DNA of 64,000 nucleotides from Falsirhodobacter algicola (GTDB lineage Bacteria; Pseudomonadota; Alphaproteobacteria; Rhodobacterales; Rhodobacteraceae): contig NZ_CP047289.1 of assembly GCF_018279165.1 (NCBI RefSeq), positions 434,001 through 498,000 of the forward strand, read 5' to 3'. Below, in pieces: positions 1 through 64,000 of the stretch. A model generated the notes under the pieces. The model saw only the letters and a list, made by a program, of their open reading frames with translations. It searched no databases and was not told the DNA's origin. Position 1 is the stretch's first letter. Each line of letters starts with the position of its first letter. Made by a program: the position numbers and the translations under genes.

Positions 1-1297
1 GGGCTTCAACGAATACCAGACGCCGATCATCACGGCCTCTTCGCCCGAAGGGGCGCGCGACTTCCTCGTGCCGTCGCGCCTGCATCCGGGCAAGTTCTAT
101 GCGCTGCCGCAGGCACCGCAGCAGTTCAAGCAGTTGATCATGGTGGCGGGCTTCGACCGCTACTTCCAGATCGCGCCCTGCTTCCGCGACGAAGATCCGC
201 GCGCCGACCGCAGCCCGACCGACTTCTACCAGCTGGACATCGAGATGTCCTTCGTGGAGCAGGAGGACGTCTTCGCCGCCGTTCAGCCCGTGATCCAAGG
301 CCTGTTCGAAGAGTTCAGCGACAAGACCGTGGATGCCGACTGGCCGCGCATCGCCTATCGCGATGCGATGGCGTGGTACGGTTCGGACAAGCCGGACCTG
401 CGCAACCCGATCAAGATGCAGGTCGTGAGCGAGCATTTCGCAGGCTCGGGCTTTGCCATCTTCGCCAAGCTGCTGGAGCAGGAGGGGACCGAGATCCGCG
501 CGATCCCGGCGCCGACGGGCGGCAGCCGCAAGTTCTGCGACCGGATGAACAAGTTCGCGCAGGAACAGGGCCTTCCGGGCATGGGCTACATCTTCTGGCG
601 CAAGGCCGAAGACGGGTCGATGGAAGCCGCCGGCCCGCTGGCCAAGAACATCGGCCCCGAGCGGACCGAGGCGATCCGCCAGCAGCTCGGCTTGGGCGAG
701 GGCGATGCCGCCTTCTTCCTCGGCGGCAAGCCCGATGCCTTCGAGGCCGTGGCGGGGCGCGCGCGCAACGTCATCGGCGAAGAACTGGGCCTGACCGAGA
801 AGGACTGCTTCCGCTTCGCATGGATCGTCGACTTCCCGATGTACGAGAAGACCGACGACGGCAAGATCGACTTCAGCCACAACCCCTTCTCCATGCCGCA
901 GGGCGGGATGGAGGCGCTGGAGGGCGATCCGCTGAAGGTGCATGCCTATCAGTACGACCTTGCCTGCAACGGGTATGAGCTGATTTCCGGCGGCATCCGC
1001 AACCACAAGCCCGAGATCATGTTCAAGGCCTTCGAGATCGCCGGCTATCCCAACTCCGAGGTGGAGAAGCGGTTCGGCGGCATGGTCAAGGCGTTCCGCT
1101 ACGGCGCGCCTCCGCATGGCGGCTGCGCGGCCGGGATCGACCGGATCGTCATGCTGCTGGCGGACGAGCCGAACATCCGCGAGGTCATCATGTTCCCGAT
1201 GAACCAACGCGCCGAGGACATGCTGATGAGCGCGCCGTCCGAACCGACGAACGAGCAGCTGCGCGAGTTGGGCCTGCGCGTCATTCCCAAGGAATGA
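1..1297 (+). CDS. aspS: Aspartyl-tRNA synthetase, 3' part (5' end outside window)
   Basis: Charges tRNA-Asp with aspartate in the cytoplasm. The reading frame is open from base 2, so the N-terminal anticodon-binding domain lies outside the window; about 431 codons remain. Class II motif 2 is visible ([19 protein letters not shown], about residues 58-76 of the visible part), followed by the GAD insertion domain characteristic of bacterial AspRS (around [17 protein letters not shown]), then the NPFSMPQGG segment and motif 3 ([14 protein letters not shown]). These are all expected features of a bacterial-type enzyme. The gene ends at a TGA 14 bases before the stop of the convergent EI24-family gene, with a strong hairpin in the gap. 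Whether it is discriminating or non-discriminating cannot be judged from this part. Confidence 0.97.
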
Positions 1298-1301
1298 CGC
1301 C

Positions 1302-1327
1302 GGCGCGCCCGTTACGACGGGCGCGTC
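1302..1327. terminator. Hairpin between convergent aspS and EI24-family gene
   Basis: An 11-pair inverted repeat with a 4-base loop (arms 1302-1312 and 1317-1327, one G-T pair) sits just after the aspS stop and covers the last codons of the opposite gene. It has no T tract on either strand, so it may act as a bidirectional 3'-end or RNA-stabilising structure rather than a classical intrinsic terminator. Confidence 0.55.
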
Positions 1328-2004
1328 AGCCGATGGAAGATGTGGGTGAAGGTCGCAACGCCCAGCACCGGCATCACGAGGTTGAGCACCGGCACCGACA
1401 GCGGTGCCGCCATCAGCGCCCCCGCCAGCCACAGCCGCAGCGCGTGGCGGCGGTGCAGGTCCTTGGCCCGCAGACGGCCGAGGCGGCGCATCGCCACCAG
1501 AATGAAATACTCCCGCCCCAACAGATAACCGTTCAGCGCGATGAACAGGATCGGCGCCAGCGGCCCCGCAAAGGCATAGACCGCCAGTGCGGCGATGTTG
1601 GCCACCATCAGCAGCGCAAAGGCGGAACTCGCCTCGCGTATCTGCTCGGACCATGGCAGGGGCGTGACATGGGGCAGCGCGGGATAATGGCGCGTCTCCA
1701 CCGCCTCGGCCACGGTTTCGAGGAAGAACCCGGTGAAGGCCGAGGCGACCGGCACCATCAGAAACACCGACGCCGCCAGCATCACCAGAACGCCGCCCGC
1801 GCCCGCCACCCAGTCGAGGCCGCCGATCTCTCCCACCCATGGCAGGGTGACGCTGTCGGGGGTAAGCACTTCCAGCCCCCAGACCAAAAGCACCGTCAGC
1901 GCCGCCAAGAGCAGCAGCGTCAGCCCGATGCCCTGAAGCAGCACCCGGCGGAACCGCGGATCGAAGGCCTGCGACAGCGCCTTTAGGAACGAGGTCAGGA
2001 TCAT
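1312..2004 (-). CDS. EI24 (CysZ-like) family inner-membrane protein
   Basis: Predicted integral membrane protein of 230 residues. It begins MILTSFLKALSQAF and shows several hydrophobic segments (for example GIGLTLLLLAALTVLLVWGL near residues 22-41, VLVMLAASVFLMVPVAS, and a pair near the C-terminus). This pattern and length fit the EI24/CysZ family, whose E. coli member is a sulfate permease. No substrate can be read from the sequence. The ATG at 2004 overlaps the TGA of the upstream nitroreductase gene by four bases (ATGA), so the two are probably translationally coupled. A longer upstream ORF exists but would run deep into the nitroreductase gene, so the coupled ATG is preferred. Confidence 0.8.
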   Translation of the reverse strand: MILTSFLKALSQAFDPRFRRVLLQGIGLTLLLLAALTVLLVWGLEVLTPDSVTLPWVGEIGGLDWVAGAGGVLVMLAASVFLMVPVASAFTGFFLETVAEAVETRHYPALPHVTPLPWSEQIREASSAFALLMVANIAALAVYAFAGPLAPILFIALNGYLLGREYFILVAMRRLGRLRAKDLHRRHALRLWLAGALMAAPLSVPVLNLVMPVLGVATFTHIFHRLTRPS

Positions 2005-2576
2005 GGGGCGAGCCGGGTCGTCAGCGCGGCCACATCGGGGCGGGGGCGTTCGGGCGGCGTCGCCGTTTCCGTTCCGATATGGACGATGCCCGCGATCCAC
2101 TCCTCGCCTGCAAGCCCGATCCCAGCGCCGAAGCCCGCATCATGCGACACCCATCCCGTGATCCACGCCGCCCCCCAGCCCGAGGCGAGGGCCGCGTTCA
2201 CCAGCGACAGACAGACCGCGCCCGCCGAGAGCGTCTGTTCGATCTGCGGGATCTTGTCGGAGGGTTTGGGGCTGGCGACGACGATGACGGCCAGATGCCC
2301 AAGGTCGAATTGCGCCCGGCCCTTGGCCCGCTTTTCCACGTCGAGGTTCAGGGCGATGGCCCGCTCCTCGGCCAAGGCGGCAAGGCGGGGCATCGTCTCC
2401 GGCCCCGCCACGACGAAGCGCCACGGCGCGAGCATTCCGTGATCGGGGCTGCGCGCGGCCATATCCAGCAGCGCGGCGAGTTCGTCCGTGGTGGGGATCG
2501 GCAGCGTCAGCGCCTTGGCCGGGCGCGACCGCCGGGTGCGCAGGAATTCGATGGCGGCGGGGTTGGGGACTGGCAT
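2001..2576 (-). CDS. Nitroreductase family protein (YdjA-like)
   Basis: FMN-dependent oxidoreductase of 191 residues, cytoplasmic. The N-terminal RTRRSRPAKALTLPIPTTDEL and the RSPDHGMLAPWRF segment match the short YdjA-type nitroreductases, and GWGAAWITGW is the usual C-terminal glycine-rich stretch. The physiological substrate of this subgroup is unknown. Two ATGs lie six bases apart. An AAGGAG directly abuts the first (2582) and is correctly spaced from the second (2576), so 2576 is chosen. The gene is coupled to the downstream EI24-family membrane gene by an ATGA overlap. Confidence 0.88.
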   Translation of the reverse strand: MPVPNPAAIEFLRTRRSRPAKALTLPIPTTDELAALLDMAARSPDHGMLAPWRFVVAGPETMPRLAALAEERAIALNLDVEKRAKGRAQFDLGHLAVIVVASPKPSDKIPQIEQTLSAGAVCLSLVNAALASGWGAAWITGWVSHDAGFGAGIGLAGEEWIAGIVHIGTETATPPERPRPDVAALTTRLAP

Positions 2577-2604
2577 GGTCATCTCCTTTGCGGGGAGCAG
2601 CGCC

Positions 2605-3222
2605 TCATTCGCTGCACAGATAGACGGCACCGCCCACGGCGACCACGCTGACCGCCGCCGCTGCCAGCCCGATGGGCGTGGCAAGGGCCGCGCCCGCCGC
2701 GCCGGATGCGCCGGCGATGCTCTGCTGCACGGCGGCCCCGGCGCCCGACAGCACCACCGCGCCGCCGGGGCGCGTTACGGCCTTCGCGCCGCCGACCAGA
2801 CCTTCGGTCCCCTCGGGGGCGTCGGCAAGGCCCGCCACCGCAAGCGAGGTCTGCACCGAGGTGTTCACCCGTTCGCAGATGCCCCGGCGCGGGGTGCGGC
2901 AGCGCAGATAGGCGTCGCGGTCGCCCTCGGCATAGCCGGAATAGGTTTCCCCCTCCTTGTCCCATTGCAGGCAGAAGGGCTGGCGCTGTTCGTCGGTCAG
3001 ATCCGGCGTCAGATAGCGCAGCGTGACATAGGACGGGCAATCGAGCGCGCCCCATCCGCCCAGCAGCGCCTCGCGCCGGGTGCGGTTCGCCTCCACCTGC
3101 GCATCGTCCGGTTCGTAGAACAGGTTGACGCGCTGCCCCCCGACCGAGGTCGTGCAGGTTTGCGCCTCGGCCAGCGCGACGCTTGGAAGAAGGAACAGAA
3201 TCAGGGCGAGGATGCGTGTCAT
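2605..3222 (-). CDS. Secreted hypothetical protein
   Basis: Not recognised. The 205-residue product starts with a clear signal peptide (MTRILALILFLLPSVALA, cleavage likely after ALA or AEA), so it should be periplasmic or outer-membrane associated. The mature N-terminal half carries several cysteines (CTTS, CPSY, CLQW, CRTP, CERV), compatible with disulfides. The last 50 residues are rich in glycine and alanine and end in a hydrophobic segment and YLCSE. An alternative ATG four codons upstream (3234) is possible. The same-strand nitroreductase begins 28 bases downstream, so co-transcription is plausible. No conserved catalytic motif is visible. Confidence 0.65.
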   Translation of the reverse strand: MTRILALILFLLPSVALAEAQTCTTSVGGQRVNLFYEPDDAQVEANRTRREALLGGWGALDCPSYVTLRYLTPDLTDEQRQPFCLQWDKEGETYSGYAEGDRDAYLRCRTPRRGICERVNTSVQTSLAVAGLADAPEGTEGLVGGAKAVTRPGGAVVLSGAGAAVQQSIAGASGAAGAALATPIGLAAAAVSVVAVGGAVYLCSE

Positions 3223-3259
3223 GACCGCGCTCATAGCGCGCGGCGCTGCCCCCCGCAAT

Positions 3260-3496
3260 TCACGTCTTGGGGCCAAGGCGATAGCTGCCTTCGGGCAGAT
3301 CCAGCGCCGCCGCAAGGTCGCGCGCCTGCGCCAGCGACAGCTCGATCCGCATCACGGTGTCGGTCTCGGGGTCGAGCTGTTCCAGCGTGATCCTGTCCTC
3401 TCCGGCGCGGACGGTCGCGTCCTCGCACAGAGCGCGGCTGCCCTCGTCGATGAGGGTGATCACGGTGGCGTCGAAGCGGTGCTCGATGGTGAACAT
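3260..3496 (-). CDS. Small conserved-looking hypothetical protein
   Basis: A 78-residue soluble, acidic protein starting MFTIEHRFDATVITLIDEG and ending YRLGPKT. Alternating hydrophobic residues (TVITLIDEG, DRITLEQLD) suggest beta strands followed by a helix (LSLAQARDLAAALDL). No family was recognised. An in-frame ATG at 3508 would add four residues (MLLS); neither start has a convincing Shine-Dalgarno. It lies upstream of the secreted hypothetical on the same strand and divergent from the M48 lipoprotein gene. Confidence 0.55.
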   Translation of the reverse strand: MFTIEHRFDATVITLIDEGSRALCEDATVRAGEDRITLEQLDPETDTVMRIELSLAQARDLAAALDLPEGSYRLGPKT

Positions 3497-3595
3497 GGAT
3501 AACAGCATAGCGCAGGTTTCGCCCGGTGCCACGGCCCTCTCGCCTTTTTGTGGGGGCGGCCCTAGATCCCCTGCGATACCATGACGGAGACGAGG

Positions 3596-4309
3596 ATGCG
3601 CAAGACGGGGATTGCCCTGCTGATCCTGATGGCGGCCGGATGTGCGCCGCTGCCGGACACCGCCGGAACGCCGATGCCTGCACTGCCAATGCCGGCTGCG
3701 GGGCCGGCGCTGTCGCCCGCTGCGGCGCGGGCCGCCTTCAACACCGCCCGCGCCCGGGTGGAGCCGGTAGCCGAATCCCTCTGCCGTCAGCGCACGCAGG
3801 GGGTGAACTGCGATTTCCAGATCTCCATCGACGACAGTCAGGGCAATGTCGCCAACGCCTATCAGTCGCGCGATGCGTCGGGGCGTCCGGTGATCCGCTT
3901 CACGACCGCGCTGGTGAACGATGCGCGCAACACCGACGAACTGGCCTTCGTGCTGGGCCACGAAGCCGCGCACCACATTCTAGGCCACATCGACCGGCAG
4001 ACGCAGACGGCTACGGCGGGCGCGCTTTTGGGCGGGATCGTCGCCTCGCTGGGCGGGTTCGATCCGGACACGTTGACGGATGTGGGGGCGGGCCTTGGCG
4101 GGCGCGTCTATTCCAAGAGTCACGAGTTGGAGGCCGACCGTCTGGGCACCCGCATAGCCATCGCGGCGGGCTACGATCCGGTGAAGGGCATCGGGTTCTT
4201 TCAGCGGCTGCCCGATCCGGGCGATCGCTTCCTTGGGACGCACCCGGCCAATGGCGACCGCATCGCGGCCGTCCGCGCCGAGGCGGCGCAGGGCGGCCGC
4301 GGGTTCTAG
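3596..4309 (+). CDS. M48-family metallopeptidase, lipoprotein
   Basis: Zinc metallopeptidase anchored in the cell envelope. It begins MRKTGIALLILMAAGC, a short lipoprotein signal with a lipobox ending in Cys16, followed by a proline/alanine-rich linker. The zinc motif HEAAHHILGH lies in the middle, and the third ligand is probably the Glu of SHELEADRLG, as in the M48 (HtpX/Ste24) group. Length is 237 residues. An ATG five codons upstream (3581) is in frame, but 3596 is preceded by a purine-rich GGAGACGAGG. The stop TAG shares a CTAG with the stop of the convergent moeA. Function is probably envelope proteolysis or quality control, as proposed for YcaL/LoiP-type lipoproteins; this is inference. 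Confidence 0.85.
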   Translation: MRKTGIALLILMAAGCAPLPDTAGTPMPALPMPAAGPALSPAAARAAFNTARARVEPVAESLCRQRTQGVNCDFQISIDDSQGNVANAYQSRDASGRPVIRFTTALVNDARNTDELAFVLGHEAAHHILGHIDRQTQTATAGALLGGIVASLGGFDPDTLTDVGAGLGGRVYSKSHELEADRLGTRIAIAAGYDPVKGIGFFQRLPDPGDRFLGTHPANGDRIAAVRAEAAQGGRGF

Positions 4310-5469
4310 AACGGAAGGTAAGCCGCGATCTCCCCCGCGCGGCGGGGCGGATCGTGGGGCGGGCGCACCAGCAGGGCGTTCGCCTCGGTCAGGCGCAGCA
4401 TGAGCGAGCTGTCCTGTTCGGCGAAGGGCACGATCCCGTCGGGCCCGACATGGGCGCGCATGTAATGCGCACGCGGGCCGTTTTCGGGCAGATCGGCCGT
4501 CAGCGGGGCGTGCCGCATCTGATGCTCCGCCTCGCGCCCCGTCATGGCGCGGATCAGGGGCAGCAGGAACAGATGCGCGCAGACGATGGCCGACACCGGG
4601 TTTCCCGGCAGGCCCAGCATCGGCGTCTCGCCGAACCGGCCCGCCATCAGCGGCTTTCCCGGGCGCATCGCGACCTTGTGGAACGTCCGCGACATGCCCA
4701 TCGCGGCGCTGACCTCGGCCACCTTGTCGTGATCGCCGACCGAGGCGCCGCCGATCGTCACGATCACATCCGCCCCCCGCGCCAGTTCGAAGACGGCGCG
4801 CAGATGGTCCGCATCGTCGCGGGCGATGGGAAGCATGCGGCCGATCGCGCCCTCGGCCTCCACCATGGCCTTCAGTGCAAAACCGTTGGCCGCGGGAATC
4901 TGATCGTCCCGCATGGGGGAGCCGGGCATCTCCAGCTCATCCCCGGTGGCGATGATGGCGATGACGGGGCGGCGGTACACCGCAAGTTCGGGGACATCCA
5001 TCGCCGCCAGAAGCGCCAGATCGGCTGGGCGCAGGCGGCGCGGCGCAAAGGGCTGACCTGCGTGGAAATCCTGCCCGCGGCGGCGGATATGGCGCACGGT
5101 GGGCACATCGGCGGTGAAGATCAGCCGCTCGCCCTCGCGGCGGGTGTCCTCCTGCATGACGACATGGGTCGCCCCATCCGGGATCGGCGCGCCGGTGGAG
5201 ATGCGGACAGCCTCGCCATCCGTCAGCGTTCCGGCATAGCCGCCGCCGGCTTGGCTTTCGCCGACGATCCGCAGCGTGTCGCCGATGCGGGCCGGGCCGC
5301 GGAAGGCATAACCGTCCATGGCCGAGGCATCGAAGGGCGGCTGATCGCGCCGCGCCGCAAGCGGGCCTACCGGCACGCGGCCGCAGGCCTGTTGCAGGCG
5401 GACGGTTTCGGGCTCGGTCGGGCGCGCCAGCGCCAGAACCTGCGACAAGGCTTCGGCGACGGGGATCAT
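4306..5469 (-). CDS. moeA: Molybdopterin molybdenumtransferase MoeA
   Basis: Inserts molybdate into adenylylated molybdopterin, the last step of molybdenum-cofactor synthesis. The 387-residue product has the family landmarks: [15 protein letters not shown] near residue 43, [29 protein letters not shown] and the GGASVGDHD loop of the MogA-like domain, then GLPGNPVSA. It is the last gene of trpG-trpD-trpC-moaC-moeA; its start overlaps the moaC stop by four bases. The stop codon interlocks with that of the M48 gene in a shared CTAG. Confidence 0.96.
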
Positions 5470-5933
5470 GCCTCGTACCGCCCGCTCTTGCCGCCATCCT
5501 TCAGGGTGACGCGGATGCCACCGATCTCCATGCTCTTCTCCACCGCTTTCAGCATGTCATAGACCGTCAGCGCAGCGGTGGAGACGGCGGTAAGGGCCTC
5601 CATCTCCACCCCGGTCTGGCCGGTGGTGCGCACGGTGGCGGCGATGCGGATGCCGGGCAGGGCGCGATCCACCACCAGATCCAGCGCGACCTTCGTGATC
5701 GGCAGCGGATGGCACAGCGGGATCAGGTCCGCCGTCCGTTTGGCCCCCATGATCCCCGCCAGCCGCGCCACGGCCAGCACGTCGCCCTTCTTCGCCGCGC
5801 CCTCTTCCACGAGGGCCAGCGTCTCGGGGCGCATGCGGACATGCCCTTCGGCGGTGGCGATGCGCGAGGTCACCGCCTTGTCCGAGACATCGACCATATG
5901 CGCGTCGCCCTTGCCGTCGAAATGCGTCAGCAT
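5466..5933 (-). CDS. moaC: Cyclic pyranopterin monophosphate synthase MoaC
   Basis: Converts the MoaA product into cyclic pyranopterin monophosphate, the first committed molybdenum-cofactor step. Its 155 residues carry the signature [10 protein letters not shown] and [11 protein letters not shown], and the length matches the family. The chosen ATG (5933) overlaps the trpC stop as TGATG. A GTG one codon earlier is also in frame but adds nothing. The gene is coupled to trpC upstream and moeA downstream, so Mo-cofactor and tryptophan genes are probably on one transcript, an arrangement known in Rhodobacterales. Confidence 0.96.
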
Positions 5934-6712
5934 CACGCCTCCATCAGGGCGCGGGTGGCGGCGGCGACATCGGCCTGCCGCATCAGGCTTTCGCCGATCA
6001 GGAAGGCGCCAGCGCCAACGTCGCGCATCGCCTCCATGTCGTCGCGAGTGAAGATCCCGCTTTCGCAGACGATCATCCGATCCTTGGGGATGCGGGGCGC
6101 AAGCTCGCGCGTGGTGTCAAGAGTGACGTCGAAGGTCTTGAGATTGCGGTTGTTTATCCCGATCATTGGCGAGGTCAGACGCAGCGCGCGATCCAGTTCT
6201 GCACCGTCATGCACCTCGATCAGCACATCCATGCCCCAATGCTGCGCCGCCGCCTCCAGCTCCGCCGCCTGCATGTCCGAGACGGAGGCCATGATGATGA
6301 GGATGCAATCGGCCGACAACGCCCGCGCCTCGGCGACCTGATAGGTGTCGTAGAGGAAATCCTTGCGCAGGCAGGGCAGACTTACCGCCCCGCGCGCGGC
6401 GGGCAGGAAGGCGTCCGCGCCCTGAAAGCTCGGCCCGTCGGTCAGGATCGACAGGCAGGTGGCGCCGCCCTGTTCATAGGCGCGGGCAAGGGCGGGCGGA
6501 TCGAAATCGGCGCGGATCAAGCCCTTGGAGGGGCTGGCCTTCTTGATCTCGGCGATGAGGCCAAAACGCGGGGCCGCGGCCAGCGCACGGTGAAAGCCAC
6601 GGGGGGCAGACGCGGCGGCGGCCTCCTCCTCCACCACATGCAGGGGGCGCGCGGCCTTGCAGGCGGCCACATGCTCCAGCTTGTAGGCCTTGATGCGGTC
6701 CAGAACGTTCAT
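5933..6712 (-). CDS. trpC: Indole-3-glycerol phosphate synthase
   Basis: Closes the indole ring from carboxyphenylamino-deoxyribulose 5-phosphate in tryptophan synthesis. This is a monofunctional TIM-barrel enzyme of 259 residues, without the TrpF domain fused in enteric bacteria. Motifs include [15 protein letters not shown] (catalytic Lys region), [26 protein letters not shown] and [10 protein letters not shown]. The start overlaps the trpD stop (ATGA), and the stop overlaps the moaC start. Confidence 0.97.
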
Positions 6713-7728
6713 GCGCTCACCTCGTTCGTCAGGCGGACAAGGGCCGCCACCTTTGCCTTCGCGGCGCCGCTGTCGATGCTGGCGCGCGCCATCTCCGCCC
6801 CTTCGCGCAGGTTGGCCGCGCGGCCCGCCACCACCAATGCCGCCGCGGCGTTCAGCAGGACCGCATCGCGATAGGCGCCCGTCTCTCCGTCCAGAAGGCG
6901 GCGGAGGGCGGCGGCGTTCTCCTCGGGGCTGCCGCCGACGATCGCCTCGAAGGGATGGGGCGACAGGCCGGCATCCTCGGGCGCGATCTCGAACTCGCGG
7001 ATGGTGCCGTGTTCCAGCGCGGCCACCTTCGACGGGGCTGAGATCGCCAGCTCATCCGTGCCGTCGCCGCCATGCACCAGCCATGCCGTCTCCGATCCCA
7101 GCAAGCGCAGCACTTCGGCCATCGGACGGATCAGTTCCGGCGCATAGGCCCCTGTCAACTGCCGCTTCACCCCCGCCGGATTGGTCAGCGGGCCGAGGAT
7201 GTTGAAGAGCGTGCGCGTCCCGAGTTCCAGCCGAACGGGCATTACATGCCGCGTGGCGGGATGGTGCATCGGGGCCATCATGAAGCCGATCCCGGCCTCG
7301 GCAAGGCAGCGTTCCACCACCTCGGCCCCGACCATCACATCCAGCCCAAGCGCGCCGAGCGCGTCCGACGCGCCCGATTTCGACGACAGGTTGCGGTTGC
7401 CATGCTTGGCCACCACCACCCCCGCGCCCGCCACGACGAAGGCCGTCGCGGTGGAGATGTTCAGCGTGCATTTGCCGTCGCCGCCCGTGCCCACGATGTC
7501 CATCGCGCCCTCGGGGGCCGTCACCGGCAGGCATTTGGCGCGCATGGCGGCGGCGGCGGCGGCATATTCCTCCACCGTCTCGCCGCGGGTGCGCAGCGCC
7601 ATCAGAAAGCCGCCGATCTGGGCGGGGGTCGCCTCGCCCTCGAACAGGCAGGCAAAGGCGGTGTCGGCCTCGGCGCGAGTCAGCGGCCGCGTCGCGGCTG
7701 TCCCGATCAGCGGTTTCAGCGCGCTCAT
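6709..7728 (-). CDS. trpD: Anthranilate phosphoribosyltransferase
   Basis: Transfers phosphoribose from PRPP to anthranilate. The 339-residue protein has the PRPP-binding signature [17 protein letters not shown] and the [15 protein letters not shown] segment. It is not fused to TrpG, unlike the enteric enzyme. The ATG at 7728 overlaps the trpG stop by four bases; the upstream-extended ORF would overlap trpG extensively and is rejected. The gene sits between trpG and trpC in a tightly coupled operon. Confidence 0.97.
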
Positions 7729-8312
7729 GCCGTCAGCGGCACCCGCGCGCCCTCCAGGAAGGTGCGGATCATGCGGTGGCCGTGTTCGGAGGCGATGCTC
7801 TCGGGGTGGAACTGCACCCCCTCGATCGGCAGGTCGCGGTGGCGCAGGCCCATGATCGTCCCGTCCTCCAGCCATGCGGTCACTTCGAGGCAATCAGGAA
7901 GGCTCGCCCGGTCCACCACCAGCGAATGGTAGCGCGTGGCTTGGAACGGGTTCGGCAGGCCCTTGAACATGCCGGTATCGGCGTGATGCATGGTGCCCAT
8001 CTTGCCGTGCACGATCTCGTGGCAGCGGGTGACGGTGCCGCCGAAGGCCTGTCCGATCGCCTGATGCCCAAGGCAGACGCCCAGCAGCGGCGTGCGGGTT
8101 TCGGCGGCGGCTTCGGTCAGCGCGAGGCAGATGCCCGCCTGCGCCGGATCGCAGGGGCCGGGCGAGAGCACGATGGCCGAAGGGTTCAGCCCCATCGCCT
8201 GTTGCACATCCAGCGCGTCGTTGCGGCGCACGACGACCTCGGCCCCCAATTCCCCGAGATAATGCACGAGGTTGTAGGTGAAGCTGTCGTAGTTATCGAT
8301 CAGGAGAAGCAT
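7725..8312 (-). CDS. trpG: Anthranilate synthase component II (glutamine amidotransferase)
   Basis: Supplies ammonia from glutamine to TrpE. The class I amidotransferase fold is shown by the nucleophile motif [17 protein letters not shown] and the C-terminal [11 protein letters not shown] His-Glu pair; length is 195 residues. It is the first gene of trpG-trpD-trpC-moaC-moeA and has its own upstream gap of about 95 bases, which it shares with a divergent small membrane gene. trpE is upstream on the same strand but separated by that opposite-strand gene. Confidence 0.97.
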
Positions 8313-8407
8313 GGGGCAGGCCGTCGTTATGGGGGTGAACCGCCTTCACGGTCGGGCTATACATGGGCCCGCAGACGGTCGGGCGTCAAGGGCAGCGGAG
8401 GAAGTGC

Positions 8408-8599
8408 ATGGCAGGACGGATGTTTTCGGGGTTTGTCTGCGGCGCAGTGTTGGGCGTTGCGGCGCTGGTGATGCTGTCGCAACTGCTGCCCCTGCCGCCC
8501 GGACCACCCCCGGAGGTGCGCAGCGCCGCGCCCTCGGGCGGCAGCGTGCCGGGCCGCAGCGACGCGCCCCGGCTGCCCGCGCCCGAAGACGCGCCCTAG
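8408..8599 (+). CDS. Small single-pass membrane protein between trpE and trpG
   Basis: A 63-residue product on the strand opposite to the trp genes. It starts MAGRMFSGFVCGAVLGVAAL, giving one hydrophobic segment (about residues 7-27), followed by a proline/serine-rich tail ending LPAPEDAP. A good Shine-Dalgarno (GGAGGAAG) precedes the ATG by a few bases, which supports translation. Its TAG stop shares a CTAG with the trpE stop. No function is recognised. The topology suggests an inner-membrane anchor with a disordered periplasmic tail, or an uncleaved signal. Confidence 0.7.
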   Translation: MAGRMFSGFVCGAVLGVAALVMLSQLLPLPPGPPPEVRSAAPSGGSVPGRSDAPRLPAPEDAP

Positions 8600-10104
8600 T
8601 TCCCCTCGCCGGAGAAGAGGCCCGCATCCTCGGCCGCGCGGCGCAGCGCCTGCGCCTTGTTGACCGTTTCCTGCCATTCGCTTTCGGGATCGCTGTCGAA
8701 GACGATGCCCGCACCGGACTGGATGTGCAGCATCCGGTCCTTCAGCACGGCGGTGCGCAGCGCGATGCAGAAATCCATCTCGCCATTCGCGGCGAAATAG
8801 CCGACGCCGCCGCCATAGACGCCGCGCTTCGACGGCTCCAACTCGTCGATGATCTCCATGGCGCGGACCTTGGGCGCGCCCGACACCGTGCCCGCCGGAA
8901 GCCCGGCCAAGAGCGCGGACAGCGCATCCTCGCCATCCGCCAGTTCACCCACCACGTTGGAGACGATGTGCATCACATGGCTGTAGCGTTCGATCACGAA
9001 TTTCTCGGTCGGGCGCACGGTGCCGATCTTGGCCACGCGGCCCACATCGTTGCGGCCCAGATCGAGCAGCATCAGATGTTCCGCCAGTTCCTTGGGATCG
9101 GCGAGCAGATCGTCGGCCAGCGCCTGATCCTCGGCCGGGGTGGCGCCGCGCTTGCGGGTGCCGGCGACGGGGCGGATCGTCACCTCGCCTTCGCGCAGGC
9201 GAACGAGGATCTCGGGGCTGGCGCCGATGATCTGGAAATCGCCGTGGTTGAAGAAGAACATGAACGGCGAGGGGTTCGTCCGCCGCAAACTGCGATAGAG
9301 CGCAAAGGGCGGCAGCGGGAAGGGCTGGCTGAACCGCTGCGAGGGCACCACCTGAAAGATGTCGCCGGCGCGGATGTAGTCCTTGGCCGCCTCCACCGCT
9401 TGTTTGAAACCGTCCTTGGTGAAGTTAGACGTGACCTCGCCCAGCGGCTGCACCTCGCCCAAGGCATGGGCGGCGGGGGGCGTGCGGTCCAGATCGCGCA
9501 GCGCATCCGTCACGCGCTCGGCGGCCTGCGCATAGGCGGCGCGGGCGGACAGCCCCTGCGCGGCCCAAGCGGGGGCGACCACCGTCACCTCGCCCTTCAC
9601 CCCGTCCAGAACCGCCATCACGGATGGGCGCAGCAGGATCGCATCGGGCACGCCGATCGTGTCGGGATTGACGTTCGGCAGATCCTCCACGAGGCGGATC
9701 ATGTCATAGCCGAGATAGCCGAACAGCCCCGCCGCGATGGGCGGCAGGCCCTGCGGCATGTCGATCCGGCTTTCGGCGATCAGCGCGCGCAGACTGTCGA
9801 GCGGCGCGGTGTCGTCGTTCTGGAAGGTGTCCCGGTCGATGCGGGCGGCGCGGTTGATGGCGACGCGCCCCCCTTCGCAGCGCCAGATCAGATCGGGCTT
9901 CATGCCGACGACCGAATAACGGCCCCGCACCTCGCCGCCCGTCACGGATTCCAGCATGAAGGTGTCGGCGCGCGCGGCCGCCAGCTTCAGCATCAGCGAT
10001 ACGGGCGTGTCGAGGTCGGCCGCGATCCGGGCATAGACGACTTGGTTGCGCCCTTCGGCCCAGCCCTTCTCGAATGCGGTGAAATCGGGAAAGATCTGCA
10101 TCAT
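8596..10104 (-). CDS. trpE: Anthranilate synthase component I
   Basis: Makes anthranilate from chorismate with ammonia from TrpG; first step of tryptophan synthesis. The 502-residue protein shows the chorismate-binding core (VPSQRFSQPF, SPFMFFFNHGDFQIIGASPE, RPVAGTRKRGATPAEDQ, GRNDVGRV, YGGGVGYFAANGEMDFCIALR). The N-terminal SLMLKLAAARADTFMLESV resembles the Leu-Glu-Ser tryptophan-feedback region. The start overlaps the stop of the upstream PpiD-like gene (ATGA), so trpE is probably expressed with it. No leader peptide or attenuator was seen directly before trpE. Confidence 0.97.
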   Translation of the reverse strand: MMQIFPDFTAFEKGWAEGRNQVVYARIAADLDTPVSLMLKLAAARADTFMLESVTGGEVRGRYSVVGMKPDLIWRCEGGRVAINRAARIDRDTFQNDDTAPLDSLRALIAESRIDMPQGLPPIAAGLFGYLGYDMIRLVEDLPNVNPDTIGVPDAILLRPSVMAVLDGVKGEVTVVAPAWAAQGLSARAAYAQAAERVTDALRDLDRTPPAAHALGEVQPLGEVTSNFTKDGFKQAVEAAKDYIRAGDIFQVVPSQRFSQPFPLPPFALYRSLRRTNPSPFMFFFNHGDFQIIGASPEILVRLREGEVTIRPVAGTRKRGATPAEDQALADDLLADPKELAEHLMLLDLGRNDVGRVAKIGTVRPTEKFVIERYSHVMHIVSNVVGELADGEDALSALLAGLPAGTVSGAPKVRAMEIIDELEPSKRGVYGGGVGYFAANGEMDFCIALRTAVLKDRMLHIQSGAGIVFDSDPESEWQETVNKAQALRRAAEDAGLFSGEGN

Positions 10105-11948
10105 GGAATCTGCGCGTGAACGGCGTCGATGACCGACTGGTTGATCTGGATGCCGGCCTCATCGGCGACCGACTGCGTGAAGAGCTGTTGGGCGTCCTGC
10201 GCGAGGCCGCCTTCGAGCTGCGCGGCAAGCTGCTGTTTCAGTGCGGCGCTGCCATCGCCGTCTTGGGCGGCGGGGCGGACGGCATCGACGCGCAGCACGC
10301 CGATCCAGTCCGGCGCCTCGACGGCCTTGGCCGCGCCGTCGTCCATGTCGAACGCCGTCCCCACCAGCGAGGCCGGGGCCGAAGGGATGGAGCCGTCGCG
10401 CGCCACTTCGGGAACGCGGGTCACTGCGCCGAAATCGGCGAGCGCGGCCCCCTCCGTCACGGCGGCGGCGATCTCGTTGGCGCGGGCCATGCGGGCGGTG
10501 TGCAGCGCATCGGCGCGCCACGCCTCGGTCACGGCATCGCGGGCCTGATCGAAGGGAATGGGCGCCGCAGGCGTGATGGAATCGAGGCGCAGCGCGGCCA
10601 AACCGCCATCTTCGAGCGCGATCAGTTCCGGGAAGTCGCCTTCCTCGGCGGCTTCGGCGGCGTTGCGGAAGGCCGGATAGCCCGCGATCGGATCGTCGGT
10701 GGCCTCCGAATAGTCGATGGTGTTCAGTGTCACGTCCGGCTCGTTGGCCAGATCCTCCACCGTGGCCCCGCCGGCCAGAAGATCGTCCAGCGCCTCGCGG
10801 CGGTCGGCGATGGCGCGGCGGGCGGCGTCGGCTTGGAACTCGGTCGCCAAATCGTCGCGCGCTTCGTCGAACGTGACCTCATGGGCCGACAGGATGCCGT
10901 TCATGCGGAACAGCGCGGGGCCGAGATCGGTCGCGAACGGCCCGACCACGCCGGGTTCTTGCAGTGCAAAGACGGCATCGCCCGCCGCGCCGAGATCGCC
11001 CTTCGCGACATCGCCGAGGTCGATATCCGACAGTTCCAGCCCGCGTTCGGAAACCAGCGTCTCGAAGCTGGTGCCCGCCGTCACGCGGTCCATCGCGGCC
11101 TGCGCGGCGGCGTCGTCGGAAAAGACGAGCCGCTCCACCAGCCGCCGCTCGGGCTGCACGAATTCGTCGATGCGGCTTTGATAGAGATCGCGCAGCGCCG
11201 CGTCGTCCACAGGCAGGTTCGGTGCCACGGTTTCGGGCAGCAGCGCGGCATAGGTGATCTGCCGCGTCTCGGGGGCCATGAACTGATCGGAATGCGCGTC
11301 ATAGAAGGCGCGCAGGTCGTCCTCGGTCGGTTCGGGCACGGGGGTCGGCAGATCGGCCTCGGTCACGGGCAGGGCCGACAAGGCGCGGCGTTCGGCGATA
11401 TAGCCATAGAGCGCATCCGTCACCGGCTGCGGCGCGGCAAAGCCCCCCGACACGGCCCCGACCAGAAGCGACCGGGCGATGCTCTCGCGCAGCGAGGTCT
11501 CATAGCCGGACGGCGTCAGGCCGTTCTGTTCCAGCACGCGTTCGTAGGTGGCGCGGTTGAACCCGTCGCTTCCGGCGAAGGCGGGCGTGTCGCGCAGTTG
11601 ATCGGCCACGACCTTGTCGCCGACCGACAGGCCGATCTTCTCCGCCTCGTTTTGCAGCGCCGCCGAGGAGAAGAGCTGCTGGCGCACCTGCGCATCGAGG
11701 CCGAACTGCTGCGCCTGCGCCAGCGTGAAGCTTTGCCCCGTCTGCTGAGACAGATCCTGCAGCCGCTGCTGAAGCGCGCGGGCATAGGCGTTCGCGTCCA
11801 CCTCCTGATCGCCGACGGTGGCGATGTTCTGGGTGTTGGTGCCGAAATTAGTCACCCCGAAGCCGCCGAGGCCAAGGACCAGCATCGCCATCAGCATCCA
11901 CACGACGACCGACATCGCCTTGTTTCCGCGTTTCTTGCCTTCCGCCAT
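10101..11948 (-). CDS. PpiD-like peptidyl-prolyl cis-trans isomerase (SurA_N type)
   Basis: Membrane-anchored periplasmic folding factor of 615 residues. The N-terminus MAEGKKRGNKAMSVVVWMLM leads into a single transmembrane segment (about residues 12-31, WMLMAMLVLGLGGFGV) and then a SurA_N-like helical region (DQEVDANAYARALQQRLQDL). The central parvulin-type domain is divergent, covering the part that begins around RQITYAALLPETV. It resembles E. coli PpiD in layout and length. A Shine-Dalgarno AAGGGGAT precedes the ATG. Coupling to trpE by an ATGA overlap is a recurring Rhodobacterales neighbourhood rather than a functional link. Confidence 0.88.
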   Translation of the reverse strand: MAEGKKRGNKAMSVVVWMLMAMLVLGLGGFGVTNFGTNTQNIATVGDQEVDANAYARALQQRLQDLSQQTGQSFTLAQAQQFGLDAQVRQQLFSSAALQNEAEKIGLSVGDKVVADQLRDTPAFAGSDGFNRATYERVLEQNGLTPSGYETSLRESIARSLLVGAVSGGFAAPQPVTDALYGYIAERRALSALPVTEADLPTPVPEPTEDDLRAFYDAHSDQFMAPETRQITYAALLPETVAPNLPVDDAALRDLYQSRIDEFVQPERRLVERLVFSDDAAAQAAMDRVTAGTSFETLVSERGLELSDIDLGDVAKGDLGAAGDAVFALQEPGVVGPFATDLGPALFRMNGILSAHEVTFDEARDDLATEFQADAARRAIADRREALDDLLAGGATVEDLANEPDVTLNTIDYSEATDDPIAGYPAFRNAAEAAEEGDFPELIALEDGGLAALRLDSITPAAPIPFDQARDAVTEAWRADALHTARMARANEIAAAVTEGAALADFGAVTRVPEVARDGSIPSAPASLVGTAFDMDDGAAKAVEAPDWIGVLRVDAVRPAAQDGDGSAALKQQLAAQLEGGLAQDAQQLFTQSVADEAGIQINQSVIDAVHAQIP

Positions 11949-12008
11949 GCCGATCCCCCTTGGATATGGTCCGCGCCTTCCTACGGGCTTGCGCGCAGCG
12001 GGGCAAGA

Positions 12009-13175
12009 TCAGAGGGCGAAGGCGCGCAGCCGCGTGAACAGATCGTCGATTCCGGCGGCGTCGATATTGGCGAAGGCGATGCGCATCTCGTCCGTGCCGC
12101 CGTCGGGGCGGAACATGGTGCCGGGCAGCATCAGGATGCCTGCCTCATGGACCAGCCTGCGGCACAGATCGGGCGAGGGGGTGGTCGAGGCATGGCGGAC
12201 ATAGGCGAAATACGCGCCGCAGCCCATCACGTCCCATCCGTCCAGCGCCGCCAGCCCCTCGACCATGCGCTGGCGGCGGGACAGGATCTCCTCCCGCTCC
12301 CCCGCGACCCATGGGGCAAGGTTCCGCAGGCCCCAGAGCGCGCCGATCTGCCCCATCTGCGACGCCGAGATGGAGACGCAATCGAGATATTTCTCCACCT
12401 CGGCCATGCGGCGGGTGCCGGCGATCATCGCACCGACGCGGTGGCCCGTCAGCCGGAACGCCTTGGAGAAGGAATAGAGGTGGATGACATCGCGGTGCCA
12501 GTCCGGATCGCGGAACAGTTCGTGCGGCGGCCCCGTGCGCGAGTCGAAATCGCGATAGGTCTCATCGAGGATCAGCGCGATGTCATGCGCCCGCGCCAGC
12601 GCGTGGAACGTCTCGACGAGGCCGCCGGGATATTCGGCGCCGCTGGGATTGTTCGGCGTGACGAGGACGATGGCGCGGGTGCGCGGGCCGATCAGCGCCG
12701 CCGCTGCCTCCGGGTCCGGCAGAAGGCCCGCGCCGCAGGGCAGGGGCACGGCGCGGATGCCGTTCATCTGAAGCCACATCGCATGGTTGAAATACCACGG
12801 CGTCGGCAGGATCACTTCATCCCCCGGCGCGGCGAGGGTGGCGATGGCGGCGCAGAAAGCCTGATTGCACCCTTGGGTGATCGCAACCTGTTCGGCCCCC
12901 ACCGTGCCACCATAATGGGCGGCGGTGGCGGTGGCCAGTTCGGCGCGCAGTTCGGGATTGCCGAGGACGGGGCCATAGAGATGCGCCTCGGGGCGCGACA
13001 GGGCGGCCTCGGCCATCGCCTCGCGCAGGGCGAGGGGCGGCGGATCGACCGGCGCGGCCTGACTGACGTTGATCAGCGGCCGTTCGGGGGGGAAGCTGGC
13101 CCCCGCCAGCCAGCGGCGGGCCTCCATCACGGGCGGGGCGCAGGTCGCGGCGAGGGCGGGGGCCAGCAGCGGCAT
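12009..13175 (-). CDS. Class I/II pyridoxal-phosphate aminotransferase
   Basis: PLP-dependent fold-type I aminotransferase of 388 residues. Landmarks are LYGPVLGNPELR, TQGCNQAFCAA, TPNNPSGAEYP, LILDETYRDF and LYSFSKAFRLTGHRVG, whose Lys should bind PLP. Substrate is not evident; related proteins are annotated as aspartate/aromatic aminotransferases. The start ATG at 13175 overlaps the gpt stop by one base (TGATG), so the two are translationally coupled. A longer ORF reading into gpt was not used. Confidence 0.9.
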   Translation of the reverse strand: MPLLAPALAATCAPPVMEARRWLAGASFPPERPLINVSQAAPVDPPPLALREAMAEAALSRPEAHLYGPVLGNPELRAELATATAAHYGGTVGAEQVAITQGCNQAFCAAIATLAAPGDEVILPTPWYFNHAMWLQMNGIRAVPLPCGAGLLPDPEAAAALIGPRTRAIVLVTPNNPSGAEYPGGLVETFHALARAHDIALILDETYRDFDSRTGPPHELFRDPDWHRDVIHLYSFSKAFRLTGHRVGAMIAGTRRMAEVEKYLDCVSISASQMGQIGALWGLRNLAPWVAGEREEILSRRQRMVEGLAALDGWDVMGCGAYFAYVRHASTTPSPDLCRRLVHEAGILMLPGTMFRPDGGTDEMRIAFANIDAAGIDDLFTRLRAFAL

Positions 13176-13684
13176 CAGTCGGTGCCGCGGAAGGGCTGAA
13201 CGTATTGCAGCGCCATGTCCCAAGGGAAGAAGATCCAAGTGTCTTGGCTCACCTCGGTGATGAAGGTGTCCACCTGCGGGCGGCCCTGCGGCTTGGCGTA
13301 GACGGTGGCGAAATGGGCCTTGGGATACATCTTGCGGACCAGTTCGATCGTCTTGCCGCTGTCCACGAGGTCGTCGACGATCAGGATGCCTTCGCCGTCG
13401 CCCATCAGATCGGCCTGCGGGGCCTTGGTGACGACCGCTTCGCTGCGCGACTGGTGGGAATAGCTTTTAACGCTGATCGTATCGACGACGCGCACGTCCA
13501 GCTCGCGGCTGACGATCATGGCGGGCACGAGGCCGCCGCGCGTGATGCCGACCACGGCGCGCCATGCGCCGTTTTCCGGGCCATGCCCATCGAGGCGCCA
13601 CGCCAGCGCCCGGCTGTCGCGGTGGATCTGATCCCAGCTGATATGGAAGCCCTTTTCATGGGGCAGGCGGTGATCGGGGGACAT
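13175..13684 (-). CDS. gpt: Xanthine(-guanine) phosphoribosyltransferase
   Basis: Salvages xanthine and guanine with PRPP. The 169-residue length and sequence ([20 protein letters not shown], the PRPP loop [13 protein letters not shown], and [16 protein letters not shown]) match bacterial Gpt. A perfect Shine-Dalgarno (TAAGGAGG) lies before the ATG. It heads a two-gene unit with the aminotransferase downstream; the LysE gene lies just upstream on the same strand. Confidence 0.93.
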
Positions 13685-13693
13685 GAAGCCTCC

Positions 13694-14299
13694 TTACAAT
13701 GCGATGCGGATGCCGAGGAGCGCGAAGAGCCCCCCGAACACCCGGTCGAGGATGGATTTGAGGCGGATATACCCCCGGCGCACCTTCTCGAGAGAGAAAA
13801 TACGCACGACGAGCATGTTCCACAGGGTTTCGTTGAGAAAGACGACGAAAAGGAGCGCGGCCAGCATCAGCGGCGGAACGCCCGGCGGCACGAGGCCGAC
13901 GAAGACCGCGCCGAAGAAGATGGCGGGCTTGGGATTGGCAAGCTGCGTCGCAACCCCCAGCCGCAGCGCCGAAAGTGCGCCGCGGGGCGGGCGCGCATCC
14001 AGCACCAGCGCCTCATCGGCATGGCGCCACATCTGAATGGCGGTCACGATCAGGAAGGCCGCACCCGCCAGCTTGAACGCGCCCAAAAGCGCGGGCGCCG
14101 CCGCGAACAGAAGCGAGAGGCCGAACAGCGCCGCCGCCGCCCAGAAGGTGGCACCGATGCCAAGGCCGACGGCAAGGAACGAGCCCGTCCGCCGCCCCTC
14201 CACCGCGCCGGTGCGCGCGGCCATCAGAACGGCGGGGCCGGGGCTGATGGCTGCGGCAAGATGCACGGCCCAGACCGCAAGGAAGGCGGCCAGCGTCAT
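13694..14299 (-). CDS. LysE/RhtB family amino-acid exporter
   Basis: Inner-membrane exporter of 201 residues with about six hydrophobic segments. The N-terminal HLAAAISPGPAVLMAARTG is the family's conserved SPGP motif, and QLANPKPAIFFGAVF is the conserved NPK motif after the third helix. The exported substrate (amino acid or similar metabolite) cannot be read out. GGAGG precedes the ATG. It lies nine bases before gpt on the same strand. Confidence 0.9.
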   Translation of the reverse strand: MTLAAFLAVWAVHLAAAISPGPAVLMAARTGAVEGRRTGSFLAVGLGIGATFWAAAALFGLSLLFAAAPALLGAFKLAGAAFLIVTAIQMWRHADEALVLDARPPRGALSALRLGVATQLANPKPAIFFGAVFVGLVPPGVPPLMLAALLFVVFLNETLWNMLVVRIFSLEKVRRGYIRLKSILDRVFGGLFALLGIRIAL

Positions 14300-14326
14300 G
14301 ACGGCCTCCTCCTCGGCGTCACGGCG

Positions 14327-15139
14327 TCAGTCCTTCTTCGGCGTTTCGATGTCCGGCGCGTCCACGGCCTTCATGCCCACGACGTGATAGCCGGCATCGA
14401 CATGGACGCATTCGCCCGTCACGCCCGATGCCAGATCCGACAGCAGATAGAGCGCGGATTTGCCCACCTCTTCCTGCGTGATGTTGCGGCGCAGGGGCGA
14501 GTTCAGCTCGTTCCACTTCATGATGTAGCGGAAATCGCCGATGCCGCTGGCGGCCAGCGTCTTGATCGGACCGGCGGAGATGGCGTTCACACGGATGCCG
14601 TCGCGGCCCAGATCCTCGGCGATGTACTTGACCGAGGTTTCCAGCGCCGATTTCGCGATGCCCATCACGTTGTAATGCGGCATCACCTTTTCGGCACCGT
14701 AATAGGTCAGCGTCAGCAGGCTGCCGCCCTCGGGCATCATCGCCGCCGCGCGGCGCGAGATCGCGGTGAAGCTGTAGACCGAGATGTCCATCGTCATGCG
14801 GAAGTTCGCAGCCGACGTGTCCACATAACGGCCGCGCAGCTCGCTCTTGTCCGAGAAGCCGATGGCGTGGACGACGAAGTCCAGCTTGCCCCACTTCTGT
14901 TGCAGCGTCTCGAACAGCGCGTCCATCGACTCCTCGCTGGAGACGTCGCACTCGATCATGATGTCGCTGTTGATGGTGGCGATCAGCGGCTCGACACGCT
15001 TTTTCAGCGCATCGCCCTGGTAGGAGAACGCAAGCTCCGCACCCTGGTCGGCACAGGCTTTCGCGATGCCCCAGGCGATGGATTTGTCGTTCGCAAGGCC
15101 CATGATCAGGCCGCGTTTTCCAGCCAGCAATCCGTTCAT
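14327..15139 (-). CDS. fabI: Enoyl-[acyl-carrier-protein] reductase, NADH type
   Basis: Reduces the enoyl-ACP double bond in each cycle of fatty-acid elongation. The 270-residue short-chain dehydrogenase-like protein starts [20 protein letters not shown], typical of FabI. It carries the catalytic Tyr-x6-Lys ([11 protein letters not shown]) and the cofactor/substrate region [23 protein letters not shown] ribosome site precedes the ATG. It is divergent from pdxH across about 135 bases. Confidence 0.96.
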
Positions 15140-15275
15140 CCGGCTTCCCTCGCCACGTTATTCGTTATTCGGCGGGTTTAGGCCATGTTTTCGCCCGCAT
15201 CAAGCCGCCGCACTTGCGTTTCCGGAATTGGGCCATAGGGTCTGGCGGAATGGCAACTGTGGTGGGGGACGCGCG

Positions 15276-15881
15276 GTGCAGGAACGTACGGGAATCTTTG
15301 CGGGGCAGGACCCGTTCGGGATCGCGCGCGACTGGCTTGCGGCGGCCGAGCCGCTGGAGCCGAACGATCCCAACGCGATCGCACTGGCGAGCGTGGACGA
15401 AGAGGGCATGCCCGATGTGCGCATGGTCCTTCTGAAGGAGATCGAGGACGCGGCCTTCGTCTTCTATACCAACTACGATAGCGCCAAGGGCCGGCAGATC
15501 GCGCAGTCGGGCAAGGCGGCCTTCGTGCTGCACTGGAAATCGCTGCGCCGCCAGATTCGCGTGCGCGGCCATGCCAGCCGCGAAGAGGGGCCGCAGGCGG
15601 ATGCCTATTACGCCTCCCGCTCGCTTCAAAGCCGCCTCGGGGCATGGGCCTCGCGGCAGAGTGCGCCGCTGGAAAGCCGCGGCGCGCTGATGGCCGAGGT
15701 GGCGAAGGTCACCGCGCGCCATGCCGGTGCGCCGCCGCGCCCGCCCTTCTGGGGCGGCATCCGCATCGTGCCCACGCAGATCGAGTTCTGGGCCGACGGT
15801 GCCTTTCGCCTGCATGATCGTTTCCTCTGGCAGCGCCCCTCGCCCGAGGCGGAGTGGAACGTCCGACGCCTCTCACCCTAG
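15276..15881 (+). CDS. pdxH: Pyridoxamine 5'-phosphate oxidase
   Basis: FMN enzyme that makes pyridoxal 5'-phosphate. The family hallmarks are [49 protein letters not shown] and the C-terminal [12 protein letters not shown] at 15276 is taken as the start because it gives 201 residues, the family's usual size, and begins just before the conserved [12 protein letters not shown] longer ATG-start ORF would run across the promoter region shared with divergent fabI. Confidence 0.93.
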
Positions 15882-15898
15882 GGCATGCGCGCGGGGAC

Positions 15899-15915
15899 TT
15901 GCGCTTTTCGCGCAA
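15899..15915 (+). terminator. Short hairpin after pdxH
   Basis: A 6-pair inverted repeat (TTGCGC / GCGCAA) around a TTTTC loop lies 18 bases after the pdxH stop, in the leader of the cold-shock gene. There is no T tract after it, so it could equally be part of the cold-shock mRNA leader structure. Confidence 0.3.
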
Positions 15916-15967
15916 ACTACGTCAAAGCTAGGCCAGAAAACAAAAAAAATGGGGTGAGACCTCGGGC

Positions 15968-16498
15968 ATGCAGAACGAAGACAGGGACATACGCGTCCTG
16001 CAGGGGACGGTGAAGTGGTTCGATCCGGCACGCGGTTTCGGCTTCGTCGTCTCGGACGGGGCGGAGCGGGACATCCTTCTTCACGCGAACGTCCTGCGCA
16101 ATTACGGGCAGAGTTCGGTCGCCGATGGCGCACAGATCACCATCCGGGTCGAGAGCACCGAAAAGGGCGATCAGGTCATGGAGGTGCTGGATATCGGGCT
16201 TCCCGAAGGCATCGCCCTGCGCCCATTGGAGGAGATGGGCCTCGATCCCGAACTGGCCGCCAAGCAGCCGTTGCAGCCGGCGCGGGTGAAATGGTTCGAC
16301 AAGATCAAGGGCTTTGGCTTCGCCAATGTCTTCGGGCTGCGGCAGGACATCTTCCTGCATATGGAAATCTTGCGTGCTTCGGGTTTTTCCGATCTGGCCG
16401 CGGGGGAGGCCGTCGCCCTCCGCGCGACCGAGGGGCGCCGTGGAATGACGGCGGTACAGGTGGTGTCATGGGAAGCTGCGCTGCGCGAATCGGAATAG
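15968..16498 (+). CDS. Double cold-shock-domain protein
   Basis: A 176-residue RNA/DNA-binding protein with two cold-shock domains. The first is at about residues 12-66 (GTVKWFDPARGFGFVVS, DILLHANVL). The second is at about 104-168 (ARVKWFDKIKGFGFANV, DIFLHMEIL). RNP1-like aromatic residues (KWF, GFGF) are intact in both. Two-domain versions are common in alphaproteobacteria and likely act as RNA chaperones or stationary-phase regulators. The leader contains an A-rich run (15938-15949) and no strong Shine-Dalgarno. The downstream DUF192 gene starts inside this gene, overlapping 31 bases. Confidence 0.93.
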   Translation: MQNEDRDIRVLQGTVKWFDPARGFGFVVSDGAERDILLHANVLRNYGQSSVADGAQITIRVESTEKGDQVMEVLDIGLPEGIALRPLEEMGLDPELAAKQPLQPARVKWFDKIKGFGFANVFGLRQDIFLHMEILRASGFSDLAAGEAVALRATEGRRGMTAVQVVSWEAALRESE

Positions 16499-16947
16499 CC
16501 TGCCTTGCCCTGATGGGGATCGCAGGGGGGGCGGCGGCCGCCGAATGCCGCCCCGACACCGTGGAGTTCCGCGGCGCTGGAACCGCGCGCTTTACCGTGG
16601 AGGTGGCCGATGACGCCGCCGAGCGGGCGCGCGGGCTGATGTTCCGCGAAAGCCTGCCGCGTTCGGCGGGGATGCTGTTCGTCTACGATCACGCGCAATC
16701 GGTCAGCTTCTGGATGCGCAACACGCTGATTCCGCTCGATATGATCTTCGTCGATGATACCGGCATCGTGCGCCGCGTGCATGAGAATGCCCGCCCGCAT
16801 GACGAAACCCCGATCCCCGGCGGCGATGACATCCAGATGGTGATCGAAGTGAACGGCGGCCTCGCCCGCCGTCTGGGCATCGAGGAGGGGAGCGAGATGC
16901 GCTCTCCTGCGCTCGATCAGTCAAAGGCGGTCTGGCCCTGCGGGTGA
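16468..16947 (+). CDS. DUF192 family exported protein
   Basis: A 159-residue protein beginning MGSCAARIGIACLALMGIAG, a signal peptide ending around AAAA, followed by the DUF192 domain: RARGLMFRESLPRSAGMLF, SFWMRNTLIPLDMIF and the C-terminal GLARRLGIEEGSEM. DUF192 has no established biochemical role. The ATG lies inside the 3' end of the cold-shock gene in another frame, which makes translational coupling likely. Confidence 0.88.
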   Translation: MGSCAARIGIACLALMGIAGGAAAAECRPDTVEFRGAGTARFTVEVADDAAERARGLMFRESLPRSAGMLFVYDHAQSVSFWMRNTLIPLDMIFVDDTGIVRRVHENARPHDETPIPGGDDIQMVIEVNGGLARRLGIEEGSEMRSPALDQSKAVWPCG

Positions 16948-16989
16948 CCCCTTTTCTTTGTCCGTGATACCCGCTAGGGGATCACGCAT

Positions 16990-17066
16990 CGGGGCGTAGC
17001 GCAGCCTGGTAGCGCGACGGTTTTGGGTACCGTAGGTCGGAAGTTCGAATCTTCTCGCCCCGACCA
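16990..17066 (+). tRNA. tRNA-Pro(UGG)
   Basis: A complete 77-base cloverleaf with encoded CCA. The acceptor stem is CGGGGCG/CGCCCCG, the D arm GCGCAGCCTGGTAGCGC, the anticodon stem ACGGT/ACCGT around loop TTTGGGT (anticodon TGG), and the T arm GGAAG TTCGAAT CTTCT. The C1-G72 pair is typical of proline tRNAs. The low-GC hydrolase gene begins almost immediately downstream. Confidence 0.97.
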
Positions 17067-17076
17067 GCATCTGAAC

Positions 17077-18021
17077 ATGGATCTGCATCGAGGGCCCGTG
17101 CGGTTGCGCGTCGCTTGTCCTTATGGTCTGCTTGGCATCGAGAAGACATCCTGTTCCGGCATCGGGCAATCACTCATCGACGCCCACCGCCCGCGCCGGA
17201 TAGCGTTCGTAGATCGGTGCAGTGCCTTGAGTAAGACGACTTTTCAGTATGGTGTCGGAGAAACCGAGACCGGTCCGTTGGCTCTCGAAGTTGACGTATT
17301 CCACTGCGCGGGGCCATCGCCGCGCGGTACGGTGATCTGGTTGCATTCAGGCGGTTTCACATCGGGAAGACGCGGCAACAGGCACCACAGCGGTATGGCG
17401 CAGGAATTCAACAATCAGGGCTATCATGCAGCTTTCCCGAGCTATCGGCTGCGCGGACAGAAGCCGAAAAATGCCATCGGGTGGAAAAGGCTGCATGTAC
17501 TGGACGGTGAGGTCAAAACTCTGAACGAAGGCATGAAACGCCATCATACGCGAAGGCTGCCTATGATAGCGCTGGATGACATCGTTCAGTTGCTCCGCTG
17601 GGTCACGTCCGCCCATGACGAACACGGCCTTCATCACGATGTCTGCCTGTCTGGATCCTCTGCAGGGGCGATGACCGCGCTCAACACCCTTTACATGGGC
17701 CATATTACGGGGCGCACGCAGCCGGAAAACATAACCTCGGTCTCTTCGGCATCCGGGGCATTTCCGTATGCGACGGAGCGTGCGCTATCGCCGGTGCCTG
17801 TGCTCGCCCTTCACAATCCGGACGATCCCAAGGTACCGATCGCGCCGATCAGGCGGCTGGCCGCGGCGAAACCGGATCACGTTCGGCTGATCGAAGTGAC
17901 CTCCAGTCATGGCTCTTACAGTGCCTATCGAGGGGAGCCGATCGAGGAGGCCATAGGACGCATCGTCGTGCACGATCAGGAAAGCCAGCTCCTGCGTGAT
18001 GACGCGATCCTGCGCGCCTGA
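17077..18021 (+). CDS. Alpha/beta-hydrolase (esterase/lipase-like), probably acquired
   Basis: Predicted 314-residue serine hydrolase. Visible parts: an oxyanion-type HSGGF after VIWL, the nucleophile elbow [11 protein letters not shown], a likely catalytic Asp in HNPDDPKVP and a His in SSHGSYSAY near the C-terminus. This order fits the carboxylesterase/hormone-sensitive-lipase-like superfamily; the substrate is unknown. The ATG at 17077 is only ten bases after the tRNA and has no Shine-Dalgarno, so the true start may be further in (the conserved part starts near [10 protein letters not shown]). Base use is unlike the neighbours: rows 17221-17280, 17401-17460 and 17461-17520 are 50-55% G+C, against 70% in a sampled row of the next gene. 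Confidence 0.7.
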
Positions 18022-18067
18022 ATCTGCGGCGTGACGGCCGCTGTCCTCGAAGGCAATCGCCCCCGGA

Positions 18068-18961
18068 TCAGTCGAAGGGAACGTCCGGGAACGCTTTGCG
18101 GAACGACCGGAGGGCGAGTTTGTAGCGGGCGACGGCGGGGATGCTGCGGCGCCAGCGGTTGCTCGGCAATTTGCGCCACGGTTTCAGCGGGCCGTGGAAG
18201 TGATAGATCCCATCCGCCTCGCGCTGTGTCTCGGGGCCGTCATGGCCGTGCAGGCCGATCCATGTCCGTTGCTGCGCCGTGCGGCCCCATGAGGCGTTCC
18301 ATGCCGGGTTCAGATGCTTCACGCGGCCTTTGAACAGCTCGTTCAGGAAATCCTGATCGACGGTGCGGTATTCCTGCGCCCGGTCAAAAGTGATCATGTC
18401 CTGCGCCAGCGTGCCCTCGTTGCGGATCGCCGCGCAATCCATCAGCAGCACGCCGGAGTTGAAGTAATCCTCCACCGGGAAGGGCGCGACGAGTTGTTCC
18501 GTCACCTCGCGGTGCGACCAGCTTTTGCCGCGGCGCACCCGGTCGAGGCCCTGAAGGCAGCCGAAATCGCGCACCGCGCCAAGGGGCTTGCCCTCCAGAT
18601 CGGCAGTGAACGCTTCGGCCAGATCGCGGCGCACCAGCGTGTCGCCGTCGATGTAGAGGACGCGATCCTCCACCAGACGGGGCAGGAACAGGCGGGCAAG
18701 GGCGGCTTTGGGCACATGGCGGCCCTTGTGCCGGGCGGCGTCGAAATCGGAATCCTGCATGGCGTGGAAGGTTATGGCGACGCCCGCGGGCCCGGCGATG
18801 CGGCGCAGAATGTCGCGCGCGGCCTCGGTCAGCTCCACATCGAGGATCTCCACATGGCCCAGCGAGGGGGTGGAGCGGATGGCCGACCACAGCGACAGGG
18901 CCGTCGGGCCGATCAGGCCCATGTTCAGGCCATAGGCGATCCGCGTGTTCTTCTGTGTCAT
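18068..18961 (-). CDS. Family 8 glycosyltransferase
   Basis: A 297-residue GT8-type retaining glycosyltransferase. The metal-binding DxD appears in VLYIDGDTLVRRDL, preceded by KAALARLFLPRLV, and later YFNSGVLLMDCAAIR and the C-terminal HFHGPLKPW, all typical of the family. The sugar nucleotide and acceptor are unknown; relatives act in polysaccharide or LPS assembly. Two adjacent ATGs (18964 and 18961) are possible; GGAAG is better spaced from the second. No other polysaccharide genes lie beside it. Confidence 0.85.
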   Translation of the reverse strand: MTQKNTRIAYGLNMGLIGPTALSLWSAIRSTPSLGHVEILDVELTEAARDILRRIAGPAGVAITFHAMQDSDFDAARHKGRHVPKAALARLFLPRLVEDRVLYIDGDTLVRRDLAEAFTADLEGKPLGAVRDFGCLQGLDRVRRGKSWSHREVTEQLVAPFPVEDYFNSGVLLMDCAAIRNEGTLAQDMITFDRAQEYRTVDQDFLNELFKGRVKHLNPAWNASWGRTAQQRTWIGLHGHDGPETQREADGIYHFHGPLKPWRKLPSNRWRRSIPAVARYKLALRSFRKAFPDVPFD

Positions 18962-19053
18962 CATGATCTTCCGGTCTCAGAACGGGTGGGGCGCGCCCCA
19001 CCGGCTGCACCGCCGCGGTGCAAGGGGCACAGTGTCATAGCTCCGCCCTCAGG

Positions 19054-19905
19054 TCAAAGCGGGGCGGGGCCGTCGGGCCAGAGCAGGCGGCGGATGTCGT
19101 GCGGGGTCAGGCCTTCGTCGCGCAGGGTGGACAGGGCGCGGGCGTCGTCGCGTTTGGCCAGCCTGCGGCCGGCCGCATCGCGGATCAGGCGGTGGTGGTG
19201 ATACTGCGGCACCGGCAGGCCCAGCAGCCGCGACAGAAGGACATGGATCGGCGTCGCATCGGCCAGATCGGCGCCGCGCACCGCCTCGGTCACGTTCTGA
19301 TGCGCGTCATCGACCACCACGGCAAGGTGATAGGCCGCGCCCATGCCGCGCCGCGACAGGATCACATCGCCCACGCCCCGGATCATATGCTCGGCCGTCA
19401 CGGTGCGCGGGCCGGGGGCTTGCCCGGTTTCGACGAAGGTGAGCGGCCCGGCCGCCGCCATGGCGCGCGCCATATCGAGGCGGATCGTATCGTCCGGGCC
19501 CGCATCCTCCATCCGGCGATGGCGGCAGGTGCCGGGATAGATGATGCCGTCCGGCCCCTGCGCGCCCTCTTGCGGTGCATTCAGCGCGGCGCGGATATCG
19601 GCGCGCGTGCAGCGGCAGGGATAGGTCAGCGGCGCAAGCCGCGCCAGCGCCGCGTCATAGGCGGCCTGCCGGTCCGACTGGCGGATCACGGGGCGTGGCC
19701 AATCGAGGCCGAGCCAGTGCAGATCCTCGAATATCCGCGCCTCCCATTCGGGCCGCGCGCGCGAGCGGTCCAGATCCTCGATCCGCAGGAGGGCGGTGCC
19801 CCCCGCATCCCGCGCCCGCGCCCATGCCGTCAGCGCCGAAAAGGCGTGGCCGAGATGCAGCGGCCCGGTGGGCGAGGGCGCGAAGCGTGTCACATAGCGA
19901 GCCAC
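19054..19905 (-). CDS. gluQ: Glutamyl-Q tRNA(Asp) synthetase
   Basis: A truncated glutamyl-tRNA synthetase paralogue that attaches glutamate to queuosine in tRNA-Asp. The 283-residue product has the HIGH-type motif ([13 protein letters not shown]), Cys-rich zinc residues (YPCRCTR and PGTCRHRR) and a KMSKS-equivalent (RRLAKRDDA). It lacks the anticodon-binding domain, which is diagnostic. The start codon is GTG with AAGGAGG ten bases upstream, and it overlaps the end of trmFO by 16 bases. Both neighbours modify tRNA, a plausible functional pairing. Confidence 0.92.
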
Positions 19906-21224
19906 GCGGTGAACGCCTCCTTCGCGCGGTCGGTATAGGCCTTGTAGCGGTCCTTGCGGCCGCGGCGCCCGCCCTTGGCGTCGATCGGGGGGAAGAGGCC
20001 GAAGTTGACGTTCATCGGCTGGAACGTCTTGGCCTCGGCCCCGCCGGTGATATGCGTCACCAGCGCGCCCATCGCGGTATCGGCGGGGGGCGGCGGCAGA
20101 TCGCGGCCCAGAAGCTCGGCTGCGGCCATGCGGCCCGCCAGAAGCCCCATCGCGGCGCTTTCGACATAGCCCTCGACCCCCGTCACCTGCCCGGCAAAGC
20201 GGATGTTCGGCCGCGCGCGCAGGCGCATCCGGTCATCCAAGAGGGTGGGCGAGTTCAGGAAGGTGTTGCGATGGATCCCGCCCAGCCGGGCGAAGGCCGC
20301 GTCCTGCAGCCCCGGAATCATGCGGAACACCTCGGTCTGGGCGCCGTATTTCATCTTCGTCTGGAAACCGACAATATTATAAAGCGTGCCGAGCTTGTTG
20401 TCGCGCCGCAACTGGACGACGGCATAGGGCTTCACGTCCGGGTTGTGCGGATTGGTCAGGCCGATGGGCTTCATCGGGCCGAAGCGCGGCGTTTCAGGGC
20501 CGCGCTCGGCCATCACCTCGATCGGCAGGCAGCCGTCGAAATAGCCCGCGGTTTCGCCCTCGTGGAACTCGGTCTTGTCGGCGGCCAGCATGGCGGCGAT
20601 GAACGCCTCGTATTGCGCCTTGTCCATCGGGCAGTTGATATAGGCGGTCCGCTCTTCCTCCGTCTCGCCCTTGTCGTAGCGGGACTGGCGCCAGGCCACG
20701 GTCATGTCGATGCTGTCGGCATGCACGATGGGGGCGATGGCGTCGAAGAAGGCCAGCCGTTCGGCCCCGGTGACGGTGCCGATCGCCTCGGCCAGCGCGG
20801 GCGAGGTGAGGGGGCCCGTCGCGAAGATCCACGCGCCGTCCTGCGGCAGTTCGGTGATTTCGGCATCGACGATGCGGATCAGCGGATGGTCCCGCAGCGC
20901 CTGCGTCACGCCTTCGGCAAAGGCGTCGCGGTCCACCGCCAGCGCGCCGCCGGCCGGAAGCTGATGCTCGGTCGCCATGCGCATGATGAGGCCGCCCGCC
21001 TGCCGCATCTCCCAATGCAGAAGCCCGACCGCGTTCCGTTCGTCATCGTCGGAGCGGAAGGAGTTGGAGCAGACCATTTCCGCGAAACTGCCCGTTCGGT
21101 GGGCAAAGGTGCCGACCTTCGGGCGCATTTCATGCAAAACGACGGGCACGCCCATGGAAGCAGCCTGCCAAGCGGCCTCCGATCCGGCCATGCCGCCGCC
21201 AACGATGTGAAGTTCCTGTGTCAT
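19890..21224 (-). CDS. trmFO: Methylenetetrahydrofolate-tRNA-(uracil-5-)-methyltransferase TrmFO
   Basis: Flavoprotein that forms ribothymidine-54 in the T loop of tRNA using methylenetetrahydrofolate. The 444-residue protein begins with a Rossmann FAD motif ([16 protein letters not shown]), continues with [12 protein letters not shown] and [13 protein letters not shown], and ends with the NVNFGLFPP segment, all family markers. The ATG at 21224 has a GAGAGG ribosome site; the ORF could be extended upstream without support. Confidence 0.95.
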
Positions 21225-21322
21225 GCGCCTCTCATAATCGGAGCGGTGGGATTCGGGAAGGTGGCCATGCAGGGCAGGCACGCTACTGTCATCGGTGAAA
21301 AAAGCGACGGGGGATCAACGCC

Positions 21323-22330
21323 ATGAGGATAAGAAGCTGGGTATCGGTGGTGGTGATCGCGGCGCTGATGGTGGCGGTGATCCTGTTTGCGCCGCAGGTT
21401 CCGCTCCTAATCTTCGCCGGCGTCTTGGTGGCGGTGTTCCTGCGCGGGGGCGGGGCATGGATCGGTCGGCATACGGGAATCGGCAGCGGCTGGGGCCTTC
21501 TGGCGTTTTCGGTGTTGCTGCTGGTGATGATCGTGCTGTTCTTCACCAATGCCTCGCAGGCGCTGTTCCAGCAGCTGGTGCAGCTTCTGTCGCAGCTGCC
21601 TTCGGCGATCGAGCGGCTGGAGCATATGGTGAACGCCAATCCATGGATGCAGCAGGTGCGCCAGCAGGTCGATTTCGCCTCCATGATCCCAAGCGGGATG
21701 GGGGCGCTGGCCACGGTATCCTCCACGATCGGGATTCTAGGAAACACCTTCCTCGTGGCGTTCATCGGCATCTATTGCGCCATTTCGCCGGGGATCTACC
21801 GGCAGGGCGTCGTCGCGCTTCTGGCGCCCGAACTGCGCCCCCGCACCCGCGCCATGCTGAGCGATGCGGGCGGCGCGCTCCGCTCGTGGCTGACGGCGCA
21901 GTTCGGGTCCATGGCGGTGATCGGGCTTCTGACCTTCATCGGGCTGACGGTGCTGGGCGTGCCGCTGGCGCTGATCCTTGCGGTGCTGGCGGGGATCGCG
22001 ACCTTCGTGCCCAATATCGGGCCGGTCGTGGCGGCGGTGCCGGCGGTGCTGCTGGGCCTGTCGCAGGGCATGAACACGGCGCTGCTGATCGTCGGCCTCT
22101 ATGTCGCGGTGCAGGCGGTGGAGAGTTACCTCGTGACCCCGCGCCTGCAACAGGAACTCGTATCGCTGCCCCCGGCGCTGACGATTAGTTTCCAGTTGAT
22201 GCTGGGATACCTGTTCGGCCTCTTGGGCTTTGCGCTGGCGACGCCCTTGTTGGCGGTGGTCATGACCATCGCCAACAAGCATTACATCGCGGATTATCTA
22301 GAGGATCAGACCGCGTCTTCGTCGGCCTGA
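21323..22330 (+). CDS. AI-2E family transporter (PerM-like)
   Basis: Inner-membrane protein of 335 residues with N-terminal paired helices ([23 protein letters not shown]), an amphipathic middle ([20 protein letters not shown]) and a C-terminal helix block. That block contains [20 protein letters not shown], the family's conserved PxxGP region. Members export diverse small molecules; AI-2 export is shown only for some, so no substrate is claimed. The 3' end overlaps the convergent gyrA stop region by 25 bases. Confidence 0.88.
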
Positions 22331-25020
22331 TCGGCGATCCGCGCAACGGAGACGACGTGCTCGCCCTCTCCGGTGTTGAACACGCGCACCCCCCCGGCCG
22401 AGCGGGAGCGGAAGCTGATCCCCTCCACCGGGACGCGGATCGACTGACCCGTGGAGGTGGCGAGCATGATCTGATCGCCCATCTCCACCGGGAAGGAGGC
22501 GACCAGCGGGCCGCCTCGCATCGCGCCGTCCATCGCCTTCACGCCCATGCCGCCGCGCCCGCGCACCGGGTAATCGTGGCTGGAGGACAGCTTGCCCGAT
22601 CCCTGCGCCGTGATCGTCAGGATCAGATCCTCGGCAGCCGACAGTTCGGCATAACGCTCGGTCGAGAGTTGGCCCGCTTCGGCCGCGTCCTCGTCATCGG
22701 TCTCCGCCTCATCCTCGGTGACGCCCGCCATCAGGCGGCGCTGCTTCAGATAGGCGGCGCGCTCCGCCGGGTCCGCTTCGAAGTGGCGGATGACGGACAT
22801 GGAGACGACGCGATCCTCGCCCGAAAGGCGGATGCCGCGCACGCCGGTGCTTTCGCGGCCCTTGAAGATCCGCACATCGGTGACGGGGAAGCGGATCGCC
22901 CGGCCCGAATCCGTGATCAGCATCACATCGTCATTCTCGTTCGTGACGCGCACGTTCACGAGGCTGACGCCATCCTCCACCCGCATGGCGATCTTGCCGT
23001 TGCGTTTGACGTTGGTGAAATCGGACAGCGCATTGCGGCGCACATCGCCGGCGCTGGTGGCGAAGACCAGTTGCAGATCGTCCCACTGATCCTCCGGCTC
23101 GTCGATCTTCAGCAGCGCGGCGATGGAGATGCCGGGCTGGATCGGCAGGATGTTGACGATCGCCTTGCCCCGCGCCTGACGGCTGGCCAGCGGCAGACGC
23201 CACGTCTTCAGCTTGTAGACCATGCCGTCGGTCGTGAAGAACAGAAGCTGCGCATGGGTGCTGGCCACGAACAGGGTCGTGACGACATCGTCCTCCTTGG
23301 TCGCCATGGAGGAGAGGCCCTTGCCGCCGCGGCGCTGGCTGCGGAATTCGGCCAGCGGCGTGCGTTTGATATACCCGCCCGAGGTGATGGTCACGACCAT
23401 GTCCTCGCGCTCGATCAGGTCCTCGTCCTCCATGTCGCCGGACCAGTCCATGATCTCGGTGCGGCGGGGGACGGCGAAGAGGTCGCGCACCTCGCGCAGT
23501 TCGGCCGAGATGATGGCCATGATCCGATCGCGCGAACCGAGGATTTCCAGATAGTCGCGGATCTTCGCGGCCAGTTCCTGCAACTCGTCGGTGACTTCCT
23601 TCACGCCCATCGCGGTCAGGCGCTGAAGGCGCAGTTCCAGAATGGCGCGGGCCTGCGCCTCGGACAGGTTGTAGGTCCCGTCCTCGTTCATGGTGTGGGT
23701 CGGATCGTCGATCAGGCGAATGTAGGGCGCGATCTCCTCGGCGGGCCAACGACGGGTCATCAGCTTCTCGCGCGCCTCGGCCGGATCGGCGGAGGAGCGG
23801 ATCGTGGCGACCACCTCGTCGACATTGGCGACCGCGACGGCCAGACCGCAGAGGATATGGCTGCGCTCGCGCGCCTTGTTCAGCTCATACGCCGTCCGGC
23901 GCGCAACGACATCCTCGCGGAAGGTGATGAAATGCGTGAGGAAATCGCGCAGCGTCAGCTGTTCGGGGCGGCCGCCGTTCAGCGCCAGCATGTTGCAGCC
24001 GAACGAGGTCTGCATCGGGGTGAAGCGGAACAGTTGGTTCAGCACCACCTCGGGCGTGGCATCGCGCTTCAGCTCGATCACGACGCGTACGCCGACGCGG
24101 TCGGATTCGTCCGCCACGCCCGAAATGCCCTCGATCTTCTTCTCGCGGACCATCTCGGCAATCTTCTCGATCATCGAGGATTTGTTCACCTGATAGGGGA
24201 TCTCGTCCAGCACGATGGCGTAGCGGTCCTTGCGGACCTCCTCCACGCGCGTCTTGGCGCGGATGATGACCGAACCGCGACCTTCCAGATAGGCCTTGCG
24301 CGCGCCCGACCGGCCGAGGATCTGCCCGCCCGTCGGGAAGTCCGGGGCAGGGATGATCTCCATCAGCGCCTCGGTGGAGAGGTCGGGATCCTCGATCAGG
24401 GCCAACGTGCCGTCGATCACCTCGCCAAGGTTGTGGGGCGGGATGTTGGTCGCCATGCCGACGGCGATGCCGCCCGCGCCGTTGACCAGCATGTTGGGAA
24501 AGCGGGCGGGCAGAACGGTCGGCTCGCGGTCCTTGCCGTCGTAGTTGTCCTGAAAATCGACGGTATCCTTGTCGATATCGGCCAGAAGGAAGGCGGCGGG
24601 CTTGTCCATCCGCACTTCGGTGTAGCGCATGGCGGCCGCGCTGTCGCCGTCCATGGAGCCGAAGTTCCCCTGACCGTCCAGCAGCTTCAGGCTCATGGAG
24701 AAGGGCTGCGCCATCCGCACCAGCGCGTCGTAGATCGCGGAATCGCCATGGGGGTGGTATTTCCCCATCGTATCGCCGACCGGGCGGGCCGATTTGCGAT
24801 AGGCCTTGTCGGCGGTGTTTCCGCTTTCGTTCATCGCATGCAGGATGCGCCGATGCACCGGCTTCAGCCCATCACGCAGGTCCGGAATGGCGCGCGAGAC
24901 GATGACGCTCATGGCATAGTCGAGATAGGCCGTCCGCATCTCCTCGCTGATGGAGACCTGCGGACCGGTCGGGCCGCGATTTTCGTCAGCGTTTTCAGGA
25001 AGGTCGGGCGTATCGGTCAC
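22306..25020 (-). CDS. gyrA: DNA gyrase subunit A
   Basis: Cleaves and rejoins DNA during negative supercoiling, with GyrB. The 904-residue protein has the catalytic Tyr133 in [10 protein letters not shown] and the quinolone-resistance region [13 protein letters not shown], with Ser94 and Asp98 at the positions equivalent to E. coli 83 and 87, i.e. the sensitive residues. The GyrA box QRRGGKG that wraps DNA is present, which separates it from ParC. An acidic insertion ([16 protein letters not shown]) in the C-terminal domain is as seen in other alphaproteobacteria. The start codon is GTG. Confidence 0.97.
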
Positions 25021-25071
25021 GGGCTGCGCTTTCTGGTACTTCTGTCGTGCCGACTATAACGGTTGGGGGCG

Positions 25072-25088
25072 GGCGGCACAATGCCGCC
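25072..25088 (-). terminator. Hairpin after the arginase gene
   Basis: A perfect 7-pair stem with a 3-base loop (GGCGGCA CAA TGCCGCC) lies 8 bases beyond the arginase stop and before the gyrA start side of the gap. It has no T tract; likely a 3'-end structure for the arginase mRNA. Confidence 0.4.
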
Positions 25089-25095
25089 GGCCCGT

Positions 25096-26022
25096 TCAGA
25101 AGCTGCGCGTCGGCCGGTCGAACACCTTGCGCCCCATCAGCGAGCCCACGAGATCGACCATCATCTTCGCCGTTCGTCCCCGTTCGTCGAGGAAGGGGTT
25201 GAGCTCCACCAGATCGAGCGAGGTGACGAGACCGCTCTCGTGCAGAAGCTCCATCACCAGATGCGCCTCGCGGAAGGTGGCGCCGCCGGGCACCGTGGTG
25301 CCGACCGCCGGCGCGATCGAGGGGTCGAGGAAATCGACATCGAGCGAGACATGCAGCATCCCGCCCGCCTGCTCCACCCGGTCGAGGAAGGCGCGCAGCG
25401 GCACCACGATCCCGAACTCGTCCAGGACGCGCATATCGTTGATCTCGATCTCATGCTCCAGCAGGGCCTCATGCTCGGCCGGATCGACCGAGCGGATGCC
25501 GAAGAGGCAGATGTTGCGCGGGGGCAGCGGGGCCGGGAAGGGCGGGAACGCGTCGAACCCCGCGCGCCCGGCGATATAGGCGACGGGCGTTCCGTGCAGA
25601 TTGCCCGAGGTCGTCGTCTGCGGGGTGTGGAAATCGGAATGCGCGTCGAGCCATAGCAGGAACAATGGCCGGCCCGCCGCATGGGCATGCGCCGCCGCCC
25701 CCGCCACCGATCCGAGCGCGAGCGAGTGATCGCCCCCCATCACCACCGGAAAGCCGCCATCCGACAGCGCCGCCTGCACCGTGGCCGACAGCGCCTCGGT
25801 CCAGCCGACGGTTTCGGGCAGGGCATGGACGGCGGGATTGCCGCATTCGGCCGGGCGCAGGGCGGGCAGGGCGACATCGCCCCGATCCTCCACGCGGTGG
25901 CCAAGGGCGGTCAGCGTCGCGCCGAGGCCCGCCACACGGTAGGCCGCCGGACCCATCAGGCACCCCGCCCGCCGCTGGCCACTGTCGATCGGTGCGCCGA
26001 TCAAGATGCAGGATTGTGGCAT
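25096..26022 (-). CDS. rocF: Arginase
   Basis: Hydrolyses arginine to ornithine and urea. The 308-residue ureohydrolase has all manganese-binding motifs: GGDHSLALG, WLDAHSDFHTP and SLDVDFLDPSIAPAVGT, and the Glu of LVELNPFLDERG. The shape resembles bacterial arginases rather than agmatinases, but these families are close, so the substrate call is by similarity. AAAGGAG stands before the ATG. It is divergent from ccmF across about 110 bases. Confidence 0.9.
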   Translation of the reverse strand: MPQSCILIGAPIDSGQRRAGCLMGPAAYRVAGLGATLTALGHRVEDRGDVALPALRPAECGNPAVHALPETVGWTEALSATVQAALSDGGFPVVMGGDHSLALGSVAGAAAHAHAAGRPLFLLWLDAHSDFHTPQTTTSGNLHGTPVAYIAGRAGFDAFPPFPAPLPPRNICLFGIRSVDPAEHEALLEHEIEINDMRVLDEFGIVVPLRAFLDRVEQAGGMLHVSLDVDFLDPSIAPAVGTTVPGGATFREAHLVMELLHESGLVTSLDLVELNPFLDERGRTAKMMVDLVGSLMGRKVFDRPTRSF

Positions 26023-26130
26023 GAAGGCTCCTTTCGCTTTGCGCGCAACATAGGATCACGTTCGCGGGATGCTATTCTAAATCGGAGCGGGTGGCCCTAA
26101 GCTTTCCGCCGCAAGCCTTGGGAGCCATGC

Positions 26131-28098
26131 ATGATCGACGAACTTGGCCATTTCACGCTGGTTTTGGCCTGCGGGGTGGCGCTGCTTCAGGCCGCCGTGC
26201 CGCTGATCGGTGCCCAGCGGGGCTGGAGCGGATGGATGGCGCTGGGAACGGCGGCGGCGAAGATACAGCTTTTGCTGCTGATCGCGGCCTTCGCGGCGCT
26301 GATGCATGGCTTCGTCACCTCCGATTTTTCACTGCGGCTGGTGGTGGACAATTCGCATACGCTCAAACCGATGCTCTACAAGATCTCGGGCGTGTGGGGG
26401 AACCACGAGGGATCGCTCCTCCTCTGGTCCATGATCCTTGCGCTGTTCGGGGCGATGGTGGCGTGGCGCGGCGCAGAGCTGCCGGACCGGCTGCGGGCGC
26501 GGGTGCTGGCGGTGCAGGGGATGATCGGGCTTGCGTTCCTCTTGTTCATGCTGCTGACCTCGAACCCCTTTCTGCGGCTGGCGGCGCCCCCCTTCAACGG
26601 GCATGACCTGAACCCGCTGCTCCAAGACCCCGGCCTCGCCTTCCACCCGCCGTTCCTCTATCTCGGCTATGTCGGGATGAGCGTGCCCTTCGCCTTTGCC
26701 ATCGCCGCCCTGATCGAGGGGCGGGTCGATGCCGCATGGGGGCGCTGGGTGCGGCCTTGGACGCTGGCGGCGTGGCTGTTCCTGACGATCGGCATCGCGA
26801 TGGGGTCATGGTGGGCCTATTACGAGCTTGGTTGGGGCGGCTTCTGGTTCTGGGACCCGGTGGAGAATGCCTCCTTCATGCCATGGCTGATCGGGGCGGC
26901 GCTGCTGCATTCGGCCGTCGTGGTGGAAAAGCGCGAGGCGCTCAAGGCATGGACGATCCTACTGGCGATCCTCGCCTTCGGCTTTTCGCTGATCGGGACG
27001 TTCCTCGTACGCTCGGGGGTGATCACCTCGGTCCATGCCTTCGCCAACGATCCGCAGCGGGGCGTGGTGATCCTCGTGATCCTTGCGCTGTTCATGGGGG
27101 GGGCGCTGACGCTTTTCGCCATCCGTGCCGGCGCGATGGAGGCGAAGGGCATCTTCTCCACCATCAGCCGGGAAAGCGGGCTCGTGCTGAACAACCTTCT
27201 GCTGACGGTGGCCTGCTTCGTCGTGTTCATCGGGACGATCTGGCCGCTGGTCGCGCAGATGGCATGGGGGCGGACGCTGTCGGTGGGGGCGCCGTTCTTC
27301 GATGCGGCCTTCACGCCCTTCGTGGTGCTGATCGCGCTGGTGCTGCCGGTGGCGGGGCTGATCCCGTGGAAGCGGGCAGCGCTGCGCCGGGCGCTGTGGC
27401 CGCTGCGCGGGGCGCTGGTTCTGGCGCTGGCGCTGGCGGCGCTGGCTTGGGCGATGCAGGAAAACCGCTCGGCGCTGGGGCCTGTTGGCGTGGGGCTGGC
27501 AAGCTGGGTCGCGGCAGGGGTGCTGGTGGATCTGGCGCAGCGATCCGGGCGCGGGCCGGGGCGCTTGCGCCGTCTGCGCCGCCTGCCGCGGGCCGATTGG
27601 GGCAAGGCGCTGGGGCATTTGGGCTTTGCCATCACCGTTTTCGGCATCAGCGCCATCACCGCATGGCAGCAGGAGGATATCCGCGTCCTACGCGTGGGCG
27701 AAAGCTATGCCCTCGGTCCCTATGACATCACCTTGCAGGCCGTCCGCGAGGGGCAGGGCGCAAATTACACCACCACCATCGCCGATATGCAGGTGATGCG
27801 GGACGGGCGCGCGGTGACGACGCTGCACCCCGAAAAGCGTTTCTATCCCGTGGCGGGAATGCCCACGACCGAGGCTGGGATCGACCACGGCCTTCTGCGC
27901 GACATCTACCTCGTGATCGGCGATCCGCAGGATGGGGGCGGCTATGCCGTGCGCGGCTATCTCAAACCCTTTGCCAATTGGATTTGGGGCGGGGCCTTCA
28001 TCATGGCGCTGGGCGGCGGGATGAGCCTGTCGGACCGGCGGCGGCGGATGGCGGCGGGCGCGGCGCGCGCCCCGGCGGCACAGGCGCGTCCGGCATGA
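26131..28098 (+). CDS. ccmF: Cytochrome c maturation haem lyase subunit CcmF
   Basis: Attaches haem to apocytochrome c in the periplasm with CcmH. The 655-residue, many-helix membrane protein contains the tryptophan-rich haem-handling WWD segment (YYELGWGGFWFWDPVENASF) and the early WGNHEGSLLLW motif. It is equivalent to Ccl1 of Rhodobacter capsulatus. The stop overlaps the start of ccmH (ATGA). Other ccm genes are not in the window. Confidence 0.96.
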   Translation: MIDELGHFTLVLACGVALLQAAVPLIGAQRGWSGWMALGTAAAKIQLLLLIAAFAALMHGFVTSDFSLRLVVDNSHTLKPMLYKISGVWGNHEGSLLLWSMILALFGAMVAWRGAELPDRLRARVLAVQGMIGLAFLLFMLLTSNPFLRLAAPPFNGHDLNPLLQDPGLAFHPPFLYLGYVGMSVPFAFAIAALIEGRVDAAWGRWVRPWTLAAWLFLTIGIAMGSWWAYYELGWGGFWFWDPVENASFMPWLIGAALLHSAVVVEKREALKAWTILLAILAFGFSLIGTFLVRSGVITSVHAFANDPQRGVVILVILALFMGGALTLFAIRAGAMEAKGIFSTISRESGLVLNNLLLTVACFVVFIGTIWPLVAQMAWGRTLSVGAPFFDAAFTPFVVLIALVLPVAGLIPWKRAALRRALWPLRGALVLALALAALAWAMQENRSALGPVGVGLASWVAAGVLVDLAQRSGRGPGRLRRLRRLPRADWGKALGHLGFAITVFGISAITAWQQEDIRVLRVGESYALGPYDITLQAVREGQGANYTTTIADMQVMRDGRAVTTLHPEKRFYPVAGMPTTEAGIDHGLLRDIYLVIGDPQDGGGYAVRGYLKPFANWIWGGAFIMALGGGMSLSDRRRRMAAGAARAPAAQARPA

Positions 28099-28538
28099 TG
28101 CGCGCTTTGCTGCTTTCGGCGTTGCTGCTGGCGGGGCCGGCCTTTGCCGTCCAACCCGACGAAATCCTGCCCGATCCGGCGCTGGAGGCCCGCGCCCGCG
28201 ACATCAGCGCGGGCCTGCGCTGCCCCGTCTGCCGGAACGAGACGATCGACGACAGCACCGCCGGCATCGCCCGCGATCTGCGCCTTCTGGTGCGCGAGCG
28301 GTTGGAGGCGGGGGATACCGATCAGGAGGTGGTGGATTTCGTGGTCGCCCGTTACGGCGAATATGTGCTGCTCTCGCCGCCGGCGCGGGGCAGTTCGCTC
28401 ATCCTGTGGGGGGCGGGGCCGCTGCTGCTTCTGCTGGGGGCGGTGATCGCGGGGGCGGCGCTGCGCCGCAAGCCTGCCCCGCCCGAGCCGTTGACCGAGG
28501 CGGAACGCGCCCGCCTCGATGCGCTGATGAAGGATTAG
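28095..28538 (+). CDS. ccmH: Cytochrome c maturation protein CcmH
   Basis: Membrane-anchored thiol oxidoreductase that reduces apocytochrome c cysteines before haem ligation. The 147-residue protein has a signal peptide (MMRALLLSALLLAGPAFA), the redox motif LRCPVCRNE, and a C-terminal membrane helix (LILWGAGPLLLLLGAVIA). It is the short form without the TPR (CcmI/CycH) extension. It starts at the ATG overlapping the ccmF stop, and its TAG interlocks with the TAA of nhaA (TTAG). Confidence 0.95.
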   Translation: MMRALLLSALLLAGPAFAVQPDEILPDPALEARARDISAGLRCPVCRNETIDDSTAGIARDLRLLVRERLEAGDTDQEVVDFVVARYGEYVLLSPPARGSSLILWGAGPLLLLLGAVIAGAALRRKPAPPEPLTEAERARLDALMKD

Positions 28539-29725
28539 CGCGAGCGCGTGGGAACGGCTTCGCGCTTGGCCCCGATCAGGATCGCGGCCCCGACCAGCGC
28601 CGACAGGCCCGAGCCGACCAGCACGCCGATCTTCAGCTCGTTCTGCAGGGCCGGATCGGCATAGGACAGAAGCCCGATGAACAGGCTCATGGTGAAGCCG
28701 ATCCCGCAGAGCACGCTGACCCCATAGACCTGCCGCCGCGTGGCATGGGCGGGCACATCGGCCCATCCGGCGCGGATCACCACCCACACGGTGGAGAAGA
28801 CGCCGACCTGCTTGCCCACGAACAGCCCCGCCGCGATGCCCAGAGGCACCGGATCGAGCAGGTTCGACAGGCCGATCCCCTCGAACGAGACGCCGGCATT
28901 GGCAAAGCCGAAGAGCGGCACGATCAAGAACGTGACCCACGGGTTGATCGCATGCTCCAGCCGATTCACCGGCGAGGTCATGTCGTCGGGCGCGCCGGGC
29001 GAGGGGCGCAGCGGAATGGTCAGCGCCAGAAGAACGCCCGCGATCGTCGCATGCACACCTGATTCCAGCGTGAAGACCCAAAGCACCGCCCCGATCACGA
29101 GATAGGGCAGCAGCCGCATCACGCCCGCCTTGTTCAGAGCCAGCAGCGCCGCGAAGGACACCGCCGCACCCGCCAGCATCGGCATGTCGATATCCGAGGT
29201 GTAGAAGAGCGCGATGATGACCACCGCCCCCAGATCGTCGATGATCGCCAGCGCCGCAAGGAACACCCGCAGCGAGACCGGGATCGCCGATCCCAGCAGC
29301 GACAGCACCCCAAGGGCGAAGGCGATGTCGGTCGCCGAGGGGATGGCCCAACCGCTGGGCCGCCCCCCGTCGATCGAGAGGTTGACGGCGAGGAAGATGA
29401 TCGCCGGAACCGCCATCCCGCCAAGGGCCGCAGCCCCCGGCAGAACGCGCCGCGGCCATGTCGCAAGCTGCCCGTCCAGCACCTCGCGTTTGATCTCGAG
29501 GCCGACATTCAGGAAGAACAGCGCCATCAGCGCGTCGTTGATCCATTCCAGCACCGGAAGCGGACCGATCCGCATCTCCAGCAGGTGTTCATACCCCTCG
29601 CCGAGGCCGGAATTGGCCACGATCAGTGCCGCCGCCGAGGCGAGGATCAGCACGATCCCCCCGGAGGTGGAAGAGTTCAGGAATTCCCGGATCAGCGAAG
29701 GCGGTCGTGTGCGCGTATGTTCCAT
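28535..29725 (-). CDS. nhaA: Na+/H+ antiporter NhaA
   Basis: Electrogenic sodium/proton antiporter of the inner membrane. The 396-residue, multi-helix sequence has the paired aspartates of the transport site (LAIIDDLGAVVIIALFY) and the SATDIAFALGVLSLLG segment, both diagnostic. The C-terminal helices end with IGAKREAVPTRSR. The gene stands alone and is separated by about 20 bases from the ilvN stop upstream. Confidence 0.95.
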   Translation of the reverse strand: MEHTRTRPPSLIREFLNSSTSGGIVLILASAAALIVANSGLGEGYEHLLEMRIGPLPVLEWINDALMALFFLNVGLEIKREVLDGQLATWPRRVLPGAAALGGMAVPAIIFLAVNLSIDGGRPSGWAIPSATDIAFALGVLSLLGSAIPVSLRVFLAALAIIDDLGAVVIIALFYTSDIDMPMLAGAAVSFAALLALNKAGVMRLLPYLVIGAVLWVFTLESGVHATIAGVLLALTIPLRPSPGAPDDMTSPVNRLEHAINPWVTFLIVPLFGFANAGVSFEGIGLSNLLDPVPLGIAAGLFVGKQVGVFSTVWVVIRAGWADVPAHATRRQVYGVSVLCGIGFTMSLFIGLLSYADPALQNELKIGVLVGSGLSALVGAAILIGAKREAVPTRSR

Positions 29726-29743
29726 GATGCGGGTGTAGCGCCG

Positions 29744-30301
29744 TCACATTCCGCGCGCTAGAGCCGCGACGCCGGTTCGTGCAATTTCGCGCAGGCCCAG
29801 CGGGCGCATCAGGTCGGCGAAGGCCTCGATCTTCTCGGCGGTGCCGGTCATTTCGAAGACGAAGCTCTCCAGCGTCGAATCGACCACGTTGGCGCGGAAG
29901 ATCTCGGCCAGACGCAGCGCCTCGATGCGGGCATCACCTTTGCCGGCCACCTTCAGCAGCGCCAGTTCGCGCTGCACGCTCGGCCCCTCCACGGTCAGAT
30001 CGTGCACGGCGTGAACCGGCACGAGCCGCCCGAGCTGCGCCTTGATCTGTTCGATCACGACCGCGGTGCCCGTCGTCACCACCGTGATGCGCGAGCGGTG
30101 GCCCTCATGGTCCACCTCCGCCACGGTCAGGCTTTCGATGTTGTACCCGCGCCCCGAGAACAGGCCGATCACCCGCGCCAGAACGCCGCTTTCGTTGTCC
30201 ACCAGCACCGCAAGGGTGTGGGATTCGATGATCTCGCCGTTCGGATCGCGCAGATCGTAGGCCGAATGGCTCGTGGAGCCGCTCTTGATGTTCAGTGCCA
30301 T
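29744..30301 (-). CDS. ilvN: Acetolactate synthase small subunit
   Basis: Regulatory subunit that confers valine feedback on acetolactate synthase. The 185-residue protein has the ACT domain (HTLAVLVDNESGVLARVIGL, GYNIESLTVAEV) followed by the C-terminal domain ending GLREIARTGVAALARGM. The start chosen is the ATG ten bases after the ilvI stop. It forms a two-gene operon with ilvI, with no promoter-sized gap. Confidence 0.95.
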   Translation of the reverse strand: MALNIKSGSTSHSAYDLRDPNGEIIESHTLAVLVDNESGVLARVIGLFSGRGYNIESLTVAEVDHEGHRSRITVVTTGTAVVIEQIKAQLGRLVPVHAVHDLTVEGPSVQRELALLKVAGKGDARIEALRLAEIFRANVVDSTLESFVFEMTGTAEKIEAFADLMRPLGLREIARTGVAALARGM

Positions 30302-30311
30302 ATCCGTCCCC

Positions 30312-32063
30312 TTACACCAACGCCGAGCCCTTGCCGCCGAAGGCGGCTTCGACATCCGCATCGCCCAGCATCATCTCGTTATGGGCCTTGCCCGACGGGA
30401 TCATCGGGAAGCAGTTCTCGTGCTTCTCCACCAAGCAATCGAAGATCACCGGCCCGTCATAGCGGATCATCTCCATGATCGCGTCGTCGAGATCCGCCGG
30501 ATCGTGGCAGCGGATGCCTTTGGCGCCGAACGCCTCGGCCAGCTTCACGAAATCGGGCAGGCTCTCGGACCACGAATGGCTGTAGCGTTCGCCATGCAGC
30601 AGTTCCTGCCACTGACGCACCATGCCAAGCCGTTCGTTGTTCATGATGAATTGCTTCACCGGGGCGCGGAACTGCATCGCGGTCCCCATCTCCTGCATGT
30701 TCATCAGCCACGACGCCTCTCCGGCGACGTTGATGACCAGCGCGTCCGGATGGGCGATCTGCACCCCGATGGAGGCCGGAAGCCCGTAGCCCATCGTCCC
30801 GAGGCCGCCCGATGTCATCCAGCGGTTCGGCGCCTCGAAGCCGAGGAACTGCGCCGCCCACATCTGATGCTGGCCGACTTCGGTCGTGATGTAGCGGTCC
30901 ATGTCCTTGGTCAGGGCTTCCAGACGCTCCAGCGCGTATTGCGGCTTGATCGTCGTGGTGGACGGGCGGTAGCGCAGGCAGCGCACGGCGCGCCATTCGT
31001 CGATCTGGGCGTTCCAGCGGGCGATCGCCTCGCGGTTCAGGCGGCGGCCGCGTTCGGTCCAAAGGCGCAGAGCCGCCTCCAGCACGGCACCCACGTCGCC
31101 GACCACACCCAGATCCACCCGCACGATCTTGTTGATCGACGAGGGGTCGATATCCACATGCACCTTCGCCGATCTCGGCGAAAAATCGGCCACGCGGCCG
31201 GTGATCCGGTCGTCGAACCGCGCGCCGATGTTCAGCATCAGATCGCAGCCATGCATCGCCATGTTGGCCTCATAAAGGCCGTGCATCCCCAGCATCCCCA
31301 GCCAGCCCTTGCCGCTGGCGGGATAGGCCCCGAGGCCCATCAGCGTGGACGTCACCGGAATGCCCGCAGCATCCGCGATCTCGCGCAGCAGGCGGCTCGC
31401 TTCGGGGCCGGAGTTGATGACCCCGCCGCCGGTGTAGAACACCGGGCGTTCGGCGGTCTCGATCATCTCCACCATGCGGGTCACGGCGTCCATGTCGGGG
31501 GCGGTGCGTGGCTGGTAGTGGGGCACGCGGATCGCATCCGGCGCGACATAGGTGCCGGTGGCGAACTGCACATCCTTGGGAATGTCGATCAGCACCGGGC
31601 CGGGGCGGCCCTTGGTAGCGACATGGAAGCCCTCATGGATGGTGGCGGCCAGACGGTCGGTGTCCTTCACCAGCCAGTTGTGCTTGGTGCAGGGGCGGGT
31701 GATGCCGACGGTATCGGCCTCTTGGAAGCCGTCGGTGCCGATCAGGAAAGTGGGCACCTGACCCGACAGCACCACGAGCGGGATGGAATCGAGCAGCGCG
31801 TCCGTCAGGCCCGTCACGGCGTTCGTGGCGCCGGGGCCGGAGGTCACGAGCACCACGCCCGGCTTGCCGGTGGAGCGGGCATAGCCTTCGGCCATATGCA
31901 CCGCGCCCTGTTCGTGCCGCACGAGGACGTGGCGGATGTCCGACTGCTGGAAGATCTCGTCATAGATCGGCAGCACGGCGCCGCCGGGATAGCCGAAGAC
32001 GACCTCCACCCCCTGATCCTTCAGGGCCTGCACCACCATTTTCGCGCCACTCATCCGAGTCAT
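30312..32063 (-). CDS. ilvI: Acetolactate synthase large subunit
   Basis: Catalytic thiamine-diphosphate enzyme for the first step of valine/leucine/isoleucine synthesis. The 583-residue sequence has GYPGGAVLPIYDE with the catalytic Glu nearby (VLVRHEQGAVHMAEGYARST) and a TPP/Mg motif in the last third (MTSGGLGTMGYGLPASIG through GEASWLMNMQE). The start at 32063 is preceded by GGAGAAAG. The 5' leader holds a terminator preceded by an overlapping long hairpin, so expression is probably controlled by attenuation. ilvN follows directly. The symbol ilvB would serve equally. Confidence 0.95.
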   Translation of the reverse strand: MTRMSGAKMVVQALKDQGVEVVFGYPGGAVLPIYDEIFQQSDIRHVLVRHEQGAVHMAEGYARSTGKPGVVLVTSGPGATNAVTGLTDALLDSIPLVVLSGQVPTFLIGTDGFQEADTVGITRPCTKHNWLVKDTDRLAATIHEGFHVATKGRPGPVLIDIPKDVQFATGTYVAPDAIRVPHYQPRTAPDMDAVTRMVEMIETAERPVFYTGGGVINSGPEASRLLREIADAAGIPVTSTLMGLGAYPASGKGWLGMLGMHGLYEANMAMHGCDLMLNIGARFDDRITGRVADFSPRSAKVHVDIDPSSINKIVRVDLGVVGDVGAVLEAALRLWTERGRRLNREAIARWNAQIDEWRAVRCLRYRPSTTTIKPQYALERLEALTKDMDRYITTEVGQHQMWAAQFLGFEAPNRWMTSGGLGTMGYGLPASIGVQIAHPDALVINVAGEASWLMNMQEMGTAMQFRAPVKQFIMNNERLGMVRQWQELLHGERYSHSWSESLPDFVKLAEAFGAKGIRCHDPADLDDAIMEMIRYDGPVIFDCLVEKHENCFPMIPSGKAHNEMMLGDADVEAAFGGKGSALV

Positions 32064-32093
32064 GGCTTTCTCCGTCCTGCTTTGCCGCGCAAC

Positions 32094-32115
32094 AAAAAGC
32101 CCCCGGGGCGGGGGC
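32094..32115 (-). terminator. Intrinsic terminator in the ilvI leader (attenuator)
   Basis: On the minus strand a perfect 6-pair stem, GCCCCC/GGGGGC, with a 5-base loop is followed directly by five T residues. It lies about 30 bases upstream of the ilvI start codon, so it would stop transcripts before the gene. Its 5' arm shares three bases with the 3' arm of a larger upstream hairpin. Confidence 0.7.
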
Positions 32116-32157
32116 GCATGGAAACCGTGATGGTCAACCGTCACCGGTCCATGCGCC
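32113..32157 (-). promoter_or_regulatory. Long hairpin overlapping the ilvI leader terminator (possible antiterminator)
   Basis: A perfect 10-base inverted repeat (GGCGCATGGA at 32113-32122, TCCATGCGCC at 32148-32157) encloses a second, slightly imperfect stem (GTGACGG/CCATCAC). The outer arm runs three bases into the terminator stem, so the two structures compete. The pairing is seen in the sequence; its role as antiterminator is inferred. Confidence 0.55.
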
Positions 32158-32188
32158 TTGTCGTCCCATGAACCATGACTGCGGACAT
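32141..32188 (-). CDS. Possible 15-codon leader peptide upstream of ilvI
   Basis: A short ORF, MSAVMVHGTTRRMDR, starts after a GGGGGCGGAGG run and stops inside the loop side of the leader hairpin, the layout expected for ribosome-mediated attenuation. Against it: the Shine-Dalgarno directly abuts the first ATG (the second ATG, four codons in, is 12 bases away), and the peptide has only two valines and no leucine or isoleucine. Treat as a candidate. Confidence 0.3.
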   Translation of the reverse strand: MSAVMVHGTTRRMDR

Positions 32189-32310
32189 CCTCCGCCCCCA
32201 ATTGTTGCGTTCGGGGAACCTAGGGGCAAGCCGAGGCGAGGTCAATATGAAAATGACCGTAACGGAAGCGTTATTGATGGAAGATTTCAAGCTGCGGGTG
32301 TTTTGCGCAA

Positions 32311-32874
32311 TCAATCTTCCTTGCGGGACCATGCGAGACGCGGCCCGAACGGGCGCGGGGCGGGCTGGAAGGGGGCGGCATCCTCTTGCAGGCCGTGCAG
32401 GGGTTCCTGCAGATGGCGGTGCAGCGCAAAGCGGCAGGGGGCGATGGCGGTGGTGCCGTCCATCTGCAATCCGCCAAGGGCCATCTCGCCGCCGCCGCGC
32501 GGGCGCAGCGGCAGTAGAACCAGCCGCGCCGCGACCGAAGGCGGCGCGCCGGGAACCGACAGCTGCATCTCCATCACCGTCAGATCGGTGAACAGCGTTT
32601 CGGCCAGCATCGACAGGCGGGTGCGATCGGCCGGCACGAACAGGGCGGTCAGCGGCATGCCCCGCAACTCCATCCCCATCAGATCGGTCAGATGCCGCCC
32701 CGCAAGGCGAAAGCGAAAGACGCCGGGGGCGCTGCGCTCGATCAAGAAGGCATGGGGGAGCGCCGTTCCCAGAAGGACAGGGTCGATCTGGGAACGGGCG
32801 GGCAGATCCTCGCCGGCGCGCAGGCTTTGCCAGCAGGCGCGGATCGAGGCTATCATCGGGAACCGGTCCTTCAT
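32311..32874 (-). CDS. PAS-domain protein (PAS_5/DUF1457-like)
   Basis: A 187-residue cytoplasmic protein beginning MKDRFPMIASIRACWQSLRAG, with a PAS-like core (DLPARSQIDPVLLGTALPHA, FRFRLAGRHLTDLMGMELRG). This pattern is frequent in Rhodobacterales as stand-alone PAS_5 proteins with unknown ligand and partner. The C-terminal 40 residues are proline/arginine rich. An upstream ATG in the same frame exists (MVYELSLVFEYPAKGRA...), but the chosen one fits the conserved start better. Confidence 0.75.
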   Translation of the reverse strand: MKDRFPMIASIRACWQSLRAGEDLPARSQIDPVLLGTALPHAFLIERSAPGVFRFRLAGRHLTDLMGMELRGMPLTALFVPADRTRLSMLAETLFTDLTVMEMQLSVPGAPPSVAARLVLLPLRPRGGGEMALGGLQMDGTTAIAPCRFALHRHLQEPLHGLQEDAAPFQPAPRPFGPRLAWSRKED

Positions 32875-33107
32875 GGCTCGGCCTTTCGCCGGATACTCAA
32901 AAACTAGGGACAACTCGTACACCATTAACCGGACGGAAACCAACAACAGCGGATGTGGATGTACCACGGCTTGCGGCGATGTCCCGCCAAAGATGAACAA
33001 ATGGTTAAGATGCAAGGGCAAAGGCGCAGGAACAGGCAGGGTGAAGGGTTGACCCGGGTCCGGCCCCTCGCGCAGATGCCGGGAACGATGACAGGCAGGA
33101 TGGTGGC

Positions 33108-33740
33108 ATGCGGCGCGGACTTCTTCTGATACTCTCCTCCCCCTCGGGCGCGGGGAAATCCACGCTGTCGCGGCGGCTGATGGAATGGGATGCCGATATC
33201 CGCTTCTCCGTCTCGGCGACGACGCGCACCCCGCGCGCGGGCGAGGTGGATGGCGAGCATTATCACTTCTGCACGCGCGAGGCGTTCCAGACCATGATCG
33301 CGGGCGGTCAGATGCTGGAACATGCCGAGGTGTTCGGCAATTTCTACGGCAGCCCCCGCGCGCCGGTCGAAACGGCGATGCGCGAAGGGCGGGACACGCT
33401 GTTCGACGTGGACTGGCAGGGCGGGCAGCAGATCCGCAATTCCGCCCTTGGCCGGGACGTGGTGTCGATCTTCATCCTGCCCCCTTCGATCGCGGAGCTG
33501 GAGCGGCGCCTGCGCGGGCGCGGGCAGGACAGCGACGAGGTGATCCGCGGGCGCATGGACAAAAGCCGGGACGAGATCAGCCATTGGGCCGAATATGACT
33601 ATGTCCTCGTGAATTCCGACATAGATGAGACGGAGGAGAAGCTGCGCGCGATCCTCGTGGCCGAACGGCTGCGCCGGGACCGCCAGCCCGACCTGACCGA
33701 TCTGGTGCGCGATCTGAACGAGGAGTTTGCAGCGCGATGA
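33108..33740 (+). CDS. gmk: Guanylate kinase
   Basis: Phosphorylates GMP to GDP with ATP. The 210-residue protein has the P-loop [15 protein letters not shown] near its N-terminus, the GMP-binding [19 protein letters not shown] and the lid region. Its stop overlaps the next gene's start, linking it to the gamma-carbonic-anhydrase-like gene. Confidence 0.96.
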
Positions 33741-34267
33741 TGCACGATCTGGAGAACCAGTCCCCGATGCTGCCCGCCTCGGGCGATGTCTGGGTCGCGC
33801 CGGGGGCGCATGTGATCGGGCAGGTGGCGCTCGGCTCGGGCGTGGGGGTCTGGTTCGGCGCGGTCCTGCGCGGCGACAACGAGCCGATCCGCGTGGGCGA
33901 GGGCAGCAACATTCAGGATCTGTGCATGCTGCACACCGATCTCGGCTTTCCGCTGACGGTGGGCGCGGAGTGCACGGTGGGGCATGGCGCGATCCTGCAC
34001 GGCTGCACGCTGGGCGACGGCACGCTGATCGGCATGGGGGCGGTGGTGATGAACGGCGCCCGCATCGGCGAGGAATGCCTGATCGGTGCCCGCGCCCTCG
34101 TGACCGAGGGGCGGGAGATCCCGGCCGGCAGCCTCGTTCTGGGATCGCCGGCGAAGGTCGTTCGCGCCCTGACCCCCGAAGAGCGGGCCGGGCTGCGCGC
34201 CTCGGCGGCGCGCTACCGTCAGAACATGCGCCGCTTCCGCGAGGGCCTCACCACGCTTGGCGGATGA
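33737..34267 (+). CDS. Gamma-carbonic-anhydrase-like (LbetaH) protein
   Basis: A 176-residue left-handed beta-helix protein built from hexapeptide repeats ([50 protein letters not shown]). His residues at HTD, VGHG and LHG correspond to the zinc ligands of the YrdA/CamH group. Whether it is an active carbonic anhydrase is not established for this subgroup. Its ATG overlaps the gmk stop, and its 3' end overlaps the convergent hypothetical gene by 20 bases. Confidence 0.87.
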
Positions 34268-34604
34268 AATGCAGCTCGCACCCGCCGGCGATGCCGCAGA
34301 GCTCTTCCTCGACGGCGGCGGGGCGGGGCAGTTCGGGAAGCAGGATGTCCACCCGCCCGGCCCATGACAGGCGGCGCAGGCGGGTCAGCAGTTCATGCGC
34401 ATCGAAATCGCGGCCGAACAACGGCGCCACAATGCGGTCCGGGCAGACCCGCGACAAGAGATGCTGACTGACATCGACATAGCGTGCGACCACGATTCCG
34501 GGCACCGCACCCTCGGTGTCGATGCTGCGCAACGCATGGGGTGCGTCGATCAAAAGGAAGATGCCATCCTTCCTGCATGTGACCTCGCCCTGGGGCTGCT
34601 TCAT
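34248..34604 (-). CDS. Hypothetical protein, possibly a degenerate receiver-like domain
   Basis: A 118-residue product starting [20 protein letters not shown] (an alternative ATG at 34658 adds 18 residues). The rhythm of strands and helices ([52 protein letters not shown]) is reminiscent of a response-regulator receiver, but no acidic pocket with a phospho-acceptor Asp and conserved Lys is evident. This similarity is weak inference. It is divergent from the PhoR-like kinase gene across an AT-richer gap and overlaps the end of the preceding gene by 20 bases. Confidence 0.5.
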
Positions 34605-34757
34605 GGCGACCTTATAATTCCCTGTAGTGTTACACAGAATTTTCACTGGAGTGACCATAGAACTAGCATAGGGGCCTGAATGGCTTACACGTCACGCGGG
34701 CGCAACTCCCTTCATACGCAGTTAGGGTATACACCCGTCGCTCCATACGGAAACAAA

Positions 34758-35807
34758 ATGATGACGATCACGCCTTTTCCATCACACCTCTTATTGCGTT
34801 CCGTCGTACGAGGTATACCGCTGCCGGCCGTCGTCATCGGTGATGATGAACGTATTCATGTGGCAAACAGCCGCGCGATCGGCCTTTTCGGCGCAGGAAT
34901 CGAAGGACGGCACTATGTGCTGGCCATGCGGCAGCCCAGCCTGCTCGATGCGATCGAAGGGACGCTGCGCCACCGGCAGGAGGCAACGGCGCGTCATATT
35001 GTCACCGGCCCCTCTTATGAGACGATTTACCGTGTCACCGTCGCCCCGGTGGAGGGGGGGAGCGCCCTCTGCACCTTCGAGGATGTGACCGAGCAGGAAC
35101 GCGCGGGCCTGATCCGCCGCGATTTCGTGGCCAATGTCAGCCATGAGTTGCGCACGCCGCTGACCTCGCTTCTGGGGTTCATCGAAACGCTGCAAGGCGC
35201 GGCCCGCAACGACGCGGCTGCCCGCGAACGCTTCCTCGGCATCATGGCGCGCGAGGCGGAGCGGATGAACCGGCTGGTCCGCGATCTTCTGTCGCTGAGC
35301 CGGGTGGAGGCCGAGGAGCGGGTGCGCCCGACGACGCAAGTCGACATCTCGGCGATCGTGCGGATGGCGGTGCAGACGCTGCGCCCCGTCGCCGATGGAC
35401 GCGACATCCGCCTCGAGGTGACGGGCGTCGCCGATCCGGTCCTGATCCCCGCCGATCCCGATCAGATGCTTCAGGTGTTCCAGAACCTCGTGGAGAACGC
35501 GCTCAAATACGGCGGCACCGGCGGGTTGGTGGAGATCGACATCTCGCTAGACGATTGCAAGGCGCTGCGGGCGCCGGCGGTGGTTCTGGCGGTGCGCGAT
35601 CATGGCGACGGTTTCGATCCGATCCACATCCCGCGGCTGACCGAGCGGTTCTACCGCGTGGACAACCACCGCTCGCGCGAGATGGGGGGGACGGGCTTGG
35701 GCCTTGCGATCGTGAAGCACATCGTCAATCGCCATCGCGGCCGCTTCCGCATCGAAAGCGCGAAGGGCAAGGGCAGCACCTTCAGCGTGATCCTGCCGCG
35801 CGATTGA
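34758..35807 (+). CDS. Soluble PAS-containing sensor histidine kinase (PhoR-like)
   Basis: A 349-residue histidine kinase without transmembrane segments. An N-terminal PAS domain (LPAVVIGDDERIHVANSRAI, about residues 22-120) is followed by the H box with phospho-acceptor His (FVANVSHELRTPLTSLLGF) and the N box NLVENALKYGG. The G boxes RDHGDGFDP and GGTGLGLAIVKHI complete it. This resembles the PhoR type that controls phosphate response. No response-regulator or pst genes follow; the next gene, a nucleoside hydrolase, converges. An in-frame ATG at 34680 with AGGGGCC would add 26 residues. The row 34741-34800 is only 43% G+C, suggesting regulatory sequence. Confidence 0.85.
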   Translation: MMTITPFPSHLLLRSVVRGIPLPAVVIGDDERIHVANSRAIGLFGAGIEGRHYVLAMRQPSLLDAIEGTLRHRQEATARHIVTGPSYETIYRVTVAPVEGGSALCTFEDVTEQERAGLIRRDFVANVSHELRTPLTSLLGFIETLQGAARNDAAARERFLGIMAREAERMNRLVRDLLSLSRVEAEERVRPTTQVDISAIVRMAVQTLRPVADGRDIRLEVTGVADPVLIPADPDQMLQVFQNLVENALKYGGTGGLVEIDISLDDCKALRAPAVVLAVRDHGDGFDPIHIPRLTERFYRVDNHRSREMGGTGLGLAIVKHIVNRHRGRFRIESAKGKGSTFSVILPRD

Positions 35808-36572
35808 TCAGCTGCACAGCGCGCGGCTGACCATGGTGCGCAGGGCGTCCTGATCCACCGCGATCATATAGATCAGATCGGTGTGGCTGCGGCAGGGCGG
35901 GTTGCGATCGACGATGATGTCGTCCTCCGTCACCTCCAGCCGCAGGGGGCGACCGAGGAACAGATGCGGTTGCAGCAGATAGGCGACGGCCCCCGCATCG
36001 AGGATCTGAACCGCGGTGCCCAGCATCTCGGCGGCAAGGCGGCCCGCATCGCCCGCCGCGCCGAGGCAGGTCAGATCGCCATGCGTGAGGGGCAGGCCCA
36101 AATCGTCCGGCACCACCACGAGCGATGCCTCGGATTCCAGCACCGTCCGCGCCGCCTCGGGATCGGCGCGCAGATAGGCCAGATCCTTGCCCGCATCGTC
36201 CCGGCCCGTCGCAAGGACGATCGATTGCAGGCGGCGGCCGATATCGGGGGCCTGCCGCAGCGCGGCCGCGATATTGGTCAGGGGGCCGCAGCAGCAGATC
36301 GTCACGCTGTCGGGCGGGTTCGCGCGCACGGTGCGGATGATGAAGGCGGCGGCCTCGGTCGCATCGCCGGGCCCGCCGGGCAGGATCGGCACGTCGTTCC
36401 GGCGGCTGACATCGCGCAGCGCATGGGCCCTTTGCCACGCATCGGTGCTCGGGCCGTCTGCGACCGTGATCCCCGCCACATCCATCCGCCCGGGGGCCAG
36501 AAGCAGGAACAGCGCAGCAATCGCAGCGTCCTGACTGCAATCGGTATCGAGGATCACCATCTGCCGCATCAT
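35808..36572 (-). CDS. Nucleoside hydrolase family protein with altered active-site motif
   Basis: A 254-residue protein of the inosine/uridine-preferring nucleoside hydrolase fold. It opens MMRQMVILDTDCSQDAAIAA where the family has DTDPGxDDA: the first two aspartates and the third are kept, but the Pro-Gly turn and the fourth Asp are replaced. CGPLTNIAAALRQAPDI and the C-terminal ILDAGAVAYLLQPHLF match the family, the latter without the usual His before Asp. Calcium binding or activity may therefore differ. The stop abuts that of the PhoR-like kinase (TGATCA). Start at 36572; the next codon is also ATG. Confidence 0.75.
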   Translation of the reverse strand: MMRQMVILDTDCSQDAAIAALFLLLAPGRMDVAGITVADGPSTDAWQRAHALRDVSRRNDVPILPGGPGDATEAAAFIIRTVRANPPDSVTICCCGPLTNIAAALRQAPDIGRRLQSIVLATGRDDAGKDLAYLRADPEAARTVLESEASLVVVPDDLGLPLTHGDLTCLGAAGDAGRLAAEMLGTAVQILDAGAVAYLLQPHLFLGRPLRLEVTEDDIIVDRNPPCRSHTDLIYMIAVDQDALRTMVSRALCS

Positions 36573-36634
36573 CGTCTCGTCGTCTTTCAATTACCGTGAC
36601 GGAACTAGGGTCATGCGAACCGGTTGCAAATTGG

Positions 36635-37435
36635 TTAACGCCTGTCGGCACGTTCCTGCCGTTTTGCCGCATCCCAAAGGCGGTCCATCTCCTCCAGCGT
36701 GCTGTCGGCGGGGGTGCGGCCCTCGGCGGCAAGGCGATCTTCGATGAAGGCGAAGCGGCGGGTGAACTTGGCATTGGTTCCGCGCAGGGCGGTTTCGGGA
36801 TCGACCCCGAGATGGCGCCCGAGGTTCACGACCGCGAACAGCAGATCGCCGAATTCGTCGCGGATCTCCTCGGGGGCGGCGGTGTTTCGAGCTTCGACGA
36901 GTTCCCCGGCCTCTTCGAGGATCTTGGCCAGAACCTGATCGACCTCGGGCCAGTCGAAACCGACGCGCGCCGCGCGTTTTTGCAGCTTCAGCGCCCGCGT
37001 CGCGGCGGGCAGGCCGAGGGCGACACCGTCCAGAACGCGCGTTTCCCGCCGCTGCGCACGCTCGGCGGCTTTCATCGCCTCCCACGCCTCGGACTGTGCC
37101 TCGGTGTTGCGGGCGGCGTCCGCGCCGAAGACATGGGGATGGCGCGCGACCATCTTGTCGGCGATGGCGCGGGCGACATCCTCGAAGGTGAACATCCCCG
37201 CCTCATCGGCCATCTGCGCGTGGAACACGACCTGCAAGAGCAGATCCCCCAACTCGCCCGGCAGTTCGTCCCATGCCTGCCGCTCCACCGCGTCGGCGAC
37301 CTCGTAGGCCTCTTCGATCGTATAGGGGACGATGGAGGCGAAATCCTGTTCCAGATCCCACGGACAGCCGCCCTCGGGATCGCGCAGGCGGCGCATGATC
37401 GTCAGAAGGCGGGTGATTTCGGTATCGTCGCTCAT
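36635..37435 (-). CDS. mazG: Nucleoside triphosphate pyrophosphohydrolase MazG
   Basis: Hydrolyses (d)NTPs to monophosphates, limiting abnormal nucleotides. The 266-residue two-domain form has CPWDLEQ and two ExxE...ExxD sites: EEAYEVADAVE...ELGDLLLQVVF in the first domain, and EEAGELVEARN...EFGDLLFAVVNLGRH in the second. It begins at the ATG at 37435. The long in-frame extension upstream is antisense to the amidohydrolase gene and was discarded. It is divergent from that gene across 63 bases. Confidence 0.94.
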   Translation of the reverse strand: MSDDTEITRLLTIMRRLRDPEGGCPWDLEQDFASIVPYTIEEAYEVADAVERQAWDELPGELGDLLLQVVFHAQMADEAGMFTFEDVARAIADKMVARHPHVFGADAARNTEAQSEAWEAMKAAERAQRRETRVLDGVALGLPAATRALKLQKRAARVGFDWPEVDQVLAKILEEAGELVEARNTAAPEEIRDEFGDLLFAVVNLGRHLGVDPETALRGTNAKFTRRFAFIEDRLAAEGRTPADSTLEEMDRLWDAAKRQERADRR

Positions 37436-37498
37436 TGCGGACCTTCGCGTTTTCCGGTTCATGTGACAGCTACAACCCTCGCGGATCAGGAGTCCATC

Positions 37499-38656
37499 AT
37501 GCCCGTCCCGAACAGCATCGCCGCCATGGCCGACGATATGAAGGCATGGCGCCGCCACCTGCACAGCCAGCCCGAGGTCGCCTTCGACTGCCACGACACG
37601 GCCGCCTTCATCGCCGCCCGCCTGCGCGACTTCGGCGTGGACGAGGTGCATGAGGGGATCGCCACCACCGGCATCGTCGCCATCATCGAGGGGCAGGGCC
37701 CCGGCCCGGTGATCGGGCTGCGCGCCGATATGGACGCGCTGCCGATGACCGAGGTGACGGGCCTGCCCTACGCCTCGCAGCGGGCGGGGGCGATGCATGC
37801 CTGCGGCCATGATGGGCATGTGACGATGCTGCTGGGGGCGGCCCGCTATCTGGCCGAGACGCGGGCCTTTTCGGGCCGGGTCGCGCTGATCTTCCAACCG
37901 GCGGAGGAAGGCGATGGCGGCGCGCTGGAAATGGTGCGCGAGGGGATCATGGACCGCTTCGACATCGCCCGCGTCTTCGGCATCCACAATTGGCCGGGTC
38001 GGCCCTTCGGCACGATGATGACCAATCCGGGGCCGCTGATGGCCTCGGTTGATACGGTCACGGTCACGTTGCGCGGGCAGGGCGGGCATGGCGCGATGCC
38101 GCACACGACCGTCGATCCGGTGATCGCGATGGCTGGCCTCGTGCAGGGCTTGCAGACGGTCGTGTCGCGCAACGCATCGGCGCTCGACAATCTCGTGGTG
38201 TCGGTCACGCAGATTCATGCGGGCAGCGCCTCCAACATCATCCCGAGCGAGGCGTGGATGACCGCCACCATCCGCTCCTTCACGCCCGAAGTGCGCCGCC
38301 TGGCCGAAGAGCGCATCCGCGCGCTGATCGCGGGCCATGCCGCCGCCTATGGCGTGGAGGCGGTGGTGGAGTACGATCTTGGGTATCCGCCCACCGTGAA
38401 CCATCCCGAAGAAGCCGTCTTTGCCGCCGACGTGGCGCGCGGCGTCGCGCTGGCCGTCGAGGCCGACCACCCGCGCGAGATGGGGGCGGAGGACTTTTCC
38501 TATATGCTGGAGGCGCGGCCCGGGGCGTATCTGTTCCTTGGAACGGGTCCGGGCGCGGGACTGCACAGCGACAGCTACGATTTCAACGACGAGGTGGCAC
38601 CGATCGGCGCCGCCTTCTTCGCGCGGCTGGTGGAAACCGCGCAGCCCCTCGCCTGA
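37499..38656 (+). CDS. M20-family amidohydrolase (hippurate hydrolase-like)
   Basis: A 385-residue metal-dependent amidohydrolase/carboxypeptidase. Motifs: VIGLRADMDALPM, HACGHDGHVTMLLG (metal ligands), FQPAEEGDGGALEM (catalytic Glu) and the dimerisation-domain RGQGGHGAMPHTTVDP, then GAEDFSYML near the end. The substrate is an N-acyl amino acid or peptide-like amide; hippurate specificity is only by family name. AGGAG precedes the ATG. Confidence 0.9.
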   Translation: MPVPNSIAAMADDMKAWRRHLHSQPEVAFDCHDTAAFIAARLRDFGVDEVHEGIATTGIVAIIEGQGPGPVIGLRADMDALPMTEVTGLPYASQRAGAMHACGHDGHVTMLLGAARYLAETRAFSGRVALIFQPAEEGDGGALEMVREGIMDRFDIARVFGIHNWPGRPFGTMMTNPGPLMASVDTVTVTLRGQGGHGAMPHTTVDPVIAMAGLVQGLQTVVSRNASALDNLVVSVTQIHAGSASNIIPSEAWMTATIRSFTPEVRRLAEERIRALIAGHAAAYGVEAVVEYDLGYPPTVNHPEEAVFAADVARGVALAVEADHPREMGAEDFSYMLEARPGAYLFLGTGPGAGLHSDSYDFNDEVAPIGAAFFARLVETAQPLA

Positions 38657-38668
38657 AGGGCGCGATGC

Positions 38669-38692
38669 GGGGGGCCGGCAGTCCGGCCCCCC
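38669..38692. terminator. Hairpin between convergent amidohydrolase and mtlK
   Basis: A perfect 10-pair stem with a CAGT loop (GGGGGGCCGG/CCGGCCCCCC) sits midway in the 44-base gap between two convergent stops. There is no T tract, but its strength and placement suggest a bidirectional transcript end. Confidence 0.55.
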
Positions 38693-38700
38693 GGCATGGA

Positions 38701-40173
38701 TCAGAGCGTGCCGTCCAGATAGCGCGCGATGACGGCTTGGCTGCCATCGGCCCAGACCGCGCGCAGAAGCTGATCGAATCGCGCGACGACGGCCGCATTC
38801 TCGCCCAGATCGCCATAGACTTCGCGCATCGCCAGCCAGACCGACGGATCGTCCTTGGCGCGGGCGGCGACCAGCGTCAGCTGTTCCCAGCTCGGATCGT
38901 TGGGGGCGATTTCGGCGCCGGTCTCGCTGGTGCCGAAGCAATAGCGGCACCACAGCGCCGACAGCAGGATCAGACCCGTCGCATCGCCGCCCTTGGCCAC
39001 CACGTCGCGGATGGAAGGGACGATGAACTTCGGCTGACGGTTCGAGCCGTCGAGGCACAGCCGACGGATCGTGTCCGCCACGGCCGAGTTGGCGCAACGT
39101 TCGAGGATCAGTTGCTTATAGGCCGAAAGGTCCGTGTCCGGCACCGGCGGCACGATCGGCAGGATCTCCGTCTGCTCCACCTTGTCGAGGAAGGCGCGGA
39201 TCTGATCGTCCTGCATCGCCTCGTGGACGAAGTGGATGTCGCGCAGGCCCGCCGGATAGGCGAGGATCGCGTGACCACCGTTCAGGATGCGGATCTTCAT
39301 CGTCTCATAGGCGTCCACCGCTTCGGTGAAGGTGACGCCCACCTTTTCCAGTTGCGGACGACCGGCGGGGAAGTTGTCCTCGATCACCCATTGGCGGAAC
39401 GGCTCGCAGGTGACGGGGGCCGCATCCTCGAGGCCGAGGCCGGCGATCATCTGGATCTCGTGCGGGCCGGTGGCGGGGGTGATGCGGTCCACCATCGAGC
39501 TGGGGAACGCGACCGAGGTGCCGATCCATTCGGCGAGTTCCGCATCCGACAGGCGGGCAAGGCCGATCACCGCATCGCGCGTGACATGGCCGTTATGGGG
39601 AACGTTGTCGCAAGACATCACGGTGAAGGGCTGAAGACCGGCGGCGCGGCGGGCCTTCAGCGCGGCGATGATCGCGCCGAACACCGTTTCCGGCGCGTCG
39701 GGGTTCGCAGCGTCGCGCTGGATCGCGGGATGCTCGGGGCTGAAGGTGCCGGTCTTGGGGTCGATGAAATACCCCCCTTCCGTCACCGTCAACGAGACGA
39801 TGCGGATCGCGGCATCCGACATCGCGGCGATCAGCGGGGCATTGGTCGGATCGACCGGCACGAAGCCCGGCATCGCGCCGATGATGCGGGTGCTGGTGGA
39901 ATCGGGGGCGCGTTCGGTCACCGAGGAGAGGTAATCCTGCGTCTCCAGCAGGCGGCGCATCTTCTCGTCGCCCTCGCGCACGCCGGCGCCGAGGATGGCC
40001 CAGTCGTGGTCGAGGCCCATGCCGAACAGATCGTCGAGATAGACGGCCATATGGGCACGGTGGAAGTTGCCGGTGCCGATATGCACGATGCCGGGCGTCA
40101 GCGCCTTGCGATCGTAGTTCGGCACGTTGATGCCCGCGGGCAGCGCGTTCAGGTTGGCTTCGTTCAGTTTCAT
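38701..40173 (-). CDS. mtlK: Mannitol 2-dehydrogenase (polyol dehydrogenase)
   Basis: Oxidises mannitol, and in relatives also arabitol and sorbitol, to the ketose with NAD. The 490-residue length, the N-terminal nucleotide segment (GIVHIGTGNFHRAHMAVYLDD) and the conserved KIRILNGGHAILAYPAG (catalytic Lys region) are those of the long-chain polyol-specific dehydrogenases, as in R. sphaeroides MtlK. It lies at the end of the polyol transport operon; two bases separate the upstream smoS remnant's stop codon from it (TGACATG). Confidence 0.94.
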   Translation of the reverse strand: MKLNEANLNALPAGINVPNYDRKALTPGIVHIGTGNFHRAHMAVYLDDLFGMGLDHDWAILGAGVREGDEKMRRLLETQDYLSSVTERAPDSTSTRIIGAMPGFVPVDPTNAPLIAAMSDAAIRIVSLTVTEGGYFIDPKTGTFSPEHPAIQRDAANPDAPETVFGAIIAALKARRAAGLQPFTVMSCDNVPHNGHVTRDAVIGLARLSDAELAEWIGTSVAFPSSMVDRITPATGPHEIQMIAGLGLEDAAPVTCEPFRQWVIEDNFPAGRPQLEKVGVTFTEAVDAYETMKIRILNGGHAILAYPAGLRDIHFVHEAMQDDQIRAFLDKVEQTEILPIVPPVPDTDLSAYKQLILERCANSAVADTIRRLCLDGSNRQPKFIVPSIRDVVAKGGDATGLILLSALWCRYCFGTSETGAEIAPNDPSWEQLTLVAARAKDDPSVWLAMREVYGDLGENAAVVARFDQLLRAVWADGSQAVIARYLDGTL

Positions 40174-40174
40174 G

Positions 40175-40222
40175 TCAGCTCATCCAGTTGCCGCCATCGG
40201 CGTTGCATGTCCGGGCGACGAT
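40175..40222 (-). pseudogene. smoS: C-terminal remnant of sorbitol dehydrogenase (smoS)
   Basis: Directly upstream of mtlK the reading frame IVARTCNADGGNWMS ends in TGA. It aligns with the C-terminus of R. sphaeroides sorbitol dehydrogenase SmoS, which I recall as IVAQTYNVDGGNWMS, differing at three positions. No start, NAD-binding or catalytic part of a short-chain dehydrogenase is present in the 200-base gap. In R. sphaeroides smoS lies exactly between smoK and mtlK, so a deletion scar is the simplest reading. Confidence 0.65.
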
Positions 40223-40274
40223 GTGGACCGCACGGATGTCTCGCCGTGACCGCGCGGCCGGAAGGAAACGGCGT

Positions 40275-40308
40275 CGCCCGGGAGGCGCATCCGCGCGCCC
40301 CCCGGGCG
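40275..40308 (-). repeat. Strong hairpin in the smoK-mtlK gap
   Basis: Arms CGCCCGGG-A-GGCGC (40275-40288) and GCGCC-C-CCCGGGCG (40295-40308) pair over 13 positions with one mismatch (G-T on the minus strand) around a 6-base loop. It lies in the stretch where smoS should be; it may mark a deletion junction or be an mRNA-stability element. Confidence 0.5.
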
Positions 40309-40340
40309 GTTGTTGTGGACCGCGCATCGCGCGATGGCAA

Positions 40341-40365
40341 GCCCGCCACCCCAATGGGGGCGGGC
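40341..40365 (-). terminator. Hairpin just after smoK
   Basis: A 7-pair outer stem (GCCCGCC/GGCGGGC) with a 3-pair inner stem and a one-base bulge begins 11 bases beyond the smoK stop on the minus strand. It has no T tract, so it may attenuate rather than end transcription before mtlK. Confidence 0.4.
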
Positions 40366-40376
40366 CCGCCGTCCGA

Positions 40377-41369
40377 TCAGATCGACATGCCTTTGGCGTC
40401 GAAGCGGTGGATGCAGGCGGGGTTCGGCGTCAGCCAGATCGTGTCGCCGTGACGCACGTTCACCTCGCCATCCGCGCGCACGTTGATGAGGCCGAGATCG
40501 GTTTCGACATGCAGGAACGTGTCCGAGCCGAGATGTTCGGACACCGTCACGCGGCCGCGCCACGCGCCCGTCTCGCCGACCGAGACATGCTCGGGGCGGA
40601 TGCCGATTTCATGCGCGTCGTATTTGGCCGCCTCGGCGCCGCCGACGAAGTTCATCTTCGGGCTGCCGATGAAGCCCGCGACGAAGCGGTTCTTCGGGCT
40701 GCGATACAGTTCCAGCGGGCTGCCGACCTGTTCGATGCGGCCGGCCTGCAGCACGACGATCTTGTCGGCCATGGTCATCGCTTCCACCTGATCGTGGGTG
40801 ACGTAGATCATGGTCGTCTTCAGCTCGTTGTGCAGCTCCGAGATCTCCAGCCGCATGTTCACGCGCAGCGCGGCATCGAGGTTCGAGAGCGGTTCGTCGA
40901 ACAGGAACGCCTTGGGGCTGCGCACGATGGCGCGGCCGATCGCGACCCGCTGCCGCTGACCGCCCGAAAGCTGCCCCGGACGACGGTCGAGATAGTTGGT
41001 GAGGTTCAGCACCTCGGCGGCGTTCGTTACCTTCTCGTTGATCTCCGCCTGCGGCATCTTGGACATCTTCAGCGGGAAGGCGATGTTCTTGCGCACCGAC
41101 ATATGCGGATAGAGCGCATAGGACTGGAACACCATCGCAAGGCCGCGCTGTGCCGGACGTTCGGCGGTCGCATCGCGGCCGTCGATTTCGATCTTGCCGC
41201 CCGAGACATCCTCGAGGCCCGCGATCAGACGCAGCAGCGTCGATTTCCCGCAGCCCGAGGGGCCGACGAAGACCACGAATTCGCCGTCGTTGATGGTCAG
41301 GTCCAGCGGCGGGATAACCTCGGCATCGCCGAACCGCTTCGCCACGCCTTTGAGTTCGATTTGACCCAT
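40377..41369 (-). CDS. smoK: Polyol ABC transporter ATP-binding protein
   Basis: Energises polyol import. The 330-residue protein has Walker A ([13 protein letters not shown]), the signature [14 protein letters not shown] and Walker B ([13 protein letters not shown]). A C-terminal OB-like regulatory domain ([19 protein letters not shown]) is typical of MalK/UgpC-type ATPases for carbohydrates. The ATG at 41369 lies 11 bases beyond the stop of smoG. This is the position held by smoK in the R. sphaeroides operon. Confidence 0.93.
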
Positions 41370-41380
41370 GGGATTCTTCC

Positions 41381-42211
41381 TTATTTGACGGCGCCGAAGG
41401 TGAGGCCACGCACGAGCTGTTTCTGGCTGAACCAGCCGAGGATCAGGATCGGTGCGATGGCCAGCGTCGAGGCGGCAGAGAGTTTTGCATAGAACAGCCC
41501 CTCCGGCGAGGAGTAGCTGGCGATGAAGGCGGTCAGCGGGGCGGAGTTCACCGCCGTGAGGTTCAGCGTCCAGAACGCCTCGTTCCACGCGAGGATGATG
41601 TTCAGCAGCAGCGTGGAGGCGATGCCCGGAACGGCCATCGGCGTCAGGATGTACACGATCTCCTTGCCGAGCGAGGCACCGTCCATGCGGGCGGCTTCGA
41701 GGATCTCACCGGGGATTTCCTTGAAGTAGGTGTAGAGCATCCAGACCACGATCGGCAGGTTCATCAGCATCAGCACGATGACGAGCCCGGTGCGGGAATC
41801 CAGAAGGCCCCAGTCGCGGAAGATCAGGTAGATCGGGATCAGAACGCCGACGGCCGGCATCATCTTGGTGGACAGCATCCACATCAGCACGTCCTTGGTG
41901 CGGCGGCCCGGCACGAAGGCCATGGACCATGCCGCGGGGATCGCGACGATCAGCGCCAGCACGGTGGAGCCGACCGAGATGATGACCGAGTTCATGAAGT
42001 GCTGGAAGTAGTCCGAGCGCTCCTGAACGGTGGCGTAGTTCTCCAGCGTCCAGTGGAAGTTGAGGAACTTCGGCGGGATGGAGATCGCGTCGATCTCCGT
42101 CTTGAAGCTCGTCAGGATCGTCCACAGGATCGGGAAGAAGATCAGGAAGGCGATGAGCCAGGCCACGACCGTGACCAGCGCCTTGCGTTGCGGGGTGCTT
42201 GCGCGCGCCAT
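41381..42211 (-). CDS. smoG: Polyol ABC transporter permease
   Basis: Inner-membrane permease of 276 residues with six predicted helices and the MalG-type EAA loop ([20 protein letters not shown]). It pairs with SmoF to form the channel. It follows smoF after a one-base gap and precedes smoK; the start is [20 protein letters not shown]. Confidence 0.93.
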
Positions 42212-42212
42212 C

Positions 42213-43085
42213 TTACGTCTCCAGGTTCTTGCCGATCATCCGCATCAGGAAGATCGCGACGATGTTGGCGAGGATCACGGCGATGACGCCGCCGGCGGAG
42301 CCCAGACCCACGTCATATTGCAGCAGCGACTGCGAATAGACGAGGTAGGTCAGGTTGGTCGAGGCATTGCCCGGACCGCCGTTCGTGGTCACGAGGATCT
42401 CGGCGAAGATCGACAGAAGGAAGATCGTCTGGATCAGGATGACCACCGTGGCCGCGCGCGACAGGTGCGGCAGCATGATGTGGAAGAAGCGGCTGACGGG
42501 GCCGGCGCCGTCCATCTCGGCGGCTTCGAGCTGCTCGCTGTCCAGCGATTGCAGCGCCGTCAGAAGGATCAGCGTGGCGAAGGGCAGCCACTGCCATGCC
42601 ACGATCAGGATGATCGAGAAGAGCGGCGCCTGCGATAGGAAATCGAAGGGCGGAAGACCGAACACCCCCGCCAACCAGCCGAAGAGGCCGTTGACCGGGT
42701 TCATGAACATGTTCTTCCACACGAGCGCCGACACGGTCGGCATCACGAAGAAGGGCGCGATGACCAACACGCGCACGACGCCTTGGCCCCACATGGGCTG
42801 ATCCAGCAGCAGGGCGAGGAGAATGCCGCCCACGGTCGTGATCAGCAGGACACCGCCCACCAGCAGCAGCGTGTTGAACAGCGCCGGCCAGAAATTCGGG
42901 TCCGTGAAGAAGTAGCGGTAATTCTCGAAACCCGTGAACGGGTTATCGCCGGGGATCAGCAGGTTGTAGCGCAGGAACGAAAAATAGATCGTCATGCCCA
43001 GCGGCACGATCATCCACAGAAAGAGGAGGATCACGGCGGGAGAGATCATCAGGCGTCCGGCGGCGCGAGAGGCTTGGGTGGCCAT
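42213..43085 (-). CDS. smoF: Polyol ABC transporter permease
   Basis: The second permease, 290 residues, MalF-like. It contains LMISPAVILLFLWMIVPLG and the EAA motif (EAAEMDGAGPVSRFFHIMLP). The start MATQASRAAG is used. The gap between it and smoE contains a 12-pair hairpin, suggesting different mRNA stability for the binding protein and the permeases. Confidence 0.93.
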   Translation of the reverse strand: MATQASRAAGRLMISPAVILLFLWMIVPLGMTIYFSFLRYNLLIPGDNPFTGFENYRYFFTDPNFWPALFNTLLLVGGVLLITTVGGILLALLLDQPMWGQGVVRVLVIAPFFVMPTVSALVWKNMFMNPVNGLFGWLAGVFGLPPFDFLSQAPLFSIILIVAWQWLPFATLILLTALQSLDSEQLEAAEMDGAGPVSRFFHIMLPHLSRAATVVILIQTIFLLSIFAEILVTTNGGPGNASTNLTYLVYSQSLLQYDVGLGSAGGVIAVILANIVAIFLMRMIGKNLET

Positions 43086-43109
43086 GCGGGCGGTCCTTAT
43101 GTTGCGAAT

Positions 43110-43136
43110 GGGGTGCGGCGGAGACCGCCGCACCCC
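43110..43136 (-). repeat. Perfect 12-pair hairpin between smoE and smoF
   Basis: GGGGTGCGGCGG and CCGCCGCACCCC form a perfect stem around a 3-base loop (AGA), 23 bases after the smoE stop and 24 bases before the smoF ATG. Such intercistronic stems after binding-protein genes are known to raise the amount of the upstream mRNA (as in malE-malF); here the role is inferred. Confidence 0.6.
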
Positions 43137-43159
43137 GTGTCTATTGCCGGATCAGCGGA

Positions 43160-44476
43160 TTACTTCGGGTAGCCGGCGCGTTGCATTTCGCGCTTGGTCA
43201 GCGCCTGTGCGGAGGACAGGGCCTGATCCGCGCTCGTGGTGCCGGCCAGCGCCGCCGAGAAGACCTGACCGACGGCGGTGCCGATGGCCTGGAACTCGGG
43301 GATGGAGACGAACTGACCGCCGGTATAGGGCACGTCCTGAACCGACGGGCTCTGGGTGTCGGCCGACTCGATCGCGTTCAGCGTCGGTTCGGCGAAGGCC
43401 GCCGTTTCGATGTATTCGGGGTTCTCATAGAGAGAGGTGCGCGTACCGGGAGGTGCGTTGGAGATGCCCTGCTCCTGAGCCACGAGGTTCGTGTACTCTT
43501 TCGAGGTCGCCCAAGCGACGAAGGCCTTGGCCGCGTCCTGTTTCTTGGACGATGCCGGGATCGCGAGGTTCCACGACCACAGCCAGTTGCCGTGGTTGTC
43601 TACGCCGTCCTTGTGCGGGAAGGGCGCGAAGCCCACGCTGTCGGCCACGGTGGAATCGTCCGGATTCGACACGAAGGAACCGGCGACCGTCGCATCCATC
43701 CACATACCGCATTTGCCGGTCTGGAACAGCGAGAGGTTCTCGTTGAAGCCGTTCGACGATGCGCCCGGAGGGCCGTAATTCGTCATCAGGTTCAGGTAGG
43801 AATCGAGCGTTTCCTTCCATTCCGGGCTGTCGAATTGCGGGTTCCAGTCGGTATCGAACCAGCGCGCGCCCATGGAGTTGGCCATCGCCGTCAAGAAGGC
43901 GATGTTCTCGCCCCAGCCGGCCTTGCCGCGCAGGCAGATGCCGTAGACGCCGTTCGACTTGTCGGTCATCTTCTCGGCGGCTTCGGTGATGAAGGCCCAG
44001 GTGGGCTGCTCGGGCATGGTCAGCCCGGCCTTTTCCAGCAGGTCCGTGCGGTACATGACCATCGCGGATTCCGCATAGAACGGCGCGGCATAGAGCGTGC
44101 CGTCCACGGTCAGCGCCTGCGCCACGGCCGGCAGGAAATCGTCCACGTCGTAATCGGCGCCCATGTCTTCCAGGGGCAGAAGCCAGTTCTGCCGCGCCCA
44201 GATCGGGACTTCGTAGTTGCCGATGGTCAGCACGTCGTACTGCCCGCCATTCGTCGCGATGTCCGTGGTCACGCGCTGGCGAAGGACGTTCTCCTCCAGC
44301 GTGACCCAGTTCACGTCGATGTCCGGGTTCTTATCCTTGAAATCGGCCATGAGGCTTTGCATCCGGATCATGTCGCCGTTGTTGACGGTCGCGACAGTGA
44401 TCGTCTCGGCTGCGGCCGGCAGGCCCAGCGCGGCGACGCAACAGGCACCCATGAGCCCGCGAATGGTCGTATTCAT
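43160..44476 (-). CDS. smoE: Polyol ABC transporter solute-binding protein
   Basis: Periplasmic binding protein of 438 residues (family 1 extracellular solute-binding). The start MNTTIRGLMGACCVAALGL gives a signal peptide with cleavage after AAA-E. Typical features are TIGNYEVPIWARQNWLLPLE and GTLYAAPFYAESAMVMYR. By operon context it binds mannitol/sorbitol-type polyols. A strong AGGGAGG stands before the ATG, and the promoter region upstream holds inverted repeats. Confidence 0.94.
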   Translation of the reverse strand: MNTTIRGLMGACCVAALGLPAAAETITVATVNNGDMIRMQSLMADFKDKNPDIDVNWVTLEENVLRQRVTTDIATNGGQYDVLTIGNYEVPIWARQNWLLPLEDMGADYDVDDFLPAVAQALTVDGTLYAAPFYAESAMVMYRTDLLEKAGLTMPEQPTWAFITEAAEKMTDKSNGVYGICLRGKAGWGENIAFLTAMANSMGARWFDTDWNPQFDSPEWKETLDSYLNLMTNYGPPGASSNGFNENLSLFQTGKCGMWMDATVAGSFVSNPDDSTVADSVGFAPFPHKDGVDNHGNWLWSWNLAIPASSKKQDAAKAFVAWATSKEYTNLVAQEQGISNAPPGTRTSLYENPEYIETAAFAEPTLNAIESADTQSPSVQDVPYTGGQFVSIPEFQAIGTAVGQVFSAALAGTTSADQALSSAQALTKREMQRAGYPK

Positions 44477-44512
44477 AGTATCCTCCCTGCGAATGAGCAT
44501 ATGCCCAACTCG

Positions 44513-44597
44513 TTGCCAAATGTTCACCGGCTGGTGAGGAAGGTCAAGGCCCTTGTGTCGTCTTCGTGGGGCCGTATTGCGGTGAACCTTTGGGCAA
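44513..44597 (-). promoter_or_regulatory. smo operon promoter with paired operator arms
   Basis: On the minus strand a TTGACC (-35, 44547-44542) and AACATT (-10, 44524-44519) are separated by 17 bases; the -35 is good, the -10 weak. TTGCCAAATGTTCACC (44513-44528, plus strand) overlaps the -10, and its inverted near-copy GGTGAACCTTTGGGCAA lies at 44581-44597; the two differ by one base change and one indel. The -10-proximal arm is itself extended into a palindrome, TCACCGGCTGGTGA (44524-44537), inside the spacer. These are probable binding sites of the SorC-type regulator encoded just upstream. A promoter with a weak -10 suggests activation or looping repression. Confidence 0.55.
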
Positions 44598-44629
44598 ACG
44601 TGGTCGGGGTGGCCCGATTTCCGTGCATC

Positions 44630-45604
44630 TTAGTCGTGTCGTCCGTCCAGAAGCGCGCGTGCGGTCGTTTCGTCCGTGACAAGTCCATTCAGGATGCCAC
44701 CCTTCAGCGCGCCGCGCAACGCTGCCATCTTCGCCTTGCCCCCCGCGACGCCCACCGTCAGCCGTTCGGCCGAAGGATGGACCTGAACCGAGGTCAGACG
44801 TTCGCCCAGCGGAGTGTCGATGTACTGACCGTCCGCATCGTAGACATACCCCGTGATCTCCCCCACGGCACCGCGACGTTCTAGCGCATGCAGATCGTCC
44901 GAGGTCAGGAAACCTTGGGTCAGGAGGGGCGCCCGTGCGCCCATCTGCCCGACGCCGAGGAAGATCACATCCGCCCGCTGGCCCAGATCGCGCACCGTCC
45001 GCACCGCCCGCAGGTTCAGCACGCTGCGCCGCTCTTCGGCCGAGGCGACGAGCACGGGGGCGGGCATCGGGAAATGCGGGGCATGGATGCGCGCCGCCAG
45101 CGTCATGATCACCTCGAACTGGCTGCCGGAGCCGTCGTCGGCGATATTGCCGATCAGCGATACGAGCGTCTGATCGGGGCGGGCGCGATGCTCCACCTCG
45201 GCGGCCATGGCGGCAAGGGCGCGCCCGATGCCGAGGCCGACGATCCCCGTCGTCTCCCGTCCCAGCACGGCATCGAACAGCGCCGCCGCGATCGGGCCGA
45301 GCGAGCGGTCGATATCCTCGCCCAAGGATGGGGCGACGCGCACCTCGTGAAGATCGAAGCGGTCGCGCAGCCGGGCCTCCAGTTCGAGGCATTCCGATAG
45401 CGGGTGTTCCAGCCGGACGCGCACCAGCCCTTCCTGCATGGCGCGGCTGACCAGCCGCTGGGCCCGTTGGCGCGAGATGCCCATCTGCGCGGCGATCTGA
45501 TCCTGTGTCAGCCCGCCGGCGTAATAGAGCCATCCGGCCCGCGCTGCGGCATCCAGGGGGTCGGGCGCGCCAAGGCGGCGTCCCCTTGTCGGCATCTCGG
45601 TCAT
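44630..45604 (-). CDS. SorC/DeoR-type sugar-responsive transcriptional regulator
   Basis: A 324-residue regulator. It has an N-terminal helix-turn-helix (LTQDQIAAQMGISRQRAQRL, about residues 33-52) followed by the SorC sugar-binding domain (TGIVGLGIGRALAAMA, LVSLIGN, VGQMGARAPLL, VGVAGGKAKMAALRGAL). It should control the polyol operon directly downstream, as SmoC does in R. sphaeroides. The ATG at 45604 has GGAGGA; a TTG five codons upstream is unlikely. Confidence 0.9.
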   Translation of the reverse strand: MTEMPTRGRRLGAPDPLDAAARAGWLYYAGGLTQDQIAAQMGISRQRAQRLVSRAMQEGLVRVRLEHPLSECLELEARLRDRFDLHEVRVAPSLGEDIDRSLGPIAAALFDAVLGRETTGIVGLGIGRALAAMAAEVEHRARPDQTLVSLIGNIADDGSGSQFEVIMTLAARIHAPHFPMPAPVLVASAEERRSVLNLRAVRTVRDLGQRADVIFLGVGQMGARAPLLTQGFLTSDDLHALERRGAVGEITGYVYDADGQYIDTPLGERLTSVQVHPSAERLTVGVAGGKAKMAALRGALKGGILNGLVTDETTARALLDGRHD

Positions 45605-45720
45605 ATCTGTCCTCCCCAAGGCGCAGGTTATGGCCGATGCGCCGCGCCGGTGGAAGCCCTTTCCCTTATGGCCAAGCCCGCAGGATCATGCCACCTTCCG
45701 TGCAAAACGGAGAATGCGCG

Positions 45721-46794
45721 ATGTCGAGCCTGAAGATTCCCGCCTTTGACGGCCACAACGATTTCCTGCTGCGTCTGATGCGCGAACCGCGCCGCCGCGA
45801 GGAGATCTGGCTGACGGGCGAGGGGGCCGGGCATCTCGATCTGCCGCGGATGAAGGCGGGCGGTTTCGCGGGCGGGATGTTCGCGATCTACGTCCCCTCG
45901 CCGCGGGCCGGGCGGGAGGAGCGGGCCGTGGACCGCGACATGATGGGCGCGCAATACGACGTGCCGCTGCCTCCGGCGCTGGACCTGGCCGAGGCGCAGG
46001 TCTGGGCGCTTGGGATGGCCGGGCATCTTCTGTGGATGGAGCGTTCGTCGGGCGGGGCGTTCCGCCTGTGCCGGACCGCCGGCGCGATCGAAGCCGCCAT
46101 GGCCGAGGACGTGATCGCCGGGGTGATGCATATCGAAGGGGCGGAGGCGATCGATGCCGATCTCGATATGCTGCATCTGTTCCACGGGCTTGGCCTGCGC
46201 TCCCTCGGGCCGGTCTGGAGCCGCCCGACCATCTTCGGGCATGGCGTGCCGTTCCGTTTCCCCTCGGGGCCGGATATCGGGCCGGGGCTGACCGATGCCG
46301 GCAAACGGCTGGTGCGCGAATGCAATGCGCTGAAGATCATGATCGATCTGTCGCATCTGAACGAGGCGGGGTTCGAGGATGTCGCCGCGCTGTCGGATGC
46401 GCCGCTGGTCGCCACCCATTCGAACGCCCATGCCGTCACCCCGTCCTCGCGCAATCTGACGGACCGGCAGCTGCACATGATCCGCGAACGGGACGGGATG
46501 GTCGGCATCAACTTCGCCACCTCCTTCCTGCGCGAGGACGGCCGCCGCGGCGCCGAGATCGGCTGGGAGCCGATCTGCCGCCATCTCGATCACCTGATCG
46601 CCGAATTGGGGGAGAATCGGGTCGGCCTCGGGTCGGACTTCGATGGGGCGACGGTGCCCGAAGGGATCAAGGATGTGGCAGGACTGCCTGCGCTTGCAGC
46701 AGCGCTGCGCCGTCACGGCTATGATGACGAGCTTCTGAAGAAGATATTCCACCGCAACTGGCTGGCGGTGCTGCGCCGCACATGGGGGGAATGA
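45721..46794 (+). CDS. Membrane dipeptidase (peptidase family M19)
   Basis: Zinc dipeptidase of 357 residues. Metal and substrate motifs include FDGHNDFLLRL, MHIEGAEAI, IDLSHLNEAGF, VATHSNAHAVTPSSRN and GLGSDFDGA. No signal peptide is seen, so it is likely cytoplasmic. GGAG precedes the ATG. It is divergent from the polyol regulator and 70 bases upstream of glgP; relation to either is unclear. Confidence 0.9.
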   Translation: MSSLKIPAFDGHNDFLLRLMREPRRREEIWLTGEGAGHLDLPRMKAGGFAGGMFAIYVPSPRAGREERAVDRDMMGAQYDVPLPPALDLAEAQVWALGMAGHLLWMERSSGGAFRLCRTAGAIEAAMAEDVIAGVMHIEGAEAIDADLDMLHLFHGLGLRSLGPVWSRPTIFGHGVPFRFPSGPDIGPGLTDAGKRLVRECNALKIMIDLSHLNEAGFEDVAALSDAPLVATHSNAHAVTPSSRNLTDRQLHMIRERDGMVGINFATSFLREDGRRGAEIGWEPICRHLDHLIAELGENRVGLGSDFDGATVPEGIKDVAGLPALAAALRRHGYDDELLKKIFHRNWLAVLRRTWGE

Positions 46795-46864
46795 GCGACG
46801 GCGCTTGACCGGCGCGGCAGACCGCTCACATGATGACACTGCTCTTGGCAAAGAGAGATGCATC

Positions 46865-49243
46865 GTGACCGCAACTACCCTTCAGGCCGACATTCTCCGA
46901 CATCTGTCCTTTACCGTCGGCAAGGATCCCCAGAACGCCACCCTGTTCGATTGGCGCATGGCCCTGTCCCATGCCTGCCGCGACCGCATCATGGAGCCTT
47001 GGTTCGCGGCCACCCGCCGCACTTGGGCCGAGGATCGCAAGCGCGTCTATTACCTGTCGATGGAGTTTCTGATCGGGCGCCTGCTGGAGGACGCCACGAT
47101 CAACCTCGGCCTGCACGAAGAGGCCGAGGCCGCGATGCGTGCCTTGGGCCAAGATTTCCGCGACGTGGTGGGGGATGAGCCCGACGCCGCGCTGGGCAAT
47201 GGCGGGCTGGGACGGCTGGCGGCGTGCTTCATGGAATCCATGGCGACGCTGGGCTGTCCGTCCTATGGCTACGGCATCCGCTACGAACACGGGCTGTTCC
47301 GCCAAAGTTTCAATGCCGGGCGGCAGATCGAGGCGCCGGAGACGTGGCTCGACCATCCCCATCCGTGGGAATTCGACCGCCCCGAGGCGCAGTACGTCAT
47401 CCCCTTCAAGGGCCATGTGGAAACGCGCAACGGCGCCGCCGTCTGGGTGCCGGGCGAATCGGTCTTTGCGCAGGCGCATGACACGCCCGTCATCGGCTGG
47501 CAGGCGCGCTGGGCCAATACCCTGCGCCTGTGGTCGGCGCGCCCGACCGATCCCTTCGATCTGGAGCGGTTCAATCACGGCGATTACACCGCCGCCGCCC
47601 AGCCCGAAACGCTGGCCCGCACCCTTAGCCGCGTTCTCTACCCGGACGACACCACCTATCAGGGCAAGGAACTGCGCCTGAAGCAGGAATACTTCCTGAC
47701 CTCGGCCGCGCTGCAGGACATTCTGCGCCGCTATCTGCAATCCCATGCCGATCTGCGCGCGCTGCCCAAGCATGTCGCGATCCAGATGAACGACACCCAT
47801 CCCGCCATCGCCGGGGCCGAACTGATCCGCCTTCTGGTCGATGATCACCGGATGGAGTTCCGCGAGGCGCTGCACATCGCCCAGCGCTGCCTCGGCTATA
47901 CCAACCACACCCTTCTGCCCGAGGCTTTGGAGCGGTGGTCCACCTACACCTTCGGCACCGTCCTGCCGCGCCATATGCAGATCGTGGAGCAGATCGACGG
48001 CTGGCACCTTGAGGAGCATCGCGCCCGCCCGCATTACGTCGGCATCGTGAAGCATCACGAGGTGCGGATGGGGGAGCTGGCCTTCATCACCTCGCACCGG
48101 GTGAACGGGGTTTCGGCGCTGCATACCGATCTGGTGCGCAAGAACCTGTTCCCCGAACTCAACGCCTTGCACCCCGACCGCATCATCAACCAGACGAACG
48201 GCGTGACGCCGCGCCGCTGGCTGAAGATGTGCAACCCGGCGCTGTCGGGCCTGATCACCGACACGATCGGCAGCGGCTGGGAGGCGGATCTCGACCGGCT
48301 GAAGGCGCTGGAGCCGCATGTGACGGACCCCGCCTTCCTTCGGGCCTTCGGAGAGGCCAAGCGCACGAACAAGGTGCGCCTTGCCGCATGGCTTCAGCGC
48401 ACGACGGGCGTCGTCGTCGATCCCGACGCGCTGTTCGATGTGCAGGTGAAGCGCATCCACGAATACAAGCGCCAGCTTCTGAACATCCTCGAAACGGTGG
48501 CCCGCTGGAAGGCGATCCGGGAAAATCCCGATGCCGGATGGGTACCGCGCGTGAAGATCTTCGCCGGGAAATCCGCCCCCGGCTATGCCGTCGCCAAGGA
48601 GATCATCCATCTGATCAATGACGTGGCCGCGGTCGTGAACAACGATCCCGTCACGGGCGATCTGCTGAAGGTGGTGTATCCGGCGAACTACAACGTCTCC
48701 ATGGCCGAACGGCTGGTGCCTGCGGCGGACCTGTCCGAGCAGATCTCCACCGCCGGTAAGGAGGCGTCGGGCACGGGGAACATGAAGTTCATGATCAACG
48801 GCGCCCCGACGATCGGAACGCTGGACGGCGCCAATGTGGAGATCCTTCAGGAGGTGGGGGCGGACAACTTCTTCCTCTTCGGTCTGACCGCCGAAGAGGT
48901 GGTGAAACGCCGCGAGGATCCCGAACATGCCCGCCACGCGATCGAGGCCAGCCAGCCGCTTCTGGACGTGCTGCAGATGATCGCCGAGGGGCGATTCTCG
49001 CCCGATGAGCCGGAGCGATATCACCAGCTGGTTCACCGCGTGTGGAACCATGATTATTTCCTGGTCGCATCGGACTTCGACTCCTACATCCAAGCGCAGG
49101 GGGAGGTGGACCGCGCCTTCTCTGATCGCGACCGCTGGCTGAAGATGGCGGCGCTGAACACGGCCCGCTCGGGCTATTTCAGCTCCGACCGCACGATCCG
49201 CGGTTACATGAACGACATCTGGGACATCGACCCGGCTATATGA
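46865..49243 (+). CDS. glgP: Glycogen/maltodextrin phosphorylase
   Basis: Releases glucose-1-phosphate from alpha-1,4-glucan. The 792-residue protein (family length about 800) carries the PLP-lysine in GTGNMKFMINGAPTIG and the GLGRLAACFMESMATLG and QMNDTHPAIA segments. Start chosen at GTG 46865, preceded by AAAGAGAG; a TTG further upstream is not supported. It heads the glgP-glgB-(small ORF)-glgA-glgX-pgm run on one strand with short gaps. Confidence 0.95.
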   Translation: MTATTLQADILRHLSFTVGKDPQNATLFDWRMALSHACRDRIMEPWFAATRRTWAEDRKRVYYLSMEFLIGRLLEDATINLGLHEEAEAAMRALGQDFRDVVGDEPDAALGNGGLGRLAACFMESMATLGCPSYGYGIRYEHGLFRQSFNAGRQIEAPETWLDHPHPWEFDRPEAQYVIPFKGHVETRNGAAVWVPGESVFAQAHDTPVIGWQARWANTLRLWSARPTDPFDLERFNHGDYTAAAQPETLARTLSRVLYPDDTTYQGKELRLKQEYFLTSAALQDILRRYLQSHADLRALPKHVAIQMNDTHPAIAGAELIRLLVDDHRMEFREALHIAQRCLGYTNHTLLPEALERWSTYTFGTVLPRHMQIVEQIDGWHLEEHRARPHYVGIVKHHEVRMGELAFITSHRVNGVSALHTDLVRKNLFPELNALHPDRIINQTNGVTPRRWLKMCNPALSGLITDTIGSGWEADLDRLKALEPHVTDPAFLRAFGEAKRTNKVRLAAWLQRTTGVVVDPDALFDVQVKRIHEYKRQLLNILETVARWKAIRENPDAGWVPRVKIFAGKSAPGYAVAKEIIHLINDVAAVVNNDPVTGDLLKVVYPANYNVSMAERLVPAADLSEQISTAGKEASGTGNMKFMINGAPTIGTLDGANVEILQEVGADNFFLFGLTAEEVVKRREDPEHARHAIEASQPLLDVLQMIAEGRFSPDEPERYHQLVHRVWNHDYFLVASDFDSYIQAQGEVDRAFSDRDRWLKMAALNTARSGYFSSDRTIRGYMNDIWDIDPAI

Positions 49244-49255
49244 GGTGAACCGCGC

Positions 49256-51430
49256 GTGACGGGGGCAAGGGCGGCGGCGAGGATCGATCCGCAGGCGGCG
49301 CAGGCGATCTGCGAAGGACGGCACGGCGATCCGTTCGCGTTCCTCGGGCCGCATCCGGCCGGCAAGGAATGGCGCGTGACCGTCTGGCAGCCCGGAGCCG
49401 AGAAGGTCTGGCTGAAACCGGGCGGCGCTACGACCGAGGTTCCGGGATTCCCCGGCCTCTTCGTCGGCAAGACCAAATCCCGCGAGTATCGCATCCGCGC
49501 GGTGGCCGGGGACGCCGAATGGATCGTGGACGATCCCTACCGCTTCGGCCCCGTCCTTGGCGAGATCGACGAATACCTTCTGGGCGAGGGGACGCATCAT
49601 CAACTCTGGGACGCGCTGGGCGCGCATCCCATGGAGCATGAGGGCGTCGGGGGCACGCATTTCGCCGTCTGGGCGCCGAACGCGCAGCGCGTTTCGGTCA
49701 TCGGCGGGTTCAACTTCTGGGACGGGCGCCGCCACCCGATGCGCCAGCGCGGTGCCACCGGCGTGTGGGAGATCTTCGTGCCGGGGGTCGGCGTCGGGGA
49801 AAGCTATAAGTACGAGATCCGCACCGCGGCCGGGGAGATCCTGCCCCACAAGGCCGATCCCGTCGGCTTCGGCTCGGAACATGCCCCGGCGACGGCCTCG
49901 GTCGTACGCGATCTCGGTGGCCCGCTCTGGAGCGATGACGAGTGGATGGAGCGGCGGCACCGCGAGAACGGCGTCGATGCCCCCATCTCCATCTACGAGG
50001 TGCATCTGGGCAGTTGGCGGCGCGCGCCGGGCGACCGGATGCTGTCCTATGTCGAACTGGCCGATCAGCTGGTGGATTACGCCCATGACATGGGGTTCAC
50101 CCATCTCGAATTCATGCCGGTTTCGGAATACCCGTTCGATGGCAGCTGGGGCTATCAGCCGATCGGCCTCTTCGCCCCGACCATCCGCCACGGCACCCCG
50201 GACGAGTTCCGCGCCCTGATCGATGCGGCGCATCGCAAGGGGCTTGGGGTCATCCTCGATTGGGTGCCGGGGCATTTCCCGTCGGATATTCACGGGCTGG
50301 GCCGGTTCGATGGAACGCCGCTCTATGAGCATGGCGACCCGCGCGAGGGGTTCCATCAGGACTGGAACACCCTGATCTACAATTACGGCCGCCGCGAGGT
50401 GAAGAACTACCTCACCGCCAACGCGCTCTATTGGCTCGAGGAATATCACGTCGACGGACTGCGTGTGGATGCCGTGGCCTCCATGCTCTACCGCGATTAT
50501 TCGCGGGCCGATGGGGAATGGGTGCCCAATATCCATGGCGGGCGCGAGAACCTCGAGGCGATCGCCATGCTGCGCGACATGAACGTCGCGGCCTATGGCA
50601 CCTATCCTGGGATCATGACGGCGGCGGAGGAATCCACGTCCTTCCCCGGCGTGTCGCGGCCCGTCGATCAGGGGGGCCTTGGGTTCGGGTTCAAATGGAA
50701 CATGGGCTGGATGAACGACACCCTGTCCTACATCCAGAAGGACCCGATCCACCGCAAATACCACCATCACCAGATGACGTTCGGCTTGCATTACGCATGG
50801 TCGGAGAATTTCATCCTGCCGATCAGCCATGACGAGGTGGTGCACGGCAAGGGCAGCATGATCGCCAAGATGCCGGGCGAGGGGGCGGAGAAGTTCGCCA
50901 ACCTGCGCGCCTATTACGGCTTCATGTGGACCCATCCGGGCAAGAAGCTGCTGTTCATGGGCTGCGAATTCGCGCAGGGGCGCGAATGGACCCATCAGCA
51001 GAGCCTCGATTGGCACCAGCTCGATATTCCCGAACATCGGGGGGTGCAGCGGCTGATCCGGGATCTGAACACGCTTTATCGTTCGAACGGCGCGCTGCAT
51101 CACCATGATTCGCGTCCCGACGGGTTCGAATGGATCGAGGCGGGCGATGCCGAGGCGTCGGTCTTCGTGTTCCTGCGCCGGGGCGCTGCGGGCGATCCGC
51201 CGATCGTCGTGGCCGTGAACATGACGCCCGTGGACCGGCCCTATCGCATCGGGCTGCCCTCGGGCGGCACATGGGCCGAGGTGATGAACACCGATGCCGC
51301 CATCTATGGCGGGCAGGATCGCGGCAATTTCGGCCGCATCCACGCCGAGGACCAGCCATGGCACGGTCGGCCCCATTCGGCCGAGATACGACTGCCGCCT
51401 TTGTCGGTCGTGGTGTTCCGACAGGACTGA
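49256..51430 (+). CDS. glgB: 1,4-alpha-glucan branching enzyme
   Basis: Introduces alpha-1,6 branches into glycogen. The 724-residue GH13 protein has N-terminal beta-sandwich domains ([21 protein letters not shown]), catalytic Asp in [18 protein letters not shown], Glu in [12 protein letters not shown], and [13 protein letters not shown]. Start is GTG with GAGGTGA nine bases before. It follows glgP after 12 bases. Confidence 0.96.
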
Positions 51431-51465
51431 ACATACGCGCCGGGGAGGGCGCGAAGGAGGATACG

Positions 51466-51552
51466 TTGCAGGCCGACCCCAGTTTTCGCTACCCGCCGGA
51501 CCGTTTTCGCATAGATTGCAAGACAGGCCTTGGCTTCATCGAGGAGTTGTAA
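51466..51552 (+). CDS. 28-codon ORF in the expected glgC position
   Basis: A short ORF with TTG start and a strong Shine-Dalgarno (AAGGAGG, 5 bases before). The peptide begins MQADPSFRYPPDRFRIDC and ends GLGFIEEL, followed by TAA five bases before the glgA ATG. I do not recognise it and it does not resemble the N- or C-terminus of GlgC. It might be a coupling peptide for glgA or leftover sequence. Confidence 0.4.
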   Translation: MQADPSFRYPPDRFRIDCKTGLGFIEEL

Positions 51553-51557
51553 GCGAG

Positions 51558-52991
51558 ATGGCTGGTTCGATCCGTGTGCTCTCCGTCGTATCCGAATGCG
51601 TGCCGCTTTTGAAAACAGGCGGCCTTGCGGACGTGGCCGGTGCGCTGCCTGCGGCGCTGGCGACGCGGGACGTGCACATGCGCGTTCTGATGCCGGCCTA
51701 TCGCAGCATCCGCTGGCGGCTGGAGGGGATGACCGAGGTCTTTTACGAAGAGGATCTGTTCGGCGGCGCGGGCCGCGTCTTTGCCGGCACGATCGGCGGC
51801 ATCGACATGCTGCTGCTGGATGCGCCGCATCTCTATGACCGCGAGGGCGGCCCCTATTCCGGCCCGTGGGGCGATTGGGACGACAACCCGCAGCGTTTTG
51901 CCGCGCTGTCATGGGTGGCGGCGCGGATCTGCCGGCAGGGGCTGCGTGGGGGGTGGCGGCCGCAGGTGATGCACGCGCATGATTGGCAGGCGGGCTTTGC
52001 CCCGGCCTATCTGGCCTTCGGCGGGCCGACGGATGTTTCCAGCATCATCACCATCCACAACATCGCCTTCCAAGGCTGGGCGCATGTCGATCTTCTGGAC
52101 ACGCTGCGCCTGCCGTCATGGGAGTTTCATCCCGGATCGCTGGAATATTATGGCGGGCTGTCCAGCCTGAAGGCCGGGCTGGTGACCGCCGACCGGATCA
52201 CGACCGTATCCCCGAACTATGCGATCGAGTTGATGCGCCCGGAATACGGCATGGGGCTGCAAGGGGTCATGGCGTCGCGGGCCGACAGCGTGTCGGGTAT
52301 CCTGAACGGCGTCGATACCGAGGTCTGGTCCCCCGAGGCGGAGGAACGCCCTTACAGCTTCGATCATTTGCGCGGCAAGATGGAGAACCGCCGCGTCCTC
52401 TGCGAAGCCTTCGATCTGGAGGTGCCGGGCCCACTGGTGATCGTCGTCAGCCGGATGACCCATCAGAAGGGTATCGATCTTCTGCCCGAGGTGCTGCCCG
52501 AATTCATCGAGCATGGCGGCGGTGTCGCGATCCTCGGTGCGGGCGATAGCGGGCTGGAAAGCGCCATGCGCGCGCTGGAGCTGCGCTATCCCGACCGGGT
52601 GGGCGTGCGTGTGGGCTATGACGAAGGGCTGAGCCATCTGATGTTCTCGGGCGGGGATGCGGTGCTCGTCCCCTCGCGGTTCGAGCCTTGTGGGCTGACG
52701 CAGATGTACGGGCTGCGCTACGGCACGCTGCCGGTGGTGGCGCAGGTGGGCGGTCTGGCCGACAGCGTGATCAACGTGAACCCGGCCTCCATGACGGCGG
52801 GGGTGGCCACCGGCTTTACCTTCACGCCGACGACCGCCGATGCGATGTCGGGGGCGCTGCGCCGCCTGCTGCAACTGTGGAACGATCGGGACGGCTGGGC
52901 GCAGGTGCAGCGGAACGCGATGCGCCATCCGGTCGGCTGGCAGGCCTCGGCCGAGGCGTACGAGGCGCTGTATCGCCAGATCCTGCGATGA
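51558..52991 (+). CDS. glgA: Glycogen synthase (ADP-glucose type)
   Basis: Extends alpha-1,4-glucan from ADP-glucose. The 477-residue GT5 enzyme has the KTGGLADVAGALPAALA donor loop near the N-terminus, HAHDWQAGFAP, GILNGVDTEVW and the catalytic Glu region SRFEPCGLTQMYGLRYG. Its substrate normally comes from GlgC, which is missing between glgB and glgA here. The stop overlaps the glgX start (ATGA). Confidence 0.96.
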   Translation: MAGSIRVLSVVSECVPLLKTGGLADVAGALPAALATRDVHMRVLMPAYRSIRWRLEGMTEVFYEEDLFGGAGRVFAGTIGGIDMLLLDAPHLYDREGGPYSGPWGDWDDNPQRFAALSWVAARICRQGLRGGWRPQVMHAHDWQAGFAPAYLAFGGPTDVSSIITIHNIAFQGWAHVDLLDTLRLPSWEFHPGSLEYYGGLSSLKAGLVTADRITTVSPNYAIELMRPEYGMGLQGVMASRADSVSGILNGVDTEVWSPEAEERPYSFDHLRGKMENRRVLCEAFDLEVPGPLVIVVSRMTHQKGIDLLPEVLPEFIEHGGGVAILGAGDSGLESAMRALELRYPDRVGVRVGYDEGLSHLMFSGGDAVLVPSRFEPCGLTQMYGLRYGTLPVVAQVGGLADSVINVNPASMTAGVATGFTFTPTTADAMSGALRRLLQLWNDRDGWAQVQRNAMRHPVGWQASAEAYEALYRQILR

Positions 52992-54877
52992 CGCTGGGGG
53001 CGGTGCTTCTGAAGGACGGGACCCGCTTCGCCGTCCATTCCGCCGATGCCGAGGCGGTGGAGCTGTGCCTCTTCGATCCCGAGCGTCGCATTCCGATGCT
53101 GCGGGAGGGCGATGTCTGGACCGTGACGGTGGAGGGCGTGGGCGAGGGGGCGCAGTACGGCTTTCGCGCCCATGGCCCCTTCGATCCGGCGCAGGGGCTG
53201 TGGTTCGATGGCGCGAAGCTGCTGCTCGATCCCTATGCCCGGCAACTGACGGCGCCGGTGCGCTGGTCCCCCGCGCTGCAGCCCGGCACGGCCGAGGATT
53301 CGGCCCGTGCGCTGCCGCGCTGCATCGTGACCAAGGTCGAACCCGTCCCGGTGAAGCGCCCCCGCACCCCATGGCCCGAAACCGTGATCTACGAGGCGCA
53401 TGTCCGCGGGCTTACGATGCAGCACCCCAAGATCCCCGAGGGGCAGCGCGGCACGTTCCGCGGCCTCGCCTCGCGGCAGGTGCTGCGGCATCTGTCGCGC
53501 CTTGGGGTGACGGCGATCGAGCTTTTGCCCGTGCAGGCCTTCATCGACGACCGTTTCGCCGCCGAACGGGGGCTGACGAATTACTGGGGCTATCAGCCGG
53601 TCGCGCTGTGTGCGCCGCATCCGGCCTATGGCACACCGGACGATTTCCGCGCCATGGTGCGGAAGTTCCACAAGGCCGGCATCGAGGTGATCCTCGATAT
53701 CGTGCTGAACCACACGGGCGAGGGCGATGCGCATGGCCCGTCCGTGTCGCTGCGCGGGTTGGACAATCGGGGCTATTACCGGCTGCGGGACGGGCATTAT
53801 CTGGACGATGCGGGCACGGGCAACACGCTGGATGCGACGCGTCCGGCGGTGCAGCGCCTGTTCATGGACACGCTGCGGCATTGGGCGGCGCAGGGGGTGG
53901 ATGGGTTCCGCTTCGATCTTGCTACGACGCTCGGCCGCGGGGCGGAGGGGTTCAGCCCGCGCGCGGCGATCTTCGACATGATCCGGCAGGACCCGCAGCT
54001 GCGCGATCTGAAACTGATCGCCGAGCCGTGGGATATCGGGCCGGGCGGCTATCAGCTTGGCCAGTTCCCCGCGCCCTTCGCCGAATGGAACGACCGTTTC
54101 CGCGACGATCTACGCCGTTTCTGGCGCGGAGAGGCGGTGGCGGGCGCGGTGGCGGCCCGCATGGCCGGTTCGGCCGAGATGTTCGACCATGACCGCCGCC
54201 CGGCTTGGACCTCGGTCAATTTCCTGACGGCGCATGATGGGTTCACCCTGATGGATGTGGTGCAATACGCCCACCGCCACAATGAGGCCAATGGCGAGGA
54301 TGGCCGCGACGGCCATGGCGAGAATCATTCCGACAACATGGGCCATGAGGGCCCCCATCCCGATCTCGAGGCTACGCGGGCGCTGCGCCGCCGGGGCCTG
54401 ATGGCGAGCCTTCTGCTGGCGCAGGGCACCCCGATGCTGCTGGCCGGGGATGAGATGGGCAACAGCCAAGGCGGCAACAACAACACCTATGCGCAGGATA
54501 ACGAGGTGGGCTGGGTCGCGTGGCGCGATGACGATCTTGCCCCCTTCGTCGCCCGTCTGATCGCACTGCGCCGCTCGCTTCCGCCGCTGCGGCAGCGGGC
54601 GTTCTGGGGGGATAAGGATGTCGTCTGGTACCTGCCCGACGGCCGCATCCCCGCCCCGGAGGATTGGGCCGGGATGACCGCGCTCTGCATGGAGCTTCGC
54701 TTCGAGGGTGGGGCGGCCTTCGTCGTGCTGAACCCCGGCCATGCCGTTCCGCTGAACCTTCCGGCGGGGCGAAACTGGCACTGCGTTCTCGACAGCACGC
54801 AGCCTGCCGCTGATCCGCCGATCTGGGGGCTTGAAGCCCCCGCCCATTCCGTGCTCGTCTTTCGGCACACCGACTAG
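52988..54877 (+). CDS. glgX: Glycogen debranching enzyme
   Basis: Hydrolyses alpha-1,6 branches of limit dextrin. The 629-residue GH13 protein has an N-terminal CBM48-like part (FAVHSADAEAVELCLFDP), catalytic Asp in GVDGFRFDLATTLGR, Glu in LKLIAEPWDIGPGGYQ and Asp in FLTAHDGFTLMDVV. It is somewhat shorter than many GlgX proteins (about 650-700) but has all core motifs. Coupled to glgA. Confidence 0.95.
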   Translation: MTLGAVLLKDGTRFAVHSADAEAVELCLFDPERRIPMLREGDVWTVTVEGVGEGAQYGFRAHGPFDPAQGLWFDGAKLLLDPYARQLTAPVRWSPALQPGTAEDSARALPRCIVTKVEPVPVKRPRTPWPETVIYEAHVRGLTMQHPKIPEGQRGTFRGLASRQVLRHLSRLGVTAIELLPVQAFIDDRFAAERGLTNYWGYQPVALCAPHPAYGTPDDFRAMVRKFHKAGIEVILDIVLNHTGEGDAHGPSVSLRGLDNRGYYRLRDGHYLDDAGTGNTLDATRPAVQRLFMDTLRHWAAQGVDGFRFDLATTLGRGAEGFSPRAAIFDMIRQDPQLRDLKLIAEPWDIGPGGYQLGQFPAPFAEWNDRFRDDLRRFWRGEAVAGAVAARMAGSAEMFDHDRRPAWTSVNFLTAHDGFTLMDVVQYAHRHNEANGEDGRDGHGENHSDNMGHEGPHPDLEATRALRRRGLMASLLLAQGTPMLLAGDEMGNSQGGNNNTYAQDNEVGWVAWRDDDLAPFVARLIALRRSLPPLRQRAFWGDKDVVWYLPDGRIPAPEDWAGMTALCMELRFEGGAAFVVLNPGHAVPLNLPAGRNWHCVLDSTQPAADPPIWGLEAPAHSVLVFRHTD

Positions 54878-57413
<2,536 letters not shown>

Positions 57414-57508
57414 CGAGCCCTCCCTTTCTCATGGTCTAGGTAATCTTTCATCTCTCGCAACTTCGCAATCCCGTCTTATGTTTGGAACAGGCAAATCGAG
57501 GAGATCGC

Positions 57509-59140
57509 ATGGACGCAGCAGCCAAGCCTGTCGACTGGGCAGACCGCAACTGGTGGCGTGGGGCAACGATCTATCAGATCTATCCGCGCAGCTTTCAGGA
57601 CACCAATGGCGATGGCGTCGGCGACCTGCGGGGCATCGAACAGCGCCTCGAGCATATCGCGCGGCTGGGTGCCGATGCGGTGTGGATCAGCCCGTTCTTC
57701 AAATCGCCCATGAACGACTTCGGCTACGACGTGGCCGACTACACCCGCGTCGATCCGATGTTCGGCACGAACGAGGATTTCGAGGCGGTGATCGCCAAGG
57801 CCCGCGAGCTTGGTCTGCGGGTGATGGTGGATCTCGTCTTCTCGCACACCTCGGCGCAGCATGACTGGTTCCAGGAAAGCCGCAAGAGCCGCGACAACGC
57901 CAAATCCGATTGGTACGTCTGGGCCGATCCTAGCCCGGATGGCACGGTGCCCAACAACTGGCTGTCGATGTTCGGCGGCACGGCATGGCACTGGGATTCG
58001 CGGCGCGAGCAGTACTACATGCACAACTTCCTCGCCTCGCAGCCGGACCTGAACCTGCACAATCCCGAGGTGCAGGAGGCGCTCTTGGACGTTCTGCGCT
58101 ACTGGCTGGAGCGGGGGGTCAGCGGGTTCCGGTTCGACGTGATCAACTTCTACTTCTGCGACCGTTACCTGCGCAGCAACCCGCCGCTGCCGCGCGAGTT
58201 GCGCAACGACAGCATCGCGCCCTCGGTCAATCCCTACAATCACCAGCTGCACCTGTTCGACAAGAACCAGCCTGAAAACATCGACTTCCTGCGCAAACTT
58301 CGCGCAGTGATGGAACCTTATGCCGCCGCTGCGGTGGGCGAGGTGGGCGATGCGCAGCGCGGGTTGGAGATCATGGCCGAATACACCTCCGGCAATGACA
58401 AGGTGCATATGTGCTACCCGTTCGAGCTGCTTCAGCCGACGAAGCTGACGGCCCGCATTCTGGAGGAGACGTTCCAGCGGATGAACCGCGCCGCGCCCGA
58501 TGCGTGGCCCTGCTGGGCCTATAGCAACCACGACACGGTTCGCCTTCCGACGCGCTGGCATGCCTGCGATGCGGCGCTGAAGAACTACGCCGTGCTGCTG
58601 ATGTGCCTGCGCGGATCGGCCTGCATCTATCAGGGGGAGGAGTTGGGCCTGCCGGAGGCCAATCTGCGCTACGAGGATCTCCAGGATCCCTACGGCAAGG
58701 AGTTCTGGCCCGAGTTCAAGGGCCGCGACGGCGCCCGCACCCCCATGGCGTGGGATGACGGCGCGAATGGCGGCTTTTCCCCGAACGATAAGCCGTGGCT
58801 GCCGGTAGTGCCCGAGCATATCGAGCGGTCGGTCGCCGCGCAGGAAGGGGTCGAAGGCTCCATGCTGGAGCATTACCGCAAGGCCATCGCCCTGCGCCGC
58901 GCGCATCCCACCCTGCGCCACGGCGCGATGGATGCGATGTGGACCTCGGGCGATCTGGTGCAGTTCCTGCGGCTGGGGGTGGAGACGGTGTTCTGCGCCT
59001 TCAACCTTGGGGCGGGAACGGTGCAGGCGCGGATGCCCGAAGGGCAATGGCATCCGCTGGGCGCCGAGGCCGGATCGAAACCCCCGGCGCCGACGGTGAC
59101 GCTCGGCCCGTGGGAGTTTTGCCTTGCGTGGCGGGATTAG
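57509..59140 (+). CDS. Alpha-glucosidase (GH13)
   Basis: Exo-acting hydrolase on maltose-like or sucrose-like glucosides. The 543-residue GH13 enzyme begins near WWRGATIYQIYPRSFQDTNG; catalytic Asp in GVSGFRFDVINFYFC, Glu in AVGEVGDAQRG, Asp in YSNHDTVRLPTRW. No signal peptide, so cytoplasmic. The start at 57509 is supported by GAGGAGAT; an upstream TTG is not. It is close to AglA-type glucosidases of rhizobia and Rhodobacterales; no sugar transporter of its own is adjacent. Confidence 0.93.
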   Translation: MDAAAKPVDWADRNWWRGATIYQIYPRSFQDTNGDGVGDLRGIEQRLEHIARLGADAVWISPFFKSPMNDFGYDVADYTRVDPMFGTNEDFEAVIAKARELGLRVMVDLVFSHTSAQHDWFQESRKSRDNAKSDWYVWADPSPDGTVPNNWLSMFGGTAWHWDSRREQYYMHNFLASQPDLNLHNPEVQEALLDVLRYWLERGVSGFRFDVINFYFCDRYLRSNPPLPRELRNDSIAPSVNPYNHQLHLFDKNQPENIDFLRKLRAVMEPYAAAAVGEVGDAQRGLEIMAEYTSGNDKVHMCYPFELLQPTKLTARILEETFQRMNRAAPDAWPCWAYSNHDTVRLPTRWHACDAALKNYAVLLMCLRGSACIYQGEELGLPEANLRYEDLQDPYGKEFWPEFKGRDGARTPMAWDDGANGGFSPNDKPWLPVVPEHIERSVAAQEGVEGSMLEHYRKAIALRRAHPTLRHGAMDAMWTSGDLVQFLRLGVETVFCAFNLGAGTVQARMPEGQWHPLGAEAGSKPPAPTVTLGPWEFCLAWRD

Positions 59141-59319
59141 GGCCGGATCTTCATCCGGCTTCCGCCCTGCAACGTCATCCAATCGGGCCAGCCGACATAG
59201 CGTTCGATCAGGAACAGCGCAAAGCAGGCGAGGACCACGCAGACCACGAGGATCACCTTCCACATCGGTGGGGGGTGACGCACCCATTGCGACATGCGCA
59301 GAAGCCAGATGGGGTTCAT
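59137..59319 (-). CDS. Small single-helix membrane protein
   Basis: A 60-residue protein starting [18 protein letters not shown], with one hydrophobic helix ([20 protein letters not shown], about residues 22-41) and a short basic end. GGAGGACAC precedes the ATG, which overlaps the hpt stop (ATGA). The stop interlocks with the convergent alpha-glucosidase stop (TTAG). Not a recognised family; small downstream membrane genes of this sort are seen near hpt in relatives, but no role is known. Confidence 0.75.
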
Positions 59320-59861
59320 GTGTCCTCCGTGAAACGGACCTTGCCGATATAAGGCAGGTTGCGGTTCGACTGGGCATAGTCAATGCCGTAGCCTACCACG
59401 AATTCGTCGGGGATGGTGAAGCCGGTCCATGTCGCCTGCACCTCCACCTCCCGGCGCGAGGGCTTGTCGAGGAGGGCGCAGACCTCCAGCCGCCGCGGTT
59501 CGCGCGAGCGCAGAAGGCGCGTGACATGCGACAGGGTGAAGCCGGTATCGACGATATCCTCCACCACCAGCACGTCGCGGCCCGCGATCTCTCCGCGCAG
59601 GTCCTTCAGGATGCGCACTTCGCGGCTGGAGCGCATGGCGTTGCCGTAGGAGGAGGCCTCGAGGAAATCGACCTCCACCGGCAGACCGATTTCGCGCACG
59701 AGGTCCGCGATGAAGATGAAACTGCCGCGCAGCAGCCCGACGACGACCAGTTTGTCGGTGCCGGAATAATGGGTGGTAATCTCCGTCGCCAGATCCTCCA
59801 CCCGTGCCGCGATGGACTTGGCCGAGATCATCTGGTCGATCACATAGGAACGTTTCGTCAT
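59316..59861 (-). CDS. hpt: Hypoxanthine phosphoribosyltransferase
   Basis: Salvages hypoxanthine/guanine with PRPP. The 181-residue protein has the PRPP loop [15 protein letters not shown] and the [16 protein letters not shown] segment. The ATG at 59861 follows AAGGGGAT. Coupled to the downstream small membrane gene; divergent from the RatA-like gene. Confidence 0.95.
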
Positions 59862-59924
59862 GCTATCCCCTTGCACATGTGAACCCGAGTAGCGAAAACC
59901 ACGACGGAAGTCACGGAGGATGCC

Positions 59925-60383
59925 ATGCCGACCCATCATGAAACCCGGCGGCTGCCCTATACCGCGCAGCAGATGTACGACCTGGTGGCCGATGTCGGCT
60001 CCTATCCGCAGTTCCTGCCGTGGAACTCGGCGGCGCGCATCCGCTCCCGCACCCCCGTCGCCAATGGGGGGGAGTTGATGGAGGCCGATCTCGTCATCTC
60101 GTTCAAGGTGTTCCGCGAACGCTTCGGCAGCCGCGTCACACTGTGGCCCGAGGACAAGAAGATCGACACCGAATACCTTGACGGGCCATTCAAATATCTG
60201 AAATCGACATGGGCCTTCCGCGACTGCCCCGAGGGCGGCTGCGAGGTGGAATTCTTCGTCGATTTCGAATTCCGCAATGCCATCCTGCAGGGCATCATCG
60301 GCATGGTCTTCAACGAGGCGATGCAGCGGATCGTCCGCGCCTTCGAGGCCCGGGCCGCCGAGCTTTACGGCCCCGGGGCCTGA
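59925..60383 (+). CDS. RatA/COQ10-type START-domain protein
   Basis: A 152-residue SRPBCC-fold protein ([27 protein letters not shown] at the start, [20 protein letters not shown] near the end). The family includes COQ10-like ubiquinone-binding proteins and RatA, described as a ribosome-association toxin in E. coli. In alphaproteobacteria a ubiquinone-related role is the likelier one; neither is proven here. GGAGGATG stands before the ATG. The 3' end overlaps cinA by 19 bases. Confidence 0.85.
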
Positions 60384-60850
60384 TCTTCGGCCAGCGCGCG
60401 CAGCAGCGTCAGCGCGTGGGCCACGGTCGCGGCGCGGACGGCGTCCCGGCCGCGGGGGCCGAACTCCACCGTTTCGGTCCGGGTCGGTGCGCCATGGGCC
60501 GCCAGCCCGAAGCAGACCCGCCCTTCGGGTTTGTGCTCCGACCCGCCGGGGCCGGCGATGCCGGTCACGCTGATCGCGGCAGTGGCGGCCGAACGGGCAA
60601 GCGCGCCTTCGGCCATCTGGGCCGCGACCTCTTCGGACACGGCGCCCCAGCGGTCCAGCGTGGCGGCATCGACGCCCAGCAGGTCCATCTTGGCGGCGTT
60701 GGAATAGGTCACGAACCCCCGGTCGAACACGCGCGAGGATCCGGCCGTATCCGTCAGCGCCGCTGAGATCATGCCCCCGGTGCAGCTTTCGGCGGTGGCG
60801 ATGACCAGCCCGCGCGCGGCGGCCAGCGTCTGGAACGCGGCCCAGCTCAC
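60365..60850 (-). CDS. CinA-family nicotinamide-nucleotide amidohydrolase
   Basis: A 161-residue single-domain protein of the CinA C-terminal/PncC type, which deamidates NMN. Motifs: [19 protein letters not shown] and [19 protein letters not shown]. The GTG start overlaps the pgpA stop (GTGA), so it is translationally coupled in ispDF-pgpA-cinA. The N-terminal MoaB-like domain of full CinA is absent. Confidence 0.9.
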
Positions 60851-61338
60851 ATCAGCACCCCATGGGCGATGCCGGCGGCGATCATCGTAGCGATTCCCGC
60901 GAACAGCCCGGCCCAGAGATCGTCGGTCATCACGCCCGCCGCCCCGCCGCGCCGGTCCGCGCGGCCCACCAGCCACGGCTTCCAGATGTCGAAGAGGCGG
61001 AAGAACAGAAACGCCGCGACCCAGCCTGGATAGGCGACGATCGCCCAATCCTGCACCCCGTGCCACCAGAAGGCCGCCGCAGGGAAGAGCAGCGCGAGCC
61101 ATTGGCCCGCCACCTCGTCGATGACGAATTCGGACGGATCCTCGTGGGCGTCGGGCAGTTCGCGGGCCAGCGCCCACCAGCCGATCGCGGTGACGAGGAT
61201 CGTCGCCAGCACCAGCACGGGAAAGCCGAGGAACCGGTCGATCAGCAGGCCGAGGATCAGCGCCCCCGCCGATCCCCATGTGCCCGGACCGGGGCGCAGC
61301 AGGCCCAGACCGAACCCGAGGCAGATGAGCCGCGTCAT
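60847..61338 (-). CDS. pgpA: Phosphatidylglycerophosphatase A
   Basis: Membrane phosphatase making phosphatidylglycerol. The 163-residue protein has [17 protein letters not shown] and [17 protein letters not shown], with acidic residues of the family active site, then [15 protein letters not shown]. It overlaps ispDF (ATGA) and cinA. Confidence 0.93.
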
Positions 61339-62456
61339 GCCGATACCAGAAGCGCGGTCGCGACGGCGGCGATGCCTTCTTCGCGGCCGGTAAAGCCGAG
61401 CCGCTCCGAGGTCGTGGCCTTGACCGACACGATCCCGGGATCGACCCCGAGGATGTCCGCCAGCGCCGCGCGCATCGCCTCGGCATGGGGGCCGATCTTG
61501 GGGCGTTCGCAGATCAGTGTGACATCGCAGTTCGACAGCCGGAAGCCGCGCGCGCGCATCCGTTCGGCGGCATGGCGCAGGAAGATATGGCTCTCGGCGC
61601 CCTTCCATTTCATGTCCGAAGGCGGGAAATGCTGCCCGATATCGCCTTCGGCCAGCGCGCCGTAGATCGCATCGGTCAGTGCGTGCATCCCCACATCGGC
61701 GTCCGAATGGCCCTGAAGCCCGCGCCCATGCGGAACCTTCACCCCGCAGAGCCAGACGTGATCGCCCGCGCCGAAGCGGTGCACGTCATAGCCGTTGCCC
61801 ATGCGGATATCCATGTTCCGTCCTTTCAGCATCGCTTCGGCCCGCGCGAAATCGGCAGGCCATGTCACCTTCATGTTGCTGTCGTCGCCCTCCACGATGA
61901 CAACGTCAAGGCCTGCGGCGCGCGCCACCTCCACATCGTCGGCGGCGCCGCCCGGATGGGCCAGATGCGCGGCAAGGATGGCGTCGAAGCGGAAGCCCTG
62001 CGGCGTCTGGGCCCGCCATAGGGCGGTGCGGTCCTCGGTCCCGGTCACATGCGCCGCGCCGCGCCACAGCGCATCCGTGACGGTCAGCGCCGGGGCCGCG
62101 CCGACCGCGCCGTCCAGCGCGGCCACCACCCGGTCGATCACCGCGCGCGGCACCAGCGGGCGGGCGGCGTCGTGGATCAGCACGCGCGTCACATCCTGCC
62201 CCTCCAGCGCGCGGAGGGCGGCAAGGACCGATCCCGCCCGGCTGCCCGCACCCTCCACCAGTTCCACCCCGAGGGGTTCGGCCAAGGGGCGGTCGTCGGG
62301 GTGGATCACGAGGATGCGGCGCAGCCCGCGAAACGCCTCCAGCGTGTGCGCAACGACAGGGCGACCGTTCAGCGGACGCCATTGTTTGGGCAGTCCGCCC
62401 CCGGCACGGGTGCCGCGTCCGGCGGCGACGATGATGGCAACTGTGGTCATGTTCAT
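61335..62456 (-). CDS. ispDF: Bifunctional IspD/IspF isoprenoid enzyme
   Basis: Carries out two steps of the MEP pathway: MEP cytidylyltransferase (IspD, about residues 1-215) and MECDP synthase (IspF, about 218-373). IspD motifs: [16 protein letters not shown] and [11 protein letters not shown]. Isp[40 protein letters not shown] and GQHFPPSD. Fusion is typical of alphaproteobacteria. Two ATGs lie two codons apart (62456 and 62450); no strong Shine-Dalgarno decides. Confidence 0.96.
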
Positions 62457-62625
62457 GCTATGACATGGGCGCCGATCCGTGGAAAGTACGGCTTGCGCCG
62501 GTAAAATGGGCGTTTCGCCACTTATATGGGCATCGGCCATGAATTTGTGCGCCTTCAGCACCGGGACAAATTGTGCATCGATTCAACCGGGCGTAATTGA
62601 GGGCTGACGCTTAAGGAATAGGCAA

Positions 62626-63612
62626 TTGACCCTTCACATCGCTTCCGTGGCCATCGATCCGCCGGTGCTTCTTGCGCCCCTCGCGGGGATCACGGATCTG
62701 CCGTTCCGCCAATTGGTCGCGGGTTTCGGCGCGGGCCTCGTGGTGTCCGAGATGGTGGCGAGCCAAGAGGTCGTGCAGGCCAAGCCCGCCGCCCGCGCCA
62801 AGGCGGAACTGGGATTCGGCGATCAGGCGACCTCGGTGCAGCTTGCGGGCCGCGATGCCTATTGGCTGGCAGAGGCCGCGCGATATGCCGAAGGGCAGGG
62901 CGCGCGCATCATCGACATCAACATGGGTTGCCCGGCCAAGCGCGTCACCTCGGCCAGCGGTACGGGCGCCTGCGGGTCGGCCCTGATGCGCGAGCCGGAT
63001 CTGGCGCTGCGCCTGATCGAGGCGGTGGCGACGGCGGTGTCGGTGCCGGTCACGCTGAAGATGCGGCTCGGCTGGGATGCCGATTGCCTGAACGCGCCCG
63101 AGATCGCGCGGGCCGCCGAAGGGGCGGGCATCCGCATGGTCACGGTGCATGGGCGCACGCGGTGTCAGTTCTACAAGGGGCGGGCCGATTGGGCCGCGAT
63201 CCGCCGCGTGAAGGAGGCCGTCGCGATTCCCGTCATCGCCAATGGCGACATCACCGATGTGGCGACGGCCGCCGAGGCGCGCCGCCAGTCGGGCGCGGAT
63301 GGCGTGATGATCGGACGGGGCGCGCAAGGCCGCCCGTGGCTTCTGGCCGAAGTCGCCGCTGCCCTGCATGGCCGCCCGTCGCCCGCCGTTCCGACCGGCG
63401 CGGCGCTGGCCGATATGGTGATCGGCCATTATCGCGCCATGCTCTCGTTCTATGGCACGGCGCTTGGCGTGAAGGTCGCGCGCAAGCATCTGGGTTGGTA
63501 TCTGGAGGCGGCGAACCTGCCCAAGGGGCCGGTCCTGACGCTGGACGATCCCGCGGCGGTGGAACGGGCACTTCACGACATCATGGTTCACGGGGATGAG
63601 CGAGCGGCATGA
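62626..63612 (+). CDS. dusB: tRNA-dihydrouridine synthase (NifR3 family)
   Basis: FMN enzyme that reduces uridine in tRNA. The 328-residue protein has APLAGITDLPFRQLV, catalytic Cys in INMGCPAKRV and GRTRCQFYKGRADW. The start is TTG with AAGGA 9 bases before, chosen because it precedes the conserved start and no ATG does. Its stop overlaps ntrB (ATGA); dusB(nifR3)-ntrB is the order known from Rhodobacter. Confidence 0.93.
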   Translation: MTLHIASVAIDPPVLLAPLAGITDLPFRQLVAGFGAGLVVSEMVASQEVVQAKPAARAKAELGFGDQATSVQLAGRDAYWLAEAARYAEGQGARIIDINMGCPAKRVTSASGTGACGSALMREPDLALRLIEAVATAVSVPVTLKMRLGWDADCLNAPEIARAAEGAGIRMVTVHGRTRCQFYKGRADWAAIRRVKEAVAIPVIANGDITDVATAAEARRQSGADGVMIGRGAQGRPWLLAEVAAALHGRPSPAVPTGAALADMVIGHYRAMLSFYGTALGVKVARKHLGWYLEAANLPKGPVLTLDDPAAVERALHDIMVHGDERAA

Positions 63613-64000
63613 CGCAGGTACCTTCCACGCCCGAGCAACTTCCCGGTGGCCTCATCTGGTCCAGCCTGCCGGTTCCGGCGGTGCTGCTGGATGCGCGCAA
63701 CGCCATCACCGCTATAAACCCGGTCGCGGAAAGCTTCTTCAACGCCTCCGAGCGCAGCCTTCTGGGCCAGCCCGCCTTCGACCGCCTGCTGATCGACGCC
63801 CCGATGGAGGAGGCGCTTGGCCGCGTGCGGCGCAACCAGTCGGCGATGTTCATCAACGATGTGGATGTGACGACCGGGGAAAAGGCCCCGATCCAGTGCA
63901 ACATCCAGATCGCGCCCTTGGGCGATATTCCCGATGTCGTCATGCTGCTGGTCTGGCCGCGCGAGATCGCGGACCGGCTGGGCAAGGTGGCGGCAGTCCG
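63609..64000 (+). CDS. ntrB: Nitrogen-regulation sensor kinase NtrB, N-terminal part
   Basis: Sensor kinase partner of NtrC for nitrogen limitation. The visible 130 codons give the PAS domain (IWSSLPVPAVLLDARNAI, TAINPVAESFFNASERSLLG, IQIAPLGDIPDVVMLLVW); the kinase domain lies beyond the window. Identified by this PAS form together with position after dusB; the start overlaps the dusB stop. Confidence 0.88.
   Translation, partial: MTQVPSTPEQLPGGLIWSSLPVPAVLLDARNAITAINPVAESFFNASERSLLGQPAFDRLLIDAPMEEALGRVRRNQSAMFINDVDVTTGEKAPIQCNIQIAPLGDIPDVVMLLVWPREIADRLGKVAAV

Follow-up and report, generated by a model that had tools for sequence, protein, structure and literature searches.

According to textbooks, bacteria control their glycogen synthesis at AGPase, the enzyme encoded by glgC. 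The glycogen cluster of Falsirhodobacter algicola, from which this gene is missing, therefore raises the question of where its glycogen synthase obtains ADP-glucose and whether a short open reading frame found in place of glgC has any part in it. In the window, i.e., the whole stretch of 64,000 nucleotides that was analysed, five glycogen genes lie on the plus strand and each of them scores above its NCBIfam cut-off: glgP for glycogen phosphorylase (46805..49243, start codon uncertain; TIGR02093, 1062.6 bits, cut-off 552.9), glgB for branching enzyme (49256..51430; NF003811, 1002.3 bits, cut-off 741), glgA for glycogen synthase of the ADP-glucose type (51558..52991; TIGR02095, 486.1 bits, cut-off 328.45, and NF001899, 623.8, cut-off 459), the first copy of glgX for debranching enzyme (52988..54877; TIGR02100, 776.5 bits, cut-off 640.9) and pgm for phosphoglucomutase (54887..56506; NF005737, 932.8 bits, cut-off 378). 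The TGA stop codon of glgB occupies positions 51428-51430 and the ATG of glgA positions 51558-51560, and since the plus-strand gap between them (51431..51557) is just 127 bases long, glgC cannot fit there. The sequence-only reading was right about this spacing and about the absence of glgC from the cluster; at the same place two sister species, G002 and G006, carry a canonical glgC.

That reading had also offered relocation of glgC as an explanation, and this was not borne out. The genome of the species (G000; 2,779,574 bases, 99.91% complete, 6 contigs) was searched throughout with TIGR02091, the NCBIfam GlgC equivalog model with a cut-off of 424.9 bits, and none of the four matches in the whole genome exceeds the cut-off. 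The best one (259.3 bits, G000:C1:2267021-2267806) lies inside an open gene of 406 residues, referred to below as glgC2, while the other three score 20.7-33.3 bits, and the two of them that were inspected fall in ORFs read as other nucleotidyltransferases. The only strong match is thus a diverged paralogue, and it is not a relocated glgC because both glgC-bearing sisters have it as well. As judged from these searches, glgC seems not to have moved.

Loss of glgC in the genus and the family

Canonical glgC above the cut-off is present in two of the seven Falsirhodobacter genomes (G002 and G006), where it lies between glgB and glgA and the distance between the two genes is 1404 bases. The other five genomes have GlgC2 and weak matches with no canonical glgC, and their glgB-glgA gaps are 17 (G001), 25 (G003), 26 (G005), 93 (G004) and 127 bases (G000). 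In a draw of 149 genomes from the family, with GlgA counted at E 1e-60 or better, 70 genomes have the synthase, 69 of them above the cut-off. Canonical glgC exceeds its cut-off in 67 genomes of the draw and is found in pieces in two more, which were counted as glgC-bearing: G028, an 85%-complete draft with glgA also in pieces, and G074, a 76%-complete draft with the two pieces of glgC on two contigs. A glgC match adjoins glgA on the same contig and strand, with 94-235 bases between the match ends, in 69 of the 70 glgA genomes, and the genome studied here is the sole one in which it does not, which implies that the loss is specific and not search noise. No glgC loss in another genus was found among these 70 genomes. 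In the remaining 79 of the 149 no match to GlgA reaches E 1e-60, and the pathway seems to be missing from roughly half of the genera sampled (some of the drafts are incomplete).

By genome comparison, the difference between this species with its four sisters and the two glgC-bearing species is a loss, i.e., the deletion of canonical glgC, which had stood between glgB and glgA. A single deletion in the common ancestor of the five Falsirhodobacter species would be the simplest course. It fits the GlgA identities, the species without glgC sharing 79-90% with one another and 72-75% with the glgC-bearing pair, as well as the grouping of the five in the GlgC2 tree (support 99, quick method).

The paralogue GlgC2 as a candidate source of ADP-glucose

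The glgC2 gene is located outside the window, on the minus strand at G000:C1:2266625-2267842, in a treY-glgC2-glgX2 cluster. GlgC2 was found in all seven Falsirhodobacter genomes and, since these include both glgC-bearing sisters, it is probably older than the glgC loss. In the family draw it is present in 6 of 149 genomes when the class is defined as TIGR02091 matches of 225-272 bits, weaker matches of 75-124 bits in G025, G078, G082, G092 and G143 being left out. In a wider draw, at least 10 of 394 genomes have it at E 1e-96; this is a lower bound, as at most four candidates were scored per genome and the known carrier G120 (E 6.4e-77 against a small set) was missed. Of eight other GlgC2 genomes that were checked, seven have canonical glgC above the cut-off and in the eighth, G028, the gene is fragmented and contains one internal TGA; G120 has canonical glgC above the cut-off as well. 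In the other genera checked GlgC2 is thus accompanied by canonical GlgC and need not supply glycogen synthesis alone. At G028:C24:11115-13851 both glgC and glgA are in two pieces beside an intact GlgC2, owing to either decay or assembly error.

The neighbourhood of glgC2 connects it with debranching and trehalose synthesis. At all 12 loci glgX2 lies directly 3' of glgC2, in most of them with the two genes overlapping or abutting, and treY lies 5' of glgC2 in all seven Falsirhodobacter loci (TreY 625.9 bits and GlgX2 962.1 bits at L051). Upstream of glgC2 in five other genera treY was not found within about 1.6 kb (G120) or 7-9 kb (the others). TreZ is above its cut-off in all seven Falsirhodobacter genomes, with treZ outside the treY-glgC2-glgX2 cluster, so that treY, treZ and a debranching enzyme, the components of the TreX-TreY-TreZ trehalose route, are all present.

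GlgC2 resembles the GlgC enzymes described by TIGR02091, such as those of E. coli (5L6S) and Agrobacterium tumefaciens (5W5R), aligning over residues 11-390 of 406 with a phmmer E of 4.5e-72 to 5l6s. An AlphaFold2 model of GlgC2 from Falsirhodobacter sp. alg1 is of moderate confidence (pLDDT 72.6, pTM 0.71, residues 276-320 below 50), and the 50 Foldseek matches listed for it, with TM 0.69-0.77, belong to AGPase of E. coli or of A. tumefaciens. GlgC2 differs from these enzymes by its TIGR02091 score of 268.3 bits, which is below the cut-off of 424.9 and counts against the explanation that we prefer (a control from a sister species, L005, scores 495.6 bits), and by its place in the phylogeny. 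A tree of 124 proteins puts GlgC2 on a branch of its own, apart from all canonical GlgC with support of 100; its branches are very long and some were flagged unsafe. Among the matches listed in a broader contig search, all except L070 group with canonical GlgC in the tree. The same tree contains three canonical glgC sequences with odd placement: those from the records titled Brevibacterium (MAG) (L087) and Leucobacter weissii (L105) fall inside a Paracoccaceae-rich clade and that from the record titled Alistipes (MAG) (L104) among Burkholderiales-like sequences, likely because of contamination or mis-binning and possibly by transfer.

When 12 GlgC2 were compared with 111 canonical sequences in E. 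coli numbering, R32, K42, Y114, D142, E194, K195, S212, W274 and D276, which we take to be the catalytic and substrate residues of E. coli GlgC, were found to be the same in every sequence of both sets. In contrast, W113 and R40, both invariant in the 111 canonical sequences, are replaced, the former by G in 12 of 12 GlgC2 and the latter by E (9), D (2) or T (1), and R386, an arginine in 81 of the 111 canonical sequences, is P in all 12. K39 is K in none and R in four of the 12, compared with K in 17 and R in 63 of the 111, and R130 is uninformative because it is not conserved among canonical sequences either. Two residues retained by every one of the 12 GlgC2 count against loss of control, namely R52, a residue of the effector pocket, and Q74, which acts together with W113 in switching on the E. 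coli enzyme; of the trigger pair of E. coli-type AGPase, GlgC2 therefore has Q74 and lacks W113. D119, invariant in the 111 canonical sequences, is A in nine and D in three GlgC2, and this counts against the preferred explanation. Canonical GlgC has 142 near-invariant positions; all 12 GlgC2 share the canonical residue at 56 of these and none does at 34, so the activity and the substrate could differ. In addition, 17 E. coli positions, including 263-266 and 341-346, have no counterpart in any of the 12.

In E. coli, the Q74A and W113A enzymes are insensitive to fructose 1,6-bisphosphate, either mutation abolishing activation (PMC3691274, in excerpt), and W113A is described as activator-insensitive with its nucleotide selectivity lost (PMC5474683, in excerpt); Lys39 and Arg130 are named as allosteric site residues in a part of PMC11046441. 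GlgC2 is thus altered at the residue of a known control-blind mutant (W113A there, G here). By analogy with these published mutants, GlgC2 probably does not respond to fructose-1,6-bisphosphate and may discriminate less strictly between nucleotides, the suggestion of lost control coming from the replacement of W113, R40 and R386 while the assigned catalytic residues are kept.

Selection appears to have maintained both proteins. Comparing the five species without glgC pair by pair gives a dN/dS of 0.17-0.34 for GlgC2 and 0.075-0.193 for GlgA, and with all pairs included the ranges are 0.08-0.45 and 0.06-0.27, respectively; judged by these ratios, GlgC2 is under purifying selection that is somewhat less strict than that on GlgA. 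Since selection still acts on GlgA, which its model assigns to the ADP-glucose type, GlgC2 is the simplest source of the GlgA substrate. We consider it probable that glgC was deleted once and that GlgA is now supplied by GlgC2, an enzyme that probably escapes control by fructose-1,6-bisphosphate, the short reading frame in the spacer playing no role. According to this scenario, the ancestor would have had both enzymes, with canonical GlgC serving storage and GlgC2, together with GlgX2 and TreY, tied to debranching and trehalose. Canonical glgC would then have been deleted between glgB and glgA with retention of glgP, glgB, glgA, glgX and pgm, which would have left GlgC2 as the sole strong GlgC homologue, feeding ADP-glucose to GlgA. 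That GlgC2 makes the ADP-glucose used by GlgA is, from the genomes compared, the most likely reading.

A broader proposal can be put forward more tentatively, and we would not yet bet on it: GlgC2 may represent a natural class of AGPase uncoupled from fructose-1,6-bisphosphate and relaxed in its nucleotide choice, which once stood beside GlgC in a debranching/trehalose operon and later became the sole glycogen supplier in one Falsirhodobacter lineage, flux control having moved off the AGPase step. If so, a lineage that has dispensed with the regulated enzyme is a natural experiment on the need for AGPase control, and GlgC2 is a ready-made candidate for a possibly unregulated AGPase.

The main rival explanation is that GlgA switched to UDP-glucose supplied by GalU, as in Pseudomonas aeruginosa, with GlgC2 otherwise employed in the trehalose cluster. 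P. aeruginosa is like F. algicola in having glgA without canonical glgC together with the TreY-TreZ route, and an excerpt of PMC11046441 states that strain PAO1 has no GlgC, that its glgA is in a treY-treZ operon and that its GlgA is specific for UDP-glucose, which is the donor used. Unlike in P. aeruginosa, glgA has remained here among its usual neighbours glgP, glgB, glgX and pgm, and the genome has a paralogue of GlgC. The presence of treY and treZ in the genus and of a galU-like gene, read as such from its sequence, at G000:C1:1382153 would suit a switch of donor. Against it, GlgA is above the cut-off of the ADP-glucose-type model, by which donor use is only predicted, and among the 37 fixed differences (of 477 positions) between GlgA of glgC-less species and of the two glgC-bearing sisters none touches the GYDEGLSH motif, the tyrosine of which aligns with an E. 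coli GlgA tyrosine that touches the adenine. On balance, we regard the switch as unlikely and supply by GlgC2 as the better account.

The residual spacer and its short reading frame

The gap between glgB and glgA contains a Shine-Dalgarno-like AAGGAGG (51454..51460, plus strand) located five bases 5' of a TTG at 51466, which opens 28 codons on the same strand (51466..51552) for the peptide LQADPSFRYPPDRFRIDCKTGLGFIEEL and is closed by a TAA at 51550-51552, five bases before glgA. These coordinates had been given correctly, and the frame had been proposed to replace glgC and, as one possibility, to couple glgA translation. The notion of replacement is not supported, as the frame is absent from the gaps of all four glgC-less sisters, has no detectable glgC origin and has no full-length relative: a comparison of the gap with seven Falsirhodobacter genomes gave matches of about 16-32 bases at most.

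Descent of the frame from glgC, suggested by a resemblance to the GlgC C-terminus (DP..RFR..G), was rejected by shuffling. With seven GlgC proteins as targets, between 45 and 438 of 500 shuffled peptides reach the score of the real one; against the C-terminal stretch of 34 residues, 911 of 1000 shuffles are as good; and when the gap DNA was compared with the glgC regions of G002 and G006, 264 and 87 of 300 shuffles, respectively, were as good. The possibility that the gap is a moved or inserted piece was also rejected, the best non-self match being an exact one of only 21 bases (window 51521-51541 to G001:C4:110955-110975, E 6e-4) that is probably due to chance. In G001 these 21 bases lie inside an opposite-strand ORF, read as esterase/tannase-like, about 590 bases upstream of a GlgE match. 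The gap also showed no sign of a promoter, a terminator or an RNA element: an Rfam search of 49000-53500 gave zero matches above gathering scores, no promoter- or terminator-like sites were found in 51200-51800, and the RNA fold of 51431-51580 has a z-score of 0.79.

It is conceivable that the 28 codons are a translated leader by which translation of glgA is coupled or adjusted in F. algicola, and such a leader would be compatible with supply of ADP-glucose by GlgC2. The placement of AAGGAGG and of the stop codon, each five bases from the start codon that follows it, speaks for a leader, and so do dinucleotide shuffles of the gap: among 2000 of them, 51 have an ORF of at least 15 codons with a Shine-Dalgarno match of at least 6 bases, 11 have a match of at least 7, and 6 combine a match of at least 7 with a stop within the gap. 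This signal is uncommon for a single gap, yet it was chosen by eye out of the 64-kb window. Its absence from the gaps of the four sisters and from anything related beyond the short matches mentioned above argues against a leader, as does the fact that the frame is open upstream into glgB, forming a 140-aa ORF (51130-51552), so that 28 stop-free codons come easily. We therefore consider a leader distinctly improbable. From the comparison with sister species, the frame is most likely private to the residual spacer of F. algicola, without a role in the pathway, and probably incidental.

Fate of the pathway and related systems

Another way to account for the deletion is that glycogen is no longer built and that glgP, glgB, glgA and glgX are kept for turnover of maltodextrin or for trehalose made from another source. 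An alpha-amylase-family gene downstream of pgm and ORFs upstream of glgP on the opposite strand, read from sequence as putative sugar ABC permeases, would agree with it. The purifying selection on GlgA and GlgC2 in the five glgC-less species does not, and we give this possibility little credence. That glgC is present and was missed through an assembly gap is hardly credible: the genomes are split into several contigs (6 for F. algicola), but the five without glgC are 98-100% complete and glgB and glgA lie on one contig across the site in all of them.

Loss of glgC with retention of glgA is already known. Species of Pseudomonas, Azotobacter and Xanthomonas keep glgA-type pathway genes without glgC, as here, and a part of PMC4301808 describes homologues of glgC as wholly absent there, whereas a diverged GlgC paralogue remains in Falsirhodobacter. 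In the chlamydial families Waddliaceae and Criblamydiaceae, glgC is likewise deleted from the glg genes and GlgE takes over (PMC7935935, in excerpt), whereas no GlgE domain was found in F. algicola, which has the GlgC paralogue. Two AGPase genes, glgC1 and glgC2, are reported for Vibrio cholerae (excerpt of PMC11046441) and a glgC2 is named in Edwardsiella (excerpt of PMC4301808); these excerpts describe no loss of the main copy, and the likeness to GlgC2 of Falsirhodobacter is by description only. In the open-access literature searched, no title or abstract start describes glgC loss or a GlgC2 paralogue in Falsirhodobacter.

The suggestion that glucan is made by another route, if GlgE is meant, found no support in the genome of F. 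algicola, where the GlgE N-terminal domain PF11896 is unmatched and all four TreS matches are below the cut-off; a GlgE route was rejected for this species. PF11896 is absent from five of the seven Falsirhodobacter genomes (G000, G003, G004, G005 and G006) and present in G001 and G002, which are also the only ones of the seven with TreS above the cut-off. In both, the GlgE domain is near this TreS (L154, G001:C4:106000-122000, and L155, G002:C48:24000-40000), and of these two species G001 has lost glgC and G002 has kept it.
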